This document shows positions 1 through 40,695 of a DNA stretch of 40,695 bases, one piece after another. The notes beneath the pieces are model-generated. The model made no database searches. It was not told the origin of the DNA and saw only the letters and a program-made list of their open reading frames with translations. The position numbers and the translations under genes were made by a program. The stretch spans positions 1 to 40,695 of the forward strand of contig JAUZRW010000104.1 in the NCBI GenBank assembly GCA_030950085.1, in the 5' to 3' direction. The DNA is from Anaerolineae bacterium. GTDB taxonomy: Bacteria > Chloroflexota > Anaerolineae > Aggregatilineales > Phototrophicaceae. The first letter of the stretch is position 1. Every line of letters begins with the position of its first letter.

Positions 1-84
1 CTCAATCTGCCCACGCATCTCCAAGATGATGTCAATCAGTTGTTCTTTATTCAGTTGTCTCAATTGCTCGCGTATCTCATTCAT
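1..84 (-). CDS. Start of a possible IS66-like transposase gene (partial, runs off the left edge)
   Basis: A minus-strand reading frame begins with ATG at 84-82 and stays open for 28 codons to the window edge. The peptide starts MNEIREQLRQLNKEQLIDII and continues with a short acidic helix. This hydrophilic, leucine-spaced helical start resembles the N-terminus of IS66-type (TnpC) transposases, but 28 residues cannot prove it. A TACAAT hexamer lies about 13 nt upstream and could be a -10 box. The gene faces away from, and directly abuts, a glycosyltransferase-linked methyltransferase that lacks its N-terminal part, which would fit an insertion breakpoint. It could equally be an unrelated small coiled-coil protein. 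Confidence 0.35.
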   Translation of the reverse strand, partial: MNEIREQLRQLNKEQLIDIILEMRGQIE

Positions 85-103
85 GTTTCAGATTGTACCA
101 TCT

Positions 104-478
104 TTTCTCAATTTCCGTTACAATACCCCTGAGCAGTTACAGCAATTTAACTACGGCAAACGGGGCATCCTCGATATTGACCACAAACGGTTATTTACAT
201 TTGGCTCTTTACGACAGGCATTACGCAATAGCGGCTATGAAATTATCGAAGAGCGTGGCATCCCTGCCCCTTATCCTCTAGCCATTGGCGATAATATCTT
301 ATCGCGGTTTCTGCTGTTGGTAAATCACATCTTAATGTTTTTCTCAAAAGGGATGTTTGCTTATCAGATTGCCATCGTTGCACAACCATTACCGACACTT
401 GAACATTTACTGGATGATGCGTATAAAGCCAGTGAGGAGTTATTGACAACTTATGGCGAGACAAGCATTAAGCACTGA
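104..478 (+). pseudogene. C-terminal fragment of a SAM-dependent methyltransferase of a glycan locus (5' truncated)
   Basis: The frame is open from the window edge, but recognisable protein begins only near position 104-116, at RYNTPEQLQQFNYGKRGI. It then shows the pattern DIDHKRLFTFGSL, a hydrophobic stretch around SRFLLLVNHILMFF, and PTLEHLLDDAYKASEE. I recognise this as the tail of class I methyltransferases that occur fused or next to family 2 glycosyltransferases in envelope polysaccharide loci. The SAM-binding Rossmann core (GxGxG region) is missing: upstream of 104 the same frame reads across the start of a divergent minus-strand gene. The stop lies 26 nt inside the next gene, so the two were probably translationally coupled. 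I read it as a remnant; a less likely alternative is a short intact protein starting at 26. Confidence 0.55.
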
Positions 479-2138
479 GCAACGTCTTATTCGGGCGGCG
501 ATGCTCTTCCTGCTGTTAGGGTTGTTGTTGAAGGCGCTTTCAATGCCGTTGGCGACTGTCCACTGGGATAGCAATTACTATCTGAATATTGGCAGCAATT
601 TTATTGAGCGCGGTGAGTTGACCCCGTATATGTGGCGACTGGGTGCAGATACCAACATTATCGCCGGTAGTGGTACGGGCTATGGTGTTCTTATACTCAC
701 CTACTGGTTCAAAGTATTCGGATTGTCGCTCTATTCGGGCTATGCTTTGATGTACATCGTCGGCGTGCTGAGTCTGGTTGTGCTTTATTTTTTAGCCCGA
801 GATTGGTGGCAAAGCCGACAAGCTGGCATCATTGCAATTGTATTTACAGCCTTAAGTGGCGCTTTTATAGCGCAATTCTACATTCGGATGGATGCCCTAG
901 GCGTGTTAGCCTATTTGCTGGTTTTATGGCTTCATTTGACTGCGGTACGTCGGCAACACAACTGGTTGCATTTTGCTGTCGGGGTGGCAATCATTGTTGC
1001 CGTAGAGGTTCATATTCAGACGTTGCTCTACATTGTTGCAATTAGCTTTTATTATCTATTGGAATACCTCCGGCTTTTGCGGCGTGAACGTCGTATTTTG
1101 CTGATAAGACCTTCTATATTTTACTTTTCAGGGGCATTCATCGCTGGTGTGATTTATCTCTTCATTCATGTCTTTCCTGACCCTGAAGCCTATTTCATCA
1201 TTGCTCGTAATTGTCAAAATTGTACGTCCGCAGGTATTGCAAAAGAAATTGAACGTTACCTTATTTACATTTATGGTTACAGTTTAGATGCTTTCATTTT
1301 CTGCCTTGCCATAGCGATTGCTTGGTCACGTCGTAGTGCGCCGGACAAACATTTCTTCACGCTGTTAATTGGTTACCTTTTAGGACAAGCGATTATCAGC
1401 CCACCGGCACAAATCCACTATATAACCCATATGATTCCATTGGTTGGAATCGGCGTAGGTGGCATATTTCATACCACCCAAGAATCTGAAAACGGCATAA
1501 CACAGCGCCAATTAACGATGGGGCTAGTTGGTGTTAGCTTTCTTTTAGTTTTTCAATTTATTTCGGTACTTGGCAATTCTGAAACTGATAATCAAGCACC
1601 AGACAATGTAGCTTATGTGCAGGACTATATTGCATCTGATACGGTTGTCATGGGCTTGCCGCCTTTATATCATCATTTAATAGAGTACGACAGATTTTTA
1701 TCCTACCGTGCAGGAGAACAGCACGGGATTAATCTACGCGACGAAGATTACATGACTTTCTGGGAGCGTGAACAACCGCAAGTATTTATTGGACAAGCAC
1801 GCGAAGATGACAACCTGTGGTGGGAATATATGAACATCCATGATTTCCAACAAGTTCGTGCGGATGTCTGGGTTGCAGGTGATTTATTAGAAACACTCAT
1901 CATAGATAATCCTATGCCAGAAATTAGCTTTGCAAGTACGGAAAGTTCGGTATTATTTGGCGATTGTATTGTATTGGAGTGGTCAGTTTTGGATGCTGAT
2001 TCTATTACCATAAACAGGGTATCTGAAAATTCATCTGGTATGAAGGAGATATGTCCTAATACCACAACAGATTACACCTTATCTGCTTATTGGGTTGGTG
2101 GCATTGAAACAGAAACTATCACAACAGAAGTTGATTAA
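453..2138 (+). CDS. GT-C fold membrane glycosyltransferase (GT39/ArnT-like) with C-terminal Ig-like domain
   Basis: The 561-residue protein opens with a membrane helix at about 12-35 and then HWDSNYY (Asp39), the first-loop acidic motif typical of polyprenyl-phosphate-sugar-dependent GT-C enzymes. About nine further hydrophobic segments run to residue 375 (for example 98-115, 126-140, 149-161, 174-200, 227-240, 283-318, 356-375). The remaining 185 residues are predicted outside. Residues from about 490 resemble an Ig-like module: CIVLEWSV, then DSITINRV, then CPNTTTDYTLSAYW, the usual LSW...TYTLTA pattern. An EWSV-type strand after a transferase C-domain is odd. The start at ATG 453 has GAGGAG about 13 nt upstream and overlaps the preceding reading frame. 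Likely role: transfer of a lipid-linked sugar in the envelope; donor and acceptor are unknown. Confidence 0.7.
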   Translation: MARQALSTEQRLIRAAMLFLLLGLLLKALSMPLATVHWDSNYYLNIGSNFIERGELTPYMWRLGADTNIIAGSGTGYGVLILTYWFKVFGLSLYSGYALMYIVGVLSLVVLYFLARDWWQSRQAGIIAIVFTALSGAFIAQFYIRMDALGVLAYLLVLWLHLTAVRRQHNWLHFAVGVAIIVAVEVHIQTLLYIVAISFYYLLEYLRLLRRERRILLIRPSIFYFSGAFIAGVIYLFIHVFPDPEAYFIIARNCQNCTSAGIAKEIERYLIYIYGYSLDAFIFCLAIAIAWSRRSAPDKHFFTLLIGYLLGQAIISPPAQIHYITHMIPLVGIGVGGIFHTTQESENGITQRQLTMGLVGVSFLLVFQFISVLGNSETDNQAPDNVAYVQDYIASDTVVMGLPPLYHHLIEYDRFLSYRAGEQHGINLRDEDYMTFWEREQPQVFIGQAREDDNLWWEYMNIHDFQQVRADVWVAGDLLETLIIDNPMPEISFASTESSVLFGDCIVLEWSVLDADSITINRVSENSSGMKEICPNTTTDYTLSAYWVGGIETETITTEVD

Positions 2139-2183
2139 TCTAGCCATTGCACCACGAAATTTGATGGTCAAAATGACTGAAAC

Positions 2184-2213
2184 GGGACGATATGTAGTAA
2201 TCGTCCCTTAGTA
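2184..2213. terminator. Intrinsic terminator shared by two convergent genes
   Basis: A perfect 8-bp stem, GGGACGAT (2184-2191) with ATCGTCCC (2200-2207), encloses an 8-nt loop and is followed by TTAGTATTTC. It lies between the glycosyltransferase stop (2138) and the uvrB stop (2221), so it can act in both directions. The T-tract is imperfect. Confidence 0.7.
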
Positions 2214-2220
2214 TTTCTAT

Positions 2221-4248
2221 CTAACTGAGCAACAAATCGCCTTTTGTGCCTTTTTTCTCTATCAGCACACCGCGTAGCTCAAATATTTGGTCACGAAGCG
2301 CCGCCGCTTTCTCGAATTCGAGGGCTTGTGCTGCCTTCTTCATTTCTGCCTCAAGTTCCTTAATCATCTTGTGCAGCTTATCCGGTGGGAGTGCTGTCAT
2401 ATCAACTTCTGTAGCACCCTCTGGTATATCTTCCATCGTATCATCCATCATTGCCTTCACTCGGTCTGTGATATCGCGGATAGATTTGATAATGGATTTC
2501 GGTTCGATACCGTGTGCTTCATTATGCTGCATCTGAACTTCACGGCGACGATTGGTTTCGTCAATTGCTGCTTTCATAGAGCGTGTTGTTCTATCGGCAT
2601 ACATGATGACCTTGCCCTCTATATGACGGGCAGCGCGACCTATCGTCTGAATGAGTGACGTTTCGCTACGCAGGAAACCTTCTTTATCGGCATCTAGAAT
2701 CGCTACCAGGGACACTTCCGGCAAATCTAAACCCTCACGCAGAAGATTGATCCCGACAAGTACGTCGAAAACTCCCGCCCGTAAATCGCGCAGAATTTCG
2801 ACACGCTCTAATGTCTCAACTTTAGCATGGAGGTATTGTGCTTTGATACCCATCTCATTGAAGTATCCGGCAAGTTCTTCTGACATGCGTTGGGTGAGTG
2901 TTGTCACCAATACCCGTTGTTTATTCTTCACACGCGCCGCGACCTCTTGCAGCAGGTTATCAATCTGACCTTCTATTGGGCGCACTTCTACTTCGGGGTC
3001 AATGACTCCTGTAGGACGGATGACTTGCTGCACGACTGCTTGACTCACCTCGTCTTCATAGGGTCCGGGGGTAGCAGTCGTATAAATTACTTGATTCCAG
3101 CGTTCTTCGATTTCTTCAAATTTTAGAGGGCGATTATCTAGTGCTGATGGCAAGCGGAAACCAAAATCAACCAGTGTTGTTTTACGCGAACGGTCTCCAT
3201 TATACATACCGCGCAATTGTGGAACAGTCATGTGGCTTTCATCAATAATCAACAGGTGGTCATCTGGCAGATAATCCAGCAGTGTGAAGGGCGCACTCCC
3301 CGCCGGACGTTGATCCAGATGACGTGAGTAATTTTCGATACCTGATGTGAATCCCATTTCGCGCAGCATATCAATATCGTAATTCACACGCTGCTCTAGC
3401 CGTTGCGCTTCGACCAACTTGTCTTCTTTACGGAAGAATTTCACTCGTTCTTCAAGTTCTTTTTCGATATCCATGATAGCTTGCTTGATATTCTCATCAT
3501 CAGAGATATATTCACGCGATGGAAAAATGGTAATGGACTGATGTTCATTGAGGATTTCACCTGTTAAGGGGTCAAACTCGGTAATGCGTTCAATTTCATC
3601 GCCGAACATCGCAATCCGAAAAGCAGTTTCGCTATAACCGGGAATGATTTCTAGGGTATCGCCTCGTACACGGAAGGCACTACGTTTGAGGATATCATCG
3701 TTGCGATTGTATTGGATACGAACTAAGTCGCGCAGAATCTTATCACGGCGTTGCACATCCCCGACAGCAAGGACAACTGACGCATTGTTCCAGCTATCAG
3801 GACTGCCAACCCCATAAATACATGACACAGATGCTACAATAATTACATCACGGCGCACAAACAGCGAAGCCGAAGTCGAGAGGCGCAAACGCTCAATCTG
3901 GTCGTTAATCTGTGTTTGCTTCTCGATAAACAGGTTATGACGCGGCACATAAGCCTCTGGTTGATAATAATCGTAGTAGCTCACGAAGTATTCAATGGCA
4001 TTGTTGGGGAATAGCTCTTTGAACTCAGCATACAACTGTGCTGCAAGGGTCTTATTATGGGCAAGAACCAGTGCTGGTCGCTGTGTTTTTTCTATTAGCT
4101 GTGCGACTACAAATGTTTTCCCTGTGCCAGTCGCCCCTAATAAAGTCTGATGCTTCAAGCCATTTTCGACATTAGCGACGAGAGCATCTATTGCTTTTGG
4201 TTGGTCGCCAGTCGGCTGAAATTCGGAGACAATCTTGAATTCGGGCAT
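2221..4248 (-). CDS. uvrB: UvrABC excinuclease subunit B
   Basis: UvrB is the helicase-like damage-verification subunit of nucleotide excision repair; it is loaded by UvrA and recruits UvrC. The 675-residue protein shows the family order: Walker A GATGTGKT, the tyrosine-rich beta-hairpin [12 protein letters not shown], the motif II DESH, ATPGPYE, helicase C-domain [10 protein letters not shown] and GRAARH, and a C-terminal UVR motif ([12 protein letters not shown]) that contacts UvrC. The reading frame extends 30 codons further upstream, but the -10 box lies inside that extension. ATG 4248 gives the family-typical [20 protein letters not shown] with AGGAG 5 nt before it; the adjacent ATG at 4251 is the alternative. 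A candidate LexA operator sits between promoter and start. Monocistronic. Confidence 0.97.
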
Positions 4249-4263
4249 CATCACTCCTGTACA

Positions 4264-4275
4264 GAACGTCAGTTC
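4264..4275. promoter_or_regulatory. Candidate LexA (SOS) operator of uvrB
   Basis: Read on the uvrB strand the site is CGAACTGACGTTCT: perfect GAAC half-sites separated by 4 nt. This fits the Gram-positive DinR/LexA consensus CGAACRNRYGTTYC except for two positions. It lies 13 nt downstream of the TATAAT box and 15 nt upstream of the uvrB start, where binding would block transcription. The same type of box has been described for Dehalococcoides, another Chloroflexota. Confidence 0.7.
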
Positions 4276-4288
4276 GTATGAGATGAAT

Positions 4289-4294
4289 ATTATA
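4289..4294 (-). promoter_or_regulatory. -10 box of uvrB
   Basis: A perfect TATAAT on the minus strand, preceded by GC. No good -35 hexamer is seen at 17 nt spacing. Its place inside the upstream open frame is the reason for rejecting the longer UvrB start. Confidence 0.55.
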
Positions 4295-4406
4295 GCGTGA
4301 AAGACAAGGAAACTGTATACTGAAAATATCGTTTTCATAACAAGGCTTTCACAGAATGCTTGTCATGACAGATTTCCATATTCGTGCAAGTTCTCAGATT
4401 AGGGCA

Positions 4407-4435
4407 TTGACATTGCATCATACGAGTGCTAAGAT
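4407..4435 (+). promoter_or_regulatory. Sigma-70-type promoter of the tRNA unit
   Basis: TTGACA (4407-4412) and TAAGAT (4430-4435) are separated by exactly 17 nt. The predicted start, near 4442, leaves about 36 nt of leader before the first tRNA. This is one of the best consensus promoters in the window, as expected for stable RNA genes. Confidence 0.8.
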
Positions 4436-4477
4436 ACCTGAGCGTTTGAAAAATAATGCACATTAACAAAATCATAT

Positions 4478-4549
<72 letters not shown>

Positions 4550-4589
4550 CTGCTCGCGTTTAGCCTCAACACACATTATCCTAAAGTGA

Positions 4590-4663
4590 GGTGATGTAGC
4601 TCAGCTGGTTAGAGCGATCGACTCATAATCGATAGGTCGTGTGTTCAAGTCACACCATCACCA
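4590..4663 (+). tRNA. tRNA with CAT anticodon (elongator Met or Ile2)
   Basis: A complete 74-nt cloverleaf: acceptor GGTGATG/CATCACC, D-arm GCTC...GAGC, anticodon arm ATCGA-CTCATAA-TCGAT, T-arm GTGTG-TTCAAGT-CACAC, discriminator A. The anticodon is CAT. The D-stem has the elongator-type pairing and lacks the initiator GGG/CCC stem, so it is either elongator Met or the lysidine-modified Ile2. The TTCAAGT loop and CGA/TCG stem recall E. coli Ile2, while the acceptor lacks the E. coli TilS determinants; I leave it open. CCA is not encoded. Confidence 0.9.
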
Positions 4664-4666
4664 CAG

Positions 4667-4699
4667 CAAAAGTCCATACAACATCAGTGGGCTTTTTTT
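4667..4699 (+). terminator. Intrinsic terminator of the tRNA unit
   Basis: AGTCCA (4671-4676) pairs with TGGGCT (4688-4693) through one T:G wobble; flanking A and T runs extend the stem. Seven T follow directly (4693-4699). It lies immediately after the second tRNA and closes the transcription unit. Confidence 0.8.
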
Positions 4700-4804
4700 G
4701 ATTCTGTCAATACAGGTTTCCTACAATCTAACCATATCCAAAATAAAATCACTCACTATACTAACAGGGCATCATTTGAGAATGAGTTTGGAGTTGGAAT
4801 ACCG

Positions 4805-5377
4805 ATGAGTAATTTGATACCTGTCCAACGTGTAGAAGATATTTCGCTACAATATCAATCGACACCGATAGGATGCTTATTAGCATATCACAATCTAAAA
4901 CACCCCTTTAATGCTTATACTCGTGCTGAATTATTGGTTGGCATGTGTATGGATCATCGTAAACATCTCCATATCCCCGACAACTTTGCTTATATCATCC
5001 GTACTGGTGGCGCTAATCTGCGCTATAGCGAATTCAAAGTGTCATATGCAATCGCTGTCGGAGGGGTATCGGCAATTGCACTGATTGGGCATACCGACTG
5101 TGGCATGGTCAATCTCGCAGCACGCAAAAGCCAATTTATCGAAAATCTGGTTGGCAATGCCGGCTGGACACAAACACAGGCTGAAGAACATTTCATCAGT
5201 TTTGCGCCACTATTTGAAATTGGTAATGAGGTTGATTTTGTATTGAGCGAGGCAAAACGCCTCAGACATAAATACCCGAAAATTTTAATTGCTCCGATGC
5301 TCTACCGAGTAGAAGATAATCACTTATACCTATTAGATGAGGGCGAAACTAGACCTTCACCGACGGCGCAATTTTGA
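4805..5377 (+). CDS. Beta-class carbonic anhydrase-like protein
   Basis: Beta-carbonic anhydrases interconvert CO2 and bicarbonate with a zinc held by two Cys and one His. The 190-residue protein keeps the full set: CMDHR (Cys48, Asp50, Arg52) and GHTDCGM (His96, Cys99), plus RTGGAN at about 66-71 where the family has the conserved RNAGN loop. Zinc ligands and the Asp-Arg dyad are therefore intact and activity is plausible. The RNAGN-to-RTGGA change and short length place it among the divergent, small bacterial forms. The start at ATG 4805 has GGAG about 11 nt upstream, which is loose. The last 29 nt overlap the 3' end of the convergent gltB, so its final residues (ETRPSPTAQF) are read from DNA that also encodes the GltB tail. 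Confidence 0.8.
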   Translation: MSNLIPVQRVEDISLQYQSTPIGCLLAYHNLKHPFNAYTRAELLVGMCMDHRKHLHIPDNFAYIIRTGGANLRYSEFKVSYAIAVGGVSAIALIGHTDCGMVNLAARKSQFIENLVGNAGWTQTQAEEHFISFAPLFEIGNEVDFVLSEAKRLRHKYPKILIAPMLYRVEDNHLYLLDEGETRPSPTAQF

Positions 5378-8300
5378 TGAAGTGATTCTGCGGCTCTTTG
5401 AGCAATGCGTAGAGATGTATTGCAGCTTCTGGTTGATTGTTCAATTCAAGCGTTTTGATATAGTGGCTCAGTAATTGGTGAACATCCTCTGCTCCATTTT
5501 CGTCTAAGGGAACAATCTCTACAGGCGAACCGGGCGCAATGCGGTAACGAATCGCATCAATGGTCAGATTCATCTCCGATTGAATGCGTTGATAGACAGC
5601 ACCCCCTGTCATCCCGGCACAAATCCATGGGCCGGGGTCGCCTAATACCAACACACGCCCACTCGTCATATACTCGAAGGCATACCCTTTCAAGTTAGCA
5701 CGCGCCCCTAAACCACCCAATTCATCGCGCAAGGGTTCGCGGATTTCACCACCAAAGACCACATCAGCACCACTCATACGGATACAAGCACGAGTATCGG
5801 CATTGCCTTGGATGATAAATAATCCGCCTTGTGCGCCATAAGCAAAACTCTTACCCACTGAACCATCAAGCCGTGTACCATTGTGATTCAGTCCTTTGAG
5901 AATGCTGATTCGACCTGACTTGGCACATTTTCCAACACCATCTTGCGCCCCACCTTCTGCGAGAATGTTGACAGGGCTTTCGAGAAATGCACCCAAGCCG
6001 TTTCCGGGGACGGCACTATTACTAAAACTCAGGTGAACAGCCTTCAAACGGTCACTGTGTTGCACTTCGCCACGCGCAATCGCGCCAGAAAGATGTGTGC
6101 CGAGTGCGCGGTCTTGAGCCATCACCTGCTCATCATCATAGGTCAATTCGTATTCACCCTTGGCAACATAATGCGAAACAACATCAGAAATTTGACGACT
6201 GACGATGTTACGAGGACGGGCAACACGCAAACCGCCCGGTTGAGCGCGTTTTTCCGGTTGCTCTGGTGCGGGTTTTAGCAATTGTGTCAAATCAATACGG
6301 TCATGCAGGCTGACTTGTTCCAATAAATCGGCACGCCCGACTAAATCTTGAGTCCGTGTGAAACCGAGCCGTGCAGTTAGGCAACGAACATCTTCTGCAA
6401 GCGCCTCAAAGACGCGCACAATACCTTCTGGTGAACCTTTTTCTTGGAAGGGGCGAAAGGCTTTGAAACCCTTCATTTCGGCTTCTTCAACTGTTTTGAC
6501 ATGCGTTGTAATTCCTACATGGCAAGTCCCGTCCTGACAACCGCGACAGATTGTACAACCCACTGCCAGCATAGCCAATGTACCGAATCCAACGCGATTT
6601 GCACCTAAACATAAGAACTTCACAACATCGCGTCCGGTTTTCATGCCACCATCAACCCACAACTCAACCTCTTTGCGGAGTCCACTATCGAGCAAGGCAT
6701 GATGCGATAGCCAAACACCAATTTCCGCAGGTAATCCGACATGACGCAAAGCATGAGTCCGTGCTGCACCTGTGCCGCCGCTATAACCAGTAATGGTGAT
6801 AATATCCGCACCCGCTTTGGCAACACCGACAGCAATGATACCCACACCCGGTACAACCGGAATTTTGACACTGATTTTTGCCAATGGATTAGCATTTTTC
6901 AGTTCATCAATGAGTTGTGCTAAATCTTCAATACTATATAGGTCATGATTATTACTCGGTGAAATGAGCGCCACACCGGGAGTCGTGCTGCGTGAGGCGG
7001 CTACTTGTTCTGTGACTTTGAAGCCCGGTAAGTGACCCCCTTCGCCCGGTTTCGCACCCTGACCAATCTTGATTTCGATAAAATCTGCCGAATTCAGGAA
7101 GCCAATATTGACACCAAAGCGCCCTGATGCCACTTGTTGACCGCGCCAAGTCTTGAATTTACCGAGCATATCTGGCAATTCACCACCTTCACCATTCATG
7201 CAAACGGTGTTCAACAGTTTTGCAGCTTCGGCATAGGTACGATACGCCAATTCGCCCTGTGAGCCAAACGACATCGCACTAATAATCATCGGCATACTAT
7301 GATTGCCAACGGTCATGTCAACATCTGCTGGGTTCACCTGTGGCTCATCGGCGGCTTTGATACTTAAAATATGGCGGATACTGACTGGCAAGCGATTTTC
7401 GAGTTCTTGTACTTCATCACTGTATTGTTCCCATGACATTTTGCCATCGGCAACCGCCTCGGCTTTTTTCCAATATTTGGGATTGAAACGGTCAGGGTTT
7501 TTGAGTCGCGCTCGTGCCTCACCACGAAATTCTGCTGCCCGTTCTTCAGCATCGGTTTGGAGTGCTGTCCATGTGAGGCCGCGTGCTTCGCTACCAAAAT
7601 AATTCGGGGTGCTAAAAATATTGGCAATCCCTTTTGCGAGACCAATCGAGCTAAAACTATGCCCATAACCTCTTAATTCATGGCAACCAATCGTCGAGGT
7701 CACTTTTTCTAAGCCGACAGTGAGTGCTTTCACGGTATTCGATAGCCAATGAATAATTTGGTCATCATCGGGATGATTACGGCTGCCGCGTGGCGCAATT
7801 CCGATGGCGACAGCATACAAAGCATACGGCAAAATCGCATTTGCACCGAAACTGATACAAAGTGCCATATCATGTAAATCACGTAAAGAAGCAGAGCGCA
7901 CCACAATCCCTGTTCGACGACGCAAATTCGGTTGTGCATCTGCCTGTCGTAAAGCCTTATCAACGGCCGATGTTAATAGTAAGGGGTCAATCCAGAGACG
8001 CTGACCATCTGCTACTGCGGTATCGTCTAAGATGAGGCATTGAGTCCCATTGAGAACTGCGTCAATCACCTCATTTTGTAGACGTTCAATCGCAGCTTCA
8101 ATAGTTTCATCAAGAGCCGCTCCTGCTGATAAAATCGTGGCGCGGTCATCAAAGAGTGCTATCAGTTGGTTAATGGTCATCGTGCCATGACGGTCTGCAA
8201 TTGCGCGTTGTGCTGCTTCACTACCGAGTGCTTCTAGCCCGCCGAGCAAGAAAGGTGTTTCAAGCTGAATGAGGAGGTCGGCATCATCGCGTCTATGACC

Positions 8301-10073
8301 AATTTCAGGACGCGCACCCACTAGCATCTGCGTACTAAATTGAGATTGTTCGCGTTCACGGTCAATTGCTGGATTCGTTACAACGGCAACAGTCTCCTTA
8401 AAGTAATCTGCGAGGTTCATACGAGTTTGGCTCATCGCTGCCAAAGAACCATCCCAGCCTAGTGAGCCGATAGCCTCTTTTGCATTTTGCGCCAGCGTAC
8501 TAACCAGATTTGAATGATAGCGTTCCCACCCCATGCCAGACATCACCGCAGCATCTACGATGGCACGCTTATCTTGCCATGGATAACGCTGTGCCGCAGG
8601 AGAAATCACAGTAGGATAATCCGGCGTTGACCCTATTTCGGCGACTACAACAGGGACAGGTTGTTGTTCAAGTTGAGTCTGTGTTCCGCTATTTCCATTG
8701 CCTTTATTGCCAAAACTTACAGGAAATGGAGGTTGTGAGTTTGTGTCAGCACTTGCCCACATACTCGGTAATGCGCCACGAGCAGCCGGATTGCGTTCCG
8801 TATAGCGTGCATACACATGGCGTTGAATCGCCGGATAATCTAGGACTTCTAGGTTATTACCGGGAACGAGTTGAATGGCGATTTTTTCGCCGGGAGCCAT
8901 CGGTTTCGGGCTTCTTGCCATTGCATCTAATTGATAAACACCGCGCTCGGATGATGCAAAAAATTCTTTTTCTGTCTCACCAAACCATAGTGGGCGTAAT
9001 CCCAAGGCATCAACACTGAATACCAGTTGATTGCCCAAGCGTGCTGCGACTGCCGCCGGGCCCTGTGCGAAGTGACCCCATGATTGGCGTATCGTGTCGT
9101 ACATTGATTTAATTTCAGGGCGATTTTGAATCAAATCGTGTTCATAAGGTGGGAAGATATGCTCCATTGTTTCGATTAAATCTAAGTCATGATGTGCTAT
9201 CAGTGCGTGAATCACACGGTCAATATCTTGTGAATCCGAGCCACCGTGTTGTAATGGCATATCAAGCATGAGAGCTTCGAGGCGAAACCGTGAAATCGTA
9301 TTGAATTCGCCATTATGACCGATGACACTAAAGGGTTGTGCGCGTTCAAAAATGGGATTGGTATTGGTGCTATAACGGGCATGTCCCATTGTGACTGTTG
9401 AGGCATACGCGGGGTCGCGCAATTCAGGGTAATAGCGGCGCAAAATCTCAATTGTGCCTTGTACTTTATAGACGACACTATAGCGTGAGAATGATGGGAA
9501 GTGGACACCTAAATCATCTTCGAGTTGGGTTTGGAGTTCAAATAAGGTGGCATCAAGTTTATCCGATGCCACTTGCCCGTTGACACCGGCAATCTGCCAA
9601 AATGCAGGTTCGTTCTTTTCCGCATTGGGACCGAGTACGCGGCTATTCACACGCCCTTCGCGTTCCGTCAGCAAATGTAATCCGGCTTCGCTTATCGTGC
9701 GACAAATTTGCTCAATGATGTGACGGACGCGAGGTTTATCTTCTGTCGGGATAAATACGTGTGCTATCCAAAAATGACGGTCTGCGGCTAGAGAACCCAT
9801 CAGTCCATCTTCGGCTAACCACTTTGACCATAATTGACGTGGAATATCGGTGAGGATACCGACTCCATCCCCTTCACCATTAATATAGCCTGTCCGATGT
9901 CCCATCCGTGCGAGAGCCTCAATCGTGCGTTTGACATTGCCATGAGTCGGTTGACCGCCTTTACGAACAGTGCAAATGAGCGCACAAGCATCATGTTCAG
10001 CCGTATCTATTTCATGCAAATCAAGGTGGCGCAGATGGGAATTAGAACGTTGTTGCGAAATATGGTTTACCAT
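5349..10073 (-). CDS. gltB: Glutamate synthase large subunit (GltB type)
   Basis: The enzyme moves the amide nitrogen of glutamine onto 2-oxoglutarate. The 1574 residues show, in order: a class II glutaminase domain starting at EHDAC with the likely nucleophile Cys30 after a 29-residue propeptide; a Q/N/P-rich linker at about 440-490; the central domain; the FMN-binding synthase domain with GEGGHLPGFKV and GGTGAARTHALRH; an Fe-S motif C-x5-C-x4-C in CTICRGCQDGTC; and a C-terminal GXGXG helix domain (GGLGARANLKG, GDPGPWICAGMTGG). AAGGAG stands 9 nt before the start. The NADPH-binding small subunit gltD is not adjacent, so the electron donor (separate GltD or ferredoxin) cannot be told. The gene converges on the carbonic anhydrase gene with a 29-bp overlap. 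Confidence 0.93.
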   Translation of the reverse strand: MVNHISQQRSNSHLRHLDLHEIDTAEHDACALICTVRKGGQPTHGNVKRTIEALARMGHRTGYINGEGDGVGILTDIPRQLWSKWLAEDGLMGSLAADRHFWIAHVFIPTEDKPRVRHIIEQICRTISEAGLHLLTEREGRVNSRVLGPNAEKNEPAFWQIAGVNGQVASDKLDATLFELQTQLEDDLGVHFPSFSRYSVVYKVQGTIEILRRYYPELRDPAYASTVTMGHARYSTNTNPIFERAQPFSVIGHNGEFNTISRFRLEALMLDMPLQHGGSDSQDIDRVIHALIAHHDLDLIETMEHIFPPYEHDLIQNRPEIKSMYDTIRQSWGHFAQGPAAVAARLGNQLVFSVDALGLRPLWFGETEKEFFASSERGVYQLDAMARSPKPMAPGEKIAIQLVPGNNLEVLDYPAIQRHVYARYTERNPAARGALPSMWASADTNSQPPFPVSFGNKGNGNSGTQTQLEQQPVPVVVAEIGSTPDYPTVISPAAQRYPWQDKRAIVDAAVMSGMGWERYHSNLVSTLAQNAKEAIGSLGWDGSLAAMSQTRMNLADYFKETVAVVTNPAIDREREQSQFSTQMLVGARPEIGHRRDDADLLIQLETPFLLGGLEALGSEAAQRAIADRHGTMTINQLIALFDDRATILSAGAALDETIEAAIERLQNEVIDAVLNGTQCLILDDTAVADGQRLWIDPLLLTSAVDKALRQADAQPNLRRRTGIVVRSASLRDLHDMALCISFGANAILPYALYAVAIGIAPRGSRNHPDDDQIIHWLSNTVKALTVGLEKVTSTIGCHELRGYGHSFSSIGLAKGIANIFSTPNYFGSEARGLTWTALQTDAEERAAEFRGEARARLKNPDRFNPKYWKKAEAVADGKMSWEQYSDEVQELENRLPVSIRHILSIKAADEPQVNPADVDMTVGNHSMPMIISAMSFGSQGELAYRTYAEAAKLLNTVCMNGEGGELPDMLGKFKTWRGQQVASGRFGVNIGFLNSADFIEIKIGQGAKPGEGGHLPGFKVTEQVAASRSTTPGVALISPSNNHDLYSIEDLAQLIDELKNANPLAKISVKIPVVPGVGIIAVGVAKAGADIITITGYSGGTGAARTHALRHVGLPAEIGVWLSHHALLDSGLRKEVELWVDGGMKTGRDVVKFLCLGANRVGFGTLAMLAVGCTICRGCQDGTCHVGITTHVKTVEEAEMKGFKAFRPFQEKGSPEGIVRVFEALAEDVRCLTARLGFTRTQDLVGRADLLEQVSLHDRIDLTQLLKPAPEQPEKRAQPGGLRVARPRNIVSRQISDVVSHYVAKGEYELTYDDEQVMAQDRALGTHLSGAIARGEVQHSDRLKAVHLSFSNSAVPGNGLGAFLESPVNILAEGGAQDGVGKCAKSGRISILKGLNHNGTRLDGSVGKSFAYGAQGGLFIIQGNADTRACIRMSGADVVFGGEIREPLRDELGGLGARANLKGYAFEYMTSGRVLVLGDPGPWICAGMTGGAVYQRIQSEMNLTIDAIRYRIAPGSPVEIVPLDENGAEDVHQLLSHYIKTLELNNQPEAAIHLYALLKEPQNHFIKIAPSVKV

Positions 10074-10090
10074 AAAAAGCGTCTCCTTAA

Positions 10091-10107
10091 CCGGATAGGC
10101 TTTCCGG
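10091..10107 (-). other. Small hairpin just upstream of the gltB ribosome-binding site
   Basis: CCGGA-AAGCCTA-TCCGG on the minus strand forms a 5-bp stem with a 7-nt loop, ending 2-3 nt before AAGGAG. It could influence gltB translation. No glutamine-riboswitch-like architecture was recognised around it. Confidence 0.3.
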
Positions 10108-10418
10108 AATAATTGTCCAATTTTGAGTGGGTGTATCAGAAAAAATCAGTTTACGCCGCTTGCGTGACGAAAGAGTATCAAAAATTTGGGAGGTAAAATC
10201 TCCATAGTGAAAATTTTAACGAATCAAAACCTAATCTGCATCGTACAGGTTAAATGGTTATTTTGACTATCACACTGGACAAATTGCACAAAGACGATGA
10301 GGTATCAACCGAAGAATTGATTGATTATTGTGCATATGGTACATTTGTAATGATTATCTTCATAAATGGGTGGCACAAATATTTAGAATATAGGGAGTGT
10401 TTGTGTGCGCTTCCGAAC
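10108..10418. other. Gene-free stretch upstream of gltB
   Basis: This A/T-rich stretch holds the gltB leader and promoter, though no convincing -35/-10 pair stands out. A 65-codon plus-strand frame (10254-10451) has no visible ribosome-binding site and its last third is the REP-like palindrome, so I do not call it a gene. Confidence 0.5.
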
Positions 10419-10445
10419 GGGCGACCACATGGGGTTCGCCCCTAC
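10419..10445. repeat. REP-like palindrome (copy 1)
   Basis: GGGCGA (10419-10424) pairs with TCGCCC (10436-10441), followed by CTAC. The core pattern, GGGCG-AC-CA..GG-..CGCCCCTAC, recurs at 34403-34428. It abuts the 94-bp structured repeat at 10446. Confidence 0.65.
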
Positions 10446-10539
10446 GAATAAGCCCCTTTCGGGGTTTCATCGTGCCTCATACAAAATTGCAAAGTGAGAC
10501 CGATGGTAAGGCATTATCGCAGATAGTTTGTTAAACAAG
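10446..10539 (-). repeat. 94-bp structured dispersed repeat, copy 1
   Basis: Read on the minus strand it runs from CTTGTTTAACAAAC to CTTATTC and matches 23674-23768 at 82 of 94 positions plus a one-base insertion. It contains TTGTT-T-AACAA, a central stem GTCTCA/TGAGGC around a loop with TTGCAATTTTGT, and a GAAA-tetraloop hairpin CCCC-GAAA-GGGG near the end. It lies in the 3' untranslated region of the PucR gene, on the same strand, so the terminal hairpin might also help termination. Confidence 0.85.
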
Positions 10540-10565
10540 GTACTTTTACTTTTGTGTAGCGTGGG

Positions 10566-12215
10566 TTAATTGTACGAAAGCAAACGCCTAATCGTGAGTG
10601 CAAGATGCAGCGCAAGCCGAGTCTCTGGGCGATTGAGGTCAATGCCTGCGATTTGGTTGATGCGATTCATACGGTACAAGAGCGTGTTGCGGTGAACGAT
10701 TAATTGTTCGGCTGTCTGGCTTAAATTGCCGTGACAATTGAAGAAAGCCTCTAGCGTTTTTATCAAATCGGCATTCTGACGCATATCATACTCATTTAAT
10801 TTTCCCAGTGTATGGTCACGAAAGTCTGTTAATTTATCGCGGTCACTGAGCGACAATATCAGTTGGTATACGCCCAAATCTCCGATATATAAGGGCGTAT
10901 CCGTTTGCAAGCGAATCGCCAAATCTCGTGCTTGAACAGCATCTCGATAGCTCGTGCGCCACGCACCGACATCACGCGCTGGTTGCCCCAAGCCAATAGC
11001 GAGATGATTGTTGGCATATTGTCGGTTGATATCTCTTGCGAACGCCTCAGCTAGTTTGAGGCTGAAATCAACGGGGTCATCGGCATCTGTCGCTTGGAAT
11101 ACGACCACTTCATTATCGCGCTCACGTTGCCAAACCAGTGCGTCAGCATGTTGATTTTCGATAATACTATTAATCATTGTTTCGAGTCGCCGCATTGATG
11201 GCGGATTATCGCCGCGCCATGCCATGACTAAGGCAAGATGATTGAGTGTCATATCATGCTCAAAGCGTTCGCCCTGCCGAATCGCCTCTTGATGACTGAC
11301 ATCACCAACTAAGAGACGGTCTAAGAATGTGCCTCGTAAACGCTTTTCAGTTTCGCTAACAGCTTTAAGTTTTGCCATTTCTAAGGCACAAGCAGCCGCG
11401 CCATGTTCGGCAACCAGCAAATCTATATCATCAAGTTCGCTGTCATGACCAATAATCGACAAAAAGCCGCGTCCAACGCCTTTAGTAATAATGGGAGAAA
11501 TTAAACGTGCGATACCCGGCATCGGTAGCGATTGCATCAAAGCCGAATGGTCTACCTCACTCACACGATGGCGGTCTTGGTATTCAACTGGAATATTATC
11601 ACCCTTGCGTAAAAATGCTTCAATTTCTTCCCATACTGCCGCAAATTGAGGCTGCAAAGTATATTCAGAAACGCGCAAACGCTTATCTTGGATAACGACT
11701 GCCTTGCCTGTCAAACGCGCCATGGCGCTGATGAGTTCTACCATGCCTTCGTTTCGTGAGGAGATTTGGGTTAATTGGCGATAAATTTGTGTGCCACGTC
11801 GTTCGAGTTGACCTTTGCGGTCAACCAGTAAACTAACCACTGTTTTTTCAACGATGCGTGGACGATTCCCACTCGGCATGGTCATGATTGGGATACTATA
11901 GGCTTTGGCTTCTGCAATCGCATTACTTGAAGGAGGCATAACCATCACTAGCGCAGACGCATGGCTATCTGCTGCCCAGCGTACTATATCAACATCTGTC
12001 GCCACATTTGCACGGGGCTTAGTTGGCGGCGCGACAATCACCATTTCGTCTTGTTGGAGCGATTTGGATGAAAAATTGTCATCCAGATAAACAACGGTTG
12101 TCCAGCTAACCGGACGATTCAAGAGTCCATCGCCCGTAATGACCCGTGTTCCAAGAGGGAGTGCTAATTTTCTAATATCTTCAACAGTTAGGATATTGGT
12201 TGCGTCAGTCGTCAT
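10566..12215 (-). CDS. PucR family transcriptional regulator
   Basis: The 549-residue protein has the PucR order: an N-terminal PucR domain (LTVEDIRKL, GLLNRPVSWTTVV), a middle GAF-like sensor region at about 145-290, a GGDEF-like region, and a C-terminal helix-turn-helix with the diagnostic NLSQTAEQLIVHRNTLLYRM. Family members regulate purine catabolism, proline or other nitrogen metabolism; the target here is unknown, although gltB lies downstream on the same strand. The frame allows ATG 12236, but the predicted transcription start falls on it. ATG 12215 (MTTDATNIL) leaves a normal leader with GGA about 9 nt upstream, so I prefer it. Its 3' untranslated region carries the dispersed repeat. 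Confidence 0.88.
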   Translation of the reverse strand: MTTDATNILTVEDIRKLALPLGTRVITGDGLLNRPVSWTTVVYLDDNFSSKSLQQDEMVIVAPPTKPRANVATDVDIVRWAADSHASALVMVMPPSSNAIAEAKAYSIPIMTMPSGNRPRIVEKTVVSLLVDRKGQLERRGTQIYRQLTQISSRNEGMVELISAMARLTGKAVVIQDKRLRVSEYTLQPQFAAVWEEIEAFLRKGDNIPVEYQDRHRVSEVDHSALMQSLPMPGIARLISPIITKGVGRGFLSIIGHDSELDDIDLLVAEHGAAACALEMAKLKAVSETEKRLRGTFLDRLLVGDVSHQEAIRQGERFEHDMTLNHLALVMAWRGDNPPSMRRLETMINSIIENQHADALVWQRERDNEVVVFQATDADDPVDFSLKLAEAFARDINRQYANNHLAIGLGQPARDVGAWRTSYRDAVQARDLAIRLQTDTPLYIGDLGVYQLILSLSDRDKLTDFRDHTLGKLNEYDMRQNADLIKTLEAFFNCHGNLSQTAEQLIVHRNTLLYRMNRINQIAGIDLNRPETRLALHLALTIRRLLSYN

Positions 12216-12247
12216 CGTAATTTTTCCAAGAGCCATTACTATAGTGA

Positions 12248-12276
12248 CTTGTAACCTATCCTGTGCCTTATGTCAA
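12248..12276 (-). promoter_or_regulatory. Promoter of the PucR gene
   Basis: On the minus strand TTGACA (12276-12271) and TACAAG (12253-12248) are spaced 17 nt. The predicted start falls near 12240, which supports translation from ATG 12215. Confidence 0.6.
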
Positions 12277-12331
12277 TATGCACAAATACTTTCAGCTAAT
12301 TTTGATGAATGTGTGAACGATAGCACAAAGT

Positions 12332-12664
12332 TTAACTTTCGTTAGAAAATATGCCAAAAAGGATGTGTGCTACTGTAAAGCCGATAGAAAGCAATATCAA
12401 ATCAATATAGATATTCACATAGAGCGATGTGATGGCTAGTAAAAATAATGCCACCGATATCATCCACGTTATAGGACTCACAGTCCATTTTTGTGAGATT
12501 TGATAAATTCCACTAAATAGTAAAATAAGGGACAAAATAATCGGAACAAAGATAGAGGGTATAAGAGACAAATCACGGTCAAACCGCAATAATGCAAAGA
12601 CGAGAACCATTGCAAACCATGTCGCCCGTTCAAATTTTGCTTCTGTGCCTTTTTTACGTGCCAT
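12332..12664 (-). CDS. Small integral membrane protein of unknown function
   Basis: 110 residues with a short basic start (MARKKGTEAKFER) followed by four hydrophobic segments, roughly 14-26, 33-50, 62-80 and 84-104. No known motif was recognised. The basic N-terminus predicts that it stays in the cytoplasm. ATG 12664 follows TTAAGGTGC, a close ribosome-binding site; a TTG five codons upstream is also possible. An extended -10 promoter (12702-12710) lies about 40 nt before it. It is divergent from the lipoprotein gene. Confidence 0.6.
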   Translation of the reverse strand: MARKKGTEAKFERATWFAMVLVFALLRFDRDLSLIPSIFVPIILSLILLFSGIYQISQKWTVSPITWMISVALFLLAITSLYVNIYIDLILLSIGFTVAHILFGIFSNES

Positions 12665-12701
12665 GCACCTTAATCCCAAGTTGAATGTTTATACAGACTA
12701 C

Positions 12702-12710
12702 ATTATAACA
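12702..12710 (-). promoter_or_regulatory. Extended -10 promoter of the small membrane protein gene
   Basis: TG-T-TATAAT on the minus strand is a perfect extended -10 element. No -35 match is evident, as is common for this promoter class. Confidence 0.55.
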
Positions 12711-12734
12711 CTATTTTACAGCGCGACTTCGCAA

Positions 12735-12762
12735 TTGCATCAATGATGATTGTGAATACAAT
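12735..12762 (+). promoter_or_regulatory. Promoter of the lipoprotein gene
   Basis: TTGCAT (12735-12740) and TACAAT (12757-12762) are spaced 16 nt, about 40 nt upstream of ATG 12801. It is back-to-back with the minus-strand promoter. Confidence 0.5.
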
Positions 12763-12800
12763 GAATCGTAGTGTGATAAAAACATTGGAACTTGGTAATT

Positions 12801-13757
12801 ATGAGTAATTGGGTTTGGTATGGGGTCATTTTAGTGATGTTGCTATCAGCGTGTACAGGCGATAGCACACCACAGGGTCCACGCCTCATTCAAGAAGTGA
12901 CAGTCGCAGCCACAAATGCTGTGTCAACGCGCTCTTTGAGTCCAACTATCACACAAGAGCGCATCGTGACACCCGAAAGATTATCGCCGTTGAACAATGT
13001 GACAGTCGATGCCAGCTTTGTTATCGTAACGCCGACCTTACCGCCCAGCAAAACACCCACGCCTACGCAGACACAATCACCCACACCGACATTAACAGCA
13101 ACTGCGACGATGACAAACACAGCAACAGCAACTTCATTTTTATTGCCGACAAGTGAAATTCTCTCTGTGACGGATGCTGTGGCTGCTCCCAATGACCAAA
13201 TTTGTGATAGCAATTGGTTTTTCATTGAACCTGACCCCGGTAGCTGTCCTGTCTATCCGCCTAATGCGAGTCCGGGAGTGTATCAAGAATTTCAGAATGG
13301 GGTCATGATATGGGTTGGAAGCCAAGATGCGATTTATGTCATGTTCAACGATTCGTCAGTCCCCCGTTGGCAAGTGTTTCGTGATTTCTTCAATAATGGA
13401 ATGATAGAGGAATCGCCAGCTTATCTCACGCCACCGACAGCAACCCTATGGCAACCTCGTCGTGGTTTTGGCTTATTATGGCGTGACAATCAGGTACTTC
13501 GCAATCGACTCGGTTGGGCAACGCAACAATGGGAAGAACCGTACAGTGTTCAAGTACAAACGGCAGATAATGCTTCAATTTTCTTGGGTACACCGAGTAC
13601 TAATGTCATCGTTCTCTTCCCGAATGGGCAAAATTGGAATCGCTATGCGACAACAACAGATTCACTACCCACTATTGGCGGCGAAGCTATTCCGCCGAGT
13701 GTGCCATTACCCACTGTACCCTTCCCGACTGCATTGCCGCCGCAATCGGGCTTGTGA
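12801..13757 (+). CDS. Thr/Pro-rich lipoprotein with a Chloroflexota-type C-terminal domain
   Basis: 318 residues. The start MSNWVWYGVILVMLLSAC is a lipoprotein signal; Cys18 in LSAC would be lipidated, placing the protein on the outer face of the membrane. Residues about 70-115 form a T/P linker (TPTPTQTQSPTPTLTATAT) of the kind that spaces a domain from the surface. The C-terminal part has Cys pairs around CDSNWFF and SCPVYPP, then RRGFGLLWRDNQVLRNRLGW, a Trp/Gly-rich motif I associate with secreted Chloroflexota proteins. It ends in a Pro-rich tail. ATG 12801 is chosen over an upstream TTG because it starts directly at the signal peptide. The function is unknown; a wall- or sugar-binding role is a guess. 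Confidence 0.75.
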   Translation: MSNWVWYGVILVMLLSACTGDSTPQGPRLIQEVTVAATNAVSTRSLSPTITQERIVTPERLSPLNNVTVDASFVIVTPTLPPSKTPTPTQTQSPTPTLTATATMTNTATATSFLLPTSEILSVTDAVAAPNDQICDSNWFFIEPDPGSCPVYPPNASPGVYQEFQNGVMIWVGSQDAIYVMFNDSSVPRWQVFRDFFNNGMIEESPAYLTPPTATLWQPRRGFGLLWRDNQVLRNRLGWATQQWEEPYSVQVQTADNASIFLGTPSTNVIVLFPNGQNWNRYATTTDSLPTIGGEAIPPSVPLPTVPFPTALPPQSGL

Positions 13758-13765
13758 TAGAATCA

Positions 13766-13800
13766 AAAAGGGGCGTTCTACTGTGTTTGCCCCTTGTACT
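13766..13800. terminator. Bidirectional terminator between convergent units
   Basis: AAGGGGC (13768-13774) pairs perfectly with GCCCCTT (13789-13795). On the minus strand the stem is followed by TTTTTG, a good signal for the three-gene operon; on the plus strand by GTACTT, a weaker one for the lipoprotein gene. Confidence 0.75.
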
Positions 13801-13806
13801 TACCTC

Positions 13807-14223
13807 TTAATCTTCCATCAGTTTGTCGTAGCACCCTTCCCAATCTGAGGGATTGCGTGTCATTTTGTTGATGACAATATTGGAAAAGTGTGGGAACAAC
13901 TTCATCATGATGTCCGGCAATTCATCCCAATTTTCGGCACGCAGCATCTTTTCTATCTTTGCTGCCATATTGCCTGTCCACATCCATTCTTGCTGGAATT
14001 TATCGGCTTTTGTCCAGTAGCCGCGTTTTTCCCATGCTTGGATTGTCTCGATAATGCCGTCGTCAATTTCTCGCAGACAAAAGATAGTCATCGCAACCAT
14101 ATCGCGCACGTCATCATCAATATCGCCTTGATGTTGACCTAACCGTCGTATAATTTCGGCAATTGTTCGCATGAGATGACCGCGACGTTTGCCGGGAGAG
14201 TTGGGGTTAATGACTCGTCCCAT
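13807..14223 (-). CDS. Conserved hypothetical protein, third gene of an uncharacterised operon
   Basis: 138 residues, mostly helical, starting MGRVINPNSPGKRR. A charged helix DIDDDVRDMVAMTIFCLREI is followed by a Trp-rich segment (AWEKRGYW, QEWMWTG) and ends NPSDWEGCYDKLMED. There is no signal peptide or membrane segment, so it is cytoplasmic. I recognise the type as a lineage-restricted Chloroflexota family but know no function. It lies 31 bp after the 144-residue gene and ends at the shared terminator. AAAGGAG stands 12 nt before the start. The basic start (GKRR) could touch nucleic acid; this is inference only. Confidence 0.7.
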   Translation of the reverse strand: MGRVINPNSPGKRRGHLMRTIAEIIRRLGQHQGDIDDDVRDMVAMTIFCLREIDDGIIETIQAWEKRGYWTKADKFQQEWMWTGNMAAKIEKMLRAENWDELPDIMMKLFPHFSNIVINKMTRNPSDWEGCYDKLMED

Positions 14224-14254
14224 AATCTTTGACTACTCCTTTTGCACAATATAG

Positions 14255-14689
14255 CTAATGACCTTGCATTGGACGGATTCCACGATAAACACGAATTCCA
14301 CCGAATGTTTTTAGAATAGTACGTGCATCACGCCCTGTATCTGCTTCGAGTTCTTTTGGTGAGCGTGGGGTGTTCCCATTGCTCAAAAAAATACGAAATA
14401 CACTATCAACGAGTGAGGTTTGTATAGTGATAAAATCTTCGCGTTTGGCAGATTCTTGAATCGCCAAGCCCAATTCATCAAGGCGTTGCACTTCACCCGT
14501 TTCGGGGTCAATATAATCAACGACTTCAAACTCATCACGCCCGACAAACTTCTCGCGCAAGTCTGGGGGCAAATGCGTCAACATATAGGCGCGTAAATCA
14601 TTGTTTTCGCGTTCCCACCAATCGTAGTCGATATGAAACAGGGTCTTGAGTGTCGGTTTAACGACGGTACTTGATTTTCCAGCTTGCAT
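14255..14689 (-). CDS. Conserved hypothetical protein, second gene of an uncharacterised operon
   Basis: 144 residues. Recognisable blocks are TLKTLFHIDYDWWER, a middle WxxPETGE-like turn (YIDPETGEVQRLDEL), SLVDSVFRIFLSNGNTPRSP, and a C-terminal helix-turn-helix-like block DTGRDARTILKTFGGIRVYRGIRP. The last block has the spacing of a small winged helix: helix, TIL-KTFGG, then a basic hairpin. I associate the protein with Chloroflexota genomes; no function is known to me. AAGGGG lies 7 nt before ATG 14689, and only 18 bp separate it from the upstream 521-residue gene, so they are co-transcribed. Confidence 0.72.
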   Translation of the reverse strand: MQAGKSSTVVKPTLKTLFHIDYDWWERENNDLRAYMLTHLPPDLREKFVGRDEFEVVDYIDPETGEVQRLDELGLAIQESAKREDFITIQTSLVDSVFRIFLSNGNTPRSPKELEADTGRDARTILKTFGGIRVYRGIRPMQGH

Positions 14690-14707
14690 TGAAAAACCCC
14701 TTTCTAA

Positions 14708-16273
14708 TTACGTTGTATTGAGTTTCCAATAATGGTTGCCCACATCTTCAAAGTCTGGATTAGCGGTCAATAGTGCAAAGATAGGACCCGGCGCACAGCG
14801 ACGAATCACATTAACGGCACTATAGAGCGTCACAGCATGGACTGTCCCTTGTGGCGATAATTTAGCCAGTTCGGTAATTAATTCGCGTAGGATAGACACA
14901 ATGGTTTTGTCTTTATAGGTTTTAGCAAGTTTGTTCACGGCTTCTATATCATCCACGCCTATAATCATCAATTCATCGTATTCTGCCCCAATCGCCCGTT
15001 TCTTCTGTTCAAAGGTAATCTGGTTATTTTTGGGAGTCAGGATACGAATCCACTCTGTCCGTGGGTTATATGCTTCATGACTGACAATAATCTGGCTTTC
15101 TTCTTCACCGAGTTTGACACTGATATCTGCGCCAATTGGAAGGCTATGCTTCGTGTAGTAATCCAGCAAGCCAAATACATACTTATGGTTATGGACAACC
15201 CAGCCGCTGAATGTTTCACCATCCGTCTCGTCGACCAGTTCAACATGGATGCGTGGTGTTCGTGCGACTGGGAAAACTGTCCGAGTTTTAGCATTCAACG
15301 GTAATGTACCTAGTTGCCGATGAGGATAAATCAAGGCAGATGTTGCTTTGGGCAAACGCCCCTCAAATTCAATTGGCGTATGCTCATCATCAAGCTCGGT
15401 TTCGAGGTCAAAGATTTCATCACTGAGCAAGTCATCGTCGTATTCAATGGGGGTATATTGCAACAATTCAGGAATTTCACGAACTGCTTCGGGTTCCATA
15501 CGGTTCAAAAACCACATGACCTGTCCCAACGAGCCTACTTCGTCAAAGCGGTCATCATTGTTGAGGGCAAAGTTAAGTGAAAACACCTGTAGTTTGAGAG
15601 GGGCATCACCCAAGCCACCAATTTGCTCAATGATATCCTCTGGTGCTAATGGTCCCCCTCCTGCCATGTCTAAAACGGCTTCTGAAAGGTGCATGACACC
15701 CATATCACAATCCATCACTAATTCACGCGGGAACCAAAAGCCAGCCACCCGCTCTAATGCTGAGTGTTCTTTGAGTGCCGCTAACGTCGTCCGCAAGATA
15801 TGAGCATTATTCGCTTCAAGGGTTTCGTCAATGTCGATATCGCTATTGGTAGTCAGAGGATTTTCTTCTATTACTGTGTTGAGGATATGTTCTGTTGCGA
15901 GATTAGCAGCAAATTCACGGGGGTTGGCACCGATATTATGGTTTGCCTCATCGAATTTCACCGCAATGACATCAAATGCCCCATAGGTCTCATTATTACC
16001 AGACCGTACCGCAGTGACAGTCGCAGTGGCGAGAGCCATTTCGGTAAAAACAAGCCGCGTCCCAACATCATATTGCTTGGCTGGGATGTAAACTTGCGTA
16101 TCTTTATATTGCTTTGTCAGCAAGTCCTGTGCTTTTTGTAAGCGCGTTTCAATCAGTAAGTGTGCTAATTCTCGCGTTGTCATGGGCGTTTCACGCTCCA
16201 ATAAGACATTCACGAGGTAGTCTAGTTCTTCATCGCTTATGGTAAAGTTTTCTGTCCAGCGAGTCGCAAGCAT
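14708..16273 (-). CDS. Conserved hypothetical protein with repeated winged-helix-like segments, first gene of an uncharacterised operon
   Basis: 521 residues, acidic and soluble. Three helix-turn-helix-like parts are visible. The first (10-45) contains TPMTTRELAHLLIETRL. The second (about 193-257) contains PLAPEDIIEQIG and then DDRFDEVGSLGQVMWFL. The third (about 455-519) contains ELAKLSPQGTVHAVTLYSAV and DFEDVGNHYWKL. The last two share a wing-like ending (RFDEVG...W, DFEDVG...YW) resembling HARE-HTH/RpoE-type winged helices. A beta-rich segment (70-108) has the GTRLVF...VIAVKF look of a small barrel. GGAGG stands 9 nt before the start. A DNA- or RNA-binding scaffold is my inference; no catalytic motif was seen. 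Confidence 0.7.
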   Translation of the reverse strand: MLATRWTENFTISDEELDYLVNVLLERETPMTTRELAHLLIETRLQKAQDLLTKQYKDTQVYIPAKQYDVGTRLVFTEMALATATVTAVRSGNNETYGAFDVIAVKFDEANHNIGANPREFAANLATEHILNTVIEENPLTTNSDIDIDETLEANNAHILRTTLAALKEHSALERVAGFWFPRELVMDCDMGVMHLSEAVLDMAGGGPLAPEDIIEQIGGLGDAPLKLQVFSLNFALNNDDRFDEVGSLGQVMWFLNRMEPEAVREIPELLQYTPIEYDDDLLSDEIFDLETELDDEHTPIEFEGRLPKATSALIYPHRQLGTLPLNAKTRTVFPVARTPRIHVELVDETDGETFSGWVVHNHKYVFGLLDYYTKHSLPIGADISVKLGEEESQIIVSHEAYNPRTEWIRILTPKNNQITFEQKKRAIGAEYDELMIIGVDDIEAVNKLAKTYKDKTIVSILRELITELAKLSPQGTVHAVTLYSAVNVIRRCAPGPIFALLTANPDFEDVGNHYWKLNTT

Positions 16274-16609
16274 AGTGTCATGCCTCCAAATTCAAATCTG
16301 TATACAAAGTCTGCGAAATAAACCCATTGCAGGATGTCATCAATCTTGTCTCATACAAAATAAAAATGTTCCATATAACGAGATGAACCGTAATCAAAAC
16401 CTTTGTGAAACAAGATAGGGAGATAGAGGGTGCTACACCATTTTTAGGAAATATTAAATTGCGAAGCCGATAGAGTGCGACAACTATCAATGAATGTGTG
16501 CCTGATGATTGCTTAACTGAGATGATGTTGTACGCGAGTATCTCATAACTTGCTACTTTTATACAACTTGACCAGTATAACGGCGTGATGCAGGAATAAC
16601 AAGCATGGG
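16274..16609. other. Gene-free stretch between the divergent three-gene operon and rpmH
   Basis: This A/T-rich spacer must hold the promoter of the minus-strand operon, but no strong -35/-10 pair was found. Short minus-strand frames (16278-16490, 16543-16755) look non-coding. I looked for DnaA boxes (TTATNCACA) because of rpmH and saw none. Confidence 0.5.
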
Positions 16610-16638
16610 TTGACCCTACATTTTTCGTCCGCTATACT
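16610..16638 (+). promoter_or_regulatory. Promoter of the rpmH operon
   Basis: TTGACC (16610-16615) and TATACT (16633-16638) are spaced exactly 17 nt. The predicted start near 16645 leaves a leader of about 36 nt. A second TTGACC at 16568 has no matching -10 box at the right distance. Confidence 0.75.
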
Positions 16639-16680
16639 TGTTCGCTGTTCATTGAATTTTATGTTTGAGAGGAAACTGAA

Positions 16681-16860
16681 ATGTCTACCAAGCGCACATG
16701 GCAACCCAAGAAGCGCCGTCGTAAACGTGTGCATGGTTTCCGTCAGCGTATGCACACCAAAGGCGGGCGCAATGTATTAAAGCGTCGTCGCGCTCGTGGT
16801 CGTCATGCCCTGACAGTGAATCCAAATCACATCAAAAAGACCAATTGGAACGCATCCTAA
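16681..16860 (+). CDS. rpmH: 50S ribosomal protein L34
   Basis: 59 residues, strongly basic: [20 protein letters not shown], then [19 protein letters not shown], the L34 signature. A C-terminal extension, [18 protein letters not shown], makes it longer than the usual 44-47 residues. GAGAGGAAA about 9 nt upstream serves as ribosome-binding site. It is first in the rpmH-rnpA-yidD block, 6 bp before rnpA. The neighbour dnaA, common in other phyla, is not present upstream. Confidence 0.96.
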
Positions 16861-16866
16861 GCACCT

Positions 16867-17211
16867 ATGCAAAGGCGATTACGGCTTCGTCATACCCGTG
16901 ATTTCCAGCGATTACGTCAGCAAGGGCAGGTGAATCGCCATCCAACGATGGTTTTCAGTTTTGCCCTTAATGATTTAGACCACAATCGCTATGGCTTTAT
17001 CACGCCGAAGCGATTAGGCAATGCAGTGAAGCGCAATCGTATTCGCCGTCAGGTACGAGAAGCTGTTCGTCTCTTGCATCCGCGCTTAAAACAGGGCTAT
17101 GATATAGTTATCATTGTCCGTTTCCCTTTAATGGGGCAACCTTTTCATAAGATTCAACGTATAGTATCTGAGTTGTGCGATAGAGCTGGTCTGGTTTTGA
17201 AGGAGTTTTAA
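16867..17211 (+). CDS. rnpA: Ribonuclease P protein component
   Basis: 114 residues, basic. RnpA binds the catalytic RNA of RNase P and the 5' leader of precursor tRNAs. The family motif is clear at about 56-70: AVKRNRIRRQVREAVR (the RNR region). RLRHTRDFQRLRQQGQ near the start and FITPKRLGNAVKRN fit the central fold. ATG 16867 lies 6 bp after rpmH, so it probably shares transcription and perhaps translation with it. It ends 3 bp before yidD. Confidence 0.95.
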   Translation: MQRRLRLRHTRDFQRLRQQGQVNRHPTMVFSFALNDLDHNRYGFITPKRLGNAVKRNRIRRQVREAVRLLHPRLKQGYDIVIIVRFPLMGQPFHKIQRIVSELCDRAGLVLKEF

Positions 17212-17214
17212 CAT

Positions 17215-17442
17215 ATGAAATGGCTCGCGCTAAAATCATTGCGTTTTTATAAGCGTTTCATCTCCCCCGCCCTACCTTCTGCTTGTCGCTTTACTCCGAC
17301 GTGTTCTGAATATATGCACGAAGCTATTGAAGTTCATGGCGTAACAACAGGTGTTCGTCTCGGTCTCAATCGGTTATGGCGATGCCAGCCGATGTATCCC
17401 GGTGGACTTGACCCTGTACCGCCTAAGGAGAGCGATAATTGA
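17215..17442 (+). CDS. yidD: Membrane protein insertion efficiency factor YidD
   Basis: 75 residues with the compact YidD signature: LRFYKRFISPALPSACRFTP, PTCSEYMHEAIEVHG, and WRCQPMYPGGLDPVP. It is a small inner-membrane-associated helper of the YidC/Sec insertion path; the three conserved Cys are present. It starts 3 bp after rnpA and its TGA overlaps the next gene's TTG start. Confidence 0.95.
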   Translation: MKWLALKSLRFYKRFISPALPSACRFTPTCSEYMHEAIEVHGVTTGVRLGLNRLWRCQPMYPGGLDPVPPKESDN

Positions 17443-18641
17443 TTATAGTTGCATTCCCAGCACGATTAAAAACTATCGTGTTTGTTCTAGTTTTGGCTAT
17501 TGTAGCCGCCGGTTGTGCGAATACGCGAAGCGGTGTAAGTTGGTCTGCATTGGATACCGTGACAATTAATGGCACAACAGCGATTATAGTCTCATACGAA
17601 AAACAAATTGATTTGGTGAGTCCTGCTCTACCCATCAGCGTTGTCACCCTTCTGGATGCTGAGGGTAATCCTATCCCCGATGGCAGTGGTGGCTTACAAA
17701 CATGGGTGATTGATGGCTCTGATTATGATGACGCGCAATTCTTCACCACACCATTGTTGATTGAAGATGATGGCGCAAGCCGCCTGATGTTCCCGACTTA
17801 TAACAATCGTATTTTGGAATTTGACCTCCAAACGGCGACTCCCATTACCACGACAGGCATTGAATTAGAAAGCGGTGTCATTGCGACACCCCTCTTGACT
17901 GATGACATGCTCTATGTCCCTTATCGCAACCAAAATTTGGTGGCGCTTGATACTAGCACTTACACCGAGCAATGGCGTTTAGAAACCGATGGTGGTGTCT
18001 GGTCTTCACCTGTGCTGATTGATGATACATTGTATGTCACCTCGATTGACCATAATCTCTATGCTGTCAATGCGGCAACAGGCAACATCTTGTGGACAGC
18101 CGATTTGCAAGGGGCGACGGCAGCATCGCCGTTATATTATGATGAGTATTTGTATGTCGGCAGTTATTCACATAAAATGTTCAAGATTGACCTTAATGGA
18201 CAGATTGTGGCGGAATATGAAGGCGAAAACTGGATTTGGCAAACACCTGTCATTGTGGATGATATCTTGTATTATGCGGATTTGAGTGGCACAGTCTTTG
18301 CTTTGAATAGTGGTGACTTGTCCGAAATCTGGTCGAACAAGGTAGCAGATAGTGGTCGCCGTCGTGGTATTCGTCCAGCACCGCTTGTCACTGAAGAATT
18401 TGTGATTGTCGCATCTCGTAATGGGTCGGTATACTGGTTGAACCGTTCTACAGGCGAATTAATCGTTGATAGGCAAATAGAGGGTGAGCCAGAGATATTA
18501 TCGGATTTGCTCTTAATTGAAGCTGGCACAGTTGATAGGGTTAATGTTCCTCTGATTGCTGTTGCGACACTTGAGAATGATAGTCTCGTTGTATTTTTCC
18601 AGCTAGATAACTTTACACAGTATGGCGTATATGAACGCTAA
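17439..18641 (+). CDS. Lipoprotein with a PQQ-type beta-propeller (BamB-like)
   Basis: 400 residues starting from TTG: AAGGAG lies 8 nt before it and TTGA overlaps the yidD stop, so it is translationally coupled. A signal helix (LKTIVFVLVLAIVAAGC) ends in a lipobox with Cys26, so it is probably a membrane-anchored outer-face lipoprotein. From about residue 100 it carries repeated propeller blades: ATPLLTDDMLYVPYRNQNLV, SSPVLIDDTLYVTSIDHNLY, ASPLYYDEYLYVGSYSHKMF, QTPVIVDDILYYADLSGTVF, PAPLVTEEFVIVASRNGSVY, each with the P-x(4)-D-x-(L/F)-hydrophobic pattern of PQQ repeats. BamB has the same fold but works in outer-membrane assembly; here, in the YidC block, a role in membrane protein biogenesis is an inference. 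Confidence 0.82.
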   Translation: MIIVAFPARLKTIVFVLVLAIVAAGCANTRSGVSWSALDTVTINGTTAIIVSYEKQIDLVSPALPISVVTLLDAEGNPIPDGSGGLQTWVIDGSDYDDAQFFTTPLLIEDDGASRLMFPTYNNRILEFDLQTATPITTTGIELESGVIATPLLTDDMLYVPYRNQNLVALDTSTYTEQWRLETDGGVWSSPVLIDDTLYVTSIDHNLYAVNAATGNILWTADLQGATAASPLYYDEYLYVGSYSHKMFKIDLNGQIVAEYEGENWIWQTPVIVDDILYYADLSGTVFALNSGDLSEIWSNKVADSGRRRGIRPAPLVTEEFVIVASRNGSVYWLNRSTGELIVDRQIEGEPEILSDLLLIEAGTVDRVNVPLIAVATLENDSLVVFFQLDNFTQYGVYER

Positions 18642-18665
18642 ATCTATTATTGGGAGTGTCATTTA

Positions 18666-19514
18666 ATGTGGGATTTCATCATTAATCCAATGACGACGCT
18701 GCTTATCCTGATGTACAAACTGATGGGTAACAATGTTGTCTTAGCGATTGTCGTACTCACGGTTGTTTTGCGGATGATGATGTATCCGCTTTTCGCCAAG
18801 CAGCAAAATTCAGCCAAGAAGATGCAAGATGTCCAACCGCGTCTCGAAAAGCTGAAAGAAAAATATAAAGATGACAAAGAAAAAATGGCGCAAGTCCAGA
18901 TGGAATTGTACAAAGAAGCTGGAATCAACCCAGTCGGTGGTTGCTTGCCGATGGTGGTTCAGTTCCCAATTTTCATCTCGCTGTATCAGGCAATTTTCTT
19001 TGCGTTAGCGGCTACTCCGTTCCAACTGGTTGATTTGTCTGAACGCCTGATGATACCCAGTCTGGCAAATCTCATTCCGCTACAAAATATGTGGCTGGGC
19101 ATGAGTTTAACAGAGTCGCCTGCACCGCCCAACAACCCAACTTATGCTTTGCTTCTACCGGCATTAGTCATGGTGACAACTTATATTCAATTTAAGTATT
19201 CATCCGCACAAACAAGTGCTGCAAAAGCCCCCGCTAGTGGTGAAGATAAGCCTAATCAAGCACAAGCCATGACGCAATCTATGGGGACAATTATGCCGAT
19301 TATGTTTGGCTTTATTGCTTTGTCGATGTCGGTTGGTTTGTCACTTTATTTTATCGCCTCTAATCTTGTCGGGATTGCCCAATATAGTCCTGCCCTAAAA
19401 CCGACATTAGACCGTATTTTTGGTCAGACAGATGAGAGTGAAAAAGCGGATGACGATAGCAAAATTGAAGATGATAAGCAGGACAAATCGCGCAAGAAGG
19501 GTATGTCAACCTGA
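18666..19514 (+). CDS. yidC: Membrane protein insertase YidC/Oxa1
   Basis: 282 residues, the short Gram-positive/Oxa1 form without the large periplasmic domain. It inserts proteins into the cytoplasmic membrane alone or with Sec. The first helix pair contains VVLTVVLRMMMYPLFAKQQ, with the conserved hydrophilic-groove Arg. A basic coiled segment follows (KLKEKYKDDKEKMAQVQMEL), then EAGINPVGGCLPMVVQFPIF, the family's best-known motif. Two or three more helices are at about 150-170 and 205-235. The acidic-basic tail ends SRKKGMST. GGGAG lies 9 nt upstream; the gene follows the lipoprotein by 24 bp. Confidence 0.95.
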   Translation: MWDFIINPMTTLLILMYKLMGNNVVLAIVVLTVVLRMMMYPLFAKQQNSAKKMQDVQPRLEKLKEKYKDDKEKMAQVQMELYKEAGINPVGGCLPMVVQFPIFISLYQAIFFALAATPFQLVDLSERLMIPSLANLIPLQNMWLGMSLTESPAPPNNPTYALLLPALVMVTTYIQFKYSSAQTSAAKAPASGEDKPNQAQAMTQSMGTIMPIMFGFIALSMSVGLSLYFIASNLVGIAQYSPALKPTLDRIFGQTDESEKADDDSKIEDDKQDKSRKKGMST

Positions 19515-19536
19515 GATAATGCGCGAAATGCGAGAA

Positions 19537-19565
19537 TTGTAGCCTCGCACAATTTCCCCTATAAT
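19537..19565 (+). promoter_or_regulatory. Internal promoter before jag
   Basis: TTGTAG (19537-19542) and a perfect TATAAT (19560-19565) are spaced 17 nt. It lies in the 133-bp yidC-jag gap, so jag and the genes after it can be transcribed independently. A small inverted repeat TGCGAG/CTCGCA (19529-19549) overlaps the -35 region and might be a yidC terminator stem or an operator. Confidence 0.7.
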
Positions 19566-19585
19566 AAAGAATATGGCACCAGACA

Positions 19586-19614
19586 GGCGGACTGTACAGG
19601 GTTGTACATCCGCC
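19586..19614 (+). other. Strong hairpin in the jag leader
   Basis: GGCGGA (19586-19591) pairs with TCCGCC (19609-19614); inside, TGTAC pairs with GTACA, giving 11 base pairs with one bulged C and a 6-nt loop. It begins about 14 nt after the predicted transcription start and is followed by TATTTCATATTT. It could be an attenuator-like terminator or an mRNA-stabilising stem. Confidence 0.6.
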
Positions 19615-19647
19615 TATTTCATATTTATGAAAGTAGGAATATAACTT

Positions 19648-20472
19648 ATGGAAACGATTGAAATAACTGGCGAAACAGTCGAAGAGGCTGTTGCCGCCGG
19701 CATGAAGGAGTTAGGCGTTGATAGTCCATCGCAGGTGATGGTTGAAGTTTTACAAGAACCCGATAAAGGCATTATGGGAGAAGGCGCACGTCTAGCAATA
19801 GTCCGATTAGTCTTTATGGGGTCACGCAATTCAGATACGACAACATCTATTGTCAGTAACCCACAGACTTCATCGCAAGGGACGCAGATTGTCAGTAACC
19901 CCTATATCCCACCGCCCACACCCCCGAAGCCAGAGCCAAAGGACGATAAGGGTCAAGAAGATGACTTTGAAAGCGATACCGAAGAGGTATCTTTTGGCGA
20001 TGCTGATGAAGATGCACAAGTCGGCAAGCAGGTTCTTGATGAATTGCTAGAAAAAATGGGGATAAAAAGTCAAGTGGTGATTCGTAAAGCGGTCTCAACC
20101 CGTGACGGCGAAAGTACGCATTGGATTTTGAACGCGACAGGTCGAGATATGAATCGCTTGATTGGTCGGCGTGGCGAAACGTTGTCGTCGCTGCAATACA
20201 TCACGCGCTTGATTGTGAGTCGTCGCTTGCAACGTCGCGCCAATATTATTGTGGATGCTGGCGGATACAAGGCGCAACGCTCAGGTCGCTTGAAGAAAAT
20301 CGCCAATCGCATGGCTGACCAAGCGGTTCGTCAAGGGCGTACAGTGACACTAGAACCTATGCCGCCTCATGAACGGCGTATTATCCACCTGACGCTGCGG
20401 AAGCGCGAAGATGTCACGACGCGCAGTGTGGGCGATGGTGATAAACGCAAAGTAACGATTAGTCCCGCATAG
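19648..20472 (+). CDS. jag: Jag/KhpB RNA-binding protein (Jag-N, KH and R3H domains)
   Basis: 274 residues. The Jag-N domain (1-56) starts METIEITGETVEEAVAAGMK and has the EPDKGIMGEGAR turn. A low-complexity, P/D/E-rich linker spans about 65-120. The KH domain follows, with RLIGRRGETLSSLQ (GxxG-type loop) and TRLIVSRRL; the R3H domain has PMPPHERRIIHLTLR. KhpB proteins bind RNA, together with KhpA, and affect cell elongation and division in Gram-positives. The usual partner yidC is directly upstream. ATG 19648 follows GTAGGAATATAACTT. The overlapping frames at 19850-20318 are shadows. Confidence 0.93.
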   Translation: METIEITGETVEEAVAAGMKELGVDSPSQVMVEVLQEPDKGIMGEGARLAIVRLVFMGSRNSDTTTSIVSNPQTSSQGTQIVSNPYIPPPTPPKPEPKDDKGQEDDFESDTEEVSFGDADEDAQVGKQVLDELLEKMGIKSQVVIRKAVSTRDGESTHWILNATGRDMNRLIGRRGETLSSLQYITRLIVSRRLQRRANIIVDAGGYKAQRSGRLKKIANRMADQAVRQGRTVTLEPMPPHERRIIHLTLRKREDVTTRSVGDGDKRKVTISPA

Positions 20473-20481
20473 GAGGAGTGA

Positions 20482-21324
20482 ATGCCAAACATTGATTATT
20501 TGCTCATCGGACACTTAACAGCCGATATTGTAAAAGAGGGGCGTTTACTAGGAGGCACTGTCTCCTATGCCGCACCCATTGCCAAATTATTTGGGCATCG
20601 TGTGGGATTATTGAGTAGTGCTGCTGTGGGGGAAGACCTTGTAGAACCATTACTCAGTGTAGCAGATGTATCTATACGGCTGGCAAAAGATACCACCACA
20701 TTCTCGAATATTTATGAAGAAAGTAAACGCACACAATACGTTCATGCTCATGCGGCTAAGTTAAGCTATGATATGATTCCTGTTGGCTGGTTAGACACGC
20801 CTCTGCTTCATCTTGCCCCACTGGTTGAAGAGGTGGATACAAGCATTGCGAGGCGCTTCCCCGATGCCACTGTTCTACTGACCCCACAGGGCTATTTACG
20901 GCGCTGGGATGCTGATAAGCGTGTTCATTTCAAACGTTGGCTTGATAAAGATATGCTGTCGCATGTCGATATTCTGATTTTCAGTAAGGCTGATATTGCC
21001 GATGCACCAGATTTAGAAGCCGAATTTGCACAGGCATCTGAGCATGTCATTGTAACGGATGGTGATAAGGGCGGCATCTACTATCACAAAGGCGAGGCAA
21101 TACCATATGCCTCATACCCTGTTGAAGAGGTTGAACCGACGGGCGCAGGAGATGTGTTTGCGGCATCGTTGCTGGCAAGTTTGCCCAAAGTGAATCACGA
21201 TATGAACGCAGCCTTGAAAGTTGCCGCCCGTTTAGCAGGAATCTCTGTGACACGCTTAGGCACACGCGACACAGTTTCGGCTGATGAAGTTCAAACGGCA
21301 TTGGACGCGATACAGGAAAAATGA
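20482..21324 (+). CDS. PfkB-family carbohydrate/nucleoside kinase
   Basis: 280 residues. The ribokinase/PfkB signature PTGAGDVFAASLLAS lies at about 218-232 and carries the catalytic Asp. The N-terminal half has a shortened substrate lid (LLGGTVSYAAPIAKLFGHRV), typical of small family members. It phosphorylates a sugar or nucleoside hydroxyl with ATP; the substrate cannot be told. GGAGGAG just upstream is a strong ribosome-binding site, 9 bp after jag. Its TGA overlaps the ATG of the amidohydrolase (ATGATGA), so the two are coupled and may share a pathway. Confidence 0.85.
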   Translation: MPNIDYLLIGHLTADIVKEGRLLGGTVSYAAPIAKLFGHRVGLLSSAAVGEDLVEPLLSVADVSIRLAKDTTTFSNIYEESKRTQYVHAHAAKLSYDMIPVGWLDTPLLHLAPLVEEVDTSIARRFPDATVLLTPQGYLRRWDADKRVHFKRWLDKDMLSHVDILIFSKADIADAPDLEAEFAQASEHVIVTDGDKGGIYYHKGEAIPYASYPVEEVEPTGAGDVFAASLLASLPKVNHDMNAALKVAARLAGISVTRLGTRDTVSADEVQTALDAIQEK

Positions 21325-22934
21325 TGATAGATACGATACTTTATAATGGCAATATTATTACACTTGATGATAATGCGCCCCGTGTAACGGCACTTGCTAT
21401 CAGTATGGGACGTATTGTTGCGGCAGGTTCAGATGATGATGTTCTCAACTTAGCGACTGCATCAACAACAAAACATAATCTCAATGGTAAAACGGTTATC
21501 CCCGGTTTGACAGATGCCCATTTACATTTTGAATGGCTATCACGCTCATTAAATGCCGTGGATATGTATGAAATACCCTCTAAGGCAGAGGCATTACAAC
21601 GTGTCGCGGATTTTGCAGAAGCGAATCCTGATCTTGAGTGGATTACAGGGCGCGGCTGGTCTCAAGATTTATGGGAAGATGGCACTTTCCCGACTGCGGC
21701 AGATTTGGATGTCATTACAGGGAATCGTCCGGCGTATTTTCAGGCAAAAAGTGGACATGCAGGTTGGGCGAATAGTGCTGCATTACGACTTGCAGGTATC
21801 ACTGCCGATACTCCCGATCCTGATGGTGGCACAATCCTCAGAGATGCCAATGGTCTAGCCACAGGGTCATTCTTAGAAACAGCGATGAAACTTGTTGTCG
21901 ATGCTATCCCTGAACTCACACCAGAGCAACTCGCTGACCATATGCAGATTGCCCAAAATGAGATGCTGAAAGTTGGTCTCACAGGTTTCCATGACTTTGA
22001 TGACCCCTCGTGTATGGCAGGATTACAGGTTGTGCGCGAACGCGGTCATTTAGCCTTGCGCGTTGTGAAGCAAATTAATCGTGCATGGTTGCCTCATGCG
22101 CTGGAACTCGGTATTCGTTGGGGTTTTGGCGATGATTGGATTCGGTATGGTGCGCTAAAATTGTTTGCGGATGGTGCGCTGGGGCCCCGAACAGCGTATA
22201 TGTTTGAACCCTATATCGGCGAACCTGATAATTATGGTATGTCACTGCTCGAAAAAGAAGAGATGATGGAATTAGTCACGACAGCGAGTGCTGCCGGATT
22301 GCCAACTTCTATCCATGCTATCGGTGATAGAGCCGTTCATGATGTGCTGGATGTCTTTGAGGTTGCCCGTCAACAAGAAGCTAAACGCGGCGAAAAACCA
22401 ACACAACGTCGCCATCGTATTGAGCATGTGCAGATTATTCATCCTAGTGATAAACAGCGTCTCGCAGAATTAGATGTTATCGCTTCAATGCAGCCGATTC
22501 ACGCGACATCAGATTGGGAACGTTCGGAACGATTCTGGGGCAATGAGCGCAGTAAGTATGCTTATAATCCACGCTTGCAAATTGATGCTGGGGCGCGTGT
22601 CGCCTTTGGTTCGGATGCTCCGGTGGAGCCCTTCCGTCCATTTGAAGGCATGTATTCGGCAGTGGCGCGTCGTCAACCGAACGGCACGCCGAGTCCCAAA
22701 GGCTGGAATCCTGAGTTGAAATTAACAGTCGATGAAACCTTGCGCGGCTATACACAAGGACCCGCTTATGCGGCTGGTATGGAAAATCGTCTTGGCAAAC
22801 TTGCCCCACGCTTTTTAGCAGATTTGCTGGTGATTGACCGTGACCCCTATACGACACAGGGCGAAGAATTACTCCGCACGGAAATTCATGCCACGATGGT
22901 TGAGGGTAAGTTCCGTTATGGTAGTCTTGACTAA
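21321..22934 (+). CDS. Amidohydrolase family protein (YtcJ-like)
   Basis: 537 residues. The beta-sandwich strands at both ends (DTILYNGNIITLDD, LVIDRDPYT) enclose a metal-dependent TIM barrel: DAHLHFEW with the HxH metal pair at about 66-72, GHAGWANSAAL, KLFADGALG, SIHAIGDRAVHDVL, RHRIEHVQ, and FGSDAPVEPF with the metal-binding Asp. This order matches the YtcJ/NfdA subgroup of exo-acting amidases and formamide hydrolases; the substrate is unknown. The start overlaps the kinase stop. The stop lies 1 bp from that of the convergent 225-residue gene, leaving no room for a terminator. Confidence 0.87.
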   Translation: MMIDTILYNGNIITLDDNAPRVTALAISMGRIVAAGSDDDVLNLATASTTKHNLNGKTVIPGLTDAHLHFEWLSRSLNAVDMYEIPSKAEALQRVADFAEANPDLEWITGRGWSQDLWEDGTFPTAADLDVITGNRPAYFQAKSGHAGWANSAALRLAGITADTPDPDGGTILRDANGLATGSFLETAMKLVVDAIPELTPEQLADHMQIAQNEMLKVGLTGFHDFDDPSCMAGLQVVRERGHLALRVVKQINRAWLPHALELGIRWGFGDDWIRYGALKLFADGALGPRTAYMFEPYIGEPDNYGMSLLEKEEMMELVTTASAAGLPTSIHAIGDRAVHDVLDVFEVARQQEAKRGEKPTQRRHRIEHVQIIHPSDKQRLAELDVIASMQPIHATSDWERSERFWGNERSKYAYNPRLQIDAGARVAFGSDAPVEPFRPFEGMYSAVARRQPNGTPSPKGWNPELKLTVDETLRGYTQGPAYAAGMENRLGKLAPRFLADLLVIDRDPYTTQGEELLRTEIHATMVEGKFRYGSLD

Positions 22935-22935
22935 A

Positions 22936-23613
22936 TCAACGATGGGCATAATTCGTTAGTTGTACCATATATTGAAATCCATTATGGCTATATGAACGCT
23001 TGATTGGAATCAGGTGTTCATCTAGCCAATAAAATACATCGTCTGAAATCTGATATTTTTTCGCGTCGATATGTTTACGCCCGACTGCAATTGATTCATC
23101 CCCACGCGCTTTCACGATGATTTTCTGCACCACGTTTTTACTCATTGATAACAACTGCGGTGCAAAGACCTCCGCCTGTCCGCCATTTGCCAGCACATCA
23201 CGAATCGTCAAGCCCATGAACACTGTTTGCTTGATATAAGTAGCGCACTTTACGAGCAACGGAAATTCTTCGTATTCGCGGTCTTGTCCTTGCACCTTGC
23301 GCCCGATTTGAACATAGCCTTCGTTAAAACTATAATCAGCTTTGAATAACTTCGTTTCGCTATCTTTAGGATTAAAAGATTGCACATTATAGCGTTCTAT
23401 CTGCCCCTCAGGATTGAGGAATGCCTCGGATAGAATCGACAAGCCGTCTTCATCACGCCCATCTTCATCCACACGATAAAAAATCGCGCCACCCATCAAT
23501 TCATGAATTGTCCATTTTTCACGGATAGCAAGAGCCTCGCCATCACGAAAATAGCGATACTCGCCACTCGCAACAAATTTCTCATGTAGTGCAACAGCGT
23601 GAAGATAACGCAT
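22936..23613 (-). CDS. Hypothetical cytoplasmic protein
   Basis: 225 residues, beta-rich, without a signal peptide or membrane helix. It starts MRYLHAVALHEKFVASGEYR and has a middle FPLLVKCATYIKQTVFMGL and an ending SYSHNGFQYMVQLTNYAHR. The alternating charged/hydrophobic strands suggest a lipocalin-like or DUF3108-type barrel, but I do not recognise the family. GAGGA lies 6 nt before ATG 23613, a good start. It is convergent with the amidohydrolase. The 60 bp upstream are A/T-rich and are followed by the second copy of the dispersed repeat. Confidence 0.7.
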   Translation of the reverse strand: MRYLHAVALHEKFVASGEYRYFRDGEALAIREKWTIHELMGGAIFYRVDEDGRDEDGLSILSEAFLNPEGQIERYNVQSFNPKDSETKLFKADYSFNEGYVQIGRKVQGQDREYEEFPLLVKCATYIKQTVFMGLTIRDVLANGGQAEVFAPQLLSMSKNVVQKIIVKARGDESIAVGRKHIDAKKYQISDDVFYWLDEHLIPIKRSYSHNGFQYMVQLTNYAHR

Positions 23614-23673
23614 GATGAGTCCTCAATTTCGATATAGAAGCATTTATTCAACAAAAAATTGACAGTGATTTCG

Positions 23674-23768
23674 CTTGTTTAACAAACTATTTGCGATAAC
23701 GCCCTAACACTCGTCTTACATTGCAATTTTGTGTGAGACGCGATGAAACCCCGAAAGGGGGCTTATTC
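23674..23768 (+). repeat. 95-bp structured dispersed repeat, copy 2
   Basis: It runs from CTTGTTTAACAAAC to CTTATTC in plus orientation, opposite to copy 1 at 10446-10539. The central stem here is CGTCTTAC with GTGAGACG (8 bp). Compared with copy 1, T:G becomes T:A and C:G becomes T:G, so pairing is kept. The CCCC-GAAA-GGGG hairpin is conserved with one extra G. Its last 6 bp overlap the end of the downstream acetyltransferase gene and include that gene's stop codon. Confidence 0.85.
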
Positions 23769-24245
23769 CTCATCAAGCAAAATCCGCATTCGTAGCATAA
23801 TCGGCGTGCCTCGCATCTTCTCTTGCCAGAAGCGTATACCCGATTGATTCGTGGATGCAACCGACAATTCGTAATGGGTCACACCGCGCAGGTTGAACCA
23901 GCCCTTCATCACTTGCATCAGGGCTGTTCCGACACCTTTGCCGCGCTGAGTCGGTAACACATAAATATCGCCAATCAGTCCGGCGCGTTCTTCAAGGAAC
24001 ATTTCCGGCACAATGTCGATAATCATACCCGTCGCATAGCCTAATAAATCACCATTTTCTTCGGCAACTAAAACACGCTGATACAAATCGTTGAGGCTAT
24101 AGCGAATCCGTTGGGCATAGCGAAGATGTCCATCTTGGGCAGCCGTCGGCATATTAGCATCTAGGTCACGATGATAATTTACCAAGTCTAGCCATAATTC
24201 ACTAATACGCTCACTATCCGCTACTTTAGCAGGTCGAATAATCAT
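23763..24245 (-). CDS. GNAT family N-acetyltransferase (second of a coupled pair)
   Basis: 160 residues starting MIIRPAKVADSERISELWLD. The acetyl-CoA loop is at about 99-112, with the motif QRGKGVGTAL, the Q/RxxGxG/A signature; ending strands (THYELSVAST, SGIRFWQ) fit the GNAT fold. The substrate is unknown. The frame could extend to 24341, but ATG 24245 overlaps the upstream gene's TGA (TTATGATT) and matches the family start, so the longer form is rejected. The stop codon and last residue lie inside the structured repeat, so the C-terminus may have been set by that insertion. Confidence 0.85.
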   Translation of the reverse strand: MIIRPAKVADSERISELWLDLVNYHRDLDANMPTAAQDGHLRYAQRIRYSLNDLYQRVLVAEENGDLLGYATGMIIDIVPEMFLEERAGLIGDIYVLPTQRGKGVGTALMQVMKGWFNLRGVTHYELSVASTNQSGIRFWQEKMRGTPIMLRMRILLDEE

Positions 24246-24715
24246 AAGTTCATCCAAAAAATGTCGTCCGTTTTTTTCGCCCCAACGCCTAACCAGAAAG
24301 CCTGTGCCACGGTTGCTTGTGTGGAAACAGAGACTTGACATTGTGTGATGTGGCGGTCAATAAAATGGTCTTTCATCGCTTGTAATAATGCACGCCCTGT
24401 CCCACGTTGTTTATGAGGGCTATGCAAATCCAGAATCAGCCAATCAATGTTGCCAATCCATTGTGGCGCTAACCCTGCTTGATTCAGTATTATCCGTCCT
24501 ACAATGCAGCCTAAAACATCGCCCTTAATTTCTGCTGCAAAAAAAATCACTTCATCCAAAGCCATAAATTGCTGTGCTGCATCTTCCCAACAACGACGGG
24601 CATCTGCTAATAATCGGACACGCGGATTCGATTGTTGTAGCAGTGCCATATTGTCATACCAGAATTCTGATAGAAATGGTATATCATCATTTTTAGCAAG
24701 GCGAATAGTTAACAT
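24242..24715 (-). CDS. GNAT family N-acetyltransferase (first of a coupled pair)
   Basis: 157 residues starting MLTIRLAKNDDIPFLSEFWY. The acetyl-CoA binding loop is HKQRGTGRALLQAMK at about 105-119, preceded by the core strand IDWLILDLH. It resembles its downstream neighbour in order and in the opening RxAKxxD...SExW, so the two look like diverged tandem copies. GGAAAA precedes ATG 24715. It is divergent from the large membrane protein gene. Confidence 0.83.
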   Translation of the reverse strand: MLTIRLAKNDDIPFLSEFWYDNMALLQQSNPRVRLLADARRCWEDAAQQFMALDEVIFFAAEIKGDVLGCIVGRIILNQAGLAPQWIGNIDWLILDLHSPHKQRGTGRALLQAMKDHFIDRHITQCQVSVSTQATVAQAFWLGVGAKKTDDIFWMNL

Positions 24716-24734
24716 TGTCTGTTTTCCAAAAACT

Positions 24735-24755
24735 GTGTCACAATGAAGGTGTCAC
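24735..24755. promoter_or_regulatory. Direct repeat in a divergent promoter region
   Basis: GTGTCAC occurs at 24735-24741 and 24749-24755, 14 nt start to start, in the 71-bp gap between a GNAT gene and the membrane protein gene. It may be a regulator's half-sites; no known regulator is assigned. Confidence 0.3.
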
Positions 24756-24786
24756 GTTATTCATAATTACAGGTAAAGCATAACGC

Positions 24787-27075
24787 ATGTCCGCACAGAC
24801 TGTCATACCCCAACAAGACCTCCCGAATTGGATGAAGCAAGCACGAGTCGGCTTTGATTGGGGTATCCTGATTGTGGTTGGTTTTTCTCTACTGATGGCA
24901 TGGTCTTTCATCGAGAATCCGAATCTGCCGCGTACAAATGACAATATTCATTATGCCTTCCAAGCCAATGATGCGGCGACTGCCTTGCGCGAAGGTCGAT
25001 TGTACCCACGTTGGTCGCCTTATGCGATGGGTGGATTAGGCGCACCCGTCCCCCATTATACAGCACCGGGGGCATCTTATTTGACAGCCGTTATTGATGT
25101 TTTGTTCACCAATGATACGATTTTTGCCATGCGGATTGTCTATGTGCTGTCATTCATTCTCGCGGGATTAGCGGTTTATCGACTGATGATGCAACGAGTC
25201 AATGCCCTTGCCGGAATTATCGCGGCATTACTCTATGTTTATAGTCCTTATTTTGGATTGACTGTTCCGCATGTCTTGGGTGATTTGCCACAAGTGATGG
25301 CATTAGCTTTAGTACCACTGCTGCTTTGGGGTGTCAATCGGCTGCTGCTTCATCATCAAGCTGCCTTAGTGCATGTGACATTGGCGAGTGCCATCTTATT
25401 TTTAACATCACCACAACATATGATATTAGGTTTTAGCCTAAGTGGTGTACTGTTTATCATCCATATTAGCAAAGTTGGCGAATGGCGACAAACACTATAT
25501 GTTGGACTTGCGCTGCTACTCGGATTTGGCACAGCCGCTTTCTATTGGCTACCCGCCTATTACGAACAGAATCTTGTTCAATGGTTGCCTGTGGCGAATT
25601 ATCAGCCTCAATATCGCTTATTTTTTTCAGAATTATTTCTACGAACACAGCAACTAGACAGTGGAGTAATCCGCCATATTGCTATTTTTAATCTAGGTTG
25701 GGCGCTATTATTGTTCATCGGCATCAGTGGGTTATTATTGTTATTTCGTCAAGGCACAGTCTTCCAAGCAATTTTTCTGGTTGTGGGTATCGTACTAGCA
25801 TTGATAGCCGAAGTGCTTTTGCCCTCTGAAACATGGTTGATGGGTGGTGTTGTGTTATGCCTAGCAATCGGAGGGAGTACCATTGGCGACAAGCTATATG
25901 AATTACGTTCTCTATTGCGTTATATCTTGATTGTGATGATATTCGCTATCCTATTCTGGCTTGCTCTCCCAATATGGCTCAGTCAATCTTCTACAAGATT
26001 CATTGACAGCGTTAGCCCATCCGACCAATTCCAGTATGAATCTGATACCAACAACCTTGCCCTGCTACCGACACATGCTATCTATCCTACAACCCTAACA
26101 AGGGATGTCTTCGCAGCATCAGAATCTTCTTTAGAAGTTCCATTCAACAGTCGCAGTCGCTTTAGGAATACAAATTTAGCCCAACTCTCATTGTCAGAAT
26201 TAGGAACACATTTCGCCCGTTATAGTGTGTTTACACAAGCCCCGACAACAATCATTTATGAACAAGCCTATTTTCTGGGGTGGCGTGCAGAACTAGACAA
26301 TGTAGCGATTCCGCTTGCAGTTGATGAAGCGACTGGTTTGATACAACTGAATCTCCCCGTTGCATCTAATGGTAGTTTAACAATTGCTATGGAAACGGTG
26401 TCCATCCGTGTCGCTGCATGGATAATGACTTATACAATGTTGGGATTTGCCATTATTTTAGCATGGCGGCGCATGGTAGCTTCGCCCAATATATTCTACA
26501 AAACACACTTATTATCAATCGGTACTGTGCGTTTACTGGTATTCTTATTCATGATTGGCATCGCAAGCCGTACTCTACCGTCGCTACGAGATGCCCTTAA
26601 TAATCTGCGTGAACCTACTTATTATGGACTAGAAAATAGGGATTTCACGACAGTTTACGGCACTGACAGTCATTTGGACTTTGTAGGCTATCGGATGCCA
26701 GATGACCCTATCGCAGCAGGGGATACTATCTCGCTATCATTATATTGGAGAGCTATCCGCCAAAGTGATAGTCTTTATCAGGTGAGTATCCGAATTCGGA
26801 ACATAGAAAGCGACACCATTGTCTATGAAAGCGGCAATCGTCCACCCGGATATTACCCAACCTCACTTTGGGCTAGCAATATCTCTGATGGTGGAAATTT
26901 ATACATGGAAGACCGCTATCAAATTCGTTTACCGCAAGATGTACCCATTGGTGACTATGTGGTTGAAGTCATGATGTGGTATTGTACTCCTCAATGTGAT
27001 GGTGTGGTGAATTTCTATATTCGTAATCGGCAACCTATCGGTAGTTTGTTGCCTATTCCATTGACCATTCAATAG
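24787..27075 (+). CDS. Large multi-pass membrane protein (YfhO/PTPS-related type)
   Basis: 762 residues with some 12 hydrophobic segments, the first at about 31-45 and a cluster from 113 to 400, then two more near 540-560 and 582-600. The first outer loop has PRTNDNIHYAFQANDAATAL and LYPRWSPYAMGGLGAPV, a pattern of the YfhO and 6-pyruvoyl-tetrahydropterin-synthase-related membrane families, thought to be GT-C relatives. Residues 630-762 form a soluble beta-domain (GDTISLSLYWRA, YQIRLPQDVPIGDYVVEVMM) that looks like an exported sandwich. A glycan- or lipid-carrier role is likely, but substrates are unknown. The start is ATG 24787. Confidence 0.72.
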   Translation: MSAQTVIPQQDLPNWMKQARVGFDWGILIVVGFSLLMAWSFIENPNLPRTNDNIHYAFQANDAATALREGRLYPRWSPYAMGGLGAPVPHYTAPGASYLTAVIDVLFTNDTIFAMRIVYVLSFILAGLAVYRLMMQRVNALAGIIAALLYVYSPYFGLTVPHVLGDLPQVMALALVPLLLWGVNRLLLHHQAALVHVTLASAILFLTSPQHMILGFSLSGVLFIIHISKVGEWRQTLYVGLALLLGFGTAAFYWLPAYYEQNLVQWLPVANYQPQYRLFFSELFLRTQQLDSGVIRHIAIFNLGWALLLFIGISGLLLLFRQGTVFQAIFLVVGIVLALIAEVLLPSETWLMGGVVLCLAIGGSTIGDKLYELRSLLRYILIVMIFAILFWLALPIWLSQSSTRFIDSVSPSDQFQYESDTNNLALLPTHAIYPTTLTRDVFAASESSLEVPFNSRSRFRNTNLAQLSLSELGTHFARYSVFTQAPTTIIYEQAYFLGWRAELDNVAIPLAVDEATGLIQLNLPVASNGSLTIAMETVSIRVAAWIMTYTMLGFAIILAWRRMVASPNIFYKTHLLSIGTVRLLVFLFMIGIASRTLPSLRDALNNLREPTYYGLENRDFTTVYGTDSHLDFVGYRMPDDPIAAGDTISLSLYWRAIRQSDSLYQVSIRIRNIESDTIVYESGNRPPGYYPTSLWASNISDGGNLYMEDRYQIRLPQDVPIGDYVVEVMMWYCTPQCDGVVNFYIRNRQPIGSLLPIPLTIQ

Positions 27076-27135
27076 CGCGGCTTGTGCTAAAGGCAGACAC
27101 TTTGTTAGAATAGCCATCGTTACTGTAGTGAATAG

Positions 27136-27247
27136 GTAACTGCTCACCCCACCCCCTAAATCCCCCTCCCCGAAGCATCAAGGAGGGGGACTTAAATAAC
27201 TTGGAGGTCATTTTTAGGATACAAATACCCTCCAACTGAGTAGTTAC
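27136..27247. mobile_element. MITE-like element with apparent 8-bp target duplication
   Basis: Terminal inverted repeats GTAACTGCTCA (27136-27146) and TGAGTAGTTAC (27237-27247) match at 10 of 11 positions. GTGAATAG (27128-27135) and GTGAATGG (27248-27255) flank it, an 8-bp direct duplication with one mismatch. Inside are a C-rich/G-rich hairpin (CCCCCTCC...GGAGGGGG) and GGAGG...CCTCC. There is no coding capacity, so a transposase would have to act in trans. Confidence 0.75.
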
Positions 27248-27285
27248 GTGAATGGAATAATCAATTTATGGAAGGAAATAAAATA

Positions 27286-27636
27286 ATGACAACAATGCCC
27301 ACTGAAGAACGGATTGGCGAAGCATGGCGTATGCACCGTTCTGGTAATAATCCGGCTTCGATAAACCTATTTGAAGAGATTCTTGCTAAAACGCCTAAAC
27401 ATTTAGATGCCCTTTATGGGCTGGGATTAGCCCGTCGTGCGAATAATGATAATAGTGGCGCACAGGAGGCTTTTGAAACCGCCTATCAATTGGCACAAGA
27501 CGCGCTGGATGCCGAAGATGAAATTTCGGCTGTTGATGGTCGTCATGGTGCAAATAACCTCGATAGCTATGATGATGACCGTTTCTTGATGCTGCAAATC
27601 ATGATTAAACAACGTCTTGCAGAAGTCAGTTCTTAA
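27286..27636 (+). CDS. Small TPR-repeat protein
   Basis: 116 residues. Two tetratricopeptide-like helix pairs are visible at about 9-68: EAWRMHRSGNNPASINLFEE, then HLDALYGLGLARRANND and AQEAFETAYQLAQ, with the family's small and aromatic residues. The acidic middle (DALDAEDEIS) is followed by a terminal helix. TPR modules mediate protein contacts. ATG 27286 has AAGGAA 8 nt upstream, so it is preferred over ATG 27268, which overlaps that site. A MITE lies just upstream, possibly between the gene and an older promoter. Confidence 0.75.
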   Translation: MTTMPTEERIGEAWRMHRSGNNPASINLFEEILAKTPKHLDALYGLGLARRANNDNSGAQEAFETAYQLAQDALDAEDEISAVDGRHGANNLDSYDDDRFLMLQIMIKQRLAEVSS

Positions 27637-27687
27637 TTTCATGGTTGGACGTGATAACAAGCGCCCGAACCAGCATCTAACTCTTTA

Positions 27688-28686
27688 ATGACAATGGAAA
27701 AACGCAGCCGACTCGAAAGAGCAATCGCAGGTGATATTGTAGACCGTATTCCGGTGGCTTTATGGCGACATTGGCCCGGTGATGACCAGCGTGCCGCCGA
27801 TTTCGCCCAAGCACTGGTACGTTTTCAGCAATATTTCGATTGGGATTTCGTGGTTGTTCAACCCTCCCACAATTTCAGTGTGGTGGGTTATGGTTTACAA
27901 GATATTTGGCAAGGCACTCTCAATGGGCAGCGTGATATTATGCGGCGTGTTATTAGCCGTTCATTGGATTGGACAGAACTACGCCCACTGACACCTGAGC
28001 GTGGTGATATAGGCAAGCAAGTCGAATGTTTGCGTTTGCTCAATCAAGCCTTCACGCCCGAAAATATCCCCTTTGTGCAAGTTATTTATAGCCCACTCGC
28101 ACAAGCAGAGCGCCTTGCCGGACGTGATTTGCTGCTCCAACATATGCGTACTCAAGCAGACCGCCTTCGTACTGGTCTCAATGCCATCACAGAAACGACA
28201 CTACGCTTTATTGAAACACTACGTCATAGTGGAATTGCAGGTATTTTATATATCACTGAGCAAGCATCTTATGAGATTCTCACAGAAAAAGAGTATAAAA
28301 CATTTGGATTGCCCTATGATTCCAAAATTTTAGACTCCATTCCGAGCGCATGGTGGTTTAATATGATACAAGTCAATGGTCGTGCGCCGATGCTACACCT
28401 CTTTGCTGATGCTAACGTACAGGTGTTAAACTGGTCTGACCAAGAAGCGCGTCCACCCTTAGACCGTGCGCCCGTAGAATTTCGTGGGGCATTATGTGGT
28501 GGTTTAGGAGAAAACAAGCATTTGCATCTAGCGACACCAGCTGTCATACGCAATGTTGGGCGAGAGGCAATGAGTCTCATGGGTCGGCGGCACTTAATAT
28601 TGGGCTGTGGCACTGCCATTCCGATAACAGCACCATTATCTAATTTACAAGCAGCACGCGATATTGTCCGTATTTCTGCTGGCTAA
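27688..28686 (+). CDS. Uroporphyrinogen decarboxylase-family protein (not HemE itself)
   Basis: 332 residues. The start KRSRLERAIAGDIVDRIPVA, the FDWDFVVVQPS strand and the ending HLILGCGTAIPITAPLSNLQ match the UroD/methyltransferase superfamily (HemE, MtaA, CmuA, MtbA). The true HemE signature RQAGR is replaced by LWRHWPGDD, so the decarboxylase role is unlikely; a corrinoid-methyltransferase-like or other one-carbon reaction is possible. No corrinoid protein is adjacent. ATG 27688 lacks a clear ribosome-binding site; ATG 27694 is a second candidate. Confidence 0.75.
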   Translation: MTMEKRSRLERAIAGDIVDRIPVALWRHWPGDDQRAADFAQALVRFQQYFDWDFVVVQPSHNFSVVGYGLQDIWQGTLNGQRDIMRRVISRSLDWTELRPLTPERGDIGKQVECLRLLNQAFTPENIPFVQVIYSPLAQAERLAGRDLLLQHMRTQADRLRTGLNAITETTLRFIETLRHSGIAGILYITEQASYEILTEKEYKTFGLPYDSKILDSIPSAWWFNMIQVNGRAPMLHLFADANVQVLNWSDQEARPPLDRAPVEFRGALCGGLGENKHLHLATPAVIRNVGREAMSLMGRRHLILGCGTAIPITAPLSNLQAARDIVRISAG

Positions 28687-28715
28687 ATCTGACCACTTAA
28701 TGAGTTAGGAATATT

Positions 28716-29279
28716 ATGTCATCACGAGTTATTGGCGGAAGTGCCAAAGGGTGTCGCTTAAAACTTGTTCCGGGCGATAGCACTCGTCCGATTATGGATA
28801 GAGTAAAAGAATCTCTCTTCAACATCATTGGCACGAATATCGTCGGCGCGAATTTTCTCGATTTATATGGTGGAACAGGCGCAGTTGGTATTGAGGCTCT
28901 CAGTCGGGGGGCGGATTATGCTTTATTTACAGAAATTGACCGCATGGCGTTGAAGACAATTGATGATAATCTTGCCATCACAAAACTCAAAGAGCGTGCC
29001 GAAGTCCGCTTGACGGATGTGCTTGATATGCTCAATAAAATACCCGACAATGACTTTGATTATATTTTCATCGCACCACCCCAATATAAAGGGCAATGGC
29101 TAGAAACGATGCGAGCTATTGATAGCAATCCAGCATGGTTAGCACCGCAAACCATCGTTATTGTCCAGATTGACCCGCAAGAAAAAGAAGATGTTTTATT
29201 TGACCACCTGCGAGATTATGATGAACGCCGTTATGGTAAAACGTTACTCTGGTTTTTCGAATCGCTTGTGAAGGAATAA
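28716..29279 (+). CDS. rsmD: 16S rRNA (guanine966-N2)-methyltransferase-like, RsmD family
   Basis: 187 residues. RsmD methylates a guanine of 16S rRNA using SAM. The start RVIGGSAKGCRLKLVPG with TRPIMDRVKESLFNII, the SAM-binding block FLDLYGGTGAVGIEALSRGA (47-66) and the acidic FTEIDR are all family-typical. Motif IV, usually (D/N)PPY, is APPQY at 120-124, so the catalytic acidic residue and spacing are changed. It may therefore methylate less well or act on another substrate. TAGGAATATT precedes ATG 28716. The stop lies 2 bp before the IrrE-like gene, with which it is coupled. Confidence 0.85.
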   Translation: MSSRVIGGSAKGCRLKLVPGDSTRPIMDRVKESLFNIIGTNIVGANFLDLYGGTGAVGIEALSRGADYALFTEIDRMALKTIDDNLAITKLKERAEVRLTDVLDMLNKIPDNDFDYIFIAPPQYKGQWLETMRAIDSNPAWLAPQTIVIVQIDPQEKEDVLFDHLRDYDERRYGKTLLWFFESLVKE

Positions 29280-29281
29280 TC

Positions 29282-29698
29282 GTGGAACAAAAAGAACTTG
29301 AGACCATTGCAACTGAAATATGTGATACGTATGATATATTCGCGCCCCCTGTTCCGGTAGAAATTATGCTACAAAAACCGCGTGATAATATGTGGGAAGA
29401 ACTTGACCCATCGCAATTATCGGGGAGTTTTATGAGTATTAGAGACCGTTACTCGCCGCGCATGTCACTCGCCCGTATGTTGGTACGCCATATCGCCGCG
29501 AGTGATTGGGGGCAAGAACGGAATCTGCATACTATTTTAGGTGATACACAACTACTCAATATGTTTGCACGGATGCTACTGATGCCAAAAGATATGGTTC
29601 TCGGTCTCACGAGTAGCGCACGCAATCCTAAAACTATGAGCATTCATTTTGAAGTCCCCCAAGATGATGCCCGTGAACGTTTATTAGAGTTGTTGTAA
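29282..29698 (+). CDS. Degenerate ImmA/IrrE-like protein
   Basis: 138 residues from a GTG start with AAGGAA at 5 nt. It has the IrrE/ImmA layout: a first helix (ETIATEICDTYDI), then PPVPVEIML, a strand-rich part (LSGSFMSIRDRYSPRM) and a long helix MSLARMLVRHIAASDWGQ where the family has the zinc motif HExxH. That motif is absent; only LVRHIA remains. It would thus be a non-catalytic, perhaps regulatory or binding form. It follows rsmD by 2 bp and ends at a terminator, so the two are one unit. The assignment rests on order and spacing, so it is tentative. Confidence 0.5.
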   Translation: MEQKELETIATEICDTYDIFAPPVPVEIMLQKPRDNMWEELDPSQLSGSFMSIRDRYSPRMSLARMLVRHIAASDWGQERNLHTILGDTQLLNMFARMLLMPKDMVLGLTSSARNPKTMSIHFEVPQDDARERLLELL

Positions 29699-29705
29699 TT
29701 TGCTA

Positions 29706-29740
29706 GAGGCGTATCATGATTGCGCCTCGACTTTATTTTT
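29706..29740 (+). terminator. Intrinsic terminator of the UroD-rsmD unit
   Basis: GAGGCG (29706-29711) pairs with CGCCTC (29723-29728) over an 11-nt loop, followed by GACTTTATTTTT. The T-rich tail overlaps the 3' end of the convergent cca gene. Confidence 0.75.
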
Positions 29741-31202
29741 GTGAATCTAAATATTGGCGTGCGGCTGATAATGCTTCGTCTCGTGTTATAATCTCCCCTA
29801 TGACCTGACCTTCGCGGATGAGTGTCAACAATTCTCCAATAATAGGACTCGCTTCTATAGCGAGTTCTTCCATCAATTCATGACCATTGATGATAGACGG
29901 CGGCGCAACCACAGAATCATAGTGCAGAAAATAGGCTTGTAGTAACAAAACGGCTTGTTCAACCTGAGCCAGCCAATCATCTTGTTTGAGTTGGCTGCCG
30001 TAAGTCGCTAGATAATGTGCCAATCCTAGCAAACAAGCATCAACGCCCATAGCCCGTAGCGGATACCAGTAACGATGCAAGGCGAGTGGTGATTGCGAGT
30101 CAAGGGTAATAGCTTGCTCAAAATAGGCAATCATGCCTGTCAGCCGCTTTTTTTCGTGACTGCTGATTTTCAAGGCAGCGGCACGCTTAGAAATTATTTT
30201 GCTCACATTTTTACTGTGATTTTCGGGTTCGGGGATATGAAGCAAGGCAGCAAATACCAGAAGCCCGCGATGCGAACGCTCATCAGCCCATGTGGTAGCA
30301 AGGTGTTCATTGAGTTGCACGCGGAAGCGGTCAAATTGCATGGCTAACATGCCTAATCCAAACGAGGCTGTGCTATTATCACTGCGCCGATAGCCAATCA
30401 CATCAACAATTGAACTCATCAATGAAACGGTTTCCAGAACATGGTCATAGGCATTGAAGACATGTGGAGATGGCAGTTCTACATCTCGTAAAAGGTCAAT
30501 TTCTGGCACAATCGGCGTGAGCAATCCTAGTGCATCGGCAACACGCAAGCCCATTCTTACATTCGGCAATGCCAGCAATGCAAAAAATTCGTCACGCACT
30601 CGTTCTGGTGATGTCGCCATCAGGTTTGCTGATTCGGCACGAATATCTTCACGAGTCTGTGGCTCTATCTTAAATTTGAGTTGCACACTCTGACGCACCG
30701 CTCGTAAGCCACGAATCGGGTCATCATGGAGTGATTGTGGGGTACAACGCCGCATCACTTTGTCTGTTGCATCTTGTTCACCATTGAGGGGGTCAATCAG
30801 TAAATTCAAGTCACCACGTAAATCCACCGCCATAGCATTAACGGTATAATCGCGCCCTTGCAAATCTGCGAGTAAATCATCACCGCGAAAATGGGCAACA
30901 TCAATTACTAAACGCCCTTCTGCGGTATCTACTAATGCCCGTGCGACACCTCTTTCGGCATCCATGACATATATATCACCATGCAGTCTATTCGCTATCA
31001 ACTTGGCAATTTTTACGGCATCACCGGGAGTCGCCAAATCGAGGTCTTTTATCGGGTGATGTAAAAAAGCATCACGCACTGCGCCACCGACGATATAAAG
31101 TTCATCGCCAATTTGCCCGTGCAATATATCTTGCAAATCCAAGATGCTATCAGACCATAGTAAATTGCGGCTTTGAGGGTGTCGAGGGGTTAAATTAGTC
31201 AT
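29733..31202 (-). CDS. cca: CCA tRNA nucleotidyltransferase / poly(A) polymerase family
   Basis: 489 residues. The class II nucleotidyltransferase core is intact: YIVGGAVRDAFL, KDLDLAT (the catalytic DxD), RGVARALV, GRDYTVNAMAVD, DPLNGEQDA, and DDPIRGLRAVRQ, followed by a helical C-terminal part with HVFNAYDHVLETVSL, an HD-type region. It completes the 3' CCA of tRNAs, which the two tRNA genes in this window do not encode, so it is probably essential. A poly(A) polymerase role cannot be excluded. ATG 31202 (GGAG 10 nt upstream) overlaps the hpt stop by 8 bp; a longer frame from 31232 is rejected. Confidence 0.92.
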   Translation of the reverse strand: MTNLTPRHPQSRNLLWSDSILDLQDILHGQIGDELYIVGGAVRDAFLHHPIKDLDLATPGDAVKIAKLIANRLHGDIYVMDAERGVARALVDTAEGRLVIDVAHFRGDDLLADLQGRDYTVNAMAVDLRGDLNLLIDPLNGEQDATDKVMRRCTPQSLHDDPIRGLRAVRQSVQLKFKIEPQTREDIRAESANLMATSPERVRDEFFALLALPNVRMGLRVADALGLLTPIVPEIDLLRDVELPSPHVFNAYDHVLETVSLMSSIVDVIGYRRSDNSTASFGLGMLAMQFDRFRVQLNEHLATTWADERSHRGLLVFAALLHIPEPENHSKNVSKIISKRAAALKISSHEKKRLTGMIAYFEQAITLDSQSPLALHRYWYPLRAMGVDACLLGLAHYLATYGSQLKQDDWLAQVEQAVLLLQAYFLHYDSVVAPPSIINGHELMEELAIEASPIIGELLTLIREGQVIGEIITRDEALSAARQYLDSQK

Positions 31203-31758
31203 TGTTACCAAGCTCCTCAATATCCACAACACCGATGAAAGGCAGATTACGATATTTTTCGTCTAAATCTAGCCCATAGCCGAAGACAAATTTATTTTCG
31301 ATATTGAAGCCGACATAATCTAGGGGAATGTCTACAGCACGGCGCGACTGCTTATTTAAGAGTGTGCATAGTCGCAAACTAGCCGGTTGACGCACTTTCA
31401 ATGTATCTAGCACAAAGCGCAATGTATAGCCACTATCAATAATATCCTCCACAATGAGAACGTGGCGGTCTCGTATTTGCGATGTGACATCCATATCCAA
31501 TCGTACTCGCCCAGTGCTAGACCGCGCTCCTACACCGTAACTACTCGCTGCCATAAAATCAATGGCGTGCGGCACAGTGATATGACGTGACAGGTCGGTC
31601 ATGAACATCACCCCGCCTTTTAGTATGCAAATCAGCAACAAATCGTCTTTGTCCGCATAATCTTTAGAAATCTGCGCTCCTAGTTCGGCAATTCGCGCCT
31701 GTAAATCATTTTCAGGTATCAAAATTTCTTTGAGGAATTTTTCGTGAGCTTTGGGCAT
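31195..31758 (-). CDS. hpt: Hypoxanthine phosphoribosyltransferase
   Basis: 187 residues. It salvages hypoxanthine (and guanine) to the nucleotide with PRPP. The PRPP-binding loop VLIVEDIIDSGYTL (100-113) has the acidic pair Glu104-Asp105; LLICILKGGVMFMTDLSRHI, SSYG and YVGFNIENKFVFGYGLD are family-typical. It overlaps the start of cca by 8 bp, so both are co-translated. It starts 134 bp after the FHA gene's stop, behind a strong terminator, so it probably has its own promoter in that gap. Confidence 0.95.
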   Translation of the reverse strand: MPKAHEKFLKEILIPENDLQARIAELGAQISKDYADKDDLLLICILKGGVMFMTDLSRHITVPHAIDFMAASSYGVGARSSTGRVRLDMDVTSQIRDRHVLIVEDIIDSGYTLRFVLDTLKVRQPASLRLCTLLNKQSRRAVDIPLDYVGFNIENKFVFGYGLDLDEKYRNLPFIGVVDIEELGNND

Positions 31759-31834
31759 CCAACAGACTCTTTCTATAGGGTATCAATAGGCAAGCGATTA
31801 TAGCAGCAGAGAACGCGACGTAAAGCTAAAGAAC

Positions 31835-31862
31835 AAAAAAACGAGTACATTATCTGCACTCG
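31835..31862 (-). terminator. Intrinsic terminator after the FHA gene
   Basis: On the minus strand CGAGTGCA pairs with TGTACTCG (8 bp with one G:T wobble) around GATAA, followed by seven T. It separates the FHA gene from hpt. Confidence 0.88.
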
Positions 31863-31892
31863 CCTTTGTTTTTACTGATATTGATTGTAGGA

Positions 31893-32459
31893 CTAACGGA
31901 ACATAATCTGTATCGCCAATCGTCCTAGCAATACCTCATCGCCTTTGCGAATGATAGTCGGTGTATTGGGTTCTAAGCGTTCACCGGCGACATAGGTGCC
32001 ATTGGTGCTACCAAGGTCAGTCAGGTAAAGATGACTATCATCTAATTGTAAAATAGCATGATAACGTGAGACTCCTCTATCGGCTGCGCCATAGGGTGTT
32101 AGGTCAACTTCATCATCCCCTTTGACACCCATATCAAAACGACCTAACGTATGGGCTTTGTGTTCTGCCATCATAAGACGTTCTATCATGCCGCGCACAA
32201 GCAAAATCACCTCACGCGATTCGCCGACAGATGTAGTACCATTGTGGTCAGCACTTGCATTTTGGTTGAGCGCACGTCGCAGCAATGGATTATCCGTCGA
32301 TAAGATTGTTGTGCGTTTCCCAATATCGCCTGAGTCGTCATCTGGGAGTTGGAGGCGACGCCTCATCTTGGGTCGCTTTACAGCCTGAGTTTTACGGCTT
32401 TCATCTTCGTATGATTGCTGATTGTTGTTCGTATTTTGAGATTTATCAATTTCCGACAT
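31893..32459 (-). CDS. FHA domain protein
   Basis: 188 residues. A disordered, charged N-terminal part (1-85, with AVKRPKMRRRLQLPDDD) precedes the forkhead-associated domain (about 104-188): TLGRFD, RGVSRYHAILQL and LTDLGSTNGTYVAGERL, the conserved G-R, S-R-H and S-x-N-G set that binds phosphothreonine. It therefore probably reads the output of a Ser/Thr kinase, none of which lies in this window. Thr-Thr in GKRTTILST or the N-terminal Thr could be its own phosphosites. It ends at a strong terminator and is divergent from the uridine kinase gene. Confidence 0.9.
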   Translation of the reverse strand: MSEIDKSQNTNNNQQSYEDESRKTQAVKRPKMRRRLQLPDDDSGDIGKRTTILSTDNPLLRRALNQNASADHNGTTSVGESREVILLVRGMIERLMMAEHKAHTLGRFDMGVKGDDEVDLTPYGAADRGVSRYHAILQLDDSHLYLTDLGSTNGTYVAGERLEPNTPTIIRKGDEVLLGRLAIQIMFR

Positions 32460-32489
32460 ATTGATTAGCCGAGTCTGTCCATTTGTCTA

Positions 32490-32508
32490 TATGATTAATT
32501 ATATCATA
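32490..32508. promoter_or_regulatory. Operator-like palindrome in a divergent promoter region
   Basis: TATGAT (32490-32495) and ATCATA (32503-32508) form 6-bp arms around 7 nt, in the 111-bp gap between the FHA and uridine kinase genes. A minus-strand TATAAT (32503-32498) overlaps it. It could be a regulator site or just A/T-rich promoter DNA. Confidence 0.3.
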
Positions 32509-32570
32509 AAACAAATTTATCAAGTCAGTATTTGCAACAAACTATGTAGTAATCATGTAAGGATTTCGTT

Positions 32571-34319
32571 ATGGAAAAGAATGTTGTCGCTATTCGAGAA
32601 GCCGCCGCACGAGAAAATGTGCATCTTACACTAGAAAGCGGACAAGTATTATCGGGTCCCATTGGAGAAAAACTAGAAACCTATTTACAACAGGCTAAGG
32701 AATTAGGTTGGATAACATCGCAAGCTCCACTCATTGCAGCCGTCGTTGATGGCAAGTTACGCGAATTGACCTACCCAATCAACCAAGATGTGACAGTGCG
32801 CCCCGTAACCTTGAAAGAAAGTGACGGTGGGCGCATTTATCGCCGCTCGCTTGTTTTGCTGATGACAACTGCCGTCGATGAACTGTGGTCAGGGACACAA
32901 GTTAATGTCAATTACGCGGTGTATGATGGTGGTTTTTTCTGCGAAGTCGTTAATCGAGACCCCTTAACGGATAGCGACATCGCAGAACTTGAACAAAAAA
33001 TGTGCGATATCGTTGCCGAAGATAATCCAATTGGCAAACGGATGGTTTCACTAGAAGAAGCCCGTCAATTGTTCGCACAACGCGGCGATAACGATAAAGT
33101 GCGCTTGCTAGAAGCCCGTACTCGTGACAACCTCACGCTCTATTCCTTGCGCGAACGTGACGATTATTATTTTGGGTATATGGTGCCATCAACCCGCTAT
33201 TTACAGACTTTTCGACTGATGAAGGTTGATGGGGGCTTCATTCTGCAATATCCACGTAGAGAGACCCCAACTGAATTACACGATTTGCATCTGCATGAAA
33301 AATTACACACCGTTTTTCATCAAGCCGATGATTGGTTGGCAAAACTGCAAATTGAAGATATTGGGCGCTTGAATCATCTGGTTCGTCATAATCGCATTGA
33401 TGAAATTATTCTCGTAGCAGAAGCTCTTCATGAACAAAATGTCGCTGCTATCGCCGCGCAGATTCGGCAACAGCACGAAAATGGTGTCCGCATCATCTTG
33501 ATTGCTGGACCCTCATCGGCTGGCAAAACGACCTTCTCTAAGCGGCTTGCGATTCAGTTATTGGCGAATGGTTTGCGCCCCTACACGATAGAAATGGATA
33601 ATTACTTCGTTGACCGTGAGCGAACGCCGCGTGATGAAAATGGCGATTACGATTTTGAGTCGCTCTATGCCTTAGACCGTGAGAAGTTGAACCAACATTT
33701 ATTGCATTTGATGGCTGGCGAACGGGTACAATTGCCTAAATTTAGCTTTCAACTCGGCAAAAGCGAACCGGGACGCTGGGCGCAATTGCTCGATAGGCAA
33801 ATTGTCATTCTGGAGGGTATTCACGGCATGAATCCTGAGTTATTGCCAGAATTGCCGACAAGCAGTGTTTTTCGTGTTTATGTATCGGTGATGTCGCAAC
33901 TCAACATCGACAGTCACAATCGTATCCCAACGACGGATGTGCGGCTCTTACGACGTTTAGTACGCGATGCACGCAGTCGGGGTTACAATGCAATCGACAC
34001 ATTATCGCGCTGGCAAAGTGTCCGTCGCGGCGAAAAACGCAACATTTTTCCTTATCAAGAAAATGCAGATGTGATGTTTAATTCTGCCTTGCCCTATGAA
34101 TTAGCGGCTTTAAGGTCACTTGCAGAACCCCTTTTACTACAAGTTCCGACCAGCACCCCACCTCATATTGAAGCGAATCGGCTCTTATCATTTTTGCGCT
34201 GGGTAGAACCGTTGACACCGCAACAGACGACTATGATACCGGATACATCGTTACTCCGTGAATTTATAGGTGGCTCAATTTTGGATAGTTATCACCCTAG
34301 TGAGGCAGGTGAAGAATAA
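32571..34319 (+). CDS. Uridine/nucleoside kinase with N-terminal TGS-ThrRS-like domains
   Basis: 582 residues. The N-terminal 70 residues look like a TGS domain, followed to about 250 by a region like the second additional domain of ThrRS (HLHEKLHTV, RRSLVLLM). The kinase part has Walker A GPSSAGKTTF at about 313-322, MDNYFVDRE, YDFESLYALD and EGIHGMNP, the order of uridine kinase/phosphoribulokinase-like enzymes. It phosphorylates a nucleoside with ATP, but the exact substrate is unclear. AAGGA lies 7 nt before ATG 32571. The ending ALRSLAEPLLLQVP and FIGGSILDSY is family-typical. A 10-bp inverted repeat follows the stop. Confidence 0.9.
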   Translation: MEKNVVAIREAAARENVHLTLESGQVLSGPIGEKLETYLQQAKELGWITSQAPLIAAVVDGKLRELTYPINQDVTVRPVTLKESDGGRIYRRSLVLLMTTAVDELWSGTQVNVNYAVYDGGFFCEVVNRDPLTDSDIAELEQKMCDIVAEDNPIGKRMVSLEEARQLFAQRGDNDKVRLLEARTRDNLTLYSLRERDDYYFGYMVPSTRYLQTFRLMKVDGGFILQYPRRETPTELHDLHLHEKLHTVFHQADDWLAKLQIEDIGRLNHLVRHNRIDEIILVAEALHEQNVAAIAAQIRQQHENGVRIILIAGPSSAGKTTFSKRLAIQLLANGLRPYTIEMDNYFVDRERTPRDENGDYDFESLYALDREKLNQHLLHLMAGERVQLPKFSFQLGKSEPGRWAQLLDRQIVILEGIHGMNPELLPELPTSSVFRVYVSVMSQLNIDSHNRIPTTDVRLLRRLVRDARSRGYNAIDTLSRWQSVRRGEKRNIFPYQENADVMFNSALPYELAALRSLAEPLLLQVPTSTPPHIEANRLLSFLRWVEPLTPQQTTMIPDTSLLREFIGGSILDSYHPSEAGEE

Positions 34320-34326
34320 ATCATTG

Positions 34327-34367
34327 TGAAGTCCCCGATTTTTCTTAAAGCAAATTTGGGGACTTCA
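34327..34367 (+). terminator. Inverted repeat after the uridine kinase gene
   Basis: TGAAGTCCCC (34327-34336) pairs perfectly with GGGGACTTCA (34358-34367), 10 bp around a 21-nt loop. No T-run follows, so it is a stem that may act as terminator or 3' end protector. Confidence 0.55.
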
Positions 34368-34379
34368 TACATTTAGGAC

Positions 34380-34450
34380 TTACGCAGTTGACTGTTATTT
34401 TCGGGCGCACACACGGGTGCGCCCCTACAATTTCATACGCAAGTGCGTAA
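34380..34450. mobile_element. Small MITE-like element containing a REP-like palindrome
   Basis: TTACGCAGTTG (34380-34390) and CAAGTGCGTAA (34440-34450) are terminal inverted repeats with 10 of 11 matches. Inside, GGGCGCAC (34403-34410) pairs with GTGCGCCC (34417-34424), followed by CTAC, the same family as 10419-10445. No clear target duplication is seen. The element is non-coding. Confidence 0.55.
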
Positions 34451-34549
34451 TAAATCTGCCGACTATATCGCACTTTTTTCATCTCTCCTGAATTTGCCCC
34501 TATACTACGGGTGTTCTAGCAAATATCACAAATACAGGAGAAACACCTC

Positions 34550-34905
34550 ATGCCAATGCTCGAAAATTATAATAACTTTGGTGGCTACTACTGGCAATCA
34601 AGTTGTATTCATAATGCCTTAGCTTATTCTGGTTACAAAGCACCTCATACCAACGAAGCCTATTCAGATGCCTCGCTGTTTGGAATCAGTGGCGGCGCGA
34701 ACTTCGGTTACTTCATTTTCCACTACGAAGGTCACGACCCACAGATTAACATTCTTACGCGCAATACTTTCAATCTATCAGTGAAAATTTTCCATTAGAT
34801 GAGAGTGGAATGAGTCAGCTAAAAAATAATCTCGCGGAAAAAGTGATGGTCGTTCACAATATCGAAAAAGAGGCAATTACGGCTCTGCGTGATGCGATGA
34901 CTTAG
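34550..34905 (+). pseudogene. Decayed BtrH-N/DUF4872-type gene with internal deletion
   Basis: The first 74 or so codons match the start of BtrH N-terminal-domain proteins: YYWQSSCIHNALAYSGYK, LFGISGGANFGYFIFHYEG, with the catalytic-type Cys and His. From about 34765 the homology continues in another frame (SISENFPLDESG, KNNLAEKVMVVHN, EAITALRDAMT) up to TAG 34905, which looks like the far C-terminal end of such proteins. An internal part and a frame are therefore lost, leaving 82 translatable residues from ATG 34550. AGGAGA lies 8-9 nt upstream and a TATACT at 34501 could be its -10, so the regulatory signals outlast the gene. Confidence 0.7.
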
Positions 34906-34959
34906 GTTCAAAATTAACCACATATGAATCAGTTGTCACGACTCATCAGTAGAAAAGAG

Positions 34960-34986
34960 GGGCGGACATCGCCAAAAAATCCGCCC
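34960..34986 (-). terminator. Intrinsic terminator of the carAB unit
   Basis: On the minus strand GGGCGGA pairs with TCCGCCC around 13 nt and is followed by CTCTTTTC. It lies 18 bp after the carB stop (35005). Confidence 0.7.
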
Positions 34987-35004
34987 ATCAGCACCAGAAA
35001 ACTG

Positions 35005-38000
35005 TCATAACTTGAGACCATTAACCTTATGGTGTTTCTGCAAACTCCGCACTTTGAGGGGTTTTTCGCTGCGGCGCTTGATGCCTTCCATACTTGCCAT
35101 CGCAGCACTCATGGTCGTGATAATCGGCACATCGACCTGATAACACATGCTGCGAATTGCTGCGCCGTCTTCATGTGCCTGACCACCCAACGGCGTGTTA
35201 ATCATCAATTGAATTTCGCCATTTTCCAAGGCATCAACAATATGCGGTGAACCTTCTGCCAATTTATTGATGCGCTCGGCGGGGACATTGTAACGATTGA
35301 GCCATTCAGCCGTACCGTGCGTCGCTATAATCTTAAAACCCATGCGATGCAAATTACGGGCGATGCGCGTCACAGTCGCCTTGTCCATATCATTCACGCT
35401 GATACAGACAGTGCCTGATTCGGGCAATGGTGAGTTGGTCGCCATTTGTGCTTTGGCGAAGGCATGTCCAAAATTACTGGCATGTCCCATGACCTCACCT
35501 GTAGAGCGCATTTCGGGTCCCAATCGTGCATCCACACCGGGAAATTTCTGGAATGGCAACATCGCTTCTTTGACAAAAAAACCATCAACATGCGGTTCTT
35601 CTAAGAAATCCAAATCTTGAAGTGTTTTTCCGGCAGCAATCATCGCGGCATATCGCGCCAATGGGATTCCTGTCGCTTTACTAACAAATGGCACTGTACG
35701 ACTCGAACGGGGATTCACTTCTAATACGTAGACTTCTTCGTCTTTAATGGCAAATTGGATATTGAACAAACCCTTCACCTGTAAGCGTTTGCCGATACGA
35801 TGTGTATAATCACGGATAATATCGAGATGATATTGGGGAATTTTGTAGGGGGGCAGTACACACGCCGAATCGCCACTATGGATTCCTGCCTCTTCAATGT
35901 GCTGCATAATACCGCCAATGGTGACATCTGTACCATCGCACAGGGCATCAACATCGACCTCAAAGGCATCTTCTAAAAATTGGTCTATCAACACCGGATG
36001 CCCTGACCATTCAACATTGTTATCTAGCCATTGAAGTAATCCTAATTCCTCAAAGATAATCGCCATACCGCGCCCACCCAGCACATAACTCGGACGCACC
36101 AGTATCGGATAACTAATTTTCTTCGCTGCTGCTAGTGCTTCCTCACGCGATAAGACCGTTGCACCCGCCGGTTGTGGAATACTCAATTCTTCCATCAGAG
36201 CATTGAAGCGTTTGCGGTCTTCGGCAAGGTCAATCGTCTCAACTGTTGTCCCCCAGATAGGCGCACCTGCTTTTTCCAGTTCACCTGCAATATTCAAGGG
36301 AGTTTGTCCGCCAAATTGCACCAACACCCCATCCGGCTTTTCGACATCAATGATATTCAGCACATCTTCTGTGGTCAGGGGTTCAAAATAGAGACGGTCT
36401 GCGGTGTCATAATCGGTACTGACAGTCTCAGGATTGCAATTGACCATAATCGTCTCATAACCCATATCACTGAGCGCAAAACAAGCATGAACGCAACAAT
36501 AATCAAACTCGATGCCCTGCCCAATGCGATTGGGACCACCTCCAAGAATCATCACTTTTTGTTTGTCTGATGGGAAGACTTCGCTATCTTCTTCATAGGT
36601 TGAATAGAGGTAGGGTGTCTGTGCTTCAAATTCTGCCGCGCAGGTATCGACACGATAGTAATTTGCCACAACTCCAAGCGATTTACGTCGTTCACGCACG
36701 GCTATTTCGTCTTCATTGACGAGTTGTGCGATATAAGCATCACTATAGCCATAACGCTTTAATCTGAGAAAATCTCGCTTATTAAGGTCATCTAGTTTGA
36801 GGTTTTGCGTCAAAATCGTATCGTGGATTTGCAATGTTTCCTGCATCTGCTGAACAAACCACATATCAAACTGTGTCTGTTTGACAATCTCTTCTAAGCG
36901 GACTCCGCCGCGAATGGATGTTGCTATCTGATAGAGTCGTTGGGCAGTTGGAACACGTAATGTTTCAGGGGTTGTCACATGCTCAATTTTCGCGCCGAGA
37001 CCATCAATGCCAATATCAAGCGCCCGAACAGCTTTTTGCAATGCTTCGGGGAAAGTGCGACCAATCGCCATCACTTCACCTACAGCTTTCATCTGCACAC
37101 CGAGTATTTCATTCACACCAGCGAATTTCTTGAAGTCCCAGCGTGGGATTTTCACAACGACATAATCTAGTGAAGGTTCAAAACTAGCAGGTGTCACACG
37201 AGTAATATCGTTCGAGATTTCATCGAGTGTCATGCCAACAGCCAATAATGCCGCTATTTTCGCAATCGGGAAACCTGTCGCCTTACTTGCTAATGCTGAT
37301 GAACGCGACACACGCGGATTCATCTCAATCACGAAGACTTCACCATCATCAGGGTTAATCGCAAATTGCACATTCGCACCGCCTGTCGTGATGCCGATGC
37401 AGTCAAAAATCATGCGTGAGTAATTCCGCAAACGTTGTAATTCTTTATCGGTGAGGGTTTGTGCTGGCGCAACCGTGATACTATCGCCGGTATGGACACC
37501 CATTGGGTCAAGATTTTCTATTGAGCAAACAACAACAAAATTGCCTTTGTTATCGCGCATTAATTCCAGTTCGTACTCTTTCCAGCCGAGCAGACTCTGG
37601 TCGATTAGTACCTCATGCACAGGCGATTGATGGATGCCGTTAGCCACGACTTTTTTCAATTCCTCTGGCGTATAAGCCACACCCCCACCTGAGCCACCGA
37701 GCGTAAATGACGGGCGAATCAATACCGGATAGCCGATTTCATCTGCCACCTTAAGCGCATCTTCCACTGAGCCAACCACCTCACTACGCGGCGATTTGAG
37801 ACCGATTTCGCTCATCACGGCCTTGAAGATTTCACGGTCCTCAGCAACTTCGATACTCTCTAATTTTGCGCCGATGATTTCCACGCCATGCTTATCTAGG
37901 ACACCTGCTTTTTTCAAATCCAGTGTGAGATTGAGCGCAGTCTGTCCGCCGACTGTTGGAAGTAGTACATCAGGTTTTTCTTCGGCGATGATTTTATCGC

Positions 38001-38220
38001 ACATATCAACAGTAAGCGGTTCAACATAAGTCGCATCAGCAAATTCAGGGTCGGTCATAATCGTGGCGGGATTGCTATTGACCAGCACCACACGATAACC
38101 AAGTTCCTTCAATGCCTTACACGCTTGTACACCGCTATAATCAAATTCGACAGCTTGCCCGATAACAATGGGTCCACTGCCGATAATCATAATCGTTTCA
38201 ATATCTGTCCGTTTTGGCAT
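35005..38220 (-). CDS. carB: Carbamoyl-phosphate synthase large subunit
   Basis: 1071 residues, the normal length. It makes carbamoyl phosphate from bicarbonate, ammonia (from CarA) and two ATP. Two ATP-grasp halves are seen: [20 protein letters not shown] and [19 protein letters not shown] at their starts, [20 protein letters not shown] and [19 protein letters not shown], and [20 protein letters not shown] and [20 protein letters not shown]. The last 140 residues form the MGS-like allosteric domain ([21 protein letters not shown]), which in relatives binds UMP or IMP. AAAGG precedes ATG 38220. A Uma2-like gene separates it from carA; all three share the strand and probably the transcript. 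Confidence 0.97.
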
Positions 38221-38291
38221 AGTTACCTTTACATACGTTCTACAATTAACAGCATTAATCCCATTTCAAACAGAACCTTGGGAAAACATAT

Positions 38292-38885
38292 TCATGTTTC
38301 AAACACCTTCGCTATATCAAGTTCAAAACTGGGCAGTAAATCACCACCGGATAGAGTATCGCCTGAACGATAGGCTTTTGCTGTGCCATCCTGTGCATAG
38401 ACCCAAATAATTTTCGGGGATGGTGCAACTACCCAAACTTGTTCTGTCCCGTGTGATAAAAAATCATCTATACGCTGAAACATATCATCTGCAAAATCTC
38501 GATAAACCACTTCTACTGCTAAATCAGGTGCGCGATAATAAGGTTCATCACGATTTTCTGTAGGAACATGCTCTTTAAGAACAAATGACACATCAGTACG
38601 TCGCATCAGTTGAATATTGTCACGATTGCCTTCCATCACAAAGCCGACGCTACCTGCATAGGCTCGTCCAATCGGATTTTCTTTCATAAATGCCGAAAAG
38701 CAATAAAGGAGATTCCCGTGAATCACACCAGATAACATGCCATGACCGCGATAAAAGTGCACATCCGCTTGACTCCAATCACCATCTACTACTTCGATTT
38801 TTTTGTAGGCATCCACTGAACTTATCTCGAATACACCGTTCAATGTAATCGGACGCTTCTCAGTTGGCTTTTTCTCGGCACTCAT
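38292..38885 (-). CDS. Uma2 family (PD-(D/E)XK-like) nuclease-type protein
   Basis: 197 residues. The core of the Uma2/DUF820 fold is visible: RTDVSFVLKE, APDLAVEVVYRD (Asp and Glu of the nuclease core), then DDFLSHGTEQVWVVAPSPKI and VYAQDGTAKAYRSGDTL. The usual Lys before the DxxY/FL helix reads as FQRIDDFL, so activity is uncertain. These proteins are abundant in Cyanobacteria and Chloroflexota; the role is unknown. It sits between carA and carB in the same orientation, 23 bp after carA and 71 bp before carB, as an apparent insertion in the operon. Confidence 0.8.
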   Translation of the reverse strand: MSAEKKPTEKRPITLNGVFEISSVDAYKKIEVVDGDWSQADVHFYRGHGMLSGVIHGNLLYCFSAFMKENPIGRAYAGSVGFVMEGNRDNIQLMRRTDVSFVLKEHVPTENRDEPYYRAPDLAVEVVYRDFADDMFQRIDDFLSHGTEQVWVVAPSPKIIWVYAQDGTAKAYRSGDTLSGGDLLPSFELDIAKVFET

Positions 38886-38908
38886 AACTAGGCACTCAGC
38901 ACTATAAA

Positions 38909-40051
38909 CTACTTGTTACTGATTATTTTATCATTATTTTTGACCGCATTGACAAACTCATCAAAGAGATAGAGCGAGTCATGGGGTCCCGGTGAGGCTT
39001 CGGGATGGTATTGCACGCTAAAGGCTCGTAAGCCTGTATGACGCACACCTTCAATGGTATTGTCATTGAGGTTGATATGAGTCACTTCGCCGCCACTGAG
39101 TTCACTATCTTGTTTGACAGCGAAACCGTGATTGTGCGAGCTAATTTCCACATTGCCATTGAGCAAATTTTTCACGGGCTGATTGCCGCCGCGATGCCCA
39201 AAGCGCATTTTTTCTGTTTTTCCGCCTAATGCCAGCGATAGAATCTGGTGTCCGAGACAAATTCCAAAAATCGGCACTTCACCCAAGAGATTCCTCACAT
39301 TATCAATCGCATAACCGACGGCTGCGGGGTCGCCGGGTCCATTGCTCAGGAAAACTCCTGCCGGATTTTGTGCCATCATTTCATCAGGAGTCATCTGTGC
39401 CGGAACAACTCGTACACGCAAGCCTCTATCGGTCAGCATCCGCAAAATATTGTTCTTGATACCATAATCATAGGCTAAAATTAGGAGACCGTCAGGATTG
39501 TATTCATGGTCTGCATACCACTGTGGGTCGCTCTGTTCTGTCCAATTATAAGGCTCAGGTGTCGTCACATCATCCACGAGATTTGCGCCCGACATATCGA
39601 GTGATTCTTGTGCGATTTTGAGTAATTCAGCCGTATCATCTGCTGCATCACCATGTGCGATTGCCGCACGCATCACCCCTTTTTCGCGGATATGGCGCAC
39701 CAATGCACGAGTCGCTACTTCGGATAAACCAATCACGCCCTGCTCTTTGAGATAAGTATCCAAATCACCGCGATTACGCCAGTTGCTCACAATCGGACTC
39801 AGCGAACGCACCACAAAACCCGATACCCACACTTTTGCTGATTCAACATCTTCTAGGTTGATGCCTGTATTGCCAATATGTGGCACAGTCATTGTCACGA
39901 TTTGTCGATAATAGGAAGGGTCAGTCAAAATTTCTTGATAGCCCGTCATTGACGTATTGAATACCACTTCCCCTGTTTGAACGCCTTCAATGCCAAAACC
40001 TTCACCAGAGAAAATCCGTCCATCCTCTAATACGAGAACACCCTTGCTCAT
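38909..40051 (-). CDS. carA: Carbamoyl-phosphate synthase small subunit (glutaminase)
   Basis: 380 residues. CarA hydrolyses glutamine and feeds ammonia to CarB. The N-terminal domain (VLVLEDGRIFSGEGFGIEG, FNTSMTGYQEILTDPSY) and the class I amidotransferase domain are intact: FLSNGPGDP, GICLGHQILSLALGG with nucleophile Cys265, and VQYHPEASPGP with His and Glu. AGAGG lies 8 nt before ATG 40051. It is 52 bp downstream of argJ on the same strand, linking arginine and pyrimidine metabolism. No attenuator or PyrR-type stem was recognised in that gap. Confidence 0.97.
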   Translation of the reverse strand: MSKGVLVLEDGRIFSGEGFGIEGVQTGEVVFNTSMTGYQEILTDPSYYRQIVTMTVPHIGNTGINLEDVESAKVWVSGFVVRSLSPIVSNWRNRGDLDTYLKEQGVIGLSEVATRALVRHIREKGVMRAAIAHGDAADDTAELLKIAQESLDMSGANLVDDVTTPEPYNWTEQSDPQWYADHEYNPDGLLILAYDYGIKNNILRMLTDRGLRVRVVPAQMTPDEMMAQNPAGVFLSNGPGDPAAVGYAIDNVRNLLGEVPIFGICLGHQILSLALGGKTEKMRFGHRGGNQPVKNLLNGNVEISSHNHGFAVKQDSELSGGEVTHINLNDNTIEGVRHTGLRAFSVQYHPEASPGPHDSLYLFDEFVNAVKNNDKIISNK

Positions 40052-40103
40052 TCAGAAAACCTCTTATCCTACGGCTAATTTGCCTGAATTATTTGCGACA
40101 CCG

Positions 40104-40695
40104 TTACGAACGATATTCAGCATTAATACTCACATAGTCATGGCTAAAATCACATGTCCAGACAAGAGCCTGACCATCGCCCGTATTCAAATCAAGTGTC
40201 ACATAAACACTATCTTCGCTGATGATAGCCGTTGCTTCCTTTTCACTATAGTGTGTCGGGATGCCCTCTTGGAAGAGTAATAAGCCTCTATCATCTTCAA
40301 ATAGTTCTTCGCCCGATGACATCCATAGCGATAATTTATCAGGGCCAAACTCAACCCCTGCGCGTCCTGCCGCCATTAAGATGCGTCCGACATTGGCATC
40401 ATTGCCATAGAAAGCTGTTTTTACCAATGGAGAAGCGGCAATAGTATGGGCAATTTTTTCAGCATCCTCATCAGACACTGCCCCTGTTATGTTGATGGTG
40501 ATGAATTTCGTCGCGCCCTCACCATCGCGCACAACTTCTTGGGCAAGATACGTGCCAAGTTGCGTCAATGCTCGTTCAAATTGTGCCACATCAGCAGCCG
40601 ACGACAAACTAACACCACTCGCGCCATTTGCCAATAATACAACCATATCATTTGTACTGGTATCGCCATCTACGACAATACGGTTATAGGTCAAA
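40104..40695 (-). CDS. argJ: ArgJ (ornithine acetyltransferase/N-acetylglutamate synthase), C-terminal part
   Basis: About 196 residues of the beta chain are in the window; the gene continues beyond 40695. The family block TYNRIVVDGDTSTNDMVVLL is present, followed by GEGATKFITINITGA, SPLVKTAFYGNDANVGRILMAAGRAG, and the C-terminal strands ending DFSHDYVSINAEYRS. ArgJ transfers acetyl from N-acetylornithine to glutamate, cycling the acetyl group in arginine synthesis. The self-cleavage site (typically before a Thr) lies outside the window. It precedes carA by 52 bp, consistent with an arginine-carbamoyl phosphate operon. Confidence 0.93.
   Translation of the reverse strand, partial: LTYNRIVVDGDTSTNDMVVLLANGASGVSLSSAADVAQFERALTQLGTYLAQEVVRDGEGATKFITINITGAVSDEDAEKIAHTIAASPLVKTAFYGNDANVGRILMAAGRAGVEFGPDKLSLWMSSGEELFEDDRGLLLFQEGIPTHYSEKEATAIISEDSVYVTLDLNTGDGQALVWTCDFSHDYVSINAEYRS

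Follow-up and report, generated by a model that had tools for sequence, protein, structure and literature searches.

HARE-HTH domains (PF05066) are winged-helix HTH domains with an extra helix inserted (PMC11037411), and their fusion to restriction nucleases is known (PMC12839542). The delta subunit of RNA polymerase (RpoE) has one HARE-type domain at its N-terminus and, behind it, a disordered acidic tail, and binds RNA polymerase between the β′ shelf and jaw (PMC7749165). The operon described here lies in a 40,695-nucleotide contig from an Anaerolineae bacterium, which we call the window. The product of its first gene resembles these systems in part of its chain. Unlike HARE-HTH proteins, it carries several domains in one chain, and unlike delta it is a 521-residue protein in which conserved segments continue to the C-terminus. 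The conserved core of the operon consists of genes 1 and 2, which encode an undescribed protein pair of DNA-binding-type folds.

Operon layout and conservation of the gene pair

The operon is encoded on the minus strand, as are all features of genes 1 and 2 given below. Gene 1 (14708..16273) encodes the core multidomain protein of 521 residues, with winged-helix-like segments and two beta-rich domains; gene 2 (14255..14689) encodes its constant partner of 144 residues, with a C-terminal winged-helix-like segment; and gene 3 (13807..14223) encodes a family-specific protein of 138 residues and is unlinked elsewhere. Re-reading the open reading frames reproduced the 521, 144, and 138 codons of the original prediction and its gaps of 18 bp between genes 1 and 2 and 31 bp between genes 2 and 3. 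A shared terminator had also been proposed. A hairpin (AAGGGGC-N14-GCCCCTT) followed by a run of T's can be read behind gene 3 at 13764..13795 on the minus strand, but its folding was no better than that of shuffled sequences (z −1.4); it was missing from the list of a pattern scan because its loop is longer than the limit of that scan. On the other side, the operon diverges from an rpmH-rnpA-yidD-PQQ-propeller-yidC-jag cluster, and the intergenic region at 16274..16680 (minus strand) is the presumed promoter region common to genes 1–3 and this divergent rpmH-rnpA-yidD-yidC-jag cluster. The divergent rnpA cluster recurs at eight homologous loci. No RNA families were found between positions 12500 and 18000 of the window.

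Searches of Pfam, NCBIfam, PHROGs, PADLOC (no match at E 0.1), and PDB sequences with the three proteins gave no match at a meaningful level. We therefore dropped identity with a known family, in agreement with the original statement that none of the three has a known function.

Of 298 class genomes, 277 had a match to gene 1, among them 183 of the 190 good ones, and almost always in one copy per genome. At all 54 homologous loci whose contig extends far enough to show gene 2, this gene lay directly downstream of gene 1 on the same strand, at a distance of −14 to +92 bp (median 15.5 bp, with nine 4-bp overlaps), and the co-occurrence and order suggested earlier as a check on the operon thus held for genes 1 and 2. 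For a check of co-loss, we took 20 of the 21 class genomes in which gene 1 had no match. A gene 1 profile search found nothing in 19 of them and only a diverged, fused copy in the twentieth (G075). Gene 2 was detected by profile search in five of these 20 genomes that lack an ordinary gene 1: four copies (G064, G044, G094, and G075) were full or partial and lay close to a contig end (5 to about 110 bp away), on the flank where gene 1 would be expected, and the fifth match was a 24-residue fragment. Both genes were absent from the remaining genomes of the 20, including those sampled from families f17, f45, and f49. Because of these contig-end copies and joint absences, genes 1 and 2 appear to be retained or lost jointly, as far as the assemblies show. 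A scan of the genome collection with one sequence returned one relative, which is listed as an uncultured Chloroflexi bacterium.

Gene 3 behaved differently from the pair. In the window's family it adjoined gene 2 at every one of the 12 loci examined, and at 19 of 19 examined loci of other families it stood among unrelated neighbors with neither gene 1 nor gene 2 nearby; a "three-gene operon" is therefore true of the window's family only. The gene 3 profile matched 36 of 100 class genomes, and two genomes, G011 and G047, contain gene 3 and lack genes 1 and 2. Gene 3 is thus a lineage-specific addition to the operon, and the earlier view of the three genes as a single conserved system did not survive. 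Two PDB matches to the gene 3 profile (E 9e-4), both bearing designed-protein names, suggest that its product is probably helical.

Winged-helix-like segments and barrels of the two proteins

The original prediction placed an HTH-like part near the N-terminus of the gene 1 protein, two segments with like endings further along the chain, and a basic end in the gene 2 protein. All were present. The N segment, a winged-helix-like half (residues 10–60; 16094..16246), matched the C-terminus of the gene 2 protein in profile–profile comparison with a score of 30.5 (best of 60 shuffles 14.6; E 2.6e-6). The gene 2 segment (residues 85–144; 14258..14437) is winged-helix-like by its profile matches and slightly basic, with a family median charge of +2. 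The two like endings are DDRFDEVG at residues 240–247 with Trp254, and DFEDVG at 507–512 with Tyr-Trp at 516–517. In an alignment of 56 gene 1 homologs, Asp240, Arg242, Phe243, and Trp254 were invariant and Val246 nearly so, and the first motif is therefore not a chance feature.

The first of these endings closes W2, an acidic, HARE-HTH-like segment (residues 150–262; 15488..15826). The alignment of W2 with HARE-HTH spans 54 columns, beginning at the first helix (EAVL..G.PL..eI) and running to the end with D.RF..VG, and none of 60 shuffles reproduced this helix 1-to-wing pattern as well. Profile–profile scores against 60 column shuffles were 23.7 for the N segment and W2 (best shuffle 16.5), 26.7 for W2 and the gene 2 C-terminus (best shuffle 17.5), and 22.4 for W2 and HARE-HTH domains of the same phylum (best shuffle 17.0; none of 60 as good), but these shuffles retain composition and lose the general amphipathicity of winged helices, and the scores therefore support a winged-helix pattern more than close kinship. 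The Pfam cut-off for HARE-HTH was not reached: the window's gene 1 protein had no match at E 1, one of 56 gene 1 members matched at E 0.11, and four of 54 gene 2 members matched with a best E of 0.017. There is also a resemblance to the winged-helix domain of GDS1, a fungal protein (PF25318, WH_GDS1); 17 of 54 gene 2 proteins matched weakly (best E 2.6e-4), but the window's own gene 2 protein did not match at an E of 1 or below.

The full-length AlphaFold model of the gene 1 protein was poor (mean pLDDT 42.6), because it was built from two sequences only, those of the window and one relative. W2, the segment in which an inserted helix of the HARE-HTH kind would have to appear, lies in a low-confidence part of this model, as do the strands of residues 61–140 (15854..16093), a beta-rich region that by sequence pattern may be SH3/Tudor-like. 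A model of residues 297–521 was better for W3, the C-terminal winged helix (PQGTVHA...NVIRR...DFEDVG..YW; residues 440–521; 14711..14956), which showed the three helices and following beta hairpin of a winged-helix fold with block pLDDT values of 63–87 (fragment-model helices 162–174, 184–194, and 199–208 and strands 212–216 and 219–222; core-block pLDDT 71–87). The profile comparisons of the N segment, W2, and the gene 2 C-terminus and the model of W3 agree with the winged-helix segments proposed earlier. W3 did not match the HARE-HTH profile significantly (five of 60 shuffles were as good). In structural alignment, its top rows contained RNA polymerase delta subunits (Z 8.1, 8.0, and 7.6) together with telomeric Stn1 and forkhead domains, and unrelated matches commonly reach a Z of about 8. 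A Foldseek search with the fragment containing the barrel and W3 found no match with an E below 0.001.

Between W2 and W3 lie an acidic linker (residues 263–305; 15359..15487), with a net charge of −15 in the window's protein and a family median of −7, and barrel 2, a basic beta-barrel recognized from model strands (residues 306–430; 14984..15358). Barrel 2 had no Pfam match. Its middling-confidence model gave weak Foldseek matches to the plant B3 proteins VAL1 and FUS3 (E 0.17 and 0.32), and a 33-column profile match to B3 reached a score equalled by one of 60 shuffles; a B3-like DNA-binding pseudobarrel is possibly present, and we treat this resemblance as a lead only. Family median charges were −11 for W2 and +5 for barrel 2, and the gene 1 protein is acidic overall (pI 4.7). 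From these opposite charges we infer a division between a nucleic-acid-facing and a protein-facing part. Winged helices can also act as protein-binding domains. The original prediction of a nucleic-acid-binding assembly stands in part: such binding is likely, but W2 is strongly acidic, and at least part of the gene 1 protein may therefore bind protein rather than DNA.

These properties bring forward the main rival explanation, in which the gene 1 protein would be a lineage-specific, delta-like accessory subunit of RNA polymerase whose HARE-like domains dock and whose acidic stretches compete with nucleic acid. The comparison with HARE-HTH and RpoE had been suggested as a check on the original prediction, and similarities of this kind were found: W2 matches the HARE-HTH profile, the W3 model resembles delta, and W2 and the linker are strongly acidic, as delta also is (PMC7749165). 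Moreover, HARE-HTH was not found in the window's genome or in most of the class genomes sampled. Delta, however, has one HARE domain and a disordered tail, whereas the gene 1 protein contains several domains, including two barrels, and works with a putative partner protein; W3 scores as well against forkhead domains as against delta; and the examined loci show no synteny with RNA polymerase genes. On balance we regard a delta-like subunit as rather unlikely.

Distant relatives, neighboring genes, and a fused copy

The original prediction associated these protein types with Chloroflexota, and profile searches in other classes of the phylum indeed found distant relatives of gene 1, of about 530–680 residues (E to 1e-25). 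These relatives have W2, barrel 2, and W3 in common with gene 1. At seven of seven fully read loci from these classes, the gene behind the relative was not gene 2 but a different one, and at the one locus where this gene was compared with Pfam it encodes a HEAT-repeat protein. At L073, L074, L076, L078, L080, L083, and L085, a protein of ~300–330 residues follows the gene 1 relative, often with a Mur-ligase-like gene, and the conserved neighborhood there thus differs from that of the class. The gene 2 profile found stand-alone relatives in yet other families; two of these (L094:7604-8107 and L100:7134-7712) contain CxxC and CC motifs, absent from the window's protein, that possibly form a metal site. 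In the copies examined from two families of the class itself, f38 and f42, only the N-terminal half of gene 1 (profile positions 4–259) accompanies gene 2. Such halves, of about 250–266 residues, occur at L089:7617-8417 and L090:7634-8389 and are still followed by gene 2; the 17 kb locus does not contain the C-terminal half.

In one group of families, gene 2 is followed by Hsp20-like and Lon-like genes (L001:10049-13148; L051, L053, L054, L063, L065, and L066). Their position just downstream at seven loci would fit a pair that specifically regulates neighboring stress or cell-surface genes, such as hsp20 and lon. In other families, however, the neighbors of the pair are rpmH-rnpA, LysM, or unrelated genes, and the pair is retained without hsp20 or lon. 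Because neighbors differ from family to family, we favor a general factor and consider a local regulator improbable. No neighboring gene among the examined loci points throughout to a transcription or chromosome function.

The fused copy in G075 (contig C558, L162:5823-11987) joins a diverged gene 1 module and an Eco57I-family, type IIG-like restriction-modification enzyme in one frame of 2054 to 2070 codons. The module is full-length (profile positions 21–521, E 6e-33) and forms the N-terminus of the fusion; a reverse search with it recovered ordinary gene 1 proteins (E to 2e-18). A 180-residue open reading frame follows at 12072-12614. This single case from a fragmented assembly is consistent with gene 1 as a DNA-binding module, and supports such a function short of proof. 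It might also suggest a defence or mobile system in which the gene 1 protein is the DNA-recognition part of a restriction-modification unit. Gene 1 itself, however, has no detected nuclease or methyltransferase domain, it is distributed almost universally in the class and almost always in one copy, and PADLOC models matched none of the three proteins. Plasmids, phages, and viral contigs contained no match to the genes, and we dropped a mobile or viral origin; the G075 module likewise found nothing in those collections and no second fusion in 400 genomes. A defence role is thus very unlikely.

A candidate housekeeping pair

The reading that we favor, and hold tentatively, is that genes 1 and 2 encode a core DNA- or RNA-polymerase-associated housekeeping pair with a general accessory role in transcription or in the nucleoid. 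Near-universal distribution in the class, strict pairing, and the lack of fixed neighbors together argue for a general housekeeping pair. Co-conservation, gene order, mostly single copy number, and domain resemblance are observed; the two proteins would, in addition, associate physically and bind DNA or RNA polymerase, as a chromosomally encoded complex of the class that acts at the interface of DNA and transcription. The gene 1 protein would be a chain of winged-helix-like segments and beta-barrels, in which basic barrel 2 and the C-terminal winged helix probably contact nucleic acid. The acidic HARE-like segment and the linker would probably contact a partner protein, for example RNA polymerase, or the gene 1 protein itself. 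Another, basic winged helix would be supplied by the gene 2 protein, and the gene 3 protein would be an accessory, probably helical protein whose gene joined the operon in the window's family alone.

Winged helices are also typical of ScpA and ScpB, and the pair might take the place of ScpAB as an SMC partner of the kleisin/ScpB type; by profile, the window's genome and one relative lack both proteins. ScpA and ScpB were, however, present in all 14 of the other genomes tested, each of which has gene 1 or a distant relative of it, and there is therefore no class-wide pattern of replacement. This proposal is not supported across the class, and we consider it very unlikely. As an observation apart from the pair, the absence of ScpA and ScpB by Pfam profile from G000 and G242, which belong to the window's family, when the 14 other members of the phylum tested have both, may reflect a family-specific loss of SMC-ScpAB.

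A broader form of the housekeeping reading, possible but doubtful, is that the pair represents a phylum-specific basal component of transcription or the chromosome, either an RNA polymerase-associated or a chromatin-like complex, that is HARE-like, perhaps B3-like, and kept throughout the class, with a HEAT-repeat partner replacing gene 2 in other classes. A pair that is kept by nearly a whole class and belongs to no described family is a candidate for a core function in a large, poorly cultured group of bacteria. If it proves to be an RNA polymerase or nucleoid factor, then the basal machinery of this phylum would depart from that of model bacteria in a way that annotation has concealed.
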